Assembly: GCF_963576615.1 (NCBI RefSeq)
Contig: NC_088711.1
Coordinates: 23,654,182 to 23,718,181 of the forward strand
Origin: Watersipora subatra
Lineage: Eukaryota; Bryozoa; Gymnolaemata; Cheilostomatida; Watersiporidae
Direction of reading: 5' to 3'
DNA: 64,000 nt
The position numbers and the translations under genes are program-made. Shown here piece after piece: positions 1 to 64,000 of this stretch. Numbering within the stretch: position 1 is the stretch's first letter; each line of letters starts with the position of its first letter. The notes beneath the pieces were generated by a model. It was not told where the DNA came from. It saw only the letters and a program-made list of their open reading frames with translations, and searched no databases.

Positions 1-438
1 GAAGCCTCATCAGTGCAGCTCAGAGCTTAGGCAAGGGACACAAATCCCATTACCAATGAGAGTTGAATTCCTGCCATGAAACAACTAGGTTGCCTCACAG
101 ACTTTAAGAAAGTCAATGTGCTGACACCAGAGTGCTCAAATCACAAAAGTGATGAGCTTTGCACAAAGGCTAATAGTGCCGTGCCTCTCACATAGTGCTC
201 AACCAAACCGAATTGAGGGAGCATATACTCATGCTACAGACAGTACTGTTTCGGCTATTGAAGCCTCATCAATGCAGCTCAGAGCTTAGGCAAGGGACAC
301 AAATCCCATTACCAATGAGAGTTGAATTCCTGCCATGAAACAACTAGGTTGCCTCACAGACTAAGAAAGTCAATGTGCTGGCACCAGAGTGCTCAAATCA
401 CAAAAGTGATGAGCTTTGCACAAAGGCTAATAGTGCCG
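1..438. repeat. 259-bp-period direct duplication
   Basis: Bases 1-181 recur almost unchanged at 260-438. Differences are a few substitutions and a 2-base indel; the copies are separated by about 78 bases of unique sequence. The second copy runs straight into a (TA)n tract. No convincing reading frame spans it. Because it abuts LINE fragments it may be part of the same element, but I could not match it to the LINE copy downstream. Confidence 0.75.
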
Positions 439-442
439 CTCA

Positions 443-446
<4 letters not shown>

Positions 447-494
<48 letters not shown>
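447..494. repeat. (TA)n microsatellite joining LINE fragments
   Basis: Uninterrupted TA dinucleotide tract directly before a 5'-truncated LINE fragment. The same kind of tract follows the 3' ends of the LINE fragments at about 1036-1055 and 2683-2716, so TA tracts sit at each LINE boundary here. Confidence 0.9.
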
Positions 495-496
<2 letters not shown>

Positions 497-1036
497 CAGG
501 TATTGTGTATAGAAGTCTATGTGATGAGTATGGCCTTAATAAACCACAACACTGGTGGGAAGCTCCTGGTAAGGTCAATGAAAATGACCACGCTAAGATC
601 CTCTGGGACTTCTACATCCAAACTATAACAAGCATGTCCTAGCAAACCAACCAGATATAGTGGTGGTAGACAAGGAGAACAAGAGGGCTACTATAATAGA
701 TATAGCAGTACCCAATGACTACAATATAGCCAGCAAAGAAAAAGAAAAGGTAGAGAAATATCTCCCTCTTGGAGAAGAAATTGAAAAATGCTGGAATGTA
801 AGAACAACTGTAATTCCAGTAGTCATTGGGGCACTGGGCGCAAAAACACCGGCGCATAAAATGTGGCTTGCCCAAATACCAACAACAATCAACTCAGGTG
901 AGTTGCAGAAAAGTGCGCTATTGGGAACAGCTAAGATCTTGAGGCGAGTGCTCAAACTCCCAGGTCTCTGGTAGGAGACCCGAGTTAGAGCAGAATTTAC
1001 TACCCATATGGGGTATCCGGGGTGAAGACACAATTT
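497..1036 (+). pseudogene. 5'-truncated LINE 3' fragment, endonuclease region (fragment 1)
   Basis: Aligns with 2144-2682. It encodes the C-terminal part of a non-LTR retrotransposon polyprotein from just after the CCHC motif: a region around QHWWEAPGKVNEND, a PD...D block (QPDIVVVDKEN then TIIDIAVP) typical of restriction-like endonuclease LINEs, and the terminal ILRRVLKLPGLW before the stop. A one-base insertion near 620 (aaactataac where the intact copy has ggactgac) shifts the frame, so the product is broken. The 3' end leads into (TA)n. Confidence 0.85.
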
Positions 1037-1057
1037 TTTATATATATATATATACAG

Positions 1058-1338
1058 GCGGATATGGCAGCCCAGGAGCAAGTGCTCCCAACAAGGCAAC
1101 TCCAAACGAAAATCTATCACACTAAAGACGATCCTAGATGCAGACTGTGCAAAGATGCACCTGAGACCATCCAACACATCATCAGTGGATGCAAGCAGCT
1201 AGCAGGGAACGCATACACTGAGCGGCATAATCATGTCGCAGGTGTTGTGTATAGAAGTCTATGTGATGAGTATGGCCTTAATAAACCACAACACTGGTGG
1301 GAAGCTCCTGGTAAGGTCAATGAAAATGACCGCGCTTG
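1058..1338 (+). pseudogene. LINE fragment with CCHC motif (fragment 2)
   Basis: Matches about 1963-2242 of the adjacent longer copy. It carries the zinc knuckle C-X2-C-X8-H-X4-C (CRLCKDAPETIQHIISGC) seen upstream of the endonuclease in R2-like LINEs. It stops abruptly at a palindromic junction with a different part of the same element, so it is a rearranged piece and not a gene. Confidence 0.85.
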
Positions 1339-1418
1339 TGCTTTGCATAATCCCCAAGTACTTGTACCCTTCTTCTTCATAGAAGAAGGGTACAAGTACT
1401 TGGGGATTATGCAAAGCA
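1339..1418. repeat. 38-bp perfect inverted repeat with 4-nt loop
   Basis: The left arm 1339-1376 is the exact reverse complement of 1381-1418, with loop tcat. The right arm is genuine LINE coding sequence (start of the YKYLGIMQS block); the left arm is its inverted copy, placed at the junction with fragment 2. This looks like a fold-back or template-switch scar. Confidence 0.95.
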
Positions 1419-2682
1419 ACATCAACCACGAAGCCGAGGTACGTCACAAAGCCATTTCTGAATACAAGAAACGCCTTCGGCAGGTCCTACAGAACCAGCT
1501 CAATGCCAAGAACCAAGTCATGGCAATAAACACCTACACACTGCCAGTAACAAGATATCCAGCAGGCATAATAAAGTGGACTGAGGAAGCCATCAAGGAA
1601 ACAGATATAGCAACTCGTAAACTGCTGACCATGCATGGAGCACTCCACCCAAAATCTGATACTACTAGATTGTATCTTGATAGAAAAGATGGCAGTAGGG
1701 GACTCAAAAGTGTACAGCAGACAGTGAAAGAGGAGGAGTAAAGCATCAAAGCATATGCAGCCTCCATGGCCATCTCAGATAAGTTGCTAGCTGAATTTCA
1801 ATCGGCTGGTCTTACAACGGACCTACGCCCTGATGATGAGGAAATTGACTGGCACACGAAACCTTTTCATGGTGCTTACCACCAACGAATATCTAAGGTT
1901 GGCGATCTTCACCAGACATATATGTGGCTGAACAAAGGAAACCTAACGGCCAATACAGAGTCGCTAATCATGGCAGCCCAGGAGCAAGTGCTCCCAACAA
2001 GGCAACTCCAAACGAAAATCTATCACACTAGAGACGATCCTAGATGCAGACTGTGCAAAGATGCACCTGAGACCATCCAACACATCATCAGTGGATGCAG
2101 GCAGCTAGCAGGGAACGCATACACTGAGCGGCATAATCATGTCGCAGGTATTGTGTATAGAAGTCTATGTGATGAGTATGGCCTTAATAAACCACAACAC
2201 TGGTGGGAAGCTCCTGGTAAGGTCAATGAAAATGACCGCGCTAAGATCCTCTGGGACTTCTACATCCGGACTGACAAGCATGTCCTAGCAAACCAACCAG
2301 ATATAGTGGTGGTAGACAAGGAGAACAAGAGAGCTACTATAATAGATATAGCAGTACCCAATGACTACAATATAGCCAGCAAAGAAAAAGAAAAGGTAGA
2401 GAAATATCTCCCTCTTGGAGAAGAAATCGAAAAATGCTGGAATGTAAGAACAACTGTAATCCCAGTAGTCATTGGGGCACTGGGCGCAATAACACCGGCG
2501 CATAAAATGTGGCTTGCCCAAATACCAACAGCAATCAACTCAGGTGAGTTGCAGAAAAGTGCGCTATTGGGAACAGCTAAGATCTTGAGGCGAGTGCTCA
2601 AACTCCCAGGTCTCTGGTAGGAGACCCGAGTTAGAGCAGAATTTACCACCCATACAGGGTACCCGGGGTGAGGAAACAATTT
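1381..2682 (+). pseudogene. LINE 3' portion: RT thumb, CCHC and restriction-like endonuclease
   Basis: This is the longest LINE copy. It encodes a region typical of the post-RT segment of REL-type LINEs (YKYLGI, INTYTLPVTRYPAGIIKW, RKLLTMHGALHPKS), then CRLCKDAPETIQHIISGC (CCHC knuckle), the endonuclease PD/D block, and the end LKLPGLW. An in-frame TAA at 1739-1741 interrupts it; reading continues in the same frame (SIKAYAASMAISDK) to the natural stop at 2618-2620. Apart from that nonsense codon the frame is open. The element is 5'-truncated at the palindrome and lacks the RT catalytic core. It resembles the R2 superclade in architecture; I cannot assign a clade. Confidence 0.85.
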
Positions 2683-2716
2683 ATATATATATATATATAT
2701 GTATATATATGTATAA
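2683..2716. repeat. TA-rich LINE tail
   Basis: (TA)n with two ATGTATAT interruptions, directly after the LINE 3' end. It is probably the simple-repeat tail of the element. Confidence 0.7.
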
Positions 2717-3585
2717 GTAATTATATGTGAGTATATAAAATATAAGAAATAAATTCGTGGCCCAGCGTCCGCCACAATGTAACATTAACACAGCAGGTTA
2801 GTACCAATTAATTTACTAACAAATAAATATGACAAACAACACTTTTTACCAATTAGATACAACCACAATTATTTTGCACTCAAGTATGAAAACATGAAGC
2901 AAGTCACTAACATAAAACTTGTTTATACAATACAAAAACATAAGCGCCGTGTCGATCTAGTTGTAAACGGCCATGTTGTTAGTTGTTTGAACATCTTTCT
3001 AGGTAATAGCAACAAAAGTTATTTCAGTATTATTTAATATTTTACAACTTATTTTATATTTTAAAATTTTTTACATTAAATTATACATGTATTTTAATTT
3101 TTCAAAAATATTACAACCATATTTCAGCTTTAAAATGATAGTAATATAAGATTGACACTTTATTGGAACATAAAAGCAGAAAAATTTCCTCCGTATTAGG
3201 TAGCGCATTTTCATATGTTGTTGGAAGCACAACAGGAAAGTGAAGTGCAATTAATGCTAGAAAGAATTTGCCTACCACCACAGCACATCATGAATAAGTT
3301 ATCATTTAACTAATTCTCATCCTACCGCTCAGAAATCATCACCAGCTGCCGCAGACAATAACTACTACCACTGTATGTAGGAAAAGGGCACTTCTTCATT
3401 CGGATAATGTGAATAAACTGTGCTGCCTCAACTATTGGCTGGCTTAGTTTTCATAGACTGTATTCATACTTATATTTAAAACATTGTAACTTATGTACAT
3501 TGTACATAATATGTAATCCTGTGAACAGGATAATTGTCTCAAATATAATTAATTTATATATAGCTGTATTATTTGTTTTCGAATA
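2717..3585. other. AT-rich non-coding sequence
   Basis: No ORF, exon-like block or terminal repeat recognised. Several short poly-T and poly-A runs. Confidence 0.5.
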
Positions 3586-3589
3586 TGCA

Positions 3590-3690
3590 GGTTTTTGCTA
3601 GATTAATTGTAAGATTAATCGAAGATTAACTGGTTCAGACCAATTATTAATCGCGATTAATTTTTATGATCGTTGTGCAGCTCTAATTTT
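3590..3690. mobile_element. Possible hAT-type MITE end
   Basis: Contains repeated gattaatcg motifs and ends in cgttgtgcagctcta, an arrangement often seen at hAT MITE termini. No partner end found nearby, so this is only a fragment call. Confidence 0.25.
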
Positions 3691-3789
3691 AATACAACAA
3701 TCAATTTTTGAGCTACTGCAAATGTAAGCTATTTTTGTTTATTAGTGTTGTGATCTCTCATCTCCATTGTGTCATAAACCATTTTTGTA

Positions 3790-4380
3790 TCATAAACCAA
3801 TTGAAAGATCACAAAATTTCCTACTAAAGCTACTAATAACGTTTTTGTAAAAACGTCAGGTAGACCTAAATGCAAAAAAGAGCGGTATTGAGAGCGAGGT
3901 ATGAATATTCAATTAGAGGTCAGTATGCGGATTGAGTTTGTTTGGAATCAAACGTTTTTGTTTCTGGTTTTGGTCGCGAGACTTTGTAAAGCCATGACTC
4001 TCACAGTACAGTGCTGTATAACTTCACAGGGGTTCGCGGCTAACGGAAACGTGTATCGGAACTTGCACGGTTCCAAACAAACAAGACACGCCTACTATGT
4101 TTATATACCGGTAAGTAATTATGAAGAGGTCGCAGCACCAACTAACACAAATTACTTCCATTGACAGTCGCTCTGAAATTGATTGTTGTATTTTACAGCA
4201 CTTGAAAGAGGACAAAATTTCCTACAAGAAACAACACATAATTTTTTGTAAAAAAGTAAATTTAATGCAAAAAAGTGAGAGGTTGAGAGCGAGGTAAGAA
4301 TATTCCATTATAGATCAGTATGTCGATCGGGTGTGCTTGGAAACAAGCGTTTTTGTTTCCGGTTTTTGATGCGGAAGAGG
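3790..4380. repeat. Diverged tandem duplication, about 400-bp unit
   Basis: Blocks around 3800-3990 and 4195-4375 share the same ordered segments: acaaaatttcct, a poly-A-flanked ttttttgtaaaaa stretch, ttgagagcgaggta, gatcagtatg and gtttttgtttc. They have many substitutions. No plausible product. Confidence 0.6.
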
Positions 4381-4390
4381 ACTCTGTGAA

Positions 4391-4505
4391 ACTACATATG
4401 CGGCTCTGGGTCGCCCTACTTTCTCATACACGGCACGAGCAGAGCCGTATAGTTTCACATATGTGAAACTATGTTTTCACGTATGTGAAACTATGCGGCT
4501 CTGGG
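4391..4505. repeat. Nested direct and inverted repeats
   Basis: A perfect 24-bp palindrome lies at 4449-4472. Around it, 4440-4470 is a near-exact inverted copy of about 4474-4504, and gaaactacatatgcggctct at 4390 is a direct copy of the later arm. A cruciform-prone cluster; no gene. Confidence 0.8.
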
Positions 4506-5060
4506 CACGAGTATTCCGAAGTCAAACAGGAAATAGCGCCAGAATAAATAATGAGATATCCACATACCGCACTTTACACACTGTATACGTTGTCCCGATT
4601 ATGCAAACAATCATCATAAAAAACTTTATCGATCGTAACTCAGACAACACATTTTTATAACATGTATACGGCAAGATTGTAACAACAAAATATCTATTAG
4701 TAACTGTTGTGCCCTTGGTTGCAACAGCTGAATGCCACCAGATTAGCACTGCACGTTGGAAGAATTACTCGTGTTTTGCATACTGTACTGCTCCTTTAAA
4801 AGCATTTTGGAAGACAGTGAAATGGCTTCAGAAACGGTTGCCATCTTAGATAGGTAAGCTGACGAGTGATGAAGGTTTTTTTCAGTTGAAGTAACTGTTA
4901 TTCCTGAATAGTTTTTTAGCATCGTTGGAAGGGTTAGGTTTGGCTTGTCAAATTTACGTCTGCTAGAAAAAGCATATTTGATGTTGGTAGAGGTTTACGA
5001 AAAACTCTCAATTTGCTATGAGCAAAAGACTTATTGGTTGAATAGTCTTGTATGAAATTA
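4505..5060. repeat. Segmental duplication block, copy A
   Basis: About 4505-4860 is a diverged copy of 32955-33330. The part at 4880-5060 matches 35255-35340 plus 36011-36080, which a TIR element has split in the second copy. Order and orientation are kept, so this is one duplicated segment. Confidence 0.7.
4822..4853 (+). CDS. Possible first coding exon (weak)
   Basis: ATG followed by ten codons (MASETVAILDR) and a good donor AG|GTAAGC. The related segment near 33290 has GTG in place of ATG but keeps a GTAAG donor-like sequence. No downstream exon could be linked. Treat as speculative; it may be chance. Confidence 0.15.
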
Positions 5061-5439
5061 TTAGCAAATGCAGATAGCATATTGTTTTAAGCTGTATTAG
5101 AGGAAATAATAGTCACTTAATTCGGAGAGCGAAATTCAGCGCCTTTTTTTCCAACTAGTCCAACATGTGTAGAAAAAGCGCCCTTTTCAAAAATTGATCG
5201 GCTAAAAACAAAATGCAAAGTAGGAGTCGTCTTCTGTTTAAATATTGTAAGTATACATGAGAGAGCAACTCCAAAATCTTTGACACATGTAAAGTAATTC
5301 CTAAACAGCAGAAACCGTATAATTATGCATTATTGCAACAACAAAAACGTCTGGTTCAACAAAGGACCATCAAGAAAAGCAATCATTTTACACCCATCTC
5401 CGAATGAATCTTTTTCCACATAAAAACAAAACCTGAGTG

Positions 5440-5790
5440 CGTAAACACCTTATCACAGGCTAACAGAGGCATCTATAAAAGAGAACAGCTCCAATGACTC
5501 AGCCTCTCTCTTTCCCATCCATCTGCAGAACCTCTTCTCTTTCACTGTTTCAACTGCTGAGCCTCTCTACCTATGGACTGTCATGACTTTCATTTGACTG
5601 TCAAGACTTGCAGTCATATGGGACACTGAAGAGCATTAATGACTGCGAGTAAGAGTTGACATTCATTGGCTGTTTTAACATTTTGTCTTTAGTGTTATTA
5701 CTTTAGAATTTTATTAGTTGTGTATTTTAATTGTTGGACTTATAAAATAAAGAAGTATCTTCACTGAAAAATATCAGTATTGCATATAAT
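5440..5790 (+). mobile_element. LTR-like fragment with TATA box and polyadenylation signal
   Basis: Contains tataaaagag at about 5474, a CT-rich leader (gactcagcctctctctttcc), then aataaag at about 5747 followed by aaatatcagta. A diverged copy in opposite orientation lies at 34409-34840 with the same order of signals. TATA-leader-AATAAA in a dispersed repeat fits a solo LTR. I found no reliable TG..CA ends or target duplication. Confidence 0.45.
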
Positions 5791-5799
5791 AGCCCAACA

Positions 5800-6140
5800 C
5801 TTCACTTGTGCCTGAACCAAATCAAATTAGTTCACAGAAGCTAAGCAAAAGTGCACAAACTAAACATAGTCAAAATAGAATAAGATAACAAAAAAGCTTA
5901 ACACTGATGTATGAATTCAGATTAGTTGCGTATAATTTCTTCCAAATCCCACATAGCAACACACAGGCTACTTCAATAACACAATACAGAAAATAATATT
6001 GCAATCAGTTGAAGTAGAACACTGAAGGGAACGCTAACAGGAAGTTTAGCAAAGGAACCTTTATTCAGGTCAAAGCAACCTGAAAAGGACTGCAAGCAGG
6101 ATTTGATTAGTTTGGAAATTATAATGTGTATTTCACTTTA
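5800..6140. other. Non-coding flank shared with duplication copy B
   Basis: Matches about 37600-37800 (for example ggactgcaagcaggattt at 6090). No coding sequence seen. Confidence 0.5.
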
Positions 6141-6143
6141 TTG

Positions 6144-6335
6144 TCATCGAATTCTATTTTTAGAAATCATAATTTTATTTACATTGAAATAAATACCTGG
6201 AGACAGACCCGGGGTATACCCTTTCAAGAGGTAGCTGGGAAATAGTTCAATAGAGGCGAGGTAAAACAAGGATGAGACGATTGCTTGCATGGTTGTTATG
6301 GCTGGACTTCTGGGGATAACAAAATAATAAAACAT
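6144..6335 (-). pseudogene. ATP9-like P4-ATPase membrane exon (copy A)
   Basis: The minus strand reads TTMQAIVSSLFYLASIELF followed by PSYLLKGY. This resembles the ATP9A/ATP9B (Neo1-type) transmembrane segment after the hinge (family pattern STMQAVFSSVFYFASVPLY). It sits downstream, in gene direction, of the other copy A ATP9 exons and is not joined to an intact frame. A second, more decayed copy of the same exon (YYLASIELFSS) occurs at about 6380-6440. Confidence 0.65.
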
Positions 6336-6484
6336 GGAAAAGTCATTGTTTTATTCACATTCAATCAATCACCTGAAGACAAATCTTAACTGGAAAAGAG
6401 TTCAATGGATGCAAGGTAGTATAGGGATAAGAAAATGATGTGATAAAATAAATTTCTGGCCGAAAGGGAAAAAATGTGACAACT

Positions 6485-6960
6485 CTCACTTTGGAGTTTA
6501 ATAATTTATTAATTCACAATATATTGCAGCCATTTGAGTGCACTAGACCCTATGCTACCTAAAATACAACCTGCAGCACACAACAGAAAAAGATGAAACA
6601 AACTTTTATACATTTTACTGAAGCTAATAGAGTGTGCTAAGCCCAACACCACCTAAAATAAAACCTGATGAACCCAACAGGAATTAAAACCAATTTTTTA
6701 CTTCGCTGCTACATGAAGTTCAATCTGCTGGACCCAACATCAAGGACCTGAAACCAACTTTTTATACTCTGCTAAAGCCGGTGCATTTTGCAGAACTCAA
6801 TACTACCGAAAGTACAACCTGATGAGCCCAAACAGAAGGACCCGAAGCCATCAGAGTGAACTGTACCCAATGCTATCTGAAGTACAACTCACTCAACCCA
6901 ACAGGAAATAACTAAACTTTTTGTTAGTGTAATACCAATGATGTATGGATAGTATTATAT
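6485..6960. repeat. Imperfect tandem repeat of about 90-100 bp
   Basis: Recurring pattern: gagtg..ctagaccca, acctaaaatacaacctgctg, aacccaacaggaa, gaaaccaactttttatac. Four to five diverged units. Related arrays are at about 37890-38050 and 59980-60330 in the other duplicated segments. Confidence 0.7.
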
Positions 6961-7246
6961 TATCGATCCCTTGAAAATACTCAAGCAAATAGACAAGTTT
7001 CTTCAGTAACTGAAATAATTTATTTAAACTTCAAGCAGTGTCTCTTATGAGAGCTAAACACTAGCTGGACTATCGTAACAGTTTTGGCAATATTTATCTA
7101 TATATATAAATCTCAGTGTTTGTCTGTCGTCATTTGTCTGTCCAGTTATAGCAATAAAGTTTTAGGAGAGAAAAATCTATTTCACTGAGAATTTGAACTC
7201 ACAACATTTACGCTGCAAATCTACTGATAAATTTTTGTAACCAAGT

Positions 7247-7725
7247 TTTTGTCAAGTCTCAAGTCTTTCTACTAATATTCTGATTGTGTTTGACCTCAAG
7301 TCTTTCTACTAATATTCTGATTGTGTCTGACCTCAAGTCTTTCTACTGATATTCTGATTGTATCTGACCTTAAGTCTTTCTACTAATATTCTGATTGTAT
7401 CTGACCTCAAGTCTTTCTACTAATATTCTGATTGTATCTGATCACAAGTCTTTCTACTAATATTCTGATTGTATCTGACCTCAAGTCTTTCTTCTAATAT
7501 TCTGATTGTGTTTGACCTCAAGTCTTTCTATTAATATTCTGATTGTGTCTGACCTCAAGTCTTTCTACTGATATTCTGATTGTATCTGACCTCACGTCTT
7601 TCTACTGATATTCTGATTGTATCTGACCTCAAGTCTTTCTACTAATATTCTGATTGTATCTGACCTCAAGTCTTTTTACTGATATTCTGATTGTGTCTGA
7701 CCTCAAGTTCTGTTACTGGTATTCT
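7247..7725. repeat. 37-bp minisatellite derived from ATP9-like exon
   Basis: About twelve to thirteen tandem copies of a 37-bp unit (core aagtctttctactaatattc, period confirmed by 7261 to 7298). Segment C holds only one equivalent unit at about 63005-63045, where it encodes the end of the NMARE block of the ATP9 relic. The array is therefore an amplification within a pseudo-exon, specific to copy A. Confidence 0.9.
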
Positions 7726-8462
7726 GACAATGATGTCTTTGATATGATAAGAGTCCTTGGGTTTTCCCTAGCCATTTTTTCTGTCTACTTTTCCAGTCAG
7801 TCATTGTACTGTACATCAGCATTGGTAACCAAATCTGCACCAATTATATAGCATGTAATGCTAACTGTGTCATTCTCAACTATGATGCTCATTCTTTTTG
7901 TAAACAATGTGAATGAAAACGTCTACCTTATTACATATTTGATAAGACAATTCATTGACAGGTGATGTAAGAGTTATGGCAGTAAGCTTTCTCTATACCT
8001 CTCAGTGCTAGATAAACTGCTTCAGTTCATTTGGCAAGGGCAACCTCATCAGAAGTCATGTTGTGGCAAAGGCTATAACCGTGACTGCCTCATGCACTCA
8101 AGTTAAAGCAGTCTCGTAGATTCTTTGCTGTGAGGTACTCAAAAGAGTGGTTCCAGAGGAGAAATATGTTGTAAGGCGTTCTCTACTTCTCACATAGTCT
8201 CAGTAGTGTGGGAGATTGTGCCGAGGAGAAGTTTCTTAAAAACCATCTCATTCAGGGTAAAAGTACCAGTCTTGTCTGACAGATTTTACTCTATTTTTTC
8301 AAGGTCCTTAAGAATGGAGGTGCTCCTTACAATGATGCCCTTGATATTTTTGTGCCTCACATTCATCAGCCTGTGGGTTTTTTCCTATGTCAAGGTTAAC
8401 ACGCCAGCTGATAACTATTAAGTTCTAAAGAAAAGTGAAAGGTGAACCTACTCAGGTATTGA
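7700..8462 (-). pseudogene. ATP9-like P4-ATPase (phospholipid flippase) pseudogene, copy A
   Basis: Read on the minus strand from 8462 downward. First the phosphorylation block: NLSDKTGT with the catalytic Asp, TLNEMVFKK and LLLGTIS. Then VHEAVTVIA and, after a frameshift, LCHNM. Then GADLVTNADVQYND and KMARENPRTLI, matching the ATP9 nucleotide-binding region. Defects are clear: a stop right before NLSDKTGT, frameshifts around the RVNLD block, TGA where ATP9 proteins have Trp (QYNDW), and a stop after SLSEYQ. ATP9/Neo1 P4-ATPases are Golgi/endosomal flippase-family proteins; this copy cannot make one. The nearby SLC22 gene runs in the opposite direction. Confidence 0.8.
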
Positions 8463-8464
8463 TA

Positions 8465-10230
8465 CCTTCTGAAAACCATTTACATGAATCCAAATGAGTG
8501 CGTGGCCTATCATCGCTAGGAATAAAGTTTAATCTGGTTAATTTCTTAATCAGACAGTTTTTATATAGATAGCATCCATAGGAGTTAATTCATAGGACTA
8601 GCAAAATGCCGCTCGCTCAGTCAGGGCCTTAGTACTTGCTGCATGGTGAAACCCTTCTATTGTGCCAATCCTTCGACATTCTTGTGCATGGTTCAGCAAT
8701 TTAAGATTGATTCTCATAGGTTTAGTATGATAAGGACACTTTTGCTTTTATGACATTTTTTGTATAAATTCATAGAGGGCAGTCTGCAGTCTTCCACATG
8801 CAAAATTTTTCAAACTCTACGCTGTGTTTTTGGCGTTATTGTGTGAATTACATCCCATTTCTAGCGTTGTGCCATCACCAAGATAGCTTATGGTAAGGGC
8901 TTTGTGAATAGTCACTTCTTGACTTAAGGCAGTTCAATGATACTGAAAAGTGGGTGAGGTATTCCATTGGCTATGAAACCATAATTACCCAAAGATATTT
9001 GCAAGCTGCTTCTGATTCTGAGGGGCAATGTGTTAAAGACCTCACACATTTAGCCAGCATGTTGGTGGTGTAGTCAGGGTCATCAAACATTTAAAGCATA
9101 AATCTACTATCCGCCTTGGCTGGCAGAAAATAGAGAGTATCGTAGAAGTGACGGGATCCTGGTACATTCTGAGTTTCCCTTGCCTTACCTGGAAGCCTGT
9201 CATATTTTTTATAGATTATTTCTCTTGTCAGTAGTGAAATCTACCTTTTATTGCATCAGAGCACAGTTGGTCCAAAAACTGGAGTTGCCCTTTTATGTTA
9301 TTAGTGTATTTTGCAGCCTTTTGAGCTATTCAAGGTTTCCTGATGTTTTTACTCTGTCTCTATAGTCAAGACCAACAGTCAACAGACAGTCCAATACCAA
9401 CACGTTTAGTTGCTACCATATAAATGAAGCGTTCTTCTACCTCGATGCAAATACAACAGCTGTTTAGGAGGCAATTAAACCAACTCGCTGTTTGAAAGAG
9501 ATGCAGTTAAGTGTTTGTATGGAGGGCTAGAACACATCAACCTTGAGTAAGAGATTTGACTGCTCTGCAGGATGTTCAGTCTATATAGCTTTAGATACTG
9601 TACCAAACATAAAAGGTGTACACCTGCGCATCAAAGGTGTTCAAAGCAGCATAAGAATATATACATTATATAGAATACATGTTCACAGGCTATGCATCTC
9701 TATCTGCATGTCACAAGAATATAATTTAGTACACAATCCTTTTGTTTACCTAATCACTTAATTCTGTCAAGTGTGGCTTAGACTAAGTTGTAGGAACTAA
9801 GGCCATCTACCATCATACTGATAGCTGCCAAGTCAAGTATGTACAAGTACTAGAACCTCTCAATACCAGCTGTGTGACTTGAAAGACAAGTCAGTGAAGA
9901 ATTTGTTAGCTGTTTAGATTATTAAATTAATATGATAGCACAAAATGTATACCATACAAGTATTATACATAGAATATGTGATGCAAATAGATGTTAACAT
10001 AAAATAGCAAATTTATAGGTTTACTTTTACACAACTTCTTTAAAATATTACAACCTAAATAAGGTTGTAAAAGGGTGCTTTCAAAAGACGTTTGATATTC
10101 TGTAATCAGGAGTCATAAAGTAGACCAAGCAAATTGATTAGGCATCTGCTATTTCTATCTCTATAATTGACTGATGCCACACTTCTAACTAGCGCAGGCT
10201 AAAAAGGAACATAATCGGAGAGGTTGCCAG
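8465..10230. other. Non-coding part of duplicated segment A
   Basis: Collinear with about 40000-40920, and its first 200 bases match 63795-64000. No intact coding exon recognised. A short frame (minus, near 8600-8750) corresponds to the minus-strand frame at 40127-40345, but I could not place either in ATP9. Confidence 0.6.
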
Positions 10231-10233
10231 ATA

Positions 10234-13200
10234 ATGCTGTGCAGTGAATGTAATCTATATCTGCGCGTCTTGATTTCCTTACTGTACTGTCTTCTCATTA
10301 GCACTGAATCGAAAGATGAGAAACGACATCAACAACAAGCTAAGAAGGTGTCTTCAAACCAGCATCTTTCCACTGGCGACAGCATCAACGATGCTCTTCT
10401 ACAAGTAGGCGACATACGAAAGTATCAGATATGCATGCTGCTTGGAACAGTTGCCTGCTGCATGCTTGCCTCAATGCAGACGCTTGCCTTAGTTTTTACT
10501 CAGGCAGCTATAGACTACAGGTCAGCGATAAACTACACAAGGCTACTGTATGACACAAGGCTTCTTTTGGTTGTTGCTGTTCAATCTGCATTTACAGACT
10601 TTACAGACTGTTAAACTAGTTTTGGGTAGACTTCCGGCTCAGCCTTAGTAGGTAGTAGGTGTGAATCATTTTTTGCAAACAGCCTCAAGAAATATGAATT
10701 AATTTGGTTTAGTTCTGGTTTTAATCTTGTCAATTAGTTTAGTATTTTGCTGATATTATCAACTTACATCTACGGTTCTGACGACAGTGAAATCACTGTT
10801 GTTTACTTCAAAAAGCTGAATGACTTCTCATTACACACTCTTTCATTATTATTTAAACTTTAATTTCAGATATTACTCCTTTCTCATGGTCATGATAGGT
10901 AAAGCAACTCCAATCAAGCAACGTGTAGCAGGTGAAAAATTGCTTTCAGTTGCGAGGCCAAAACACATTCATTTGTTGCAACATATGATATTTTGGTGGT
11001 TTACAGGATTTGTGTATTGTGTAGGACTCCGTATTTCAAACTAGTAGCTGATACTTCAACAACCATTTGATCTCATTGGCAGCTCTTCAACAAACCAGCC
11101 AATAAGATCAAATGTTTCAGTTTTGGCAGTCATCCATTTTCACTCCTTACATGCTTATCCACAGGTGTGCTGATGCTGGGTTTGAGAATTTCAGTGGCAA
11201 GTATCTGGTGGAAAACATGACAGATCAATGCGTGCTTGGAAATACAACTACTGAGTGTTTGAATTTCAAGTACAGTAGCTCAGTCTATGAGAGTACCATA
11301 GTCAGTGAGGTGCGTTCCATTACACTAGCCTCAGTACCATAGTCAGTGAGGTGCGTTTCATTACAATAGCCTCAGTACCATAGTCAGTGAGGTGCGTTCC
11401 ATTACACTAGCCTCAGTACCATAGTCGGTGAAGTGCGTTCCATTACATTAGCCTCATCATCATAATCAGTGAGGTATATTCTATCACACTAGCGTCAGTA
11501 CCATAGTCAGTGAGGTGCATTCCATTACACTAGCCTCAGTACCATAGCCAGTGAGGTGCGTTCCATTACACTAGCCTCAGTACCATAGTCAGTGGGGTGC
11601 GTTCCATTACACTAGCTTCAGTACCATAGTCAGTGAGGTGCGTTCCATTACACTAGCTTCAGTACCATAGTCTGTGAGGTGCGTTCCATTACACTAGCCT
11701 CAGTACCATAGTCAGTGAAGTGCGTTCCATTACACTAGCCTCAGTATCATAATCAGTGAGGTATATTCTATCACACTAGCCTCATGACCACAGTAAGCAA
11801 AGCGCATTCTATTAGACTATTGCGAATGACTAGCACCAGAGTCAGTGAGGTGTGGTTTCATAACACTAGCCTCAGTATCATAGTCACAGAGTTGTACTGC
11901 AATACATTAGCCTTAGCACAGCTATTTGTAGGTCCAATGTGTGAGAATGTTGTCAATCACTTTGCTACCCACAGATAAAAGCTCTGCATAGAAACTATGT
12001 CAAGTTTTTATGACACACGATTCTCCTTGCACAGTCTGTGTACACACTGTGCAAGGAGAATCGTGTGTCTACAGCACACAGTGCGTGTACACACAGCCTC
12101 TCACCTACAGCACACAGTGCGTGTACACACAGCCGCTCACCTACAGCACACAGTGCGTGTACACACAGCCTCTCACCTACAGCACGCAGTGCGTGTACAC
12201 ACAGCCTCTTACTTACAGCACACAGTGCGTGTACACACTGCCTCTCACTTACAGCACACAGTGCGTGTACACACAGCCTCTCACTTACAGCACACAGTGC
12301 GTGTACACACAGCCTCTCACCTACAGCACACAGTGCGTGTACACACAGCCGCTCACCTACAGCACACAGTGTGTGTACACACAGCCTCTCATTTACAGCA
12401 CACAGTGCGTGTACACACAGCCTCTTACTTACAGCACACAGTGCGTGTACACACAGCCTTTCACCTACAGCATACAGTGCGTGTACACACAGCCTCTCAC
12501 CTACAGCACACAGTGCGTGTACACACAGCCTCTCACTCACAGCAAACCTTTTCAATAGACAGAAGTACCTCTAAACCTTGGTAACTAGGCGTCTGCTCCT
12601 TTCAGTTTGATCTGGTATGTTCCAATGTCATATGGAGTACAGTGGCTAACACGATGTTCATGCTCACACGAATACCAGGGGGTTTCATTGTCGGACAAAT
12701 TCTAGACAGGTGAGACTTTAAGTATGCATGTTTGACATTTGTAGAATGTTGCCTATATTATATTACCTCCTATTTCTTATACTTATACAGTTTTATGTTA
12801 TATTATATTATGCTGTAAATGTTATATTATAATATATTATTTTTCTTAATGGCCATGGAGTTTACAACCACTACATTGTTATATTTTATATGGATATTTA
12901 TTATCTAAAAACCAGAATTATTGAATACTATTTGCTTGAAATGTCTTTTTCAACCAGAAGTAACTATTGGCTTAAAGGTTCAGGGGCGGATCTACTGTGG
13001 TGCATATGGTGCAAATGCACCACCATAAATATGACAAAAAATTAAAAAAAAAGATTAAAAATCCATCAAGAATTGAGTAAATTACAATTCATTTCACTGA
13101 GAACTTGCTTTGGAAGGAAATCAACGAAAACGGCCTAGTAGAGCTCGTTATAACAAACTAGTTTTAATAACATTGACCTGAATTTGTTTAGCTTCTAAAC

Positions 13201-16200
13201 AAATGAGAGTGGTCCCAATAAACATCCCCAATTGAGCCACAACTTTTTCAAAAGAATTACTACAAGCAATTTTAAAAGCAAAATGTTTCAAAAGAAAGGT
13301 CAAGAACGAACTTTGGATCATTTCTTTCGACGACAAAACAACAATTCAAAAAAGTATGCCCCAATATGTCTGTTTGATAATAGCATCATTATGTAGCTAA
13401 TACTACGAAACATTTTTTATGGTAGTTTGCAGAAATGATGGCTAATTTCTGCACAGCCAAAACAAATGGCCGTTAAGGTTTTGTGATTGATTTTGTCTTG
13501 ATTTTATTTTATTGCATAAATGTTTGTTAACTTTCTGTTTACATGTAATCGTGATATACATAGTATAAGAAACATTATAAAACACCAATTTAATTAATCA
13601 TATCTAATGTCAATTTTTACCTCTAAACTTGTTGTTTGCTGCAAATAAATGATTACACTTTTTTGGGCTCAAACACACCTCTCCTTCATTCTAAGATGCC
13701 TAAATTTCTAAAGGTTCCCCTAGCGCGGGGCCAAGTAAGGGGGTCGCCCTGCGCACCCCCTCCCACTCTAGATATATCACACAAATTTTGCACCACACAC
13801 TTTTTTTCCTAGATCCGCCCCTGAGGTTGACTTGCAACAAAATTCACATTACAGTTATTTGGTATCAAAAGAATCACCATGTCTAACTCTGTCGTGTTGT
13901 AAGTGCCAAATACATGTATGTGGAAATGTGATTACAAGCTCTTAAAAGCTCAAAAACGAAAAGCCGCCGTAGATTGGAATCTCTTTATTTTGATGACGTA
14001 ACCACGAAATTTGGTTATCGTCTTGTCACATATGTTCTCACGTGAATTGAAAGGCCAATACGAAGCTCAATATAAAACTTATCGTAGTACTAGTTTCGGG
14101 TTTTACCAAAGACCCCGTATCAAATATAGATGCTCGCTGCTTTACAGTTTTGTTTCGGCCTGATGTAATCGGCAAGTCGCAATCTGATCATGTGACCCAA
14201 TACTTCGCAAATAATTTCTGCAGCACTTTTCGATTATCACAAGTGACCAACAGGCTCGTCATGATTATCAGACAATGATTTGTACTCCTTCAAGCTAAGG
14301 CTAAAAAATTAAACGATTTTGTACGGTAAGTTATGTTGTTTAGATACTTTGAACATTCAGTTTATTGACAGCAACTTTATTAGCTGTGTTCATCTTGACA
14401 GTTGTGAACAAAGAGAAGGTATTATGAAAAGGCTATTGTAAAAAAAAGCAGGAAGCTTTCAGAAAGCACAACAAGATAGCTTTTAAAACCATGAAGCTGC
14501 TATTATTACAATACTCCCACTCAGTTACATGGTTTCACCAACAGCCAGTTTGTGACACACACAAAAAAATACAATGATCGTAATCAACGAAAAAGCAAAA
14601 ATATAACAGTATTGTGTTCAGTGGTCAGACAATTAATTAACTCAAGCCCAACATGTCTCTAAATTTGACAAATCGATCACGTGGCAGCGGCTTCGAGAAT
14701 ATGTCAGCGATATTATCATTTGTCGAACAAAACTCGGTACAGACATCACCAGCTTCAATCGCCTCACGAATTTAGTGGTATTTTACATCTATGTGTTTTG
14801 TACGCTTGCTAGCTTTCTGGCTGTTTGCGATCGCTGCAGCTGATTGATTATCTACAAAGATGCTTGTAGAATTAAGTTGCGTGGTTCCAATATCTGAGAA
14901 TAGCTGACGTAACCACATGCACTCAACAACACCATCAAACAACGCAATATATTCTGATTCCGTAGTAGAGAGAGCAACGACTGACTGACGCTTGCTGGAC
15001 CAGCTGATTGGACAACCAGCATTAATGAAGACTGCACCCGATTTCGAGTGCCAGTCAGTGTCGCTCGCATAATCTGCATCTGTGTATCCAACCATTGGTT
15101 TACCTTGCTTTCTAAAATTCAGGCATAAATCCTTGGTGCCCTTGAGGTAGCGTATTACTTGTTTGGCTGCGGTCAAGTGAGTCTGGGTGGGGCAAGCATT
15201 GAACTTGGCTAAAGCTCCCACTGCTTCAGCAATATCTGGACGAGTAGATACGGCAGCATATAGTAGACTTCCTACCATCAATTAATAGAGATTGGGATCT
15301 GCTAATTTGCTTCCATCCTTGTGACTCAGCTTTACATCATATGCTGCCGGAGTTGCGACAGGCTTACAGTTTTCCATGTTGAACTTTTGAATTATTTGTT
15401 TAATGTAAGGCTTCTGACTTAGACGCATAGAATTTTCTCCTCTCTCAATAAGTAATCCCAGACAATGATGAAGCGGTCCGAGATCCGTCATTTTGAAACG
15501 AGACGAGAGAGCCGATTTTAATTCGGTCATCTGAGCACCAGTGTCTGACATTATACACAAGTCATCTACGTAGACACCAATCATCACTTTCTGGTCATTT
15601 TTCCAGCGAATATACACACAGTTGTCAGCGGAGGACTGCATGAAACCTAATGATTTAAGAAATTCATCTAATACCATGTTCCAACATTTAGGCGACTGTT
15701 TAAGTCCATACAGCGAGCGATTAAGTTTGCAGACTAAATTTTCTTTACCCGGCACAACAAAACCCTCTGGCTGTTCCATATACACCTGTACATCTTCTGA
15801 CAGTTTTCCATTCAAAAAAGGCGTTTGTACATCCATTTGGTGTATCATCATACCTCTCTCAACAGCATCGGATAAGAGTGCTCGCAGAGATGTTCTGTGA
15901 ATCACGGGGGCGTATGTTTCATCGTAATCCACCCCAGCCTTTTGTGCATATCCCTTTGCAACAAGTCGAGCTTTGAATCTACTTATAGACCCATCAGACG
16001 AGTGTTTAGCCTTGAAAACCCACTTAGAGCCAATCGCTTTGCGCTCGGGCGGAAGATCAACTAGTTCCCATGTACCATTGTTGATCAGTGATTGATACTC
16101 ATCATTGCTGGCTTTGATCCAGGCATCACGATTTGTGCTAGCCTGTGCTTGCGACAAACTAAGAGGCTCCACAATGTTGATTGCTGAGTGAGCAGAGTGA

Positions 16201-19200
16201 CCAAGGTTTGTGAAATCATCAATACCAAACCGAACAATGGGTTGAGTGGAATGTGGTGATCGCCTATGTGTAACCATCGGTGTTGGAGGAGCCTTTTCAT
16301 TTTTTGATAGGTCAATATTCACCGCTTCAGAGTTGTCTACATTTGGCTTTGACGACTGATTTAGTAAGCCGAGCTTGGTTTCATCAAAGGTGACATCACG
16401 TCTTACCTCTATTTTTGTAGTGATCGGATCGTAGAGTCTGTAGGCTTTAGACCTAAGGTTATACCCCACAAACACCATTGATTCTGCTTTCTCATCAAGT
16501 TTACGTCTCAGCTGATAGGGTATGTGAGCATAGGCTAAACATCCAAAAATTTTCACTTGTCCAAGATCAGGTTTTCTGTTGTTCCATTTTTCATAAGGAG
16601 TTGTATTCCATTCAAGTGCTCGTGTGGGGAGGCGATTACGAATGTATACCGTGGTCGATATTGCCTCTGCCCAGAATGACTTTGGAAGGTGAGATTCAGA
16701 AATTAACGAGCGAGCGGCCTCACAAACCGTACGATTAAATCTCTCAGCACAGCCGTTTTGTTGTGGAGAATAGCGAGTGGTGACTTGGTGATGTATACTT
16801 TGGGCTGAAAGGTAACTCTCAAACTCATTAGATGTATATTCTCCACCACCATCGCTTCTAAGTGTACCTATAGTCTGACCAGTTTGATTTGTCACTAATG
16901 ATTCGTAAGTTCTAAACGCCTGGAACACGCTAGATTTGTCACGTAAAAATTATATCTGCACATGCCTACTAAAATCATCAATAAATGAAACAAAATACTT
17001 GCTACCACCTAAAGATTCATTCTGCATAGGGCCACACACATCCGTATGTACCAATTCGAGAACCCTACTTGATTTAATGCCACGGTCAGTTTGAAATGGA
17101 CGTCGAGACATTTTACCTTTCACGCAAGCTTCACAGACACCTATTTCGCCGATAACATTACAACCATTTTCACACCAATGATTCATGTTTTTGAGGCTAC
17201 TTACGTTTACATGAGCGAGACGTCGATGCCACACTAGGGAGGAGGACGCGACAGCATTAGCAGTATGAATAGCAAACTCGACATCAAGATAATATAGCCT
17301 GTTTACTACAGATCTTGATGCTATCAACATCTTTCTTTGATTCTTAATCCAGCATCTCGAATGTCCAAACTTTACTATATGTCCTTTTTGTGTAGCCGCT
17401 TTTACAGAAAATAGCTTTCCGTGTAGGTCAGGTATGTGTAGTACATTGTAAGGTGTAGCACGTCTAGTTTTATTTTCATGAATTTTTGTTTGCAGCTGAA
17501 CAATACCTTTTCCGACTACTTGAACTTGAGACCCATCGGCAACAACAACGTACTCAGGTGAATCTAGCTTAAAATAATCACAAAATACAGCTTTATTTTT
17601 TGCCATGTGACTGGTAGCACCGCTGTCGATCAGCCATTTTTTAGAGTCAACATCTGTCTCCAATACAGTAAATGCCGATTCATCATCTTTGCTATTATCA
17701 TCGTATGTAGATATTTTGGCCTGGTGTGGATTTGAGTTACTGTTGTAATATCCATGACCTCGTTCTCGGCCGCGAGGCGATTCACGGCTCTGATTATAGT
17801 TGTTTTTAGGACAACCGTTTTGATAATGTTGTAAAGACCCACAGATATAGCAGCCTTTGGATTGTTGCTGACTATGTTTAAAGCGGTTACTTGCTGACAG
17901 TAGAGCAGTGTCAGAGTTCGCTTTAGACCTGACACCACCAGAATTGCTGGCTGGAGTCAGTGCTCTTTGTTCCCTTTTTTGTTCTTCATTAAGCAGTGTT
18001 TGTGTGGCGAACTGTAAAGTTATATCGTCACCGCGAGCCTCGAGTGCAGTCACTACCGTTGAATAGCTTTCCGGGAGGCTTCCAAGTAGAGTCACCACCT
18101 GGTCTTCCTTGCTAATATTAGCCTTAATAGCTGCAAGTTTATCAGTGATAGCTTTCATGTGACGTAGGTGGTCTTCAATTGATGAACCTTTGCTCATAAC
18201 AGTCCTAAAGTACCGTTTCTTGAGAAATAATTTATTCGCCAGTGTATCACATTCAAAGTGAGCTCTGAGCTTGTTCCACGCAACTCCTGGGTCCTCACAT
18301 TCACTGATGAGATAAATAAGACTATCACTCACAGAAAGCACCATGTGGGAAAAAGCTTTGTTTGGCTTCTTTTTGTACTCGGCTTTAGCGGCAGTGTTAG
18401 TATCATCCTCCAGAGTAATGGTTCCATCCACATATCCAAATAAGTCCTTAGCTATGGGTCGGTGTTTGAGTTTGAACTTCCATGTGGCATAGTTATCAGT
18501 TTTCAGCTTATCTATAGTCCAGCCTTTTTCATCCATAGTTCTTTGATAATATTTAATGGGTTGACTGGGCCCATAACCTGTTGTTTAGATACTTTGAACA
18601 TTCAGTTTATTGACAGAAACTTTATTAGCTGTGTTCATCTTGACAGTTGTGAACAAAGAGAAGGTATTATGAAAAGGCTATTGTAACAAAAAGCAGAAAG
18701 CTTTCAGAAAGCACAACGAGATAGCTTTTAAAACCATGAAGCTGCTATTATTACAATAAGTTATAAGATATCACTGCTAAAAGTGACAGCATTACAAGGA
18801 CGGTAAAAAATATGCGTAAGAACAATAGACATAGTTTTATTGAATGCGTGAAGTATATTTGTGAAAATATTTCGACGAATAAGGTTGCAAGAAAGTGTAA
18901 ACAGAAACCATCTCTCACAACTACATCACATTTGAGCCGTTTTGGAAAGGGAATCCAAACTACGGCGGTCTCGTGTGGCTGCGATTTTCTGTTCGTTTTT
19001 TAGCTTTTAAGAGCTTGTAATCACCTTTCCACATATTTTGCACCTACAACACAACAGAGTAAGACATGGTAAATATTTTCATATCAAATAATGGTCATAT
19101 GAATTTTGTTGCCAGTCAACCTTTAAGAATGGTGAATTAGTAAGCATCACTGTTGAGGACATCAGGAATTATTACCAATTTGTTGGCATGCGCACGGCTG

Positions 19201-22200
19201 GGATGAAACCTTTCACAGAAATTTTTTTTCTGTTTAGAATAAACTCAGGTTATGTTATTCCTGTCATCTAGTTTTGAACAACATCAGATTATATTGTTAC
19301 TTAAATAGAACTCATCTGCTAATAGGGCCTGTGCAGATTGGCTCTCTACTTCACCAATAGCTAAATAATGGTAGTGATATTTCAGGCTGGTTATTTTTCA
19401 GAATAAATGTTTTTAATGAGTTTTGTGAATGCCTCTAGTTTTTATTTCGTATGAACAACTCACCTACTTTACTGTTTCCTGTTTGAGAAAGTCTGGGTCC
19501 TTGAACATATTATGTTTCAATAATAAAAATTTGGCAATCTTGGCATGTTTTGTTGAAAGAGAAAGTCTTTGTTAAATGTAATGCTGCACACATCCATTGA
19601 TTAATATCGGTTATGTGGGCTTTACCTGCATTTCCTTGACTGTTAAAATTCATTTAAAAAGAATTAATTTTTTATATATTTCTTTGATTTTCTGACTTTG
19701 AAATTCGATTGATGTACGTTTGCTGAGCTTTGACTGTTTTCTCACACTACTCTGTGCCACTCAAAGCATCCTTACACTACTTTGTTACACTCAAAGCATC
19801 CTGACACTACTTTGTGACACTCAAAGCATCCTGACACTACTTTGTGACACTCAAAGCATCCTGACGCTACTTTGTGTCACTCAAAGCATCCTGACACTAC
19901 TTTGTGTCACTCAAAGCATCCTGACACTACTTTGTTACACTCAAAGCATCCAGACACTATTGTGTGACACTCAAAGCATCCTGACACTCCTTTGTGACAC
20001 TCAAAGCATTTTGACACTACTTTGTGACACTCAAAGCATCCTGACGCTACTTTGTGTCACTCAAAGCATCCTGACACTACTTTGTGTCACTCAAAGCATC
20101 CTGACACTACTTTGTTACACTCAAAGCATCCAGACACTATTGTGTGACACTCAAAGCATCCTGACACTCCTTTGTGACACTCAAAGCAATTTGACACTAC
20201 TTTGTGACACTCAAAGCATCTTGAATTGACACGCTCTAAATAGCCTCAATTTACAATTGCTATAGAATATATCACATGATTATTACTCACCATATTCACA
20301 TGTGGTTCAAGACTTAAATTTTTAATGCGCAAATAGGCACTTTACCACAGAAAAGAATCTAGATTTTTCTTCTCTCACATTTTGCTGTCTGAGTTCTGCT
20401 AGACTGACCATTTTTGTGAAGTACAAATTTGGCCTGTTTTCATAATACTGAAGATGCTCTGCATACACATTCGTTGTATGCCTCCCTAGTCTTATCATAT
20501 AGGACTATATCAGCAGGCTCCTTAGAGCACAGGCTATCTGTGTTGTTGAGCAAAACTGTCGACTGGGGTGTCACCATAGATATATAAACCTAGATTGGCC
20601 ACTAATAGCTATTTCCATTGGTTGCCTTGTCAGACATAAATAGCATGATGTTACGCCATTGAATTGTACCTAATGCTTGACTGCACTGTTGTTAAAGCAC
20701 ATAAATTACCTAATTTTTTAATGTATATTTCAATACATCAGAGTCTTGGCTTTCGAATGAGCTATTGGTTGCCATGGTGAGACAGACATTGGTTGATGTT
20801 TATAGGATTTCCCCAGAGCTCTACCGCGAAAAAGTTTACTGGCATAGTCTCGAAAATTGTGACGTCACAATTCTCATATTCGTTGTTGTGTGCTCTTACC
20901 GCTTTTTTATCAACTACGATAATGACACTAGTGGCAGGCGAAGGTAGGACAACTCCAGAGAACGAATGAAGATGACAGAAATCAGTGTCATTAGTTCTCC
21001 ATGTACATATTATTTCTATGATAAGTACCTCAGACTCCAAGAACCATACTATATTTTCCTGATGATATTATGCACTAGCTCTTCATTTTCAATGTGATGT
21101 TGCGGTTGCCGACTGAGACTAATTAATTTCAAGCATTGCATGACCTCGCGAAAGTGCGATTGACATTTAGTCCTAGGGCCACGCAACCATAATTTAATCG
21201 ATATGATTTCATTACCTTTATCAACGACAGTACATTTATTGAAGCATAATTAATTAACCCAGAACATGTGTTTGTATTGGTCGGGCGTTAGCGCGATCGA
21301 TCACGGGCATTGTTGATTATCTAGAATCATAGTTTACTATTAGCGCTCTCCGGGTTTAACAGCACCAATTGTCACAGAAAAACGCAGCCTCAATGGCAGC
21401 GAAAGGGATCGACGACCTAAGGCTAAATGAGAATTAAGACGTCACATTTTGAGTACCTGAACCAAGTGTTTTTTTTTGCAGGACGTACTTTTGACACCCT
21501 GTTTTTCATAGTTCTATTATTCTTTGTATATTGAATTTAGGCTCATTCGAAAGCCAAGACTCTGATGTATTGAAATATATAATAAAAAAAATTATGTAAT
21601 TTATGTGCTTTAACAATGGAGCTAGTAAGGAGAAGGTGACAAAATCACATTCATTTTCACATAAAAACCTTCTTGGACACATAATCCAGTAAACTAAAGC
21701 AATTCTGTGATAATATCTGATAACCACCATAGATTAAAACTATAAAAGTTATGAAATGTTGCACACAAATCATGAGCCATTAGGGCTTTATTTGCCACCC
21801 TCTCCTATCCCCCTTCTCTCTTTTCCCCTTCTCCCAAGAAGAAGTGGGAAGGGAGAAGGGGAAAAGAGAGAAGGGGGAAGGGGGCAAATAGCCCACCCAC
21901 CCAAAGAGCCAGACCCTGGCTAGGTAAATAGACTAATATCATATCATGAACTAAACATGACTAAATATGATGAGTATGCAAGTATGTCTTAGGTCAAAAA
22001 TGAGACAAAATGATAATTTTACAGCTGGCTATGTATCTCGGTCACTAAAGCTGAAGTGTATGATTGTATCACTAGCATCGTGGATGTTACCAACTATGAT
22101 GTCAACCGAGCAACGAATTCCCTAATCACAGTTAAGAATCGTGGTGGCTTGACTTTTTCTTCGCCTGTGATGATTGAGGTTTGCAACCACAGTGAGAAAG

Positions 22201-25200
22201 CGATGAGAGTGTTGCTTAGTAGTGCTAGATTGGTGACAAACTTTCTCAGGCTAGCACTAATTGCCACCTTGGAGAGATTGCTGAGGTTCAACATCATGCT
22301 ATTGTTTAAGTGTAATCATCATGCTAGTAGCCTAGCTGTGAGATAACAAAAGAATATATTTCGATTAGGGCACATTATGAAGCTAAGAATAGAGCTGGCA
22401 CGAGTAGCTCGTCTGGTCTTGACACACCGGGTCAGAGGTGCCCGGGTCGAGCCGCCCGACCCTCGGGTCTTCCTATACAAAGACACGGGTAGGTTTATGG
22501 CTAAACGAGAGCGATTGTATATCGCTTTCTAAGTGCGATTGAAATAGAGTCGCGTAAAGTCCTAGCGTGGAAGGACCAGGTGAAATAAAATAAGGTGACT
22601 CAAGACTACATTTTTACGTCTGCTCAATAGTCGTTGGACTATAGGTTTCACAACGTTTTTCGGCACGAAATAATCAACATGCCGGTGGTCTGGGAGTGCA
22701 TGAAGAAGCCAGTCACGAAAGGGAAATACCAAGTTATTTGTACAATATGCGAAAGCAATTGTTACAAGCTACAAAGAAGGGTCCACCTTAATACTATTGA
22801 GGCATTTACAATGAAGGCATCCTGAAGAACTTAAAAGCGTGTCTAAGAACCTTCAATCCAGCAAATTTATTTTATTTTTAGCTTCTTTCACTAATACCAG
22901 AAGTTTTAGGGAAGTGATGGATCTTTACTTTCTACTATGCTGGGTTATCTATCTCTATATTTGTAAAGTATTTTTTAACTAATCTCTTCTTGTTGATTAT
23001 AATAGCAGTTGAAAATAAAATCTGTGATAAAAACACTAGTCAAATCATGCCATTAATCTATCACCCATTGAATAGCATTGATCCACCAGTGTCTAGCCAT
23101 AAATTGTAGATTGCATCTATAAACCAAGCCACAAAATATGATTGGTGTGATAATGGGTTCTTTTATCTTAGGTTGTTGATGTCACAACATTAGGCTGTAA
23201 TAGAACTATCTGTTAACCTTAAATGAATAAAAAGTTGCGCATGCTGACCCGGTCTGACTCGATCTTGGCCCTCATTGCTGACCCTGAGTCTGGTCCGACC
23301 CTGCATTCCTTGGTTTTGTTCCAGCTCTAGCTAAGAATGCTACTGATTCCACTTCCCTGATCAGATCAAAACTTCACAGGCTCATCATATTTAGTCATGT
23401 TTAGTTCTGCATGATATTAGTCTTTTACCTAGCCAGGGTCTGGCTCTTCGGGTGGGTGGGCTATTTGCCCCCCTTCTCATTTCTCTCTTTTCCCCTTCTC
23501 CCTTCCCACTTCTTCTTAGGAGAAGGGGAAAAGAGAAAAGGGGGATAAGAGAGGGGGACAAAGAAAGCCCTGATGGCTCACGATTTGTGTGCAACATTTC
23601 ATAGCTTTTATAGTTTTAATCTATGGTGGTTATCAGATAATACCACAGAGTCGCTTTGGTTTACTGGATTATGTATCCAATAAGATTTTTATGGGAAAAA
23701 ACATGTGATTTTGTCACCTCCTCATTTGCTCCATTGTAAACAACAATGCAATCAAGCATTAGGTACAATTCAATGACGTAACGTCGTGCTATTTAAGTCT
23801 GGCAGGCTTTTTCCCTATTGGCCAATCTAGGTTTATATATCTATGGGTGTCACATTCTTGTTTTTGTTAGATTCTGTTTCTCTGTAATTTTAATGAAGCC
23901 ATACTTTGCCAACAAAGTTTAAGCCAGTGTTTGACCTACACTGCTTTGGGATACGTTGCTAGAAACATGCAACCCCTTTTTGAGATGCAAATAATTATAT
24001 GATGTTGCTTATACAGATTCGGCAGAAAGAGAACTATTGTGGTCGGATTGCTGTCTCTTGGAGCGACTGGAATGGGGACAGCGTATGCTGTGAATGTTGC
24101 CATGTATATAGTGTTCAGGTGTCTCGCTGCTGTAGCCATCATGGCTGTCTATGATGGCTGCTGCACATTCCGTAAGGAATATAGGATCATCGCTGTCTGG
24201 ACACCTTGGTTACCTTATTTTTTCAATTGTAATGTGATGCATGTTGGCACATGATATTGGGAGCATATCAGCTGCTCTTTGTTAAGATACCGAGTTTTAT
24301 GGATATTCTTATCAGATGCAGTAAACTAATTCTCTAGTTATGCAATTTGTCTAAGGAAAAGTTTGTGCCATTTATTTTTAATTCAACAAGAAAACAACCT
24401 TCACCATAGCTTGAGTACACCTTGTTGGTGACCAGTACGCCTATATTAACTGTCTGGTTATGTTATTTACATAGCCCTCAGTCTAGCTATCTCAGGTCAT
24501 ACTAGCTCCCCTTGCGTCCACACGTGTGATTGATGGAGTAGGTTAAATATGTACTTAATGCTTTAATTAACATATAATAATACATAGACAACTACAAGCT
24601 TTCACTTCTGTTTTATCACGGAAAACAACTTTTTATATTACAGTTATCGAGGTGACAACTCCTCGTCAGAGACCAGTAATTCTCATTGGCCTTGTTTTTT
24701 CATGGGGATCCGGAATTTGTCTCCTTTCCTTATTTGGCTATTTTATTCGCGACTGGAGACTACTGCATATGGCCATCACTATACCAAGCTTTGCATTCTT
24801 CATTATGGCTTTCTTGTGAGTTGTCCTCTCATTGTATCAATTTGTCTTTCCACTTGTTTCAATTTTTCAAGTATTTTTAAATCTTTCTTTCGTGTCTTAC
24901 TTCTCTTTTGTTTTCTCTCTTTTTGCTTTTATCTGCTTTTTCTCCATGATCTTGGAATTATATAAGTCTACCTTCATAAATGCATTGCTATGAGCTAATA
25001 TAGCTGCATGTTGCTTTTAAATAAAAAAAACTTACCGTATGGAATTGTACTTGATTGACTAATTTTGTTAAAAAAACCAATTGAATATAAGCTGACTTCA
25101 TTATAGTCCAATGACATGATTGTCACCGTGTCCGTTCTTGTGTATTGTGTAGCCTGTTTGATGAATCACCCCACTGGCTGTACAGTCAAGGAAAGGCTAA

Positions 25201-28090
25201 GGAAGCCCAAACTATCCTGAAAAAAATAGCTTTCTGGAATGGTTGCTCCCACAATCTAACAGTTAATCTAACAATAAGGGACAATTGTGAACTTACCCCT
25301 GACATTGATGGTCATGAGAAGCTTGGACAAGCATCAAACGAAGAAGTTGGTGACTCGGAGACAAATGAGTGCATGCAGATATTAAAGAACAAAAGATTTC
25401 TGATTGTTCTGGGGATTTGTGCTTTTGGATGGTAAGAAAACAACTCCATTCAAGTACTACAATTTTATCATTATACGCTGGTGCTGAACTTGTATTGTGC
25501 TGGTTAATCTTATTATCTAAAACAGGCAGCGTGTTTACTTTTTTACTGCATTATTGATCATGTTCTGCAATCATTCACTAATGATCTACCTGTGGAGTTG
25601 AATGTCAAAAGTTTCTACAGCACTAAGACTATTTATAGCTTGACAGAGATTGTTAATCACAGGTTGGCGTGTAACATGGGGTACTCAGGCTTGTCGATGG
25701 GCCTTGGCTCCTTGTCTGGAGATATCTACATCATCAACCTGATCGGAGGTGCCACAGAACTAGTGTCCTATTGCATTGCGTTTCTTGTTATACCAGGAGG
25801 TAGAAAGGTCATTTACATCGGTCTCCTGGCAGCTGGTGGAGTTGGTCTTGTAACAGCAGCAATTGTACAAGAGTTCTCACCAAGTAAGATATTATTCTTT
25901 TTAGGTTTTAGTAAAATTTTATTAAATGCGTTAGCATGCCAAAAAAGTGAATAAGTTTTATTACAGGCTACGTGTTTCTGATTATTGTAGGAATGCGACA
26001 AGGATTTAGATATAACCAACAAATATAAAAATAATGTAATATATTAAACATTGAAACAAAAGCATGTAATATTTTTAATAACTTATTTGAATAAATGAGA
26101 CTCTGAGTTTTGTTTTGATATATAATAGATGCAACTTCAAAGCATCAGCTAGTAACTATGATAACATACTTAAGGAAATTAGTCAAAACTTTAGGGCAAT
26201 CTGTTTATTTTTAACATCGCTGTAATTGGTCAATTCTACTTGTCTTTTGTAGTATTTATACAGTTTCATGTACATGCATATTCATCTCTTATTAAGTGAT
26301 AATTCCTAATGTAAATATTTTATTGGCTTTCTGCTTACAACTTACATACTTGAATATTATCCATATAGTTGTATGATTTTAGTTGATGTTAAACATTGAA
26401 TTATATTAAACCTTTGAGTGCCCTTAATGTTATAATAGGAGAGGCATATGTAACTCGAGTAGACCTGTATGTAGGGACACCTGCCGTCAGGTGTCAGTGT
26501 CATACCAACTACTATGTTCTGTGCAGGTTTGGTCTGGCTTGTTATTACGACTACCATGGTTGGTCGGCTGAGTGTAGCCGCAGGCTGGCAAATCATGTAT
26601 CTGTGGTGCATAGAGTTATTCCCGACAACCACGAGGGCTACCATGCTTGAACTCTCACAGTGGTCTGGACACATTGGCAGTGCAGCGGCTCCCTTCATCA
26701 ATGACATGGTAGGAAAAAACATGAAAATTTTTTATTGTCAGTTGTAGGACCTGAACAGGTTTGTTGCGGCAGCAATGCTGCTTGTCCAAAACACAGCTCT
26801 TGCTAGCCTAGCTGCATCGAACCTTTAGATGGTTTTTGCTAAATATGTCAAGTCAAACCTCTACTTATGACGGCTGCAAAACACAAAGTTTTTGACAAAT
26901 GACGCAAAATTTCAGCCACTATTCATTCCATAGCCATATTCCGACATGTGTACTAATTTCTAAAGTAGGATGTCTGAAGGTTCTTGGAATGTTGCAGATT
27001 TATAAATCGGCTCATATCTTTGCCTTCATAAGTCTTTAGTTAAATAGTCTTGCATACTTCCATTTGTGCGTTTTAACTTATGGATACCAAGAAGATTAAT
27101 AATTAAGAAGAATAGTAATGCCAGAAATAATAGATCAAGTATGAGTCAGCATCTTCAGATCTCAACATCTTCAGATCAGCATTTTAAAAACTTCTAAATC
27201 TGGAGAGGAAATATTGTGAGAAAAAAAATTGAAGTGATGCTTAAAAAGTTTGATCGAGTAAAATTGAAAGACTTTTCATGATAACTTGAGATAAAGCGTA
27301 ATAAATATGAAAAACAAAACAATTAAATTTAATTATGTAATTTGTTAGACTAGCCAAGTATATTAGTCCCCACCTTTGCCGAGGCACCATTTCTCTCCTG
27401 TATCTCCTGGTCTCATGTACATGTAAATGTGGAGTGGCTACAAAACATATTAACATTTATCATCATCATAATTATTAGTTTAGCTTTTTTATATACATTT
27501 TATTTTTTATTTAGGATTGGATTTTTTATTTACAAATCTTAATATTGAGTTAGCTCTGTTCATGGAAGGTAATTGAGGCCCTGTGCTACTTTTAAACACA
27601 GTGAGACATACATAAGCGAGAGTTGTCTTGCCTACTTCATCAATCCCAGAGTGCACTGTTAAACCTGTTGTAGACTAAAGTTATAAAGAATCCTAACATC
27701 AGTGGAGCCATTATCGCTCCTGCTGTCTACGGTGCACTGCTCATACTCTCTAGCTTCCTGTCTGCCTTTCTACCAGAGACCAATAATAAACCCCTTCCTG
27801 TTGATATGAAAGAGGCTACAGCCAACATTGGCTCTCCAAGGTAAATGGACAGTCCATTGATATCTTCTGTTAGATAAAACACAGTGATAGGTATAGCTGG
27901 ATAATCTGTCATGGTTTTAGTTTAAACATGGCTATGTGATGCTAAGGTTTGGTAATGACATGGTTGTTCAATGACATGGTTACATAGTGCCATAGTTTAG
28001 TATTGACTATTGGCAGGTCTCTAAGTGGTTATGAGTTACCGTTGATGCAATCATTTTAGGCAGGAAGGTGCGAGTACTACATATCTTTGA
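10234..28090 (+). CDS. SLC22-type organic cation transporter, copy 1 (10 exons)
   Basis: Major facilitator transporter of the SLC22 family, plasma membrane, about 12 membrane segments, likely moving organic ions; substrate unknown. Exons: 10234-10520, 11165-11309, 12606-12709, 24017-24171, 24644-24815, 25153-25431, 25663-25883, 26527-26708, 27674-27840, 28060-28090. All junctions are GT-AG and phases agree. Supporting motifs: an extracellular loop with Cys and NFS/NMT/NTT glycosylation sites (exon 2), FDLVCSN (exon 3), motif A GQILDRFGRKRT across exons 3/4, VTTPRQRP and YFIRDWRLL (exon 5), DESPHWLYSQGK (exon 6), IELFPTTTRAT (exon 8), FLPETNNKPLP (exon 9). The ATG used by copy 2 is GTG here (10348), so I start at the in-frame upstream ATG, giving 580 codons. 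Intron 3 is 11.3 kb through transposon insertion. No stop or frameshift seen; expression is untested. Confidence 0.85.
11292..11915 (+). repeat. 41-bp minisatellite carrying the exon 2 splice donor (copy 1)
   Basis: The unit starts inside exon 2 (agtaccatagtcagtgag) and continues through the donor into the intron (gtgcgttccattacactagc). The first unit is the real junction. About twelve units of period 41 follow, then two or three diverged ones. Most keep GAG|GTGCGT or a close variant. Splicing at a later unit would add a frame ending in CCA TAG. Confidence 0.95.
12012..12069. repeat. 24-bp inverted repeat, 10-nt loop
   Basis: 12012-12035 is the exact reverse complement of 12046-12069. It sits at the left edge of the 36-bp minisatellite and shares its gtgtacac motif in the loop. 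Copy 2 has only the left-arm region (46286-46320). Confidence 0.9.
12070..12545. repeat. 36-bp minisatellite in intron 2, copy 1 only
   Basis: About thirteen units of period 36 (core cacacagtgcgtgtacacac). The period is a multiple of three and lacks stops, so three forward frames and one reverse frame remain open for 178-195 codons; none is likely to be a gene. The equivalent place in copy 2 (about 46310-46350) has no array. Confidence 0.95.
12981..13823. mobile_element. Non-autonomous element with CAGGGGCGGATCTA termini
   Basis: Terminal inverted repeat caggggcggatcta...tagatccgcccctg, flanked by AGGTT at 12976-12980 and 13824-13828. AGGTT is the first five bases of the TTAA MITE, so this element jumped into that MITE's left end. 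A minus-strand frame at 13148-13336 (62 codons, NSFEKVVAQLGMFIGTT) might be a transposase relic, but I do not recognise it. A 5-bp duplication is unusual for hAT, so the superfamily is open. Confidence 0.75.
14334..14513 (-). repeat. Copia 3' LTR
   Basis: 180 bp, nearly identical to 18579-18758. On the minus strand it begins TATTGTAATAATAGC and ends AAACAACA. The unusual TA start is set by the polypurine tract on one side and the AGTTA target duplication on the other. Confidence 0.9.
14514..14522 (-). promoter_or_regulatory. Copia polypurine tract
   Basis: Minus strand GAGTGGGAG immediately before the 3' LTR. This is the expected primer site for plus-strand DNA synthesis. Confidence 0.75.
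14637..18536 (-). pseudogene. Copia gag-pol polyprotein with three in-frame TAA codons
   Basis: One frame of 1300 codons with no frameshift. In order: gag with a CCHC knuckle (CYICGSLQHYQNGC); protease WLIDSGATSHM; pre-integrase HRRLAHVN; integrase with HTDVCGP, RSDGGGEYTSNEF and ERFNRT (DDE residues visible); reverse transcriptase with WVFKAK, QMDVQTPFLNG and the catalytic YVDD (LYGLKQSP between); RNase H with YTDADYASD, TTESEYIAL and KHIDVKYH; end LPRDRFVKFRDMLGLS. TAA stops interrupt at about 16947 (in integrase after FSRHVQI), 15279 (after DPNLY) and 14772 (after KHIDVKYH). The protein is thus disabled although otherwise well kept. Confidence 0.9.
18565..18578 (-). promoter_or_regulatory. 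Copia primer binding site, internal initiator-tRNA-Met type
   Basis: The minus strand immediately inside the 5' LTR is GGTTATGGGCCCAG. This complements the anticodon arm (CTGGGCCCATAACC) of eukaryotic initiator tRNA-Met. Drosophila copia is known to prime from an internal tRNA-iMet fragment rather than the 3' end; this element appears to do the same. Confidence 0.8.
18579..18758 (-). repeat. Copia 5' LTR
   Basis: 180 bp, matching 14334-14513 with about four differences. It directly precedes the primer binding site and gag start in element orientation. Confidence 0.9.
19127..19735. other. Intron 3 sequence shared with copy 2
   Basis: Matches about 47683-48320 of SLC22 copy 2. Non-coding, T-rich. 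Confidence 0.6.
19736..20225. repeat. 30-bp minisatellite with 180-bp higher-order repeat
   Basis: About sixteen units of period 30 (core tttgtgacactcaaagcatc). 19861-20040 and 20041-20220 are near-identical six-unit blocks. The translated decapeptide frame (ILTLLCDTQS) is a by-product of the period. Copy 2 has a single unit at about 48325-48352. Confidence 0.95.
20696..21609. mobile_element. TTAA-flanked MITE, family 2
   Basis: TTAA at 20692-20695 and 21610-21613. Inverted termini start AGCACATAAATTAC and extend about 75 bp (to the tcgaatgagc region). The other arm of the host element reads gttgtttacaatgg at this point, close to the expected unoccupied gttgttaacaatgg. It shares no terminal sequence with family 1. 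No transposase frame. Confidence 0.8.
21809..21877. repeat. 27-bp homopurine/homopyrimidine hairpin
   Basis: 21809-21835 is all C/T and is the exact reverse complement of 21851-21877, with a 15-nt loop. An imperfect equivalent sits in the other arm at about 23468-23544. Such tracts can form hairpins or triplex DNA. Confidence 0.85.
22634..22860 (+). pseudogene. Possible BED-type zinc finger relic
   Basis: Reads NMPVVWECMKKPVTKGKYQV then CTICESN, and after a one-base shift KHPEELK. The spacing VW...C-X2-C...H-P-E resembles the N-terminal BED finger of hAT transposases. It has no ATG, is frameshifted, and no catalytic domain follows. Low-certainty family call. Confidence 0.35.
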
Positions 28091-29235
28091 GCAGTGCTCT
28101 TCAAGAAGGAACAGACGACTTCAAGGGCGGATATACATGCATTTTAAGTTTTTAAAGCCTTCTAAAGATTTTAAGCCTTACTTTTTTGCATTTGCAAGCT
28201 GTGAAAAGCCTGATTTTCCTAAATATTGACTTATTCGTCTGCATAATTAAGCTATAGTCTGCCTATGAGAAGACTAGCTGAAGTCTAATGATTACTATGA
28301 ATCACACAGTCATTTCTTATAACACTTTATACTTTTGTACTAGCTGAATATCCATGGGAAGAACTCTCTAGTATTGCAGTTAGCATCATTTTTAAAGTAG
28401 CTTTATTTGCACTAAAGAGGAGAATATAATATTGACATGATTTGGCAGAATTATTAATATGTTTTTATGGCTAGCAAACTGAATGTTCTTGCTTTCATTT
28501 TTACACTCGTATACAATTTTTGTACTTCTAATATTTTGTATACTATTTTATGATGTATGTGTACATAAAAATTATACAGTTTTATTTTGCTAAATATCGA
28601 TAACAGCTAATCATTGCCTTAGAGCTTATATATTCATAGAACCTTTTAATGGTATGAAAACTGCTACCTAGTAGATTATTCCTACAGTATGCAGAGAGTT
28701 GGGTTTTTGTAACTGACTGCAGAAAGCCTGGATTTTTTACATCTCTCAAGTGATGCTACGTAACAGGTGGTGTTGAGTATTGACCAGTGGCAGCGGTGGT
28801 TATCAGTTACCTAAGAACTGTCAAGTTGAGCACAGCTCATGGTGCAACATCTTGAGCTAATTTCAACTAATTCAAAATTTACTCCTTGGGTTAGAGACTA
28901 AATATTGTTATCCAAGTTTTAATGAGAGTATTTTTTACCACAATGTTTTAGGCACCTTCAAAGTTTTGGTCAATGTTACACATTGGATTTACATTTGCCT
29001 ATAATAAATGGGAAAGAATATGCAGTGGTGGTAATCTACATGTGAGCGTATAGATGTGTGAAAACCAGGTTTTGCACCTGCAGCAGCCGACAAGGTGAAG
29101 GGTAGTGAATAGCAAAAATTATAGCCACAGTTGGGTGCTGAAATGATGACCCCTGTTCATCAGTTTTAATAATTTTTCTGCTGTAATAATGATGTTGCAG
29201 CTGATGATGTTTACAAGTACACTAGATAAAAATTT
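28091..29235. other. Downstream region of SLC22 copy 1
   Basis: Shared with 52668-53580 in order and sequence. Non-coding; likely contains the 3' UTR and intergenic DNA. No polyadenylation site could be chosen with confidence. Confidence 0.5.
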
Positions 29236-29239
29236 ACTG

Positions 29240-30362
29240 GTAATAAAAAAGTTTTTGCGCAAAAATTTACCTTTATTTAACATATAACAACTGTTACCAT
29301 TCTAACTTTCAAACTTCACATCATGAGAAAAGTTTTTTATGTAATTGAAATAAATGAAGAGAGAAAATAAAAAAACTTAAGGTTTCTAAACTTTTTCAAA
29401 CAACTAACTTTCAAACTTTATATCATGAAGAAAAAGTTTCGTGCAGGACAACTAAATTAAAAATAAATATAACAATTGTAAAGGTTTTCAAACCACTGTA
29501 AATTTAAAATTTCGTAACTTTCAAGGACGTGTAAGAAGGTTGTTCAAAAACCGAGTTGTTCTAAATCCGAAACAATTTTTTTCGTTAAAATAAACCTATG
29601 TAAATTATGTAATCCGTTCCAAGGCAAGAAAACAAATTCGGTAAAGTATTTTTTCAACATTTTACACCATAAGCTGTAAAGTATACTGCATACTATAAAT
29701 AGAAATGAGTAGATATAGATCGAGTTTAAATTTAATGAAAGGTTTTCTATTTATGATGATGGAAAAAGAAAACAAAAGTAAACATTTCGTACGTTTGGCT
29801 CGTAAGATATTAAAAACATTTAAGGTTAAGATACAATACTAAAAATGCAAAAAGTGACAATGAAACAGCTAAAAATGCAACAGATCAGTTACATCAAAAA
29901 TCGTCGGAAAAAGAAAGTATAAACAGCAATGGCATGTTTACTTCACATCTTTAAAGGAGAATCCTCCTCCAAAACAATTTAGGGTAACTCGACTGGAGGG
30001 GTTATCTCCTTAGAAAATTTCGTCGGTAGAGGAGACGTTGTCCCAGATGGTTCCTCCCTTTTTGTAAAGAATTTATGCATCGTAAAATGCTTCTCCGTTT
30101 GATAGCGAATGTTCTTATGTGTTTCCCAAGCTTTGTTACTTGCAATGCACATGCTTCAGTTTGGTCGAGAGCTGAATTTATATTCGATCTCCAAGATGAC
30201 CAAATCTCAAAATCTTTGGAGAAAAACCTAAGGCTAAAATAATTAGCATGGATTATGTGGTATATGATAGCACAACTGATCTCTAAGTCGTGGTGGCTCA
30301 GTGGTAGAGCGTATGCATATGAACCTTGTCAATGCATCTGTAGATAGTTCAAATCCATCAGA
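29240..30362. repeat. Interspersed repeat with tRNA-like boxes, copy 1
   Basis: Shares ttatttaacatataacaac, cttcacatcatgagaaaag and downstream A-rich sequence with 46735-47600 and 60520-61735. All three copies end in a tRNA-like segment. Here that is 30288-30360, with box A tggctcagtggtagagcg and box B agttcaaatcc. No coding capacity. Confidence 0.6.
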
Positions 30363-30368
30363 AAACTC

Positions 30369-30625
30369 TGCTCTGACTGCGTTGACCAACGCGGTCAGAG
30401 CTGGCACGAAGTTCGTTTAGATTAAATCTGGCCAATGGCTGTCTGGCGCGGAAGGAGAAGCGACAAAACAGACTGAGCTCATGCAGGACCAAACAGTCAG
30501 CCAGCTTGCACTACTTATGCAACAGCTGATAAAACAGGTCCAGCAGTTCCCAAAGGCTAAAACAAGCCACAATGGCAAAACCACTCCATTGCTGGGGTGG
30601 TACACATGCAGCTTCAAGTTTTGAA
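30369..30625 (+). other. Short hairpin and coding-like relic
   Basis: gctctgactgcgttg / caacgcggtcagagc forms an imperfect hairpin at 30369-30400. One forward frame then reads QTVSQLALLMQQLIKQVQQ, a heptad-like Gln/Leu stretch that could be a decayed retroelement gag. No confirmation possible. Confidence 0.2.
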
Positions 30626-30629
30626 AAAT

Positions 30630-31230
30630 GCGCTATCGCGCATGCTTTCTTTGAATGAATCCATGCAAAGAATAATGCATGGATCCATGAACGCATTCCA
30701 GCATTACTGGATGCATGGACTATTGGGTTTCTGGTAACGCACCATAAAAGTAAATGTTCAGTATATTGCATCGAGAAGTTTGCAATAGGAACACAGTAAC
30801 AGTAAATGTCTACTGCGCGCTAGAAAGTTGTAACACAATGAAAAGTTACTACGTACTGCACTGTGATGATCCAGCGCAGTTCTAATGCGTCACAACCCTG
30901 TGTCACATAACTAACATCAGTATAATACTATCACCACCATAACACCAACACCAGGATACCCTGTGTGCCTATTTGCCTATCTGACATCCCTTCTTTTTTT
31001 AAGAATTGAGCCTGAGCGATGTTTGCTTTGCACAAACCCAGAATCGGGACGAGCCGATTTGCTTTTTAGTTGAAAGATATATTCCCTCTCTAAAGCTAAG
31101 GTGGTCAAGAGTGGATAATCGCTAATTAAACAATCAAACAATCGGTAACTATCTCGGCATTTCGTTAATATACCTACTTCAGATTTATGCCAGTGCAAAA
31201 TATATTGGTCTACGTGTATTATTAAAATGA
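30630..31230. other. No feature recognised
   Basis: Includes a short palindromic cluster atgcatggatccatg near 30680. Otherwise nothing coding or repetitive seen. Confidence 0.4.
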
Positions 31231-31242
31231 CACATTAAACAC

Positions 31243-32375
31243 TAGAGGTGGAACGAGACAGATTTTTTAAGCTCGAGACGAGACTCGAGACACTGTATTG
31301 TAAAAATTCGAGACTCGAGACACGAGACAGTAAAATAATGAGCATTTGGTGATGATTTCACTACACAAGTACTAGCTACTTGATATATATAAAATTAATA
31401 AAACTCTTTTTAAATTGAATTTTCACCTGGTGTAAACGATTTAAATACAACATTTTAATAGTGATATGCATGTAGTTTTTGTAAAAAAAGTGACACAAAC
31501 AGCTCTAAAATACCGAAGTTATATATTCTAAGAATTTTGAGCTTGATTGATCATAATTATTATAAACATATTGCTTTGTACATGTATATTTTACCATCTA
31601 TTGAATAGTTCTTACTTTTTAATGTAATGTGTAATGAAACCGATAGCCGTCGCTCTACAAAGAAATACCGCAACTAAAAGAACCTTGATAACACTTTCAT
31701 TCTTATCGTTTCATTAATGTTAAGTTTTGTTTGTGTATTAGCTGTAGTATGTGAATTATATTTAAATTGTACTCATGAAATTATATTAATTACTGTATAC
31801 ATGCACATGTATATTCTTATATTGAGCTAACAAAACGTCATTGTTAACCGAACACGGACTATGGTCGACACGGCCTTTCGTACGTTTCTCCGTGTCCGGG
31901 CAAGTTTTACCCGCGATTGGCAATATATACGTAAAAGAGGCCCGAATTTTATGAAGGGCAGTTGGTGTTTAGACACGATACGATAAAATACAGACATTTT
32001 ACCCGCAAAATTCTATTTATTAAATTGGATTATCCGAAAAGTAATTAGATACGACCCGGTATCTGTTTTAAGGACACAGAACCGAACTAAAAAATAACAG
32101 GGTCGTTGTCCGGACTACATGATTAGACTCAGTGGCCAACATAATCAGTAGCAACAAGTAGTAACGGACCGGGTATAACTTTAGAGGCAGTTGCCCGCAA
32201 TCCATTACAATATATGGAGTTGTTGCTACCGCAAGAAGCCATGTTCTAACAACCGTGCGCAGGCGCATTAGTTCTATTTCCTGTCTCGAGTTTGGCAATA
32301 GTTAAGTCGAGACGAGACCGATACGAGACGAGACGGGTCGATACTCGAGACGTCTCGTGTCTCGTTCCACCTCTA
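31243..32375. mobile_element. hAT-type MITE with 8-bp target duplication
   Basis: Termini TAGAGGTGGAACGAGAC and the inverse GTCTCGTTCCACCTCTA, flanked by identical TTAAACAC (31235-31242 and 32376-32383). Subterminal DNA is packed with cgagac/gtctcg motifs on both sides. The 8-bp duplication and 1.13-kb size fit a non-autonomous hAT. No transposase frame. Confidence 0.85.
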
Positions 32376-32383
32376 TTAAACAC

Positions 32384-33524
32384 TACTTTTTTGCAAAAAA
32401 GTATTTTAAAAGCTTATCAAAGGCACCAAAAGCGGAAAAAGACATAAATATCGCAAGTTATTTTTATTTTGAAGTGACAATTTTACTTTATGAAATTGTG
32501 TGCTCAATGAGACATTTGCTTTTTTTGAAAAGGGAAGATAACTACAGTAATCACAACATGCCTAAAACGATGACAAGTTTACATGTAGCTGTCTTATAAC
32601 CAAAGCAAATAGAGGTTGTGTAAAAACGTTATTTCTAATCAGATGTGCATCTTATTCATAACTAAACATCTTTAAAAATGTAGGCTGGTGAAATAATTTT
32701 AAAACTTGTGTTCCTTTATCCTCTAAATCTTAGTGTCGGCAGGCATCTTCAACCTTATTTATGCAGAATTTCTTCTTTATCACGTACATTTTATTACATT
32801 TGTTTCTCTGATTTGGTTTACTCAATACGATTAATAACCAGGCGACTAATTTTCCTTGATTACGTACAAGCTAAAACTTGAAAATATGTTCTTAATTGTT
32901 ATCGATGCGTTACTATTTTACGCAATACACGTATATAATATTTTCACATTACCAGAGTTGGATTCGGGGAAGCCAAACAGAAAATAGCACCAAAATAAAT
33001 GATGAGATTTCCACATGTATACGTAAGGTATGTTGCCACAGTTATACCAAGAATTAGCATGAAAACGCTATTGACCATGACTCAGACAACTGATAGCAAA
33101 AGTGGCAGACATTTTTTATGACACGTTCGTGACAAGATTGCAACAGAATAGGTAATAGTAATTGGTCTGCGATTAATGGCCACAGCTGAATGTTACAAGG
33201 TTAGCGCTGCATGTTGAAACAAGTACACCTGTCCTGCATACTGTACTACTTTTTTCGAAAACAAAACCTTTTGGAAGGCAGTGAAACGTGGCTTCAGAAG
33301 CGATTGCCATCTTAGGTAAGTAAGCTTGTTATGGGTAGATATGGAGTACTTATGCTATGCATAATTAATCCGAATCCACCCACAACATCAGTGCTGAATT
33401 TGATTGGTAATCTTATTTTATTTTGACTATGTTCAGTTTATGCACTTCTTTTTAGCTTGTTGGAAATAATTTGATTATTACTGGTTCAGGTAATAATAAA
33501 GGCGTTTAGCTGATGTAAACAATA
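32384..33524. other. Segmental duplication block, copy B (left part)
   Basis: About 32955-33330 aligns with 4505-4860. Lacks the ATG of the weak candidate exon of copy A. No gene called. Confidence 0.55.
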
Positions 33525-34406
33525 CAGTAGACGCTCCTATAAAGATACCTCCTATAACATAAATTCCAGATAACGTAAAGAGTTTATGTGAAGTTTTTGC
33601 TTCGTACTATGTAAAAAATTTCCAAATAGCGTAAAGTACATGTATAAAGTCAGGTGACTTTTAAAATTCGATTTGAAATTTACTTTATCTTACCATGATT
33701 GCCGCACTTGTGGGAGAAAAAACAACGTGCGTATAGCGTTATATCTATTAAATACAACATTCTAGTTTATTGTCATAGATCGTCAGATATTGACAAAACA
33801 GATAATAGGTAGCTGCGCAATCCTTCATAAATAGTACCTAAAGGGCAAAGGATTGGTGCAAGTGTTACAGCCTCATCTACCAATATGATTGTCACAAGTT
33901 GGAGTATCGTCAAAAGTGATCTTTTATGCTAACCTTGACCCATGTGTACGAATAGATGACAAACAGGTAGTGCACCTTTTTACAGTAAAAATATTTTGTC
34001 GTTTTGCTTTGATGCAGATCTCTAAAATATTTGTTATTAGCTTTACTTTGCAGAATAGACTTTGCTATTTAGAAAAAAAAAGCAAGTCTTTGTGAATGGA
34101 TGTCGAAAATGTTCTCTATCTAATTATTTTAAAAATTACCATAATCCTGATGTATAAGACCAGAGAGATTGATGACAAAAGGAGAAAAGTTGTCAACGCA
34201 AACTAATAGCACTGCAGCTGTGGTATAGCTCACAAATTGAACGAGTTACATCAAGTGTTTTTCTTTTTCTATAGCCAAGGGTGAGTTTGGAAAGATCTTA
34301 GAATGAATTAGGCAATTTACATGTATTTTACTGTTTTAATAACATAAAATCTCAATAATGTGAATGTTCCTGGAATGGATTATTTACATGGTAGGCGCAC
34401 CTACTG
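33525..34406. mobile_element. TA-flanked MITE (Tc1/mariner/pogo-like)
   Basis: Inverted ends CAGTAGACGCTCCTATAA and TAGGCGCACCTACTG, flanked by TA on both sides, 882 bp. TA target and CAGTAG ends are common in Tigger/pogo-derived MITEs. The inner frame at 33889-34095 is not recognised. Confidence 0.65.
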
Positions 34407-34408
34407 TA

Positions 34409-34840
34409 CTGATATTTACCATAATTGAAGTTACTTTTTTATTCTACAAGTTCAACCAGTAATATACACGACTTAAAAAATTCTAAACAATAATATTAAT
34501 GACAAAAGGTTAAAATAGCTAATAAGAGTTACATCCATACTCGAACGGTCGTCCATGTTTGTTTTCTCAGTCTCATACTGCTGTGAGACTCGACAGTCAA
34601 ACGAGAGTCGTGACAGTTCATAGGTAGAGAGTTTTGGCTGGCGGTGGAGAAAAAGAAACTTCACATGTAGAAGAGAGGGGGAGAGAGCTCTGCCTGCTGA
34701 CTCCTCAGCAGGGAAAGGGGAGAGCGCCTACGCAGGCCCTCGATGAAGAGCGAGCTCTGCAGGCCTTTGGGAAAGAGAGAGGCTGAGTCACAACAGCTGT
34801 GCTCTTTTATAGTTGCCTAGCATGTGGGAAAGCCAGCTTG
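34409..34840 (-). mobile_element. LTR-like fragment, inverted relative to 5440-5790
   Basis: The minus strand shows ctataaaagagcacag at about 34810, the gactcagcctctctctttcc leader, then aataaaaaag near 34440 and aaatatcagta at its end. Same order as the plus-strand copy at 5440-5790. It abuts the TA-flanked MITE. Confidence 0.45.
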
Positions 34841-35339
34841 TGGAGAGTAGGTTGAGTATTAAGGTTCAATGCTTTATGTCCGCTGTGCAAAGATATTCTG
34901 TCCGGGTAATTCTTTAGCCGGTGTACACGATGTAGACATGTAGGGTGGAGCTCGTAACTTACTCCTGGTGTCTGACAGAGAATGGCAGATCGGTATATGC
35001 GCAATCATCTGATTCGTCTCTAATGTTTCTTTGGTGGTCCTTTAGCAGGGTGGTTGACTCAATTTCTATGATTGATTCCTCTCATTTTTAAGTTTCTAGA
35101 TTGCTTTTTGACGTTATCTAATTATGGGATCTTTTGATGTTTTGGGAATCTTGCTGCTTGTACTTACAGTATGCTTATTTTGTGGTCTGACCTCACTTTC
35201 TGTTTGTATCTTGTATTGGTGATATTTCCATACAACAAGCTGTCTAGTATTGCAAGTTTATCCTCAGTTGAAGAATTTTTATTTCTAAATAGTTTTTTTG
35301 GTATTGTTTCAAAAGTTAGACTTGGCTTGTCACATGTAC

Positions 35340-36008
35340 CGTAAGTCCTTATGCTCAAGCCGCGCGGCCTGTCGTTGGGCGCACCTTCTGGTTCAAGGTC
35401 ATAAGCCGCGGCTAAAGCCAAGTTTTTAAAACTTACTTGGGGCTCCGGGCGACTTCTCGATAAATGCGGTCTCTGCAGCTCAGTTCCGCGCTATAACCAT
35501 AGAATCGCAGTCATGATACACTTTTATGTACGAGGTTTTGGTGACCTACTCGTTTATTTTTAAGGTCATGTTTATGGAATACTTTAGAATAAAGAGGAAT
35601 TTATCGCTCATGTTTAACTCACCACAGTCATAGGTAATTAACACCTTTTCATTCTTGACCGGCATCTTTCCGTAAACGTGAAGCCCTCTAACAGTGCAAT
35701 AAAAATCTAGCTGAGACATGGCAAATAAGTTATTGATGCAAGGGTTTAGGAATTTTAATTTGAACTTGGAAGTAAAAGAAAATTTTTTTCACGTGTACTG
35801 ATGTAGCCTGGTTTCTTATTCAAGAGGATGGGGGTATAGCAAAACCCGTCTTAACACTCTCGCTCCCGAAGGGGGGCAAGGATGACAAAACCTCAGTCAA
35901 TAGCCGTGGTCTGTGGGCATACGCGGCTTGTAGGAGAATTATTTTTTCTCTCGTGAGACATCTGTTTTTTGAGCACAAGCCGCGCGGCTTGAGCATGAGG
36001 ACTTACGG
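35340..36008. mobile_element. GC-rich-ended TIR element
   Basis: Ends CCGTAAGTCCTTATGCTCAA and the near-perfect inverse (about 32 bp, including ccgcgcggc). It splits sequence that is continuous in duplication copy A (tggcttgtca...tctgctag). Flanks allow a TA or GTAC duplication. Non-autonomous. Confidence 0.7.
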
Positions 36009-36092
36009 TACTTCTTTTAGTAAAATCGAACTCGATGTTTGAATTTGCTTACAAAAAAACTCTCAAATTATTATAAGCAAAAAATTACTATA

Positions 36093-37525
36093 TACCATAA
36101 AACCTGTATTTGGACGCCACCTTTATTTGAACGCCACTATGGGAGAAAGATAGAAAAATAAAATGCCATCTTTTACTTGAACGCCCCTTCTATACGAAGT
36201 CTCCTTCTATTTGACTGATACTATTTGACATTTCTAATTTCCACAAACCCATTGTAGCAAGTGATCAGCAGAAAGGTGTCCAGAAAACTGCACTAATAAT
36301 GACTCGATTACATCAATAACAATTAATTCGTTTGCTGTTTCTGTTCGCATCGAAGTCTATTTTCTAATTCCAAGTCTTTAGGTTTTTTTATTAGAAACTT
36401 TGAAAGCAATACCATAGAATTAGTTAGTAACTGTGTTGGGCTAATAGTAGTTTCTTTTTAACGCAGCCTGGACACTTCGAAGTACATGTATGTGGGGAAA
36501 AATTTTGTGCATACGCGATGGAAAAAGTGCTACTACGTATTTTGAAGCTAACATGTTGAGGCTATTTTGATTACATGCGGTTTCTCTTTATCCGCGCTAA
36601 AATTTTCAATTCAAAATGGCATCGAGTTGCAGGTTCTGCTCTGCTAAAAAATTGTTTAGACGCTAATATCGACTAGCTCAGCTGTGCAGAAGAGAAGTTG
36701 AGGTCAGAATACATTGTGGAAGTTATTGAACAGCCAGAGGAAGACGATATGGTTCCAAACAAACGCAGCAATCAGAACGGAACTGACCGAGCAAAGGATG
36801 CTAATATCTTTGTTTTAAAAATGTTAATATAATTTTGTCTTAAAATGTTAATTTTTGTTTTTGGATGTATTATAATTACGGTTTGTTTATGTCACTTGTT
36901 CTTGAATATATATATTTATAGCATTTGATAGACTGTTAATATTATATAACTTAGAATTTGCAGATTTATAGCGTATTATTTGATAGCATTATTCCGGTTA
37001 TATAAACTCGGCTTACAATGGATCAACGCTCGTAATTCCTGTTCTACTGCACATAAAATGTCATTTTTGGTTGCGAACTGTAATGAACATATTGATGAGT
37101 GCAATGAGCTTTTATGCAACCTTGTTAAATATAGTTATAAAATGAAACTATACCTTCAACTTTAAAATGAAATTAAAAAGCTTAAAATTGTTGAACCAAT
37201 TGCAATGAAAGCTATAAGATCATCATTGGTTAGTTGCAAGCAAGAAATATCAACTTGTAGAGACACGTATCAGCTTCCTCATGCAAATTTATTTAAAAAA
37301 AACTACAAGTTGGAGGTAAGTTACCCAATTTATTGCCTCCAAAAGGGTTGATGTCGTACTGTCCGAAGGAGAGTGCAAAATAATCTTAAATTTATCTTCT
37401 CAACGTCGAGACGAGGTGTTTGAAAAATACAATGTCACCCTTCATTTGAACATCACCCCTAATAAAGCGCCACTCTAAGAGTAGGTCAAAAAATAGAGTG
37501 TCATGGCGTTTAAATAAAGGTTTTA
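36093..37525. mobile_element. TIR element with TAAAACCTGTATTTGGACG termini
   Basis: The left terminus taaaacctgtatttggacgc is inverted at the right end as ggcgtttaaataaaggtttta. Both subterminal regions repeat the acgcca / gaacgcc theme. A fragment of the same family lies at 55186-55310. The interior at 36600-36830 has exon-like GC content but no open frame I recognise. Confidence 0.65.
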
Positions 37526-38490
37526 CATTACTTCTGTCAGCAAAATCGTATTCGATGTTGGATTCAGCTTATAAAGAAACTCTAAAGTTATAAGCAAAAA
37601 GTTGATTGGTTGTACATACTTCAATAACACAATGCAAAAATAAATATTGCATCCAGTGGAAGCTGATTTACAACACTGATGTAAAAGGATAAAAGGAAGT
37701 TTAACAGAGGAACACTTCATTTAGATCAAAGCAATTTTAAAGGCTGCAAGCAGGATTTAATTAGTTTGGAAATTATAATGTGTATTAAATTTAATTTGGA
37801 AACTAAGTGAAATAGTTAGGCATAGTTCATTTTGTCACAGATATTTATCTTTATGAATTGTAATTTTGTTCTTCTAATTATTAATTATACTTTTTATGCT
37901 CTGCTAAAGCCAACTGAGTACACTAGATCCAACACTACCAAAAATACAACCTGCTGAACCCAACAGGAAGGAGCTGAAACCATCATCGAAGTAAATTGTA
38001 CGCTATCCGAAATTAAACTTACTCAACCCATCAGAAGAAAGCTAAACTCTTCTTTATTGTAATATCAATGATGTATTGATAGTATATCACTCCTTTAAAA
38101 ATGCTCAAGCAATATAAACGTTTCTTCAATTAATGAAACAATTTGTTTAAGTTTGTGAGTCAAGTGTCTCCTAAGAAGGCTAAACACTAACTGGACTATC
38201 GTAGTGACTTTGTCAGTATATATATACATGAATATTAGTAATTTAGCTTGGCAACAATTGCTTGAATTGTCCAATCACAAAGGCTGCTGAATTACATAGA
38301 AGTTCTCAATGCATCGTAATGGAATAATTAATATATAAAAATCAGAAGTATACAACAAATTGAGACTATTAAAAACTTACATTAATGTTTAATGACAAAC
38401 AGCATTTAATGATAACTGTAAGCCATACTTACAATTAAATAAATAAAAAATAGCTATTTAACTTTTAGGAAAGATGAACATAGTGATCAC
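37526..38490. other. Duplicated segment B, non-coding
   Basis: Matches parts of 5060-7085, including the 90-100-bp tandem repeat (37890-38050), but without the 37-bp array and the 6144 exon. Confidence 0.55.
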
Positions 38491-38499
38491 CTTTTAGTG

Positions 38500-39075
38500 A
38501 TCATCCGCATCAGCGTTCACATATTATGCCAGCATTCCTATGCAGTTCTAGTGTAAAACCAACATTCTTTTGCAGTTGGGCCTCTACCTGTGTAACCCAC
38601 AGCTGCTCAAGGTCTCGCTCTAAACTCTCTCACTAACAGCAGTACTCTTTCTAGAACAGTCTGATAAGTCAGCTTCATTCAGGCTGGAGGCTGGGTTGAT
38701 CATGCTGGTCGGATAGCTTTGTACTTCATAGACAGAAGTCACGTTGTGACAAAGGTTATAACAGTTCTGTTGATTCTTCGCTGCGAGGTACTCTGAGGGG
38801 TAGTAACTGAGGAACAATATGTTGTAAGGTGTTCTCTACTTCCTCCCCATAGTCTCAGTAGTGTAGGAGATTGCGCCGACGTCTAGTTTCTTAAAAACCA
38901 TCTCATTCAGGGTCAAAGTACCAGTCTTGTCTGACAGATTTTACTGTCTTCCCAAGGTCTGTAGGAATGGAAGTGCTCATCACAATAATGCCTTTGATAT
39001 TCTTGTGCCTCATAATCTGGGCTGCTTTTCCTATGTCAAGGTTAACACGCCATCTGATAGCTATTAATAAAAAAA
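38500..39075 (-). pseudogene. ATP9-like P4-ATPase pseudogene, copy B
   Basis: Minus strand from 39075: the RVNLDIGKAAQIMRHKNIKG-type block, the DKTGT region with the catalytic Asp, MVFKK, then NCYNLCHNVTSVYE and SLNEADLSD, then LERDLEQLWVTQVEAQLQ and LELHRNAG. These are successive ATP9 segments (ending in the approach to the TGDK hinge), but they are fused without the intervening nucleotide-binding piece seen in copies A and C. Frames are broken between blocks, and the 3' portion ends in ICER-stop. Not a functional gene. Confidence 0.75.
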
Positions 39076-39114
39076 GACAAAGGTGAACTTACTCCGGTAT
39101 TGATACCTCCTTAA

Positions 39115-39993
39115 AGGTTGACTTGCAACAAAATTCACATTGCATTTATTTGGTATCAAAAGATTCACCATGTCTTACTCTGTTGTGTTGTAGGTGCAAA
39201 ATATGTGGAAATGCGATTACAAGCTCTTAAAAGCTCAAAAACGAAAAGCCGTCGTAGATTGGAATCTGTTTATTTATCTGACGTATTCATTACAGTATGG
39301 TTATTGTCTTGTCACGTGATGTTCTCACGTGAATTGAAAGGCCAATAAAAAGCTCAATATAAAACTTATCGTAGCACTAGTTTATGACAAACACTTCGGG
39401 TTTTACCGAAGATCCCATATCAAATATAGATGCCCGCTACTTTACAGTTTTGTTTCGGCTTGATCAAATCATCAAGTCATAATTTGATCATGTGACCCAA
39501 TACTGCGCAAATAGTTTTTGCAGCACTTTTCGATTATCACAGGTGACCAACAGGCTCGTCATGATTATCAGACAATGATATGTACTCCTTCGAGGTAAAG
39601 TTAAAAAATTAAGTAAATTTTTATGGTAAGTTATAAAATATCACAGCTAAAAGTGACAGCATTACAATGACGATAAAACTGATGTGTAAGAGCAATAGAC
39701 ATGGTTTTATTGAATGAGTGAAGTATATTTGTGAAAATATTTCGACGAATAAGGTTGCATGAAAGTGTAAACAGAAACCATCTCTCACGACTACATCACA
39801 TTTGAGCCGTTTTGGAAAGAGAATCCAAACTTCGGCGGTCTCTTGTGGCTGCAATTAACTGTTCGTTGTTTTAGCTTTTAAGAGCTTGTAATCACATTCC
39901 CACATATTTTGCACCTACAACACAACAGAGTAAGACATGGTGAATCTTTTAATATCAAATAACTGTAATGTGGATTTTGTTGCAAGTCAACCT
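39115..39993. mobile_element. TTAA-flanked MITE family 1, uninterrupted copy
   Basis: TTAA at 39111-39114 and 39994-39997. 879 bp with about 125-bp TIRs (AGGTTGACTTGCAACA...). Segment C shows the unoccupied site tacctcattaagacc near 63790; here an extra TTAA follows the right end. Best reference copy for the family. Confidence 0.9.
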
Positions 39994-39997
39994 TTAA

Positions 39998-40940
39998 TTA
40001 AGACCATTTACATGAATTCAAAGGATTACGTGGTCTATCCATCGCTAGGAATAGGGTTTTATGGGTTAATTTTTTAATCTGACAAGTTTTTATATAGAGC
40101 GCATCCATAGGAGTTAACGCATAGTACTAGCAAAATGCCGCTCGCGGAGTCAGGGCTTTAGTACTTGCTGCATGGTGAAACCTCTCTATCTCTTCTATTG
40201 TGCCAATCCTATGACATTCTTGTGCATGGTTCAGCAGTTTAAGATTGATTTGCATAGGTTTAATGCAATACAGATTGCTACACTTTGTTTTCAGGGCGTT
40301 TTCGCATAAATTTACGGAGGTTAGTCTGCAGTCTTTTACATGCAAAATAAAATTTTCAAACTCTGCGCTTCATTTCTGGCATTATTGTGTGAATTACATA
40401 ACATTCCTAGAGTGGCATCATTACCGAGATGGCTGACGGTGTGGGTTTAGTGAATAGACACATCTTGACTTAAGGCAGTTCTATGATCATGACAAGTGGG
40501 TGAGGTATTCAATTGGTCATGAATTCGTTACCGCCTGTGGGATAAAGATGCAGTAAATTGTTTCTATAGAGGCCTAGAACACAACAATCTTGAGTATGAG
40601 ATTCACCTGCACTATGGGGCCTACAGAGCCTTCGATACTGTATCAAACATAAAAGGTGTTCAAAGCAGCATGAGAATATATACATTATATAGGATACATG
40701 TTCACAGGCTATGCAACTCTAACTGCATGTCACAAGAAGATAATTTAGTGCCCAATCATTTTGTTTACCAAATCACTTAATCCTGTCAAGTGTAGCTTAA
40801 ACTAAGTTGTAGGAACTAAGGCCATCTACCATCATACTGATAGCTGCCAAGTCGAGTATGTACAAGTACTAGAACCTCTCAATACTAGCTGTGTGACTTG
40901 AGAGACGAGTCAGTGAAAACTGTGTGAGCTGTAATAGCTG
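39998..40940. other. Duplicated segment B, non-coding
   Basis: Collinear with about 8470-9900. The minus frame at 40127-40345 is open for 72 codons but in copy A its equivalent is interrupted, so I do not call it. Confidence 0.5.
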
Positions 40941-40949
40941 TTTAGAGTA

Positions 40950-42240
40950 TTCCCATGACCAAACACGAGCGGAGCGATTGTTTGAGAGATTTATGATAAA
41001 TGCATGTGCACACAACTCATGAAAATTATTCATCAACACCGTCACAAACCCTTGTACCGAAATCTCATCAACAAATGTAACCATTTTTCAATGAAGTCGT
41101 TTAAGTATAATAACGATACAAAACACATATAAACCTATTTAAATATGTTACCAAGTCTTTAAAAATTGTCGACAATATCTTAAAACTTACCCATCTGATT
41201 GGATTATACACAAATAGACAGGTTAATTTGACCTGAAAATGTTATTAAAACTGGCCAAGCCTTATTTTTATTAAAATTAAGATCGGCAAACAAAGCGCCG
41301 AGCAACAGAGAATAGAACCATTAAGTCGTGCGCATTTCACACACAAAAAACGTGTACATTTTACCAGTCTATAGCATTGTTCAATTGCCGATGGTTTCTG
41401 TAATTAACGTAGAAATACTGAAAAATAGTTGTTTCCTTTTTGCCAATTTCAAAGTAACTGACATTTTGGAAACTTATGAGTACTTTGGTATTCCAACTGA
41501 TGTCCAAAGCAGTGAAAGTAAAGGAAATGATGATGGTATTTTTTCTAACGATTCTTATGAGATTATTACAATATTTAATTATAAGAATAATTATTCGATT
41601 TTATAAGATTTAATTATAAGAATAATTATTCGATTTTATAAGATTTAATTATAAGAATAATTATTCGATTTTATAAGATTTAATTATAAGAATAATTATT
41701 CGATTTTATAAGATTTAATTATAAAAATAATTATTCGATTTTATAAGATTTAATTATAAGAATAAGCATTCGATTTTACAAGATCGAAGTATATAGTGAC
41801 CGGTGTTGGGCAATATGTTACTGTTATTATTTTTTCTAAATATTTTTGTTAAATAGATTTTCTAAAAATCTATATAAATATCACAACTTCTTGATATTGT
41901 TAGCTATGACATTTTGAAGTGTAAACAAAATTGTGCATTGGTTTTCTATTATTACTGTATTACTATATTAATAATGTTGGTATTCTAATAATATCAGCGC
42001 ATTTTACTTCTAATATTCCATTTCTCCTATTGCAGGGAGAGATATAACCATATAATCTTTTCCTTCCATTATTGCTGTTTTTTGTACATAATAACACCCA
42101 GTACATTACAGCTACCATTGCAGTTATCCTATTGTACTGCAGTGCCATTTGACTGCGAATATTGCATTTCTCAACTATCAGTACCCTTTCCTTTTTCCAA
42201 TATCACTTTGGTCGTGGGCTGTAAGACAGGGGAATTTATA
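40950..42240 (+). mobile_element. Helentron-like non-autonomous element (forward copy)
   Basis: The left end (TTCCCATGACCAAACAC) and an internal-right motif (TTTGGTCGTGGG near 42208) form a short inverted repeat, followed by about 20 bases (ctgtaagacaggggaattt). The inverted copy 53846-54965 has the same plan and ends in CTAAT. Asymmetric terminal inverted repeats and a central tandem array are features described for Helentron-associated elements. The family call is inference. Confidence 0.45.
41567..41790. repeat. 35-bp tandem array
   Basis: About six units of period 35 (core ataagaataattattcgatt) in the middle of the Helentron-like element. Isolated partial units recur near 42400-42460. 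Absent from the inverted copy. Confidence 0.9.
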
Positions 42241-42299
42241 GTTTCTACAATAGAATTTAGTTTAGTTCTTAGTGAAAATATTAGCTTTTTCTAATTGTT

Positions 42300-43752
42300 A
42301 AGTTTCACACAAAAAACTGTGTTCATTTCACCAGTCTATAGTATTGTCGAATTGCCGAAGGTTTCTAATATTTGTCTGTTTTTAATATCTTGCAAAAATA
42401 TTTAATTATAAGAATAATTATTTGATTTTATAAAATTATCACAAGAATAATTATTCGAATTTATTTGTCCAAAGGTTTCTGTAATAAACGTAGACCATTT
42501 GAGGCGTAAACCGATTTACAGGTACGAAATTGTGGTACACAGTCTATCAGCCTAGGTTTTTTCCCAATTACCGAATGTTTCATTAAATTATTTAAAACGT
42601 TAGCCAAAATTCTTCACATCTTATGTACAAGCTAGAGCCGAACTACAACGCCCCTTTATGACGAAAACATTTTTTTATTTTGCTTCAGTCTGCAGAAAAC
42701 TTCCAGACATGTGAACGATCATACTTGCTTTTTGCTAGATCGCTATCAAAACCATTATACATTCAACACAACCAACTTTCAAACTGTGTATATTACACAG
42801 CGGCTTGCCATTTTACTTCTAATATTGCATTTCAGAGATATAATAAAGATATTTCCTTATTGCTGTTGTTAAATTACATACATTACAGTAGGTTAGGCCT
42901 ACAGCTTTAATTATTATTTATTTTATTGTTGTAAAACATAGGTTTGAGATAGTAGTAGATTAGGAGGGAATTTTTTACAACCTTTTGTTTTGCATAATTT
43001 ACTTTTTGAATTTAATTTCAAAACAACTTGATAACTACCATGGACATACAACTTCCCAGAACACCACGTCGTGGCAGACGCAGTGGCCGTTTTTGTGTCT
43101 CTCAATTATTACAGCTCAATAGGAGGATAAATAGAAGGTCCTCACAGCAACCATCAACATCAAATGCTAATGTTCAACAACACGCTACTCTAATTAATAA
43201 CAACAACTCATCTGATTCAGAGAATTCTTTAGTAGATGCTGTAGACGATGTAAATGACATGGAATTGGCAGCCTCTTTGTTTCCAGATGATGATCATAAT
43301 TTTATGGACATCATTGACCATGAAAATATTGCACAAAACAATATTGCTCTTCCCAATGCTGCCCCCATTCACCACATTCCTCATTTTCAATCTTTAGATT
43401 GTCCTGATTTCCAAGAACTGCTTAACAACTTTCTAGGCAGACTTGACAACAACATATCACAGCTCGCGTGTACTGGATGTAATGAGAAACATTTCATTAC
43501 ATACAATGCTCAAATACAACTGTCATACGTGCCAACAAGTTCCCCGGTCAAATTCCTAGATTACTAGAATTTCCTTTTTGAAGTCGTGCTCCCACAAATT
43601 TATTTTATATCATCTCGGACAACTCTCATTTACACTATACTCTGTCAATTCCTGCTGACAACTACTTTTTCAACAACCGGCACTACCCTTTCTTTTTTCC
43701 ATTATCACTTATTCCATTATCAGGTCGGGGGCTGTATGACAGGGGAATTTCT
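42300..43752 (+). mobile_element. Second Helentron-like fragment with same 3' end
   Basis: Starts with a partial copy of the 41335-41400 sequence (42303-42370). It ends ggtcgggggctgtatgacag then gggaatttctag, the same 3' terminus as the other two copies and terminating in CTAG followed by T. Contains the 176-codon frame at 43040-43567. Confidence 0.4.
43040..43567 (+). CDS. Hypothetical protein, possibly N-terminus of a Helitron-type protein
   Basis: The ATG at 43040 opens 175 residues. It has a basic start (RTPRRGRRSGR), an Asn/Ser-rich middle, an acidic stretch (DAVDDVNDME), then LDCPDFQELLNNFL and a CTGCNEKHFI cysteine pair. A nearby F...L...C-X2-C arrangement occurs in N-terminal regions upstream of Helitron helicase domains, which makes a transposon origin plausible. 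No Rep or helicase motif follows before the stop. I do not recognise a definite family; a truncated element protein is the best guess. Confidence 0.35.
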   Translation: MDIQLPRTPRRGRRSGRFCVSQLLQLNRRINRRSSQQPSTSNANVQQHATLINNNNSSDSENSLVDAVDDVNDMELAASLFPDDDHNFMDIIDHENIAQNNIALPNAAPIHHIPHFQSLDCPDFQELLNNFLGRLDNNISQLACTGCNEKHFITYNAQIQLSYVPTSSPVKFLDY

Positions 43753-44228
43753 AGTACATTAGTATGGTAGTACATAGGCTGGGGTTGATCATGCACAAAA
43801 TTTGTGATGCAAATAGATTTCAACATAATGTAGCACGTTTATATGTTTAGTTTTGCACAACTCTTTTTAAAAATTACAACCTAAATAAGGTTATAACCAT
43901 CTAATTTGGTGCATTAAAACCTGTTTCACTGAATAGGCTTCCTTTGAGCAATGCAAAAGATGTTTGGTTTTTAGTAATCACAAGTCATAAAGTAGACTGA
44001 GCAAATTGATATTAATTAGGCATTTGTTATTTCTGGAATTGATTGATGCCACACTACTAACTAGTGCAGGCTAAAAAGGGACATATTACGACAGGTTGAC
44101 AGATAATGCTTTGCAGTTTGTAACCTATACCGAGCACATCCCTATTTCCTTATCAGGTCATTCTGTCCTGTCCTGCCATCAGTATTGAATGGGGAGACGA
44201 GAAACGACGTAAACAACGAGCTAAGAGA

Positions 44229-47200
44229 ATGTCTTCAAACGAGCATCTTTCCACCGGTGACAGCATCAACGATGCTCTTCTACAAGTAGGCGACATACGA
44301 AAGTATCAGATATGCATGCTGCTTGGAACAGCTGCCTGCTGCATGCTTACCTCAATGCAGTCGCTTGTCCTAGTTTTCACTCAGGCAGACATGGACTACA
44401 GGTCAGTGATAAACTACACAAGGCTATTGTACAACACAGGCTTATTTTGGTTGTTGCTGATCAATCTGTATTTACAGACTTTACAGACTGTTCAACTAGT
44501 TTTGGGTAAACTTCCAGCTCAGCCTTAATAGGTAATAAACTAATAGGTATGAATCCCTTTATTGCACAACATGAAGGGATATGAATTATATTGGTTTAGT
44601 TCTGGTTTTATTCTTGTCAATTAAGTATTTTGCTGATATTATCAACTTAAATTGAGTCTGCAGTTCTGATGAGAGTGAAAGCACTGCTGTTTGCTACGAG
44701 AACCTGAATGACTATGACTTCTCATTACGTAGTCTCTCATTATTTTTAAACTCTTGTTGCTGCTGTCTTTACGATCTTGAAAGGTAAAGCAACTCCAATC
44801 AAGTAATGTGTATCAGGGGAAAATTGCTTTCAACTCCAAAGTCAAAACACGTTCATGCGTTACGGCAAAGGATATTTTGGTGATTTGCCAACAGGATTTG
44901 TGAATTGTGTAGGACTCGCCTGTTTGCGATGACTCTTCAAACTAGCAGCTAAATATAAACCAGCCAATGAGTTGAAATGTTTCAGGTGTGGCAGTCATCT
45001 CTTTTCACTCCTTACATGCTTATCCACAGGTGTGCTGATGCTGGGTTTGAGAATTTCAGTGGCAAGTATCTGGTGGAAAACATGACAGATCAATGCGTGC
45101 TTGGAAATACAACTACTGAGTGTTTGAATTTCAAGTACAGTAGCTCAGTCTATGAGAGTACCATAGTCAGTGAGGTGCGTTCCATTACACTAGCCTCAGT
45201 ACCATAGTCAGTGAGGTGCGTTTCATTACAATAGCCTCAGTACCATAGTCAGTGAGGTGCGTTCCATTACACTAGCCTCAGTACCATAGTCGGTGAAGTG
45301 CGTTCCATTACATTAGCCTCATCATCATAATCAGTGAGGTATATTCTATCACACTAGCGTCAGTACCATAGTCAGTGAGGTGCGTTCCATTACACTAGCC
45401 TCAGTACCATAGTCAGTGAGGTGCGTTTCATTACAATAGCCTCAGTACCATAGTCAGTGAGGTGCGTTCCATTACACTAGCCTCAGTACCATAGTCGGTG
45501 AAGTGCGTTCCATTACATTAGCCTCATCATCATAATCAGTGAGGTATATTCTATCACACTAGCGTCAGTACCATAGTCAGTGAGGTGCATTCCATTACAC
45601 TAGCCTCAGTACCATAGCCAGTGAGGTGCGTTCCATTACACTAGCCTCAGTACCATAGTCAGTGGGGTGCGTTCCATTACACTAGCTTCAGTACCATAGT
45701 CAGTGAGGTGCGTTCCATTACACTAGCTTCAGTACCATAGTCTGTGAGGTGCGTTCCATTACACTAGCCTCAGTACCATAGTCAGTGAAGTGCGTTCCAT
45801 TACACTAGCCTCAGTATCATAGTCAGTGAGGTGCGTTCCATTACACTAGCCTCAGTACCATTGTCAGTGAGGTGCGTTCCATTACACTAGCCTCAGCACC
45901 ATAGTCAGTGAGGCGCGTTCCATTACACTAGCCTCAGTACCATAGTCAGTGAGGTGCATTTCATTACACTAGGCTCAGTACCATAGTCAGTGGGGTGCGT
46001 TCCATTACACTAGCCTCAGTACCATAGTCAGTGAGGTGCAAACTATTACACTAGCCTCAGTACCATAGTCAGTGAGGTGCGTTCTATAAGCCCGCTGCGA
46101 ATGACTAGCACCAGTGTCAGTGAGGTGGGGTTTCATAACACTACCCTCAGTATCATAGCCACAGAATTGCACTGCAATACATTAGCCTGAGCACAGCTAT
46201 TTGTAGGTCCAACGTGCGAGAATGTTGTCGATCAGTTTGCTAGTCACAGATAGAAGCTCTGCATAGAAACTATGTCAAGTTTTTATGACACACGATTCTC
46301 CTTACACAGTCTGTGTACAACCGGCCTCCTACCTAAAGCAGACATTTTCAATAGACAGAAGTACCTCTAATAAACCTTGGTAACTAGGCATCTGTTTTTT
46401 TCAGTTTGATCTGGTATGTTCCAATGTCATATGGAGTACAGTGGCTAATACGCTGTTCCTGCTCACACGAATACCCGGTGGTGTCATTGTCGGACAAATT
46501 CTAGACAGGTGAGACTTCAATTATGCATATATGGCATTTTTAGAATGTTATATTACCTCTTATTTCTATTATATTAAACCATATTATATTCATAGAGTAA
46601 TACGCTATATTACATTTTGTTGTACACGTTACAGTATATTATTTTGCTTAATGGCCATGCATTTTGCAACCACTGCATTGTTATATTTTATATGGATACT
46701 AGGTGAATATTGGGCGTTTCTCGGGTAATAAAAGTCTCTGCACAGAAATTTTTTTTTATTTAACATATAACAACAGTTACCATTTTAACTTTCAAACTTC
46801 ATATCATGAGGAAATGCTTTGTGCAAGTCAAATAAATTAAAAAACAAAATAAAAAAACTATAAAAGTGTTTAAATATAAATGGGAAATAATTAGCAAGCA
46901 ATAGCTAAATTAAGTCTGCTTTTTTACGATTACAATAAAAAATGTTTTGGTAATGACACAATTAATATGAACTGAAAAAAAATAAAAATTAAAATCCTGA
47001 ATATGTTGAATTAATAATAACAATGTGTGCATAGAAGTGTGTGTATAGAAAAAGTTATTGTTCCAGCAGAAGCTATTCGTCAAAACATTGAATACGATGA
47101 TACTGGTACCTCTCGATACTGGTACAAATGTAAAAATGGGATATCGGATTTTCTTTGTCTGGTAATTTGGCTGATCGGACAAAAAGAGAGAGAATGTAGA

Positions 47201-50200
47201 GGCTATGCCTACTTGAGATAATGCAATTGTCTGCTTAAAAAGCATTATCCTTGACTGCAATCGAACCTTAGGAAGAACTGGAAATAGAGGCTCATGAAAA
47301 CATGAAAGACCATCGTGTTTCATAGAGTTAAAAGTGTTCATAGAGTTTCAATTGATACGTCATTTAGCTTGTGCATTCGAGAAAAGGGTATACAGTATAT
47401 GATAGGAGCATTGCCCTGCGAAGGACTGTATAGCGCAATGGTTAAGCTTGTCGTTTGAAACTTGCGGTTGCAATAATTGTGAGTTCAAATCCAGCACACA
47501 GTGAGCTTCTAGTTTCAAGATTTTAATAACTATAGCCGTACAGGCAAATATCGAAACAGATGATGAAAGACGATGTTTACAAACATTGAAATTTCTATAT
47601 GTAGATTTAATATCTAAAAACTGGAATTATCGAATTCTATTTGCTTGAAATGTTTTTTCAACAAGAAGTAACTATTGGCTTAAGAATGGTGAATTAGTAG
47701 GCATCACTGTTGAGAACATAAAAAATTATTACCAATTTGTTGGCATGCGCACAGCTGAGATGAAACCTTTCACAGAAAATTTCTTTCTCTTTAAAATATA
47801 CTCAGAATATGTTGTTCCCCTCGTCTAGTTTGGAACAACAACAACAGATTATATTATTACTTAAATAGAACTTATCTGCGAATAGGGCGTGTACAGATTG
47901 CCTCTTTACTTTACCAATAGCTAGAATAATGGTAATTATATTCCAGGCAGGTTGTTTTTTAGAAAACATGGTAAATGTTTTTTAAATGAGTTTTGTGAAT
48001 ATCCTTAGTTTTTATTTCGTATGAATAACTCACCTACTTTACTGTTTCTTGTTTGAGAAAGCCTGGGTCCTTGAACATATTATACTTCAATGAAAAAAAT
48101 GTGGAGATATTGACATGTTTTTTTCAAAGGAGAAAAATTTGTTACATGTAAAGCTGCATACTACCATTGGCTAATGTTTATGGTAGGGATGTCATCTTTA
48201 CTATGCATTTCCTTGACTATAACAATTCATTTAAAAATAATTGATTTTGCATATATTTCTTTTGTTGCTCAACTTTGAAACCTGATTGATGTATATTTGA
48301 TGAGCTTTGACTGGCTGTTTACTCACACTACTTTGTGACAAGCGAAGCATCCTGTATTGACACGCTCTAAATAGCCTCAAGTCACAATTGCTATAGAATA
48401 TATCACCTGATTATTTCTCACCTTATTCACGTGTAGTACAAGACTTAAATTTGTAATGCACGAATTGTAATTCGCGTGTAGATTAATAGATTAATTGCAT
48501 GAAAACTGTGACCCATTTTCAATTTACAAATGTACGATGTCGTTTTTATAGATTCGGCAGAAAGAGAACTATTGTGGTCGGATTGCTGTCTCTTGGAGCG
48601 ACTGGAATGGGGACAGCGTATGCTGTGAATGTTGCTATGTATATAGTGTTCAGGTGTCTCGCTGCTATAGCCATCATGGCTGTCTATGATGGCTGCGGCA
48701 CATTCCGTAAGGAATATAGGATCATCGCTGCCTAAACACTTTGGTTACCTTAATTTTTCAAATGTGATGCATGGTGGTACATGATATTGGGAGCATATTG
48801 ACTGCTCTTTGTTAAGATACCGAGTTTTATGGATATTCTATCAGATGCAGTTAATGTTACCAATTCTCTAGTTATGCAACTTGTTTAAGGAAAAATTTGT
48901 GCAATCTATTTTTAATTCAACAAGAAAACAACCTTCACCATAGCTTGAGTACACATCCTTGTTGGTGACCAGTATGCCTATTAACTGTTTGGTTATGTTA
49001 TTTACATAGCCCTCAGTCTAGCTATCTCAGCTCCAGCTAGTACCCCTTGCATTCCCATGTGTGATTAAGGGATTAGGTTAGATATGTACTCAATGCTTTA
49101 ATTAATGCATAATACATGGGCAACTAGGTACAAGCTCTTGCTTCTGTTTTATTACGGAAAACTAAACTTTTTATATTACAGTTACTGAGGTGACAACTCC
49201 TCGTCAGAGACCAGTAATTCTCACTGGCCTTGTTTTTTCATGGGGATTCGGAATTTGTCTCCTTTCCTTATTTGGTTATTTTATCCGCGACTGGAGACTT
49301 CTGCATATGGCAATCACTGTACCATGCTTTGCATTCTTCATTATGGCTATCTTGTGAGTTGTCCTCTCATTGTATCAACCTGTTCTTCCACTCATTAGCT
49401 CTTCCCTTTCAGATGTTTTTAAAATTTTCTTTTTTGTTTCACTTCTCCTTTGTTTCCTCTCTTTTTATTAGCTTTTTTCTCTATGTCATAAATCACATGT
49501 GTCTGTTTTTATAAATGCATTGCCATGAGGTAATATTGCTGCATGTTGCTTTTAAATAAAAAAAACTTATCATACGGAATTGTCCTTGATTTACCAATGT
49601 TGTTAAAAAGACAATTGAATATTAGCTAGGTACATCATAGTCCAATGACATGATTGTCACCGAGTCCATTCTTGTGTATTGTGTAGCCTGTTTGATGAAT
49701 CACCCCACTGGCTGTACAGTCAAGGAAAGACTAAGGAAGCCCAAACCATCCTGGAAAAAATAGCTTTCTGGAATGGTTGCTCCCACAATCTAACAGTTAA
49801 TCTAACAATAAGGAACAATTGTGAACTTACCCCTGACATTGATGGTCATGAGAAGCTTGAACAAGCATCAAAGGAAGAAGTTGGTGACTCGGAGACAAAT
49901 GAGTGCATGCAGATATTAAGGAACAAAAGATTTCTGATTGTTCTGGGGATTTGTGCTTTTGGATGGTAAGAAGACAACTCCATTCAACTATTACAATTTT
50001 ATCATTACATTCTGGTGTTGAACTTGTTTTGTGCTGGTTAATCTTATTATCTAAAAGAGGCAGCGTGTTTACTTTTTTACTGCATTATTGATCATGTTCT
50101 GTGATCAATCACTAATGATCTACCTATGGAGTTCAATGTCAAAAGTTTCTACAACACTAAGACTATTTATGGCTTGGTTAATCACAGGTTGGCATGTAAC

Positions 50201-52667
50201 ATGGGGTACTCAGGCTTAGCAATGGGCCTTGGCTCCTTGTCAGGAGATATCTACATCATCAACCTGATCGGAGGTGCCACAGAACTAGTGTCCTATTGCA
50301 TTGCGTTTCTTGTTATACCAGGAGGTAGAAAGCTCATTTACATCAGTCTCCTGGCAGCTGGTGGAGTTGGTCTTATAACAGCAGCGATTGTACAAGAGTT
50401 CTCACCAAGTGAGATATTATTCATTTTAGTTTTTAGTTAAAATTCACAAAAAATACTAGCATGCCAAAGAAGTGAATAAGTTTCATAACAAGCTACGTGT
50501 TTCTTATTATTGTGGTGATGTGACAAGGATTTAGATATAACAAACAAGTATAAACATAATATTATATATTAAACATTGAAACAAAAGCATGTAATATTTT
50601 TAATAACATATTTGAATAAATGAGGCTCTGAGTTTTGTTTTGATATATAATAGATGCAACTTCAAAGCATCAGCTAGTAACTATGCTAACATACTTAAGG
50701 AAATTAGTCAAATTTTAGGGCGGTCAGTTTATTTTTAATATCGTTGTGATTGGTCAATTCTATTTGTCTTTTGTAGCATTTACACAGCTCCATGTACATG
50801 CATATTCATCTCTTATTAAGTGATAATTCCTAATGTAAATATTTTATTTGCTTTCTGCTTACAACTTAAATGCTTGAATATTATTATTATTATTTGTATA
50901 GTTGTATAGGTTGTAGTTAATGCTAAACATTGAATTATATTAAACCTTTGAGTGCCTTTAATGTTTTAAAAGAAGAAGCATATTATGTGGCTCGAGCAGA
51001 CCTGTATGAAGGGACACCTACTGCCAGGTGTCAGTGTCATACCAACTACTATTTCCTGTGCAGGTTTGGTCTGGCTTGTTATTACAACTACCATGGTTGG
51101 TCGGTTGAGTGTAGCCGCAGGCTGGCAAATCATGTATCTGTGGTGCATAGAGTTATTCCCGACAACCACGAGGGCTACGATGCTTGAAGTCTCCATGTGG
51201 ATCGGACACATCGGCAGCGCAGCTGCTCCTTTCATCAATGACATGGTAGGGAAACAATAGTGAAAACTTTTTTATTGTCAGCTGTAAGATCTGAACTGGC
51301 TTGTTCCGGCAGCATTGCTGCCTTTCTAAAACACTACTCTTGATAACTTCATCGAACTTCTGATGGTTCGAACTTTAGCTGCAACAAACTTTTAGATGGT
51401 TTTTACTAAATAGGTCAAGTCAAACCTCTACTTATGGCGGCTGCAAAACACAAAGTTTTTGACAAATGACGCAAAATTTCAGCCACTATTTATTCCGGCA
51501 TGTGGACTAATTTCTAACGTATGATGTCTGAAGGTTATTGGAATGTTGCAGATTTGTAAATCGGCCCATATCTTTGCCTTCATAAGTCTTTAGTTAAATA
51601 GTGTTGCATACTTCCATTTGTGAGTTTTAACTTATGGATACCAAGAAGATTAATAATTAAGAAGAATAGTAATGCCAGAAATTATAGAACAAGTATTAGT
51701 CAGCATCTTCAGTTCCAAACATCTTCAGATCAGTACTTTAAAAACTTCTAAATCTGGAGAGGAGATATTGTGAGGAAGAAAATTGAAGCGGTACAAACAA
51801 TGTTTGAACGAGTGAAATTGAGAGACTTTTCATGATAACTTGAGATAAAGCGTAATAAATATGAAATATAAAAACAAAATAAGTGAATTTAATTATGTAA
51901 TTTACTAGACTTGCCAAGTATATCAGTCACCACCTTTCCCTATGCACCGTTCATCTCCTGTATCTCCTGGTCTTATGTAAATGTGGAGTGGCTATAAAAA
52001 CATATTAACATTTATCATCATCATATTAGTTTAGTTTTTTATATATATTTTATTTTTTACTTTGGAATTGGATTTTTTATTCAGAAATCTTAATATTGAG
52101 TTACATGTATGTCTGTACATAAAAGGTAATTGAGGCAATATGCTACTATTAACACACAGCGAGACAAGCATAAGCGAGGGTTGTCTCGCCTACATCATCA
52201 ATCCCAGGGTGCACAGTGTTGGACTTGTTGTAGACTAAAGTTATAAAGAATCCTAACATCAGTGGAACCATTATCGCTCCTGCTGTCTACGGTGCACTGC
52301 TCATACTCTCTAGCTTCCTGTCTGCCTTTCTACCAGAGACCAATAACAAACCCCTTCCTGTAGATATGAAAGAGGCATCAGCCAACATCGACTCTCCAAG
52401 GTAAATGGACAATCCATAGATATCTTCTGTCAGATAAAACATAGTGGTAGGTAGCTGGATAATCTGTCATCGTTTTAGTTTAAACATGAGCTGTAGATAA
52501 TAACATGGCTATGTGATGCTAAGTTTTGGTAATGACATAGTTATTCAATGACATGGTTACATAGTGCCACAGTTTAGTAATGACCAGTGTCAGGTCTCTG
52601 GCTGATTATCAGTTACCATTGATTCAATCATTTTAGGCAAGATGATGCAAGCATGACGTATCTTTGA
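44229..52667 (+). CDS. SLC22-type organic cation transporter, copy 2 (10 exons)
   Basis: Tandem paralogue of the gene at 10234-28090. Exons: 44229-44401, 45030-45174, 46405-46508, 48552-48706, 49182-49353, 49687-49965, 50188-50408, 51064-51245, 52234-52400, 52637-52667. The exons sum to 1629 bp, encoding 542 residues, the usual SLC22 size. Start ATG 44229 (MSSNEHLSTGDSINDALLQV); end RQDDASMTYL-stop, mirrored by RQEGASTTYL-stop in copy 1, which supports the tiny last exon. Motif A (GQILDRFGRKRT), YFIRDWRLL, DESPHWLYSQGK and FLPETNNKPLP are present. Exons 2-10 equal copy 1 in length base for base. Introns are compact. Differences from copy 1 include many replacements in exon 6, so substrate preference may differ. 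Upstream sequence is in frame but contains a stop, so 44229 is the only reasonable start. Confidence 0.9.
45157..46160 (+). repeat. 41-bp minisatellite carrying the exon 2 splice donor (copy 2)
   Basis: Same unit as 11292-11915 but about twice as long (some 23 units). The first five units (45157-45361) are repeated almost exactly as 45362-45566, a 205-bp higher-order step missing from copy 1. Most units retain GAG|GTGCGT. Confidence 0.95.
46690..47600. repeat. Interspersed repeat with tRNA-like boxes, copy 2
   Basis: Shares its start (ctcgggtaataaaagtctctg), ttatttaacatataacaac and the 3' part with 60510-61735. The tRNA-like segment at 47427-47505 has box A tagcgcaatggttaagc and box B gagttcaaatcc. 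It lies in intron 3 of SLC22 copy 2. A body motif caagattttaataactatag follows the boxes in this copy and in 61640-61670. Confidence 0.6.
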
Positions 52668-53845
52668 GCATTGCTCTTTAAGAAGGGACAGACGACTGCA
52701 AGGACTGATTTACATGCTTTTTAAGTTTTTATAGCCTTATTATTTTGCATTTGAAATTTGTGAAAAGCCTGAGTTTCCTAAAGATTGACTTATTCGTCTG
52801 CATAACTAAGCTATAGTCTGCCTACGAGGAGACTAGTTGAAGTCTAATGATTACTATGAACCACACAGTCATATCTTATAACAGTCTATACTTTTGTACT
52901 AGCTGAATATCCATGGGAAGTACTCTCTAGTATTGCAGTTAGCATCATTTTTCAAAGTAGCTTTATTTGCACTAAAGAGGATAATATAATATTGACATGA
53001 TTTGGTAGAATTATTAATATGTTTTTATGGCTAGCAAACTGAATGCTTTTGTTTTCATTTTTACACTGGCATTTTTATTTTTGTACCTTTAATATTTTGT
53101 ATACTATTTTATTATGTATGTGTACCTTTACAGTTTTATTTCGCTAAATATCGACAACATCTAGTCATTCTCTTAGAGCTTATATATTCACAGAACCTGT
53201 GAATTGGTATGAAAACTGCAACCTAGTAGATTATGCCTTCAGTATGCAGAAAGTTGTGTCTTTGTAATGGACGACAAAAAGCCTGGATTTTTTACATCAC
53301 CTAAGTGATGCAACGTAACAAGTGGGGATGAGTATTGACCAGTGGCAGCGGTGGTTATCAGTTACCTAAGAACTGTCCAGTTGCACGCAGCTCATTGTGC
53401 AACATCTTGAGCTAATTTTAACTAATTCAATGTTTACTCCTTGGGTAAGATAGTAACACTTTATCCAAGTGTTGATGAAAGTATTTTTTTACTACAAAGT
53501 TTTTATGCACCCTCTAAGTATTGGTCAATGTTACACATTGGATTTACATTGTTCATGACAATATCGAAAACACAAACTTGTGTTCTCTAGTGAAAAGACC
53601 GTATGTGTATAATAAATGAGCAAGGATATATATTCAAGCTGTGCAATTCGCTGGTACATGTATTAATCTATGAAAGATTATAGAAATATGTAAACCAGAC
53701 TTTGCTCCTGCAGCGGACCAGGTAAATGTTTAGCGAATAGCATAAGGGATAATTGCAGTTGGGTGCTGAAATGGATGAACCTTGTTCATGGTGTTTATAA
53801 GTACATTTTCAGTTGTCAAAACATAATACATTAGAAATTCCCCTG
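52668..53845. other. Downstream region of SLC22 copy 2
   Basis: Matches 28091-29110. Non-coding. Confidence 0.5.
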
Positions 53846-54965
53846 TCATACAGCCCACGACCAAAGTGATCTTGGAAAAAATAAAAGGTACTGATGGTTG
53901 AGAAATGCAATATCAGCAGTCAAATGGCACTGCAGTGCAATAGGATAACTGCAATGGTAGCTGTGATGTACTGGGTGTGGGTGTTATTATATACAACAAA
54001 AAGCAATAATGAAAGGAAAAGATTATATGTTTATATCTCTCCCCCTGCAATAGGAGAAATGCAATATTGGCCAATATTAGAAGTAATATGCACTGATATT
54101 ATTAGAATAACCAATATTATTAATATAGTAATACAGTAATAATAGAAAACCAATGCACAATTTTGTTTACATTTCAAAACGTCATAGCTAACAATATCAA
54201 AAAGTTGTGATATTTATGTAGATATTTAGAAAATCTATTTAACAAAACTATTTAGAAAAAATAATAACAGTAACATATTGCCCATCATCGATGTTGTTAG
54301 TGTGACTATAACACTTCAATAGTCATCCAAACTTATAATTAAATATTGTAATAATCTCATAAGAATCGTTAAAAAAATATCATCGTCATTTCTTTTACTT
54401 TCACTGCTTTGGACATCAGTTAGAATACCAAAGTACTCAAAAGTGTCTAAAATGTCAGTTACGTTGAAATCGGCAAAAAAGAAACGATTATATTTCAGAA
54501 CTTCTATGTTAATTACAGAAACTTTCGACAATTCAACAATGCTATATACTGGCAAAATGTGCACACTATTTTTTCGTAAAATGCGCACGACTTAATGGTT
54601 CTATTCTCTGTCGCTCGGCGTTTCGTTTGCCGGTCTTGATTTTAACAAAATCAAGGCTTGGCAAGTTTTAATAACGATTTTCGGCCAAAATAATCTATCT
54701 ATTTATGTAAAATCTGATCAGATGGGTAAGTTTTAAGATATTGTCGACAATTTAAAAAGACTTGGTAACATATTTAAATAGGTTTATATGTGTTTTGTAT
54801 CGTTATTATTTTTAAACGACTCTACACAAAAATGGTTAAATTTGTTGATGAGATTTCGGTACAAGGGTTTGCAACGTTGTTGATGAATAATTTTCGTGAG
54901 TTGTGTGCACATGCATTTATCATAAAACTCTCAAACATTCGCTCCGCTTGTGTTTGGTCGTGGGA
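53846..54965 (-). mobile_element. Helentron-like non-autonomous element (inverted copy)
   Basis: An inverted counterpart of 40950-42240 lacking the 35-bp array. The minus-strand 5' end is TCCCACGACCAAACAC; near the 3' end lies GGTCGTGGGCTGT and the terminus gggaatttctaat. Two short frames are open in both copies, but substitutions between them are mostly amino-acid-changing, so there is no sign of protein constraint. Confidence 0.45.
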
Positions 54966-55185
54966 AAAAATATAGCCTATGTTAATCACCATATGTGTAT
55001 TTCAAATAAGGTTCCTTCTTTGAGGAGGTCATGCATAACCTTGTGTTTTTTTACATAGAGATAATATAAGATTTGAGTCTGCCCTACCTACAACAAAGGT
55101 GAGAAGACAACTGCTCAGCTGTGAATTTACAGCTATTGGATGTCAATTTTTAGTAGTCGCGTTAAGAGATTATTATAATATACCG

Positions 55186-55310
55186 TAAAATCTGTATTTA
55201 AACGCTGCCTTTAGAGGGTTAAAAGAAAATTTTAATTTAAGCGTCACTCCTAATAAAATGTCAGTAAAGGAAGTGTTGAAAAATAGAGCGCCATGGTGTT
55301 CAAGTCAGAT
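55186..55310. mobile_element. Fragment of the TAAAACCTGTATTT TIR family
   Basis: Reads gtaaaatctgtatttaaacg, then gcgtcactcctaataaaatg and ggcgtt-like DNA at the right. Corresponds to joined terminal parts of the element at 36093-37525. It truncates the gypsy fragment next to it. Confidence 0.55.
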
Positions 55311-56960
55311 ATATCAGAGCCTATTACCTCCCAAATGCAGGAAGACAATATGCATTGTACCATTGGCTGGTGTCTAATGTCACTAAGGCAAATGCAAGTA
55401 TTACAGCTTTTCACAAAGTTCTCAATGTCATTACTGACACCAGGCCACCAAATGTAGGCCTGCGGACGGCGACTACATTTTGAAATACCTTGGTGACCTT
55501 CATGGCATTTTGCTAAACACAACTCCCGCAAGGGTTCCGGGATGAAAATACGAGAGTCATACATTATTAACCCATTGCACAAGGTCAAATTATGTTTAAA
55601 CGTATAAAATTTTGACATCTCATTACTGAACGATTGCATAGGAGTTCTCCAATTATTTTTAATATGACAAAGGAGCTCTTTACTAACATTATCAGTTTTC
55701 ATAGCATTTCTAATCTTGTTTTCACATTCTTCTGTATCTATCAAAGATGCTATAATAGCCCCTACCTATGCATCGATTTCCCTACTTTTGTTGAGGTCTA
55801 GAAAATCATAATTGCTGTTAGGACGACTCAATGAGTCTGTTAAAGGTTGACTTGCAATAAAATTCACATTACAGTTATTTGGTATCAAAAGATTTAACAT
55901 GTCTTACTCTGTTGTTTTGTAGGCGCAAAATACGTATGTGGAAAGGTGATTACAAGCTCTTAAAAGCTCAAAAACTAACAGTTAATCACATCCACACGAG
56001 ACCGCCAAAGTTTGGATTCTCTTTCCAAAACGGCTTAAATGTGATGCAGTTGTGAGAGATGGTTTCTGTTTACACTTTCATGCAACTTTATTCGTCGAAC
56101 TATTTTCACAAATATACTTCACGCATTCAATAAAACCATGTCTATTGTTCTTACGCCTCTGTTTTATCGTCATCGTAATGCTGTCACTTTTAGCAGTGAT
56201 ATATTATAAGTTATAACTTACCATAAAAATTTGTCTAATTTTTGAACCTTACCTCGAAAGAGTACATATCATTGTCTGATAATCATGATGAGCCTTTTGG
56301 TCACCTGTGATAATCAAAAAGTGCTGCAAAATTATTTGCGAAGTATTGAGTCACATGATCAGATCACGACTTGCCGATTAGACCAGGCCAAAACAAAACT
56401 GTAAAGTAGCGAGCATCTATATTTGATACGGGGTCTTCGGTAAAACTTGAAGTGCTTGTCATAAACTAGTGCTACGATAAGTTTTATATTGAGCTTTTTA
56501 TTGGCCTTTCAATTCACGTGAGAACATACGTGACAAGACAATAACCAAATTTTTTGGCTACGTCATCGAAATCAAGAGATTCCAATCTACGGCGGCTTTT
56601 CGTCTTTGAGCCTTGAAAAGAGCATATAATCACATTTCCACATATTTTGCACTTACAACACAGCAGAGTAAGACATGGTGAATCTTTTGATACCAAATAA
56701 CTGTAATGTGAATTTTATTGCAAGTCAACCTTTAAACACATATTGACGCTTGGTGTATGAAATATGTTGGGGTCATACCTCATCAACTGTAGCCTAAAAC
56801 ATTGAACTCTTACTGGCAGATTGGCCATCTTTTTTATTCAAGATAAGCACTAATGGCTTTTTGCCTGTCTCGATTTCAATGTTACATCCAACCAAATAAA
56901 AATCAAATTTCTGACAAGCCCAAGTGATGGCCAATAGTAGAGTAGGAGTGCATCAAAAAG
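55311..56960 (-). pseudogene. Ty3/gypsy RNase H to integrase fragment, split by a TTAA MITE
   Basis: The minus strand from 56960 reads LAITWACQKFDFYLVG, IEIETGKKPLVLILNKKDG, a stop, and a degenerate YDPNIFHTPSV (gypsy RNase H and connection). After the MITE (55844-56731) it resumes as DSLSRPNSNYDFLDL, then a zinc-binding integrase region: H-X3-H (CHEGHQGISKC), YIWWPGVSNDIENFV and C-X2-C (CNTC). The integrase core is missing. At least two stops. Ty3/gypsy elements copy and integrate themselves; this is an inactive remnant. Confidence 0.8.
55844..56731. mobile_element. TTAA-flanked MITE family 1, third copy
   Basis: TTAA at 55840-55843 and 56732-56735. 888 bp, long TIRs starting AGGTTGACTTGCAATA. 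Inserted in the gypsy remnant; the gypsy reading frame resumes across it. Confidence 0.9.
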
Positions 56961-57565
56961 TTGTCAAACGAGTGATTTATTCCTTTTGGAGGTGGGCTAT
57001 GTGATAAGAGTGGCATCTAGACCAGAATTTCAAGCTGATTTCAAATATCTAGTTTCTACACTTCTCAGATTTTCCATTTTTGAGCAATATAATTAAAATA
57101 TTATTTTAATTAAATAAATGTCTGTAATGTTTTATGTGCGTCTACCAACAATGTGATAATAAAACTGGCACATATATACTAAATAATTAGCAATAACCCA
57201 AGTTGGAGTCAATTGTGGTAAAATTAAAATATTTATAATAAAATAAAACTAAAATATTTATTATTCAAATATTAGAATAATATCATAGTTGTATTATATA
57301 ATATTATGCTTTTCCAGTTTGGTTGATATTGCGGCAGCTTTACAGTTTGTCCTTGTTATTCAGCAACTCTCATATCATTACAAATCTGCATAGCAGAATG
57401 AAAAGTATGTTTAAAGACTCAGACCATGTATATATAATATTTTAGTATGCATAATATATTCATCTTCAATGCTTATTATGTGGAACCTTGTACTCTAATA
57501 TGTAAGTAAAATTTCAATTAGTCAGTCTTTTATACAGTATGACATGCATGTATATGTAGTGTAAT
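56961..57565. other. AT-rich non-coding sequence
   Basis: No gene or terminal repeat recognised. Several AATATT-rich stretches. Confidence 0.4.
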
Positions 57566-58638
57566 CAGAGCTGCTTTTAAATCACTTTTTTATGACTCAA
57601 ATCATATCCGGCGAACTACAAATCCCATCAAATCCCCCACCTTTGTCAGCAGATTCAAAGCAAATCAAATCAAATCGAATCAAATCAGTCTTATAACGAA
57701 TTCAAATCCCGAATCATTTGAGAATGATTTGAAATACTCTTTCAAAATGTTCACTCAATTGTTGCATAGTATGATCAATCTACAGTATATAATGTAGCTG
57801 TAGCCTGTAGTCCTATCTTTAGGACCTAAACCGGAGAGAAGGGCAGGGGGTCTCCCAGCCCGTTTTGGGTTCTATGTATAGGAATAATATAGCTGTAACT
57901 CAGTACCACTATATGTATGCTAAATTCATCACTAGATTTGGTTTTGTTCTATGTTCTACAAGGTATGTTAAAACATCATTGCAAAGCACATCATACCATT
58001 TTCTAACATTTGGTTTTATTACAATACAGTATTCATTTATGTCACTGCAAAACCTAACATCATTAATTACTCCTTAATCATTAGGAATGCAAATATCGTA
58101 TCGAATATCGATATTGTCGAGATTTATTGCATATCATATCGAAATGCAAAAAACTCGTATCGCATAGCTATAACTTATATACACTAATTGCATTTTAGAA
58201 AAACTAGCTCGCACAAGTTTTCAGATCTCAATGAGCTCTTGTGGGACCTCATGGTGAAGCTACTTTTACCAAAAAACTCGACATGACACGCGGTCCTTTT
58301 CTTTTTTTCTGTTTTTTCTGAAAACCCGCATGTGCGCTTAGCCTCGGTATCAATGGTGCGCTTTTCTTGCCAAAGTTTGGGCTAACTTCGTAAACACCAT
58401 AAAAATATTTTGATCAGTTACACAAAACAAGGCTATAAGTAGCGATGTGGTTTGATTTATTTTTCAAATCAAATCTTCAAATCAGCCTGAAACTTCAAAT
58501 CAAATCAAGTTACTTCCCAAACTTTTTAAATCAAATCGAATCAAATCACCATTTGTGTCAAATCAGTACAATATGATTTGTTTCAAATATTCGAATATTC
58601 AAATCACCATGATTTGAGATGATTTGAGAGCAGTTCTG
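57566..58638. mobile_element. hAT-like MITE with CAGAGCTGCTTTTAAATC ends
   Basis: The left end cagagctgcttttaaatca pairs imperfectly with the right end tgatttgagagcagttctg. Both flanks are packed with aaatcaaatc repeats. Flanking octamers agtgtaat and attctaat agree at six of eight positions, so the target duplication is only tentative. Confidence 0.55.
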
Positions 58639-58689
58639 ATTCTAATCAAACATAAAACACACTTCTGGTTACAATACCACTCGAATACT

Positions 58690-58900
58690 AACCTTCTAAT
58701 TCACAGTCATCTGAGTCTTCTGCATCACTACTTTCATCTCCATCCTCTTTATTTCTGTTGGTCAGCCGCTGCATCTGCACATGTCCATACATTTAAGATC
58801 TGTATTGTTGCACTGACAGTGACGAGACTGGCACCCAGTTTTGCATCGACATAACATGTCCATGAGCACATCAGACTGGTTCAGTCACAGGTTGATCAAG
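58690..58900 (-). pseudogene. Cysteine-rich CXC (tesmin/TSO1-like) domain relic
   Basis: The minus strand reads MDMLCRCKTGCQSRHCQCNN followed by CMDMCRCSG. After a stop and a frame change it continues EDGDESSDAEDSDDCELEG-stop. The repeated C-X-C spacing resembles CXC domains found in some transposon-encoded proteins, and the acidic tail fits a C-terminus. Broken frame, no upstream exon identified. Confidence 0.4.
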
Positions 58901-59209
58901 ACAGTGAAACAAGCAGTCTTGCTGCATCCTTGGCATGAGTTAAGAAATGCTAAAAGTTGACTCACTTTATCTCAAATAAAATCATTTATTGTTTTTCGAG
59001 ATTATAAAATAGTTTTTTTGTCTGATATGTAAGGTTTTTTAAGCAAACTTGGAGTTGTCTCCTCCCATTTCGAAAGTGCTCTCTAGCTCGGAAATTTCGA
59101 AACACATAGGTGTAGAAACATTATAATTGAATTCAGCATAAATTTCTGACTATGAAACAACTCTGTTTGAGTAGCCCACCCTCTGAAGGAAAAGGCTAAA
59201 AGATAAGTT

Positions 59210-59770
59210 TATGTTCCTACTGTACTACAAAGCCTCTTTTTATCGTTGCATATTTTTTCTCTGCTCAAGTCATTTTTCTGGAGGCATATTCAACTGGCTG
59301 TCCCACACCATTACATCTAGTTGTAGAAGCACAACCTTTATAGCACTTTTACTAGCATCTGCAGACACTATGCTTTCTGTTCAGATCAAAGATACACAGA
59401 ACCGGCGCTTTAGACAGCTCTTGCTGGATTTCAGAAAAATCTCTCGTCTGCTCTTCTCCCTCAAAACCATTCAGACTTCGTACCAGAAACAGCATAAATT
59501 GGAGCACGCATTTTAGCTATCTTGGAATTAAACTTGCTGAGGTAATTTACCATACCGTTTAGGTGTCTATCCTCCGTTTTGTTAGTAGGCAGAGCCATCC
59601 CTATCATAGCTTTTACCTTATCAGGGTCAGGTTTGACACTAGCAGCACTGTCTACATGGCCTAAGAACTTAATTTCATCACAACCAAATTCACATTTTTC
59701 TTTCTTCAGGGTCATACCTGATTCCTTTATTCTTTCTAAAATTAGGTTTGAACTTACCACTGAGGTTCGG
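59210..59770 (-). pseudogene. Ty3/gypsy reverse transcriptase/RNase H fragment
   Basis: The minus strand from 59760 reads GMTLKKEKCEFGCDEIKFLG, VKPDPDKVKAMIGMALPTNK and NGMVNYLSKF (RT thumb/connection). A frame-shifted EIQQELSKAPVLCIFDLN follows, then VSADASKSAIK and VEYASRKMT (RNase H). Several shifts and stops. It covers an upstream portion of the same class of element as 55311-56960. Confidence 0.75.
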
Positions 59771-59969
59771 GATAAGAAGTGATTAAGTCCAGCATCCAGT
59801 CAGTGCGTTGGCATACAAGTTCCTTACAAGAAGTCTTTGATATTTATAGCTTGTATAGAAACAGTCTTGATCTTGACTTAACCTCAAGCTGTAACTTTGA
59901 CTCTAGGCCGAATCATCCGGGTAGGGCTATCCAACAGCCTAGGAGGGAGAAAATGTGACATTGTTCATT

Positions 59970-60335
59970 GCAATTTATTAATACTCAGGATATTGTTGCC
60001 AATAGAATGCACTGAACCAAATGCTACCTAAAATTCATCCTGCTGCACCCAAGAGAAAGAAGCTGGAACCAACATTTCACTTTGCTGAAGCCAACAAAGT
60101 GAGCTGCACTCAACACTACCTGAAATTCAACTTGCTGGAACCAAACGAGAAGAGCTGAAACTTACTTTTTATACTCTGCCAAAGCCAACAGAGTGCTCGA
60201 AACCCAACACTACCGAAAATGCTACCTGATGAACTCAATAGGAGGGAGCTGAAGACAAAATAGTGAACTGTACCCATTGCCACCTAAATTATGACCTATT
60301 CGTTCCGACAGAAGAAAACCAGACTCTTTGTTAGT
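59970..60335. repeat. Imperfect 90-100-bp tandem repeat, segment C
   Basis: Same unit as 6485-6960 (actgaaccaaatgctaccta, aacccaacactaccga). Marks the left part of duplicated segment C. Confidence 0.65.
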
Positions 60336-60509
60336 GTAATATCTATGGTGTACTGATGGGATAATACTCTCTTGAAAATACTCAATCCATAGACAAGTTT
60401 CTTCAGTTAATGGATTTATTTATTTAAACTCTGAGCCAGGTGTCTTTTATGAGAGCTAAATATAAGCTGCACTACCATAACAGTTTTGGCAATACTTACA
60501 TGTAAACTA

Positions 60510-61735
60510 GCTGTACTACTCGACATTGCTCGGGTAATAGAAAAAGTCTTTGAACAGAAAATTAATTTTTATTTAACATATACAACATTTACCATTATAA
60601 CTTTTAAACTTCATATCATGAGAAAAGTGTTTTTGTGCAGTCCAAAAGATTCAGGAGAAAAATTGGAAAAAAAATAAACATGTAAAGATGTTTAAATGTA
60701 AATGTAAAATCATTAGCAAGTAATGGCTAAATATAGTCTGTTTTGCTACGATTACAATAAAAAATTATTTGGTATACATTACAATTATATGTGTTTAGTT
60801 AGTTTCAGTGTTGTCATGCCAAAATTGGTATGCCAACTTTCGCATGTCAATTGCATGTAAAAATCGTAATCAAAAAATAGTAACAAAATTAAATATTAAC
60901 CTTAGTGACCCTAGGTACCTACAATGACTTGAGTGCATTTTGTGGTTATGACCTGCAAAATAATATAACATTACAAGTACTAGGTAAAGAGTTCTTACCG
61001 TCGAGACAGACACATAACATAAACGCTGAGTCTAACTTAAATGAATTTAGCTGACTAAACGCATATTTTCAGTAAGTTTTAGTACGTATTTTAGTGAACT
61101 TCAAACTTTGAACTAAAAGTTTATCCTTTATCCGTTTGCGAATCCGTTTTTACCATAACGGATACCGCTGAACTCGCCGTGGCGAGCAATGTATCTATTA
61201 ATAACGTATATAATATAACTTATATAGTATAACGTATATAATATAACGTATATAATATAACGTATATAATATAACGTATATAATATAACGTATATAATAT
61301 AACGTATATAATATAACGTATATAATATAACGTATTGAATCACATAAATCATCAAATTTTACTTTCAAGATAAATTATTGTTGATATCATTTGGCAGAAA
61401 AAATTTGCCCCAAGGAAACAATAACGAAAAAGCATACTTTTCTAGAGTTAGGCGAAAAATATTTCTTAACAGGGGCATGCTAATGCCTGGGCGCCATGCT
61501 CAAATAATTTGTCATATAGTGTGTGCATACTCTATACGATAGTGTCTTTGATCAATACACCTTGTATAGCTCAGTGGTAGTGCGTGGATTATAGACTTGC
61601 AGTTGCAATCTCCGTGAATTCAAACCCGTTAGAATGCGGAATTTTAATTCCAAGATTTTATTAGCTATAGCTGGATATACACGGACACGCATGCAGACAC
61701 ACAAACTTTGAGAAATATATATATATAGATAGGAG
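60510..61735. repeat. Interspersed repeat with tRNA-like boxes, copy 3
   Basis: Begins ctagctgtactactcgacat, shares its middle with 46735-46980, and ends in atatatatatatagata. The tRNA-like segment at 61564-61630 has box A tagctcagtggtagtgcg and box B gaattcaaaccc. A 14-bp satellite has expanded inside it. Confidence 0.6.
61193..61336. repeat. 14-bp satellite (aacgtatataatat)
   Basis: About nine to ten tandem units. Because the unit is nearly self-complementary, both strands read alike. Confidence 0.9.
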
Positions 61736-61739
61736 TAAT

Positions 61740-62280
61740 TTAGCTTGGCAACAATAACTTGAATTGTTCAACCACAAATGCTGCTGACCACAAATTACAT
61801 GAAATTTATTATTACATCATAATGGCATAATTTATATGTAGCAGTATATCAGAATTAAACAACAAAATGAGCACCATTAAAAACCTATTACTAACATTGA
61901 CGTTTAACAAAAAACAATATTTTATGATAACTGTGAGTAATATTTACAATTTAATAAATAAAACATAAATTTAGTTTTCTAGGAAATGTTTGAACAGATT
62001 AGCAACAGTATTACTGATAAAAATTCCTACTATAAAAATAGATACCTCATATTCTGGCTGACTAAAAAGATATCATTTTAATTTTAACAACGTATCAATG
62101 TGATAAAATAATTTGAAGTTTATTGCCAGATGGGCCACTAGCTTGCTTCAAACACAAAAAGCAAGTTTTTTTTATAATTTTTTAACTCGACCTCTGTTGA
62201 AATGACCTTTGACCTTTCAATGAACAGTACATAGCGGCCAGACTCTTTAGGCTGCCACGAGTTTCAGATGTTTTGTAGGT
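61740..62280. other. Non-coding part of segment C
   Basis: First 250 bases match 38230-38460 of segment B. No gene seen. Confidence 0.5.
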
Positions 62281-62289
62281 TATCTCTAC

Positions 62290-63790
62290 TGATTTCCAGT
62301 TTTACAACAAGTTTAATGGAGGCGAGGCAGAATATGGATGAGAAACTAATTGCATGGTTGATATAATCATTGCTATATAATGAGGGTAATCTTTTGTAAC
62401 TGTATCTACCACGCAGCATCAGTTTGCTCACATAGTCAAACTGGTTGATAAAAAGCCTGCTGCCGAGGATGCTTGTTTTCTCTCTTTACCCACAATGGCA
62501 ATAGCTGTGTCAGCAGCATGTATCATTGAGGCATCATTTTCAACATCCGCCAATAGTATTATTCATATTTTCTGTGATTTGTCATAAATGGCCAGTATTA
62601 GCCTTCTGTATAGGAGACGCTGGCATGTGGCGTATTATTCCTTCGAGCTATTACAGACCAGCTTCGCTAATTCATGTGCAACTCGCTCAAGCAAATTTCT
62701 AAATAGTCTCCACAATCACAAGTGCTGCTGGATGTACACTTCTGCTCCTGAACAGGTCTGATTAAAGACAAACAGCTGCTGAGTTTTAGACATGAGCTTA
62801 TAGCTATCTCAAGCCCGCTTCTAGTGAGCATCCGCATTCTTATGCCAGCATTCCTATGCAGTTCTAGTGTAGAACCAACGTACTTTTTCAGTTAGACCTC
62901 TACCCGTGTAACCCACAGCTGCTCAAGGTCTCGCTCTAAGCTCTCAACAACAGCGTTATTCTTTCTAGAACAGTCAACAGAACCCAGCTAAACCTGATTG
63001 TGCCTGGCCTCAAAGTTTTCTACTGATATTCTGTCAATGATTTTTTTGCTACGAGAAGAGTCGTCATGTCTTCCCTAGCCATATTGTCTGTCTACTCTTC
63101 TAACCAGCCTTGTACTGTACATCAGCACCATATCTGTAACCATATCTGCACCAACTATATAGCATGTAGCATTATGGCAGTAAGCTCTCTCATCCTAAAC
63201 CTCAGTGCTATAGACCCATAGACCTATTAACTATACTTAATATATAGTAATGGATAGTTAATAGGTCTATGACTGGACCCGCTGCTTTAGTTATTTAATA
63301 AGTCAGCTTCATTCAGGGTTGAGGCTTGGTTGATCACGCTGGTTGGACTGCTTCGCAGTTCATAGACAAAAGTCACGTTGTGACAAAGGTTATAGCAGTG
63401 AGCAGTTCATAGACAAAAGTCACGTTGTGACAAAGGTTATAGCAGTGTTGTGGATTCTTCGCTGCGAGGTGCTCTGAGGGTAGTAACTGAGGAACCATAT
63501 GTGGTAAGGTGTTCTCCACTTCATCCCCGTAATATCAATAGTGTAGGAGATTGTGCCGAGGTGCAGCTTTTTAAAAACCATCTCATTCAGGGTCAAAGTA
63601 CCAGTCTTGTCTGACAGGTTTGACTCTGTCTTCTTAAGGTCTGTAGGAATGGAAGTACTCATCACAATAATGCCTTTGATATTTTTATGCCTCATAATCT
63701 GGGCTGCTTTTCCTATGTCAAGGTTAACACGCCATCTGATAGCGATTAAGAAAGAAAAGACAAAGGTGAACCTACTCAGATATTGATACC
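62290..63790 (-). pseudogene. ATP9-like P4-ATPase pseudogene, copy C (most complete)
   Basis: The minus strand, from 63790 down, recovers six ATP9 blocks in the correct order. (1) RWRVNLDIGKAAQIM, STSIPTDLKK, the phosphorylation site [20 protein letters not shown] and LGTISYTI; this block is still open for 127 codons. (2) A degraded CHNVT region. (3) GADMVTDMVLMY and NMAREDMTTLLVAKKSLTEY. (4) LERDLEQLWVTRVEV-stop, LELHRNAGIRM and MLTRSG, where the family has the conserved TGDK. (5) ENDASMIHAADTAIAIVG and GKERKQASSAAGF, the hinge region. (6) IISTMQ. Stops, frameshifts and loss of TGDK show it is non-functional. Confidence 0.8.
63217..63271. repeat. Palindromic 18-bp inverted repeat insertion
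   Basis: 63217-63234 is the exact reverse complement of 63254-63271, 19-nt spacer. Segment A lacks it at the corresponding place (about 8010-8020), so it is a small insertion. Confidence 0.85.
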
Positions 63791-63794
63791 TCAT

Positions 63795-64000
63795 TAAGAC
63801 CATTTACATGAATCCAAAGGAGTGCAAGGTCTATCGCCGCTAGGAAAAAAGTTTAATCTGGTTAATTTCTTAATCATACAAGTTTTTATATACAAAGCAT
63901 CCAGTGAATGCATAGGACTAGCAGAATGTCGTTTGCGGAGTCAGGGCATTAGTACGTGTTGCATGGTTGAAACCACTCTATCCCTTTTACTGTGCCAATC
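63795..64000. other. Segment C continues past window edge
   Basis: Matches 8475-8680 and 40005-40205, the DNA that in both other units leads to an SLC22 gene. Confidence 0.7.

Follow-up and report, generated by a model that had tools for sequence, protein, structure and literature searches.

The 41-bp minisatellite at the junction of exon 2 and intron 2 in a cluster of SLC22-like genes was confirmed to be an array derived from that junction. The array is likelier to be tolerated than regulatory, with tuning by its length a possibility; it probably has little effect on output, the spliceosome mostly taking the first donor. The window, i.e., the whole stretch of DNA analyzed, corresponds to C4:23654182-23718181 (64 kb) in a 784-Mb genome, and its features are listed in Table 1 together with junction arrays found elsewhere in the genome.

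Table 1. Coordinates of the SLC22-like genes, their arrays, and other junction arrays (window positions unless a locus or contig is given)
Feature	Position	Strand	Basis
SLC22-like gene copy 1, nine coding exons, 533 codons	10348..27841	+	Splice-site gene model
Block of 615 bp spanning the intron 1 end, exon 2, and 11 units plus a few bases, putative conversion tract	11137..11751	+	Comparison of copies 1 and 2
Coding exon 2, copy 1; the repeat unit takes its exonic part from the final 18 bases (11292-11309)	11165..11309	+	Splice-site gene model
Regular units, copy 1 (n = 12, 41 bp each), from the exon 2-intron 2 junction	11292..11783	+	TRF, cutting by unit, donor count
Degenerate units, copy 1 (n = 3), 3' end of array	11784..11914	+	Cutting by unit, comparison of copies
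Coding exon 3, copy 1 (FDLVC...), acceptor side of intron 2	12606..12709	+	Gene model
SLC22-like gene copy 2, nine coding exons, 533 codons	44229..52401	+	Gene model, domain and structure-chain matches
Coding exon 2, copy 2	45030..45174	+	Gene model
Array, copy 2, 23 junction-derived units	45157..46102	+	TRF, cutting by unit, donor count
Units 6 to 10, copy 2, exact duplicate of units 1 to 5 (45157-45361)	45362..45566	+	Cutting by unit, comparison
Coding exon 3, copy 2	46405..46508	+	Gene model
L030, presumably SLC2A13-like, 18-bp minisatellite across donor	1725-1883 in L030, C4:33.55 Mb		Next exon found, fits at phase 1
L041 and L043, P450 paralogs, 40-bp array, 6.0 and 11.6 copies	L041 1358-1597, L043 1094-1556, C1:77.5 Mb		
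L061 and L059, P450 paralogs, 45-bp array, 5.4 and 3.0 copies	L061 1277-1518, L059 1377-1512, C3:13.5 Mb		
L072, kinase, 45-bp unit starting at GTGAGT, exonic bases not repeated	C4:13425422-13426504		
L088, MAP3K-like kinase, donor, open-frame unit of 111 bp that includes the HRDIK coding end	C1:52825655-52826506		

Besides the two genes in the window, a third copy lies just beyond its end, with exon 1 at 65656, exon 2 at 66756-66900, and exon 3 at 70605 on the scale of the window. All three copies have nine coding exons, 533 codons, and zero internal stops; exon ends were set at GT/AG by hand-made patterns, so that canonical sites are partly built into the models while the common open frame is not. 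Pairwise dN/dS values of the three genes were 0.33, 0.28, and 0.21, and three open frames under such values imply that the mRNA spliced from the first donor is produced and is of consequence. The copy 2 protein matched Sugar_tr (E value of 8.7e-25), and its best structure chain was SLC22A6 (E value of 9.6e-44, query residues 86 to 524 of 533), the full-length match to SLC22 proteins expected of a family member. Across the exon 2-exon 3 junction, STIVTEWNLVC of SLC22A6 aligns with STIVSEFDLVC of copy 2. At position 10348, copy 1 reads GTG where the other two copies have their start ATG, and an in-frame ATG is present farther upstream.

Several other elements were identified around these genes. 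Intron 3 of copy 1 (13824-19126) contains a copia-type long terminal repeat (LTR) retrotransposon (14334-18758), with 180-bp direct repeats that are 97.8% alike and with RVT_2 and copia gag domains, nested in an approximately 900-bp element with inverted ends that recurs at 39111-39997 and 55840-56735. A direct repeat of approximately 559 bp, 96.6% alike, occupies 496-1053 and 2144-2700, and its two open frames gave zf-RVT matches under the curated cutoff. No RNA family at gathering score and no tRNA was found in the 64-kb window. Searches for COX1 and, with no positive control, for molluscan hemocyanin yielded no match.

Using TRF, arrays with a period of 41 were identified in copy 1 (11292-11886; 14.3 copies, score of 789) and in copy 2 (45157-46084; 22.6 copies, score of 1513). 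Unit 1 of both copies is AGTACCATAGTCAGTGAG|GTGCGTTCCATTACACTAGCCTC, in which the final six codons of exon 2 (AGT ACC ATA GTC AGT GAG, encoding STIVSE; 18 bases) are followed by 23 bases of intron 2. The initial annotation had described the repeat as the last 18 bases of the exon plus the first 23 of the intron, and the gene models and the cutting of the array by unit bear this out. Its counts of about 12 units in copy 1 and about 23 in copy 2 also held: copy 1 carries 12 regular and three degenerate units, and copy 2 carries 22 regular units (45157-46058), then a 23rd, 44 bases long as cut by the parser, in which the junction is retained, and two degenerate units extending to 46189. In copy 3 the array comprises six units (66883-67128, on the scale of the window). 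Intron 2 of this copy is longer and contains a piece of the array 3' end near 70300; the copy 1 tract from 11827 on is homologous to this piece as well as to the end of the copy 2 array. The copy 3 array thus seems to have been split by an insertion.

A second minisatellite is present in intron 2 of copy 1 (12069-12544, 36 bp, 13.2 copies), beside an inverted repeat at about 12010-12075 that was seen by eye; TRF lists no 36-bp period in introns 2 of copies 2 and 3. The 41-bp unit was also considered as a mobile or satellite family, and this was rejected, as at least 22 matches were obtained in the genome and every one fell in the gene cluster at C4:23.665-23.725 Mb, in a search that scored the best candidates and skipped very common words and so is not proof of rarity. 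An assembly artifact, in the array itself or in its length, is very improbable. Repeats are hard to assemble and the exact 205-bp duplication in copy 2 could represent a joining error, but the arrays of all three genes contain ordered unit variants, some shared and some private, and similar arrays exist elsewhere in the genome.

A distant SLC22 paralog on the same contig (C4:14.05 Mb) has an exon 2 that ends STAVSE|GTATGT at the same phase-0 junction, followed by a 752-base intron in which TRF detects a TA run only and no 41-bp array. As the junction is present there without the array, the exon end is older than the array, which agrees with the claim that the array sprang from the junction. 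Comparison of the copies shows more recent turnover. Positions 11137 to 11751 of copy 1 are identical to 45002 to 45821 of copy 2, save for the 205-bp duplication in the latter. Between these copies exon 2 matches at 145/145 positions, and identity is 82.1% in intron 1 and 87.1% in the tract that follows the array; copy 3 departs from the two at 6/145 exon 2 positions. The pattern points to conversion, in which exon 2 and eleven units were homogenized together in copies 1 and 2 not long ago. By the same comparison, copy 2 gained, or copy 1 lost, five units, among them a flawless duplicate of the authentic junction; the exact duplication in copy 2 points to recent growth. The exonic AGT of copy 3 has become AAT (S to N) in unit 1 and also in units 4 and 5, which again indicates that the end of the coding exon and the array have exchanged sequence.

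The array was said to offer many near-identical donors, a description that fits roughly half of the units but not the rest. With the authentic donor counted, the 9-mer GAGGTGCGT (GAG|GTGCGT) is found in 6/12 units of copy 1, 12/23 of copy 2, and 1/6 of copy 3, and the remaining units have the forms GTGCAT, GTATAT, GAAGTGCGT, GGGGTGCGT, and GTGCAA, with one GC. Beyond unit 1 of copy 3, none of the five units retains the 9-mer, and all five have lost +5G. When the later regular units of the three copies are pooled, excluding unit 23 of copy 2, GT is kept in 36/37, GT with +5G in 23/37, and the whole 9-mer in 15/37. Candidate donors in introns 2 were scored with a weight matrix of human donors and a cutoff of 4.0. 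No 9-mer other than GAGGTGCGT reached this score in intron 2 of either copy 1 or copy 2; base-shuffled versions of these introns gave means of 0.5 and 0.6 sites, respectively (maxima of 5 and 3). Intron 2 of copy 3 has three extra sites, scoring 4.2 to 5.5, outside the array, and its shuffles average 2.6.

That use of a later donor leads to a frame soon ending in TAG was upheld by reading on from exon 2, which gives VRSITLASVP and then TAG in all three genes. Whichever later donor is used, the retained stretch opens with the intron part of unit 1, giving ten codons and then the stop. With a unit of 41 bases only every third donor keeps the frame, and such donors provide no rescue because the TAG comes within the retained stretch.

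With duplex energies to U1 of -6.1 for GAGGTGCGT and -5.4 for GAGGTGCAT, the array places many U1-like sites side by side, and binding of multiple U1 snRNPs could suppress early intronic polyadenylation or alter skipping of a neighboring exon. Skipping of the next exon did rise with repeat length in ABCA7, according to the available text of PMC5954066. The array donors are, however, of middling strength among the donors of these genes, and nothing in the sequence requires such a function, which we regard as quite improbable. Less credible still, to the point of being scarcely conceivable, is zero-length recursive splicing, in which every TGAG|GTGCGT would serve as both acceptor and donor and the array would be removed stepwise. 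The unit consensus does have AG immediately 5' of GT, but the pyrimidine fraction before the AG is 0.50 in the one unit checked, with further AGs included; the corresponding fractions are 0.65 for the acceptor of exon 3 and 0.75 for that of exon 2. Masking of the later donors by hairpins was examined because TGAGG and CCTCA in each unit could pair, with the first donor predicted to be more accessible than the others, and was rejected, as folding is no better than that of shuffles: z-scores were -0.62 for six copy 1 units and -0.11 for one unit. A 68-base stretch over the first junction gave a z-score of -1.58, a weak signal equaled by 16/200 shuffles. By RNA folding no donor is open, the first included, the 9-base unpaired probability being at most 0.07.

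The picture given by mutations in the later donors is mixed, with neither excess nor lack by distinct mutations and higher variation by distinct units. Ten of 43 distinct mutations fell in the nine donor positions, compared with 9.4 expected (P = 0.85). Over 21 distinct units, the donor positions varied more, with 2.8 per position versus 1.6 elsewhere. This excess is chiefly +5 G to A, seen in 9/21 distinct units, six of which keep +4 C and hence the CpG, and mutation pressure at CpG may be enough to account for it.

These data bear on a rheostat, in which more units would mean more poison donors, more transcripts ending at TAG, and less transporter. The unchanged 9-mer in 5/11 (copy 1) and 10/21 (copy 2) later regular units agrees with such a device, as do the TAG after ten codons in three genes alike, the higher variation per unit at donor positions, and, from the available text of PMC5954066, the lower expression that accompanies longer ABCA7 alleles. 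Set against this, the distinct mutations show no concentration in the donor, the frames are open in genes with 6, 12, and 23 units alike, and the ABCA7 isoform with a retained unit is described in that text as independent of length. A rheostat is therefore unlikely, although it is the best placed of the alternatives considered here.

Tolerance of the array is favored by the lack of concentration of distinct mutations in the later donors (10/43 versus 9.4), by loss of the 9-mer in 5/5 later units of copy 3, by an exon 2 that is identical at 145/145 positions inside the 615-bp block, by the outgroup junction without an array, and by the lancelet mirages, which reportedly leave splicing undisturbed (PMC3087553; PMC3902484). 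Counted against it are the 15/37 later units that match the first donor letter for letter and the greater variation of donor positions per distinct unit (2.8 versus 1.6), which is also expected from selection against later donors. SRSF1-type factors are described, in the part of PMC5585400 available, as able to favor the intron-proximal of two donors, a choice that would yield dead transcripts here. Also weighing against tolerance are the abundant ABCA7 isoforms besides unit retention (exon 19 skipping and lower expression; PMC5954066) and the transcripts with the repeat kept for 66% of intron changes in human segmental duplicates (PMC2812944). Products of the first donor appear to be made and selected, because the three genes keep nine-exon open frames at dN/dS values of 0.21 to 0.33.

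We suggest that the minisatellite began as a tandem duplication over the exon 2-intron 2 junction before the three SLC22 genes separated. As the sequence shows, the array has since changed in length, plausibly by unequal exchange, and has been copied between genes along with exon 2. The first donor would win because it alone belongs to a normal exon of 145 bases that brings an acceptor and exonic signals of its own; the later donors sit in intron sequence and would seldom be used. Occasional use of one would add 10 residues before the TAG seen in all three genes, and such transcripts would presumably undergo nonsense-mediated decay. The most visible consequence of the array is thus probably the exchange that takes place there, by which exon 2 stays alike in the first two copies.

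Other junction arrays were sought in an exon-locus sample of 59 loci, made up of 9 PF00083, 30 PF00067, and 20 PF00069 matches. The nine PF00083 matches came from the 9 of 95 first-look candidates that were scored; the PF00067 loci are the best 30 of 101 matches, with 1,500-base flanks; and the 20 PF00069 loci, with 300-base flanks, were chosen nonrandomly from 142 matches among the better ones without internal stops. An array was present within 60 bases of the match in 11/59 loci, seven of which were kept as including or starting at a splice junction; L042, L060, L068, and L076 were left out of the count, as the junction is not inside the array. The seven loci represent five independent events when paralog pairs are counted once, with exon ends judged, except for L030, from reading frame and GT without the next exon.

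The array in L030, a gene that we take to be SLC2A13-like and whose PDB matches are sugar transporters, contains eight donors, GAG|GTAGGT or GAG|GTAAGT, all in phase 1 and open, and each later one would add GRLKHR in frame. In L041 and L043, the array overlaps the 5' end of the exon coding for GDYTVPKGT or GDYSVPKGT, so that the 5' side of the exon is involved, at an approximate acceptor position. The array of L059 and L061 crosses the donor after ..LEPCAETP, and the adjoining paralog L062 has the exon end without an array. Near the junction in L068 (C9:62.70 Mb), an 84-bp array of 17.6 copies (2025-3504) starts a few bases into a P450 intron, leaving the junction outside.

The flanks, totaling 129 kb, contained 45 arrays with a mean period of 34 (period of 15 to 150, at least 2.5 copies). 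Random seeding would place approximately 1.4 arrays on 118 junctions, and five or more would have a Poisson P of 0.014, a rough estimate for a nonrandom sample in which array density differs among the three sets (one per 9,000, 2,647, and 1,500 bases), other exons lie in the flanks, and exon ends are approximated by match ends. Junction arrays are, at least, not depleted in this genome, and they seem to be widely tolerated, given that 7/59 loci (five events) carry one at a splice junction. Minisatellites are common in the genome generally: five 6-kb stretches at round positions held six arrays with at least five copies, and 114 kb around the SLC22 cluster held 16. It is conceivable, though distinctly doubtful, that minisatellite birth at splice junctions is frequent enough for a noticeable share of exons to have competing splice sites, with array length setting the productive fraction where units bring a frameshift or stop, as in SLC22, or protein length where they are an open multiple of three, as with the 18-bp SLC2A13-like and 111-bp MAP3K-like units. 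If true, junction arrays would act as a rapid and heritable control over many genes simultaneously.

The SLC22 array is a further case of an already known phenomenon, exemplified by the mirages of lancelets and the human ABCA7 variable-number tandem repeat (VNTR). Mirages, as the available portions of PMC3087553 and PMC3902484 describe them, are lancelet tandem repeats across exon-intron boundaries in Adh3, the globins BflGb6 and BflGb9, and troponin C; PGBD5 presents a comparable example. Their units range from 10 to approximately 160 bp, are unstable in length, and are found at either intron end, and regular splicing is reportedly undisturbed (PMC3087553; PMC3902484). In line with the portion of PMC3087553 available, the SLC22 repeat spans a boundary, with a 41-bp unit that contains the exon-intron junction; many units keep the splice signal (GT in 36/37, the whole 9-mer in 15/37); and length is unstable, with 6, 12, and 23 units in three paralogs and an exact duplication of five units in copy 2. 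The constrained open frames of the three genes would be indirect evidence that regular splicing is spared here as well. Unlike the lancelet cases, it lies in a different gene and probably a different phylum, and three neighboring paralogs carry it. Mirages thus probably reach beyond lancelets.

In human ABCA7, the intron 18 VNTR has a 25-bp unit that starts at the exon 18 donor and is present in 23.7 reference copies (PMC5954066, in the text available, as for the following figures). One retained unit causes a frameshift and a premature stop; unit retention (approximately 2%) did not vary with VNTR length; and with increasing length exon 19 skipping, which ranges from 12 to 45% by tissue, rises and total expression falls (PMC5954066). 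Of the figures of 14% and 2% given there, we take the former as exon 18 alternative splicing and the latter as unit retention (PMC5954066). A retained SLC22 unit likewise gives a premature stop, with VRSITLASVP and TAG in three genes. The ABCA7 unit begins at GT, whereas the SLC22 unit also repeats 18 exonic bases, and changes in expression and in exon skipping have been measured for ABCA7, whereas any such effect of the SLC22 array is hypothetical.

Variable internal tandem repeats at exon-intron boundaries are also described in human segmental duplicates, where, in the available part of the source, a transcript keeping the repeat was supported for 66% of the intron changes (PMC2812944). Like the SLC22 array, those repeats are minisatellites that border exons of recently duplicated genes, and some contain cryptic splice sites, as far as that part describes them; they are tied there to the formation of new introns, whereas the SLC22 intron predates its array. 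Intron gain by tandem duplication of AGGT is known as the Rogers model (named in the available text of PMC3087553), with potato RdRp as an example (PMC4974935, in part). Here, too, a stretch bearing AG|GT was tandemly duplicated, as in potato RdRp by the portion of PMC4974935 available, but unlike in the Rogers model no new intron was made: the outgroup paralog already has the same intron, which was therefore not absent before the duplication.

With the donor context present 6, 12, and 23 times, the three closely related genes provide a natural dose series, in which copy 3 has a single unchanged donor. This series addresses an old question, namely, how the spliceosome chooses among many equal 5' splice sites. 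The arrays also show the end of a coding exon drawn into minisatellite turnover and conversion, and the further junction arrays suggest that splicing in this genome often tolerates them.
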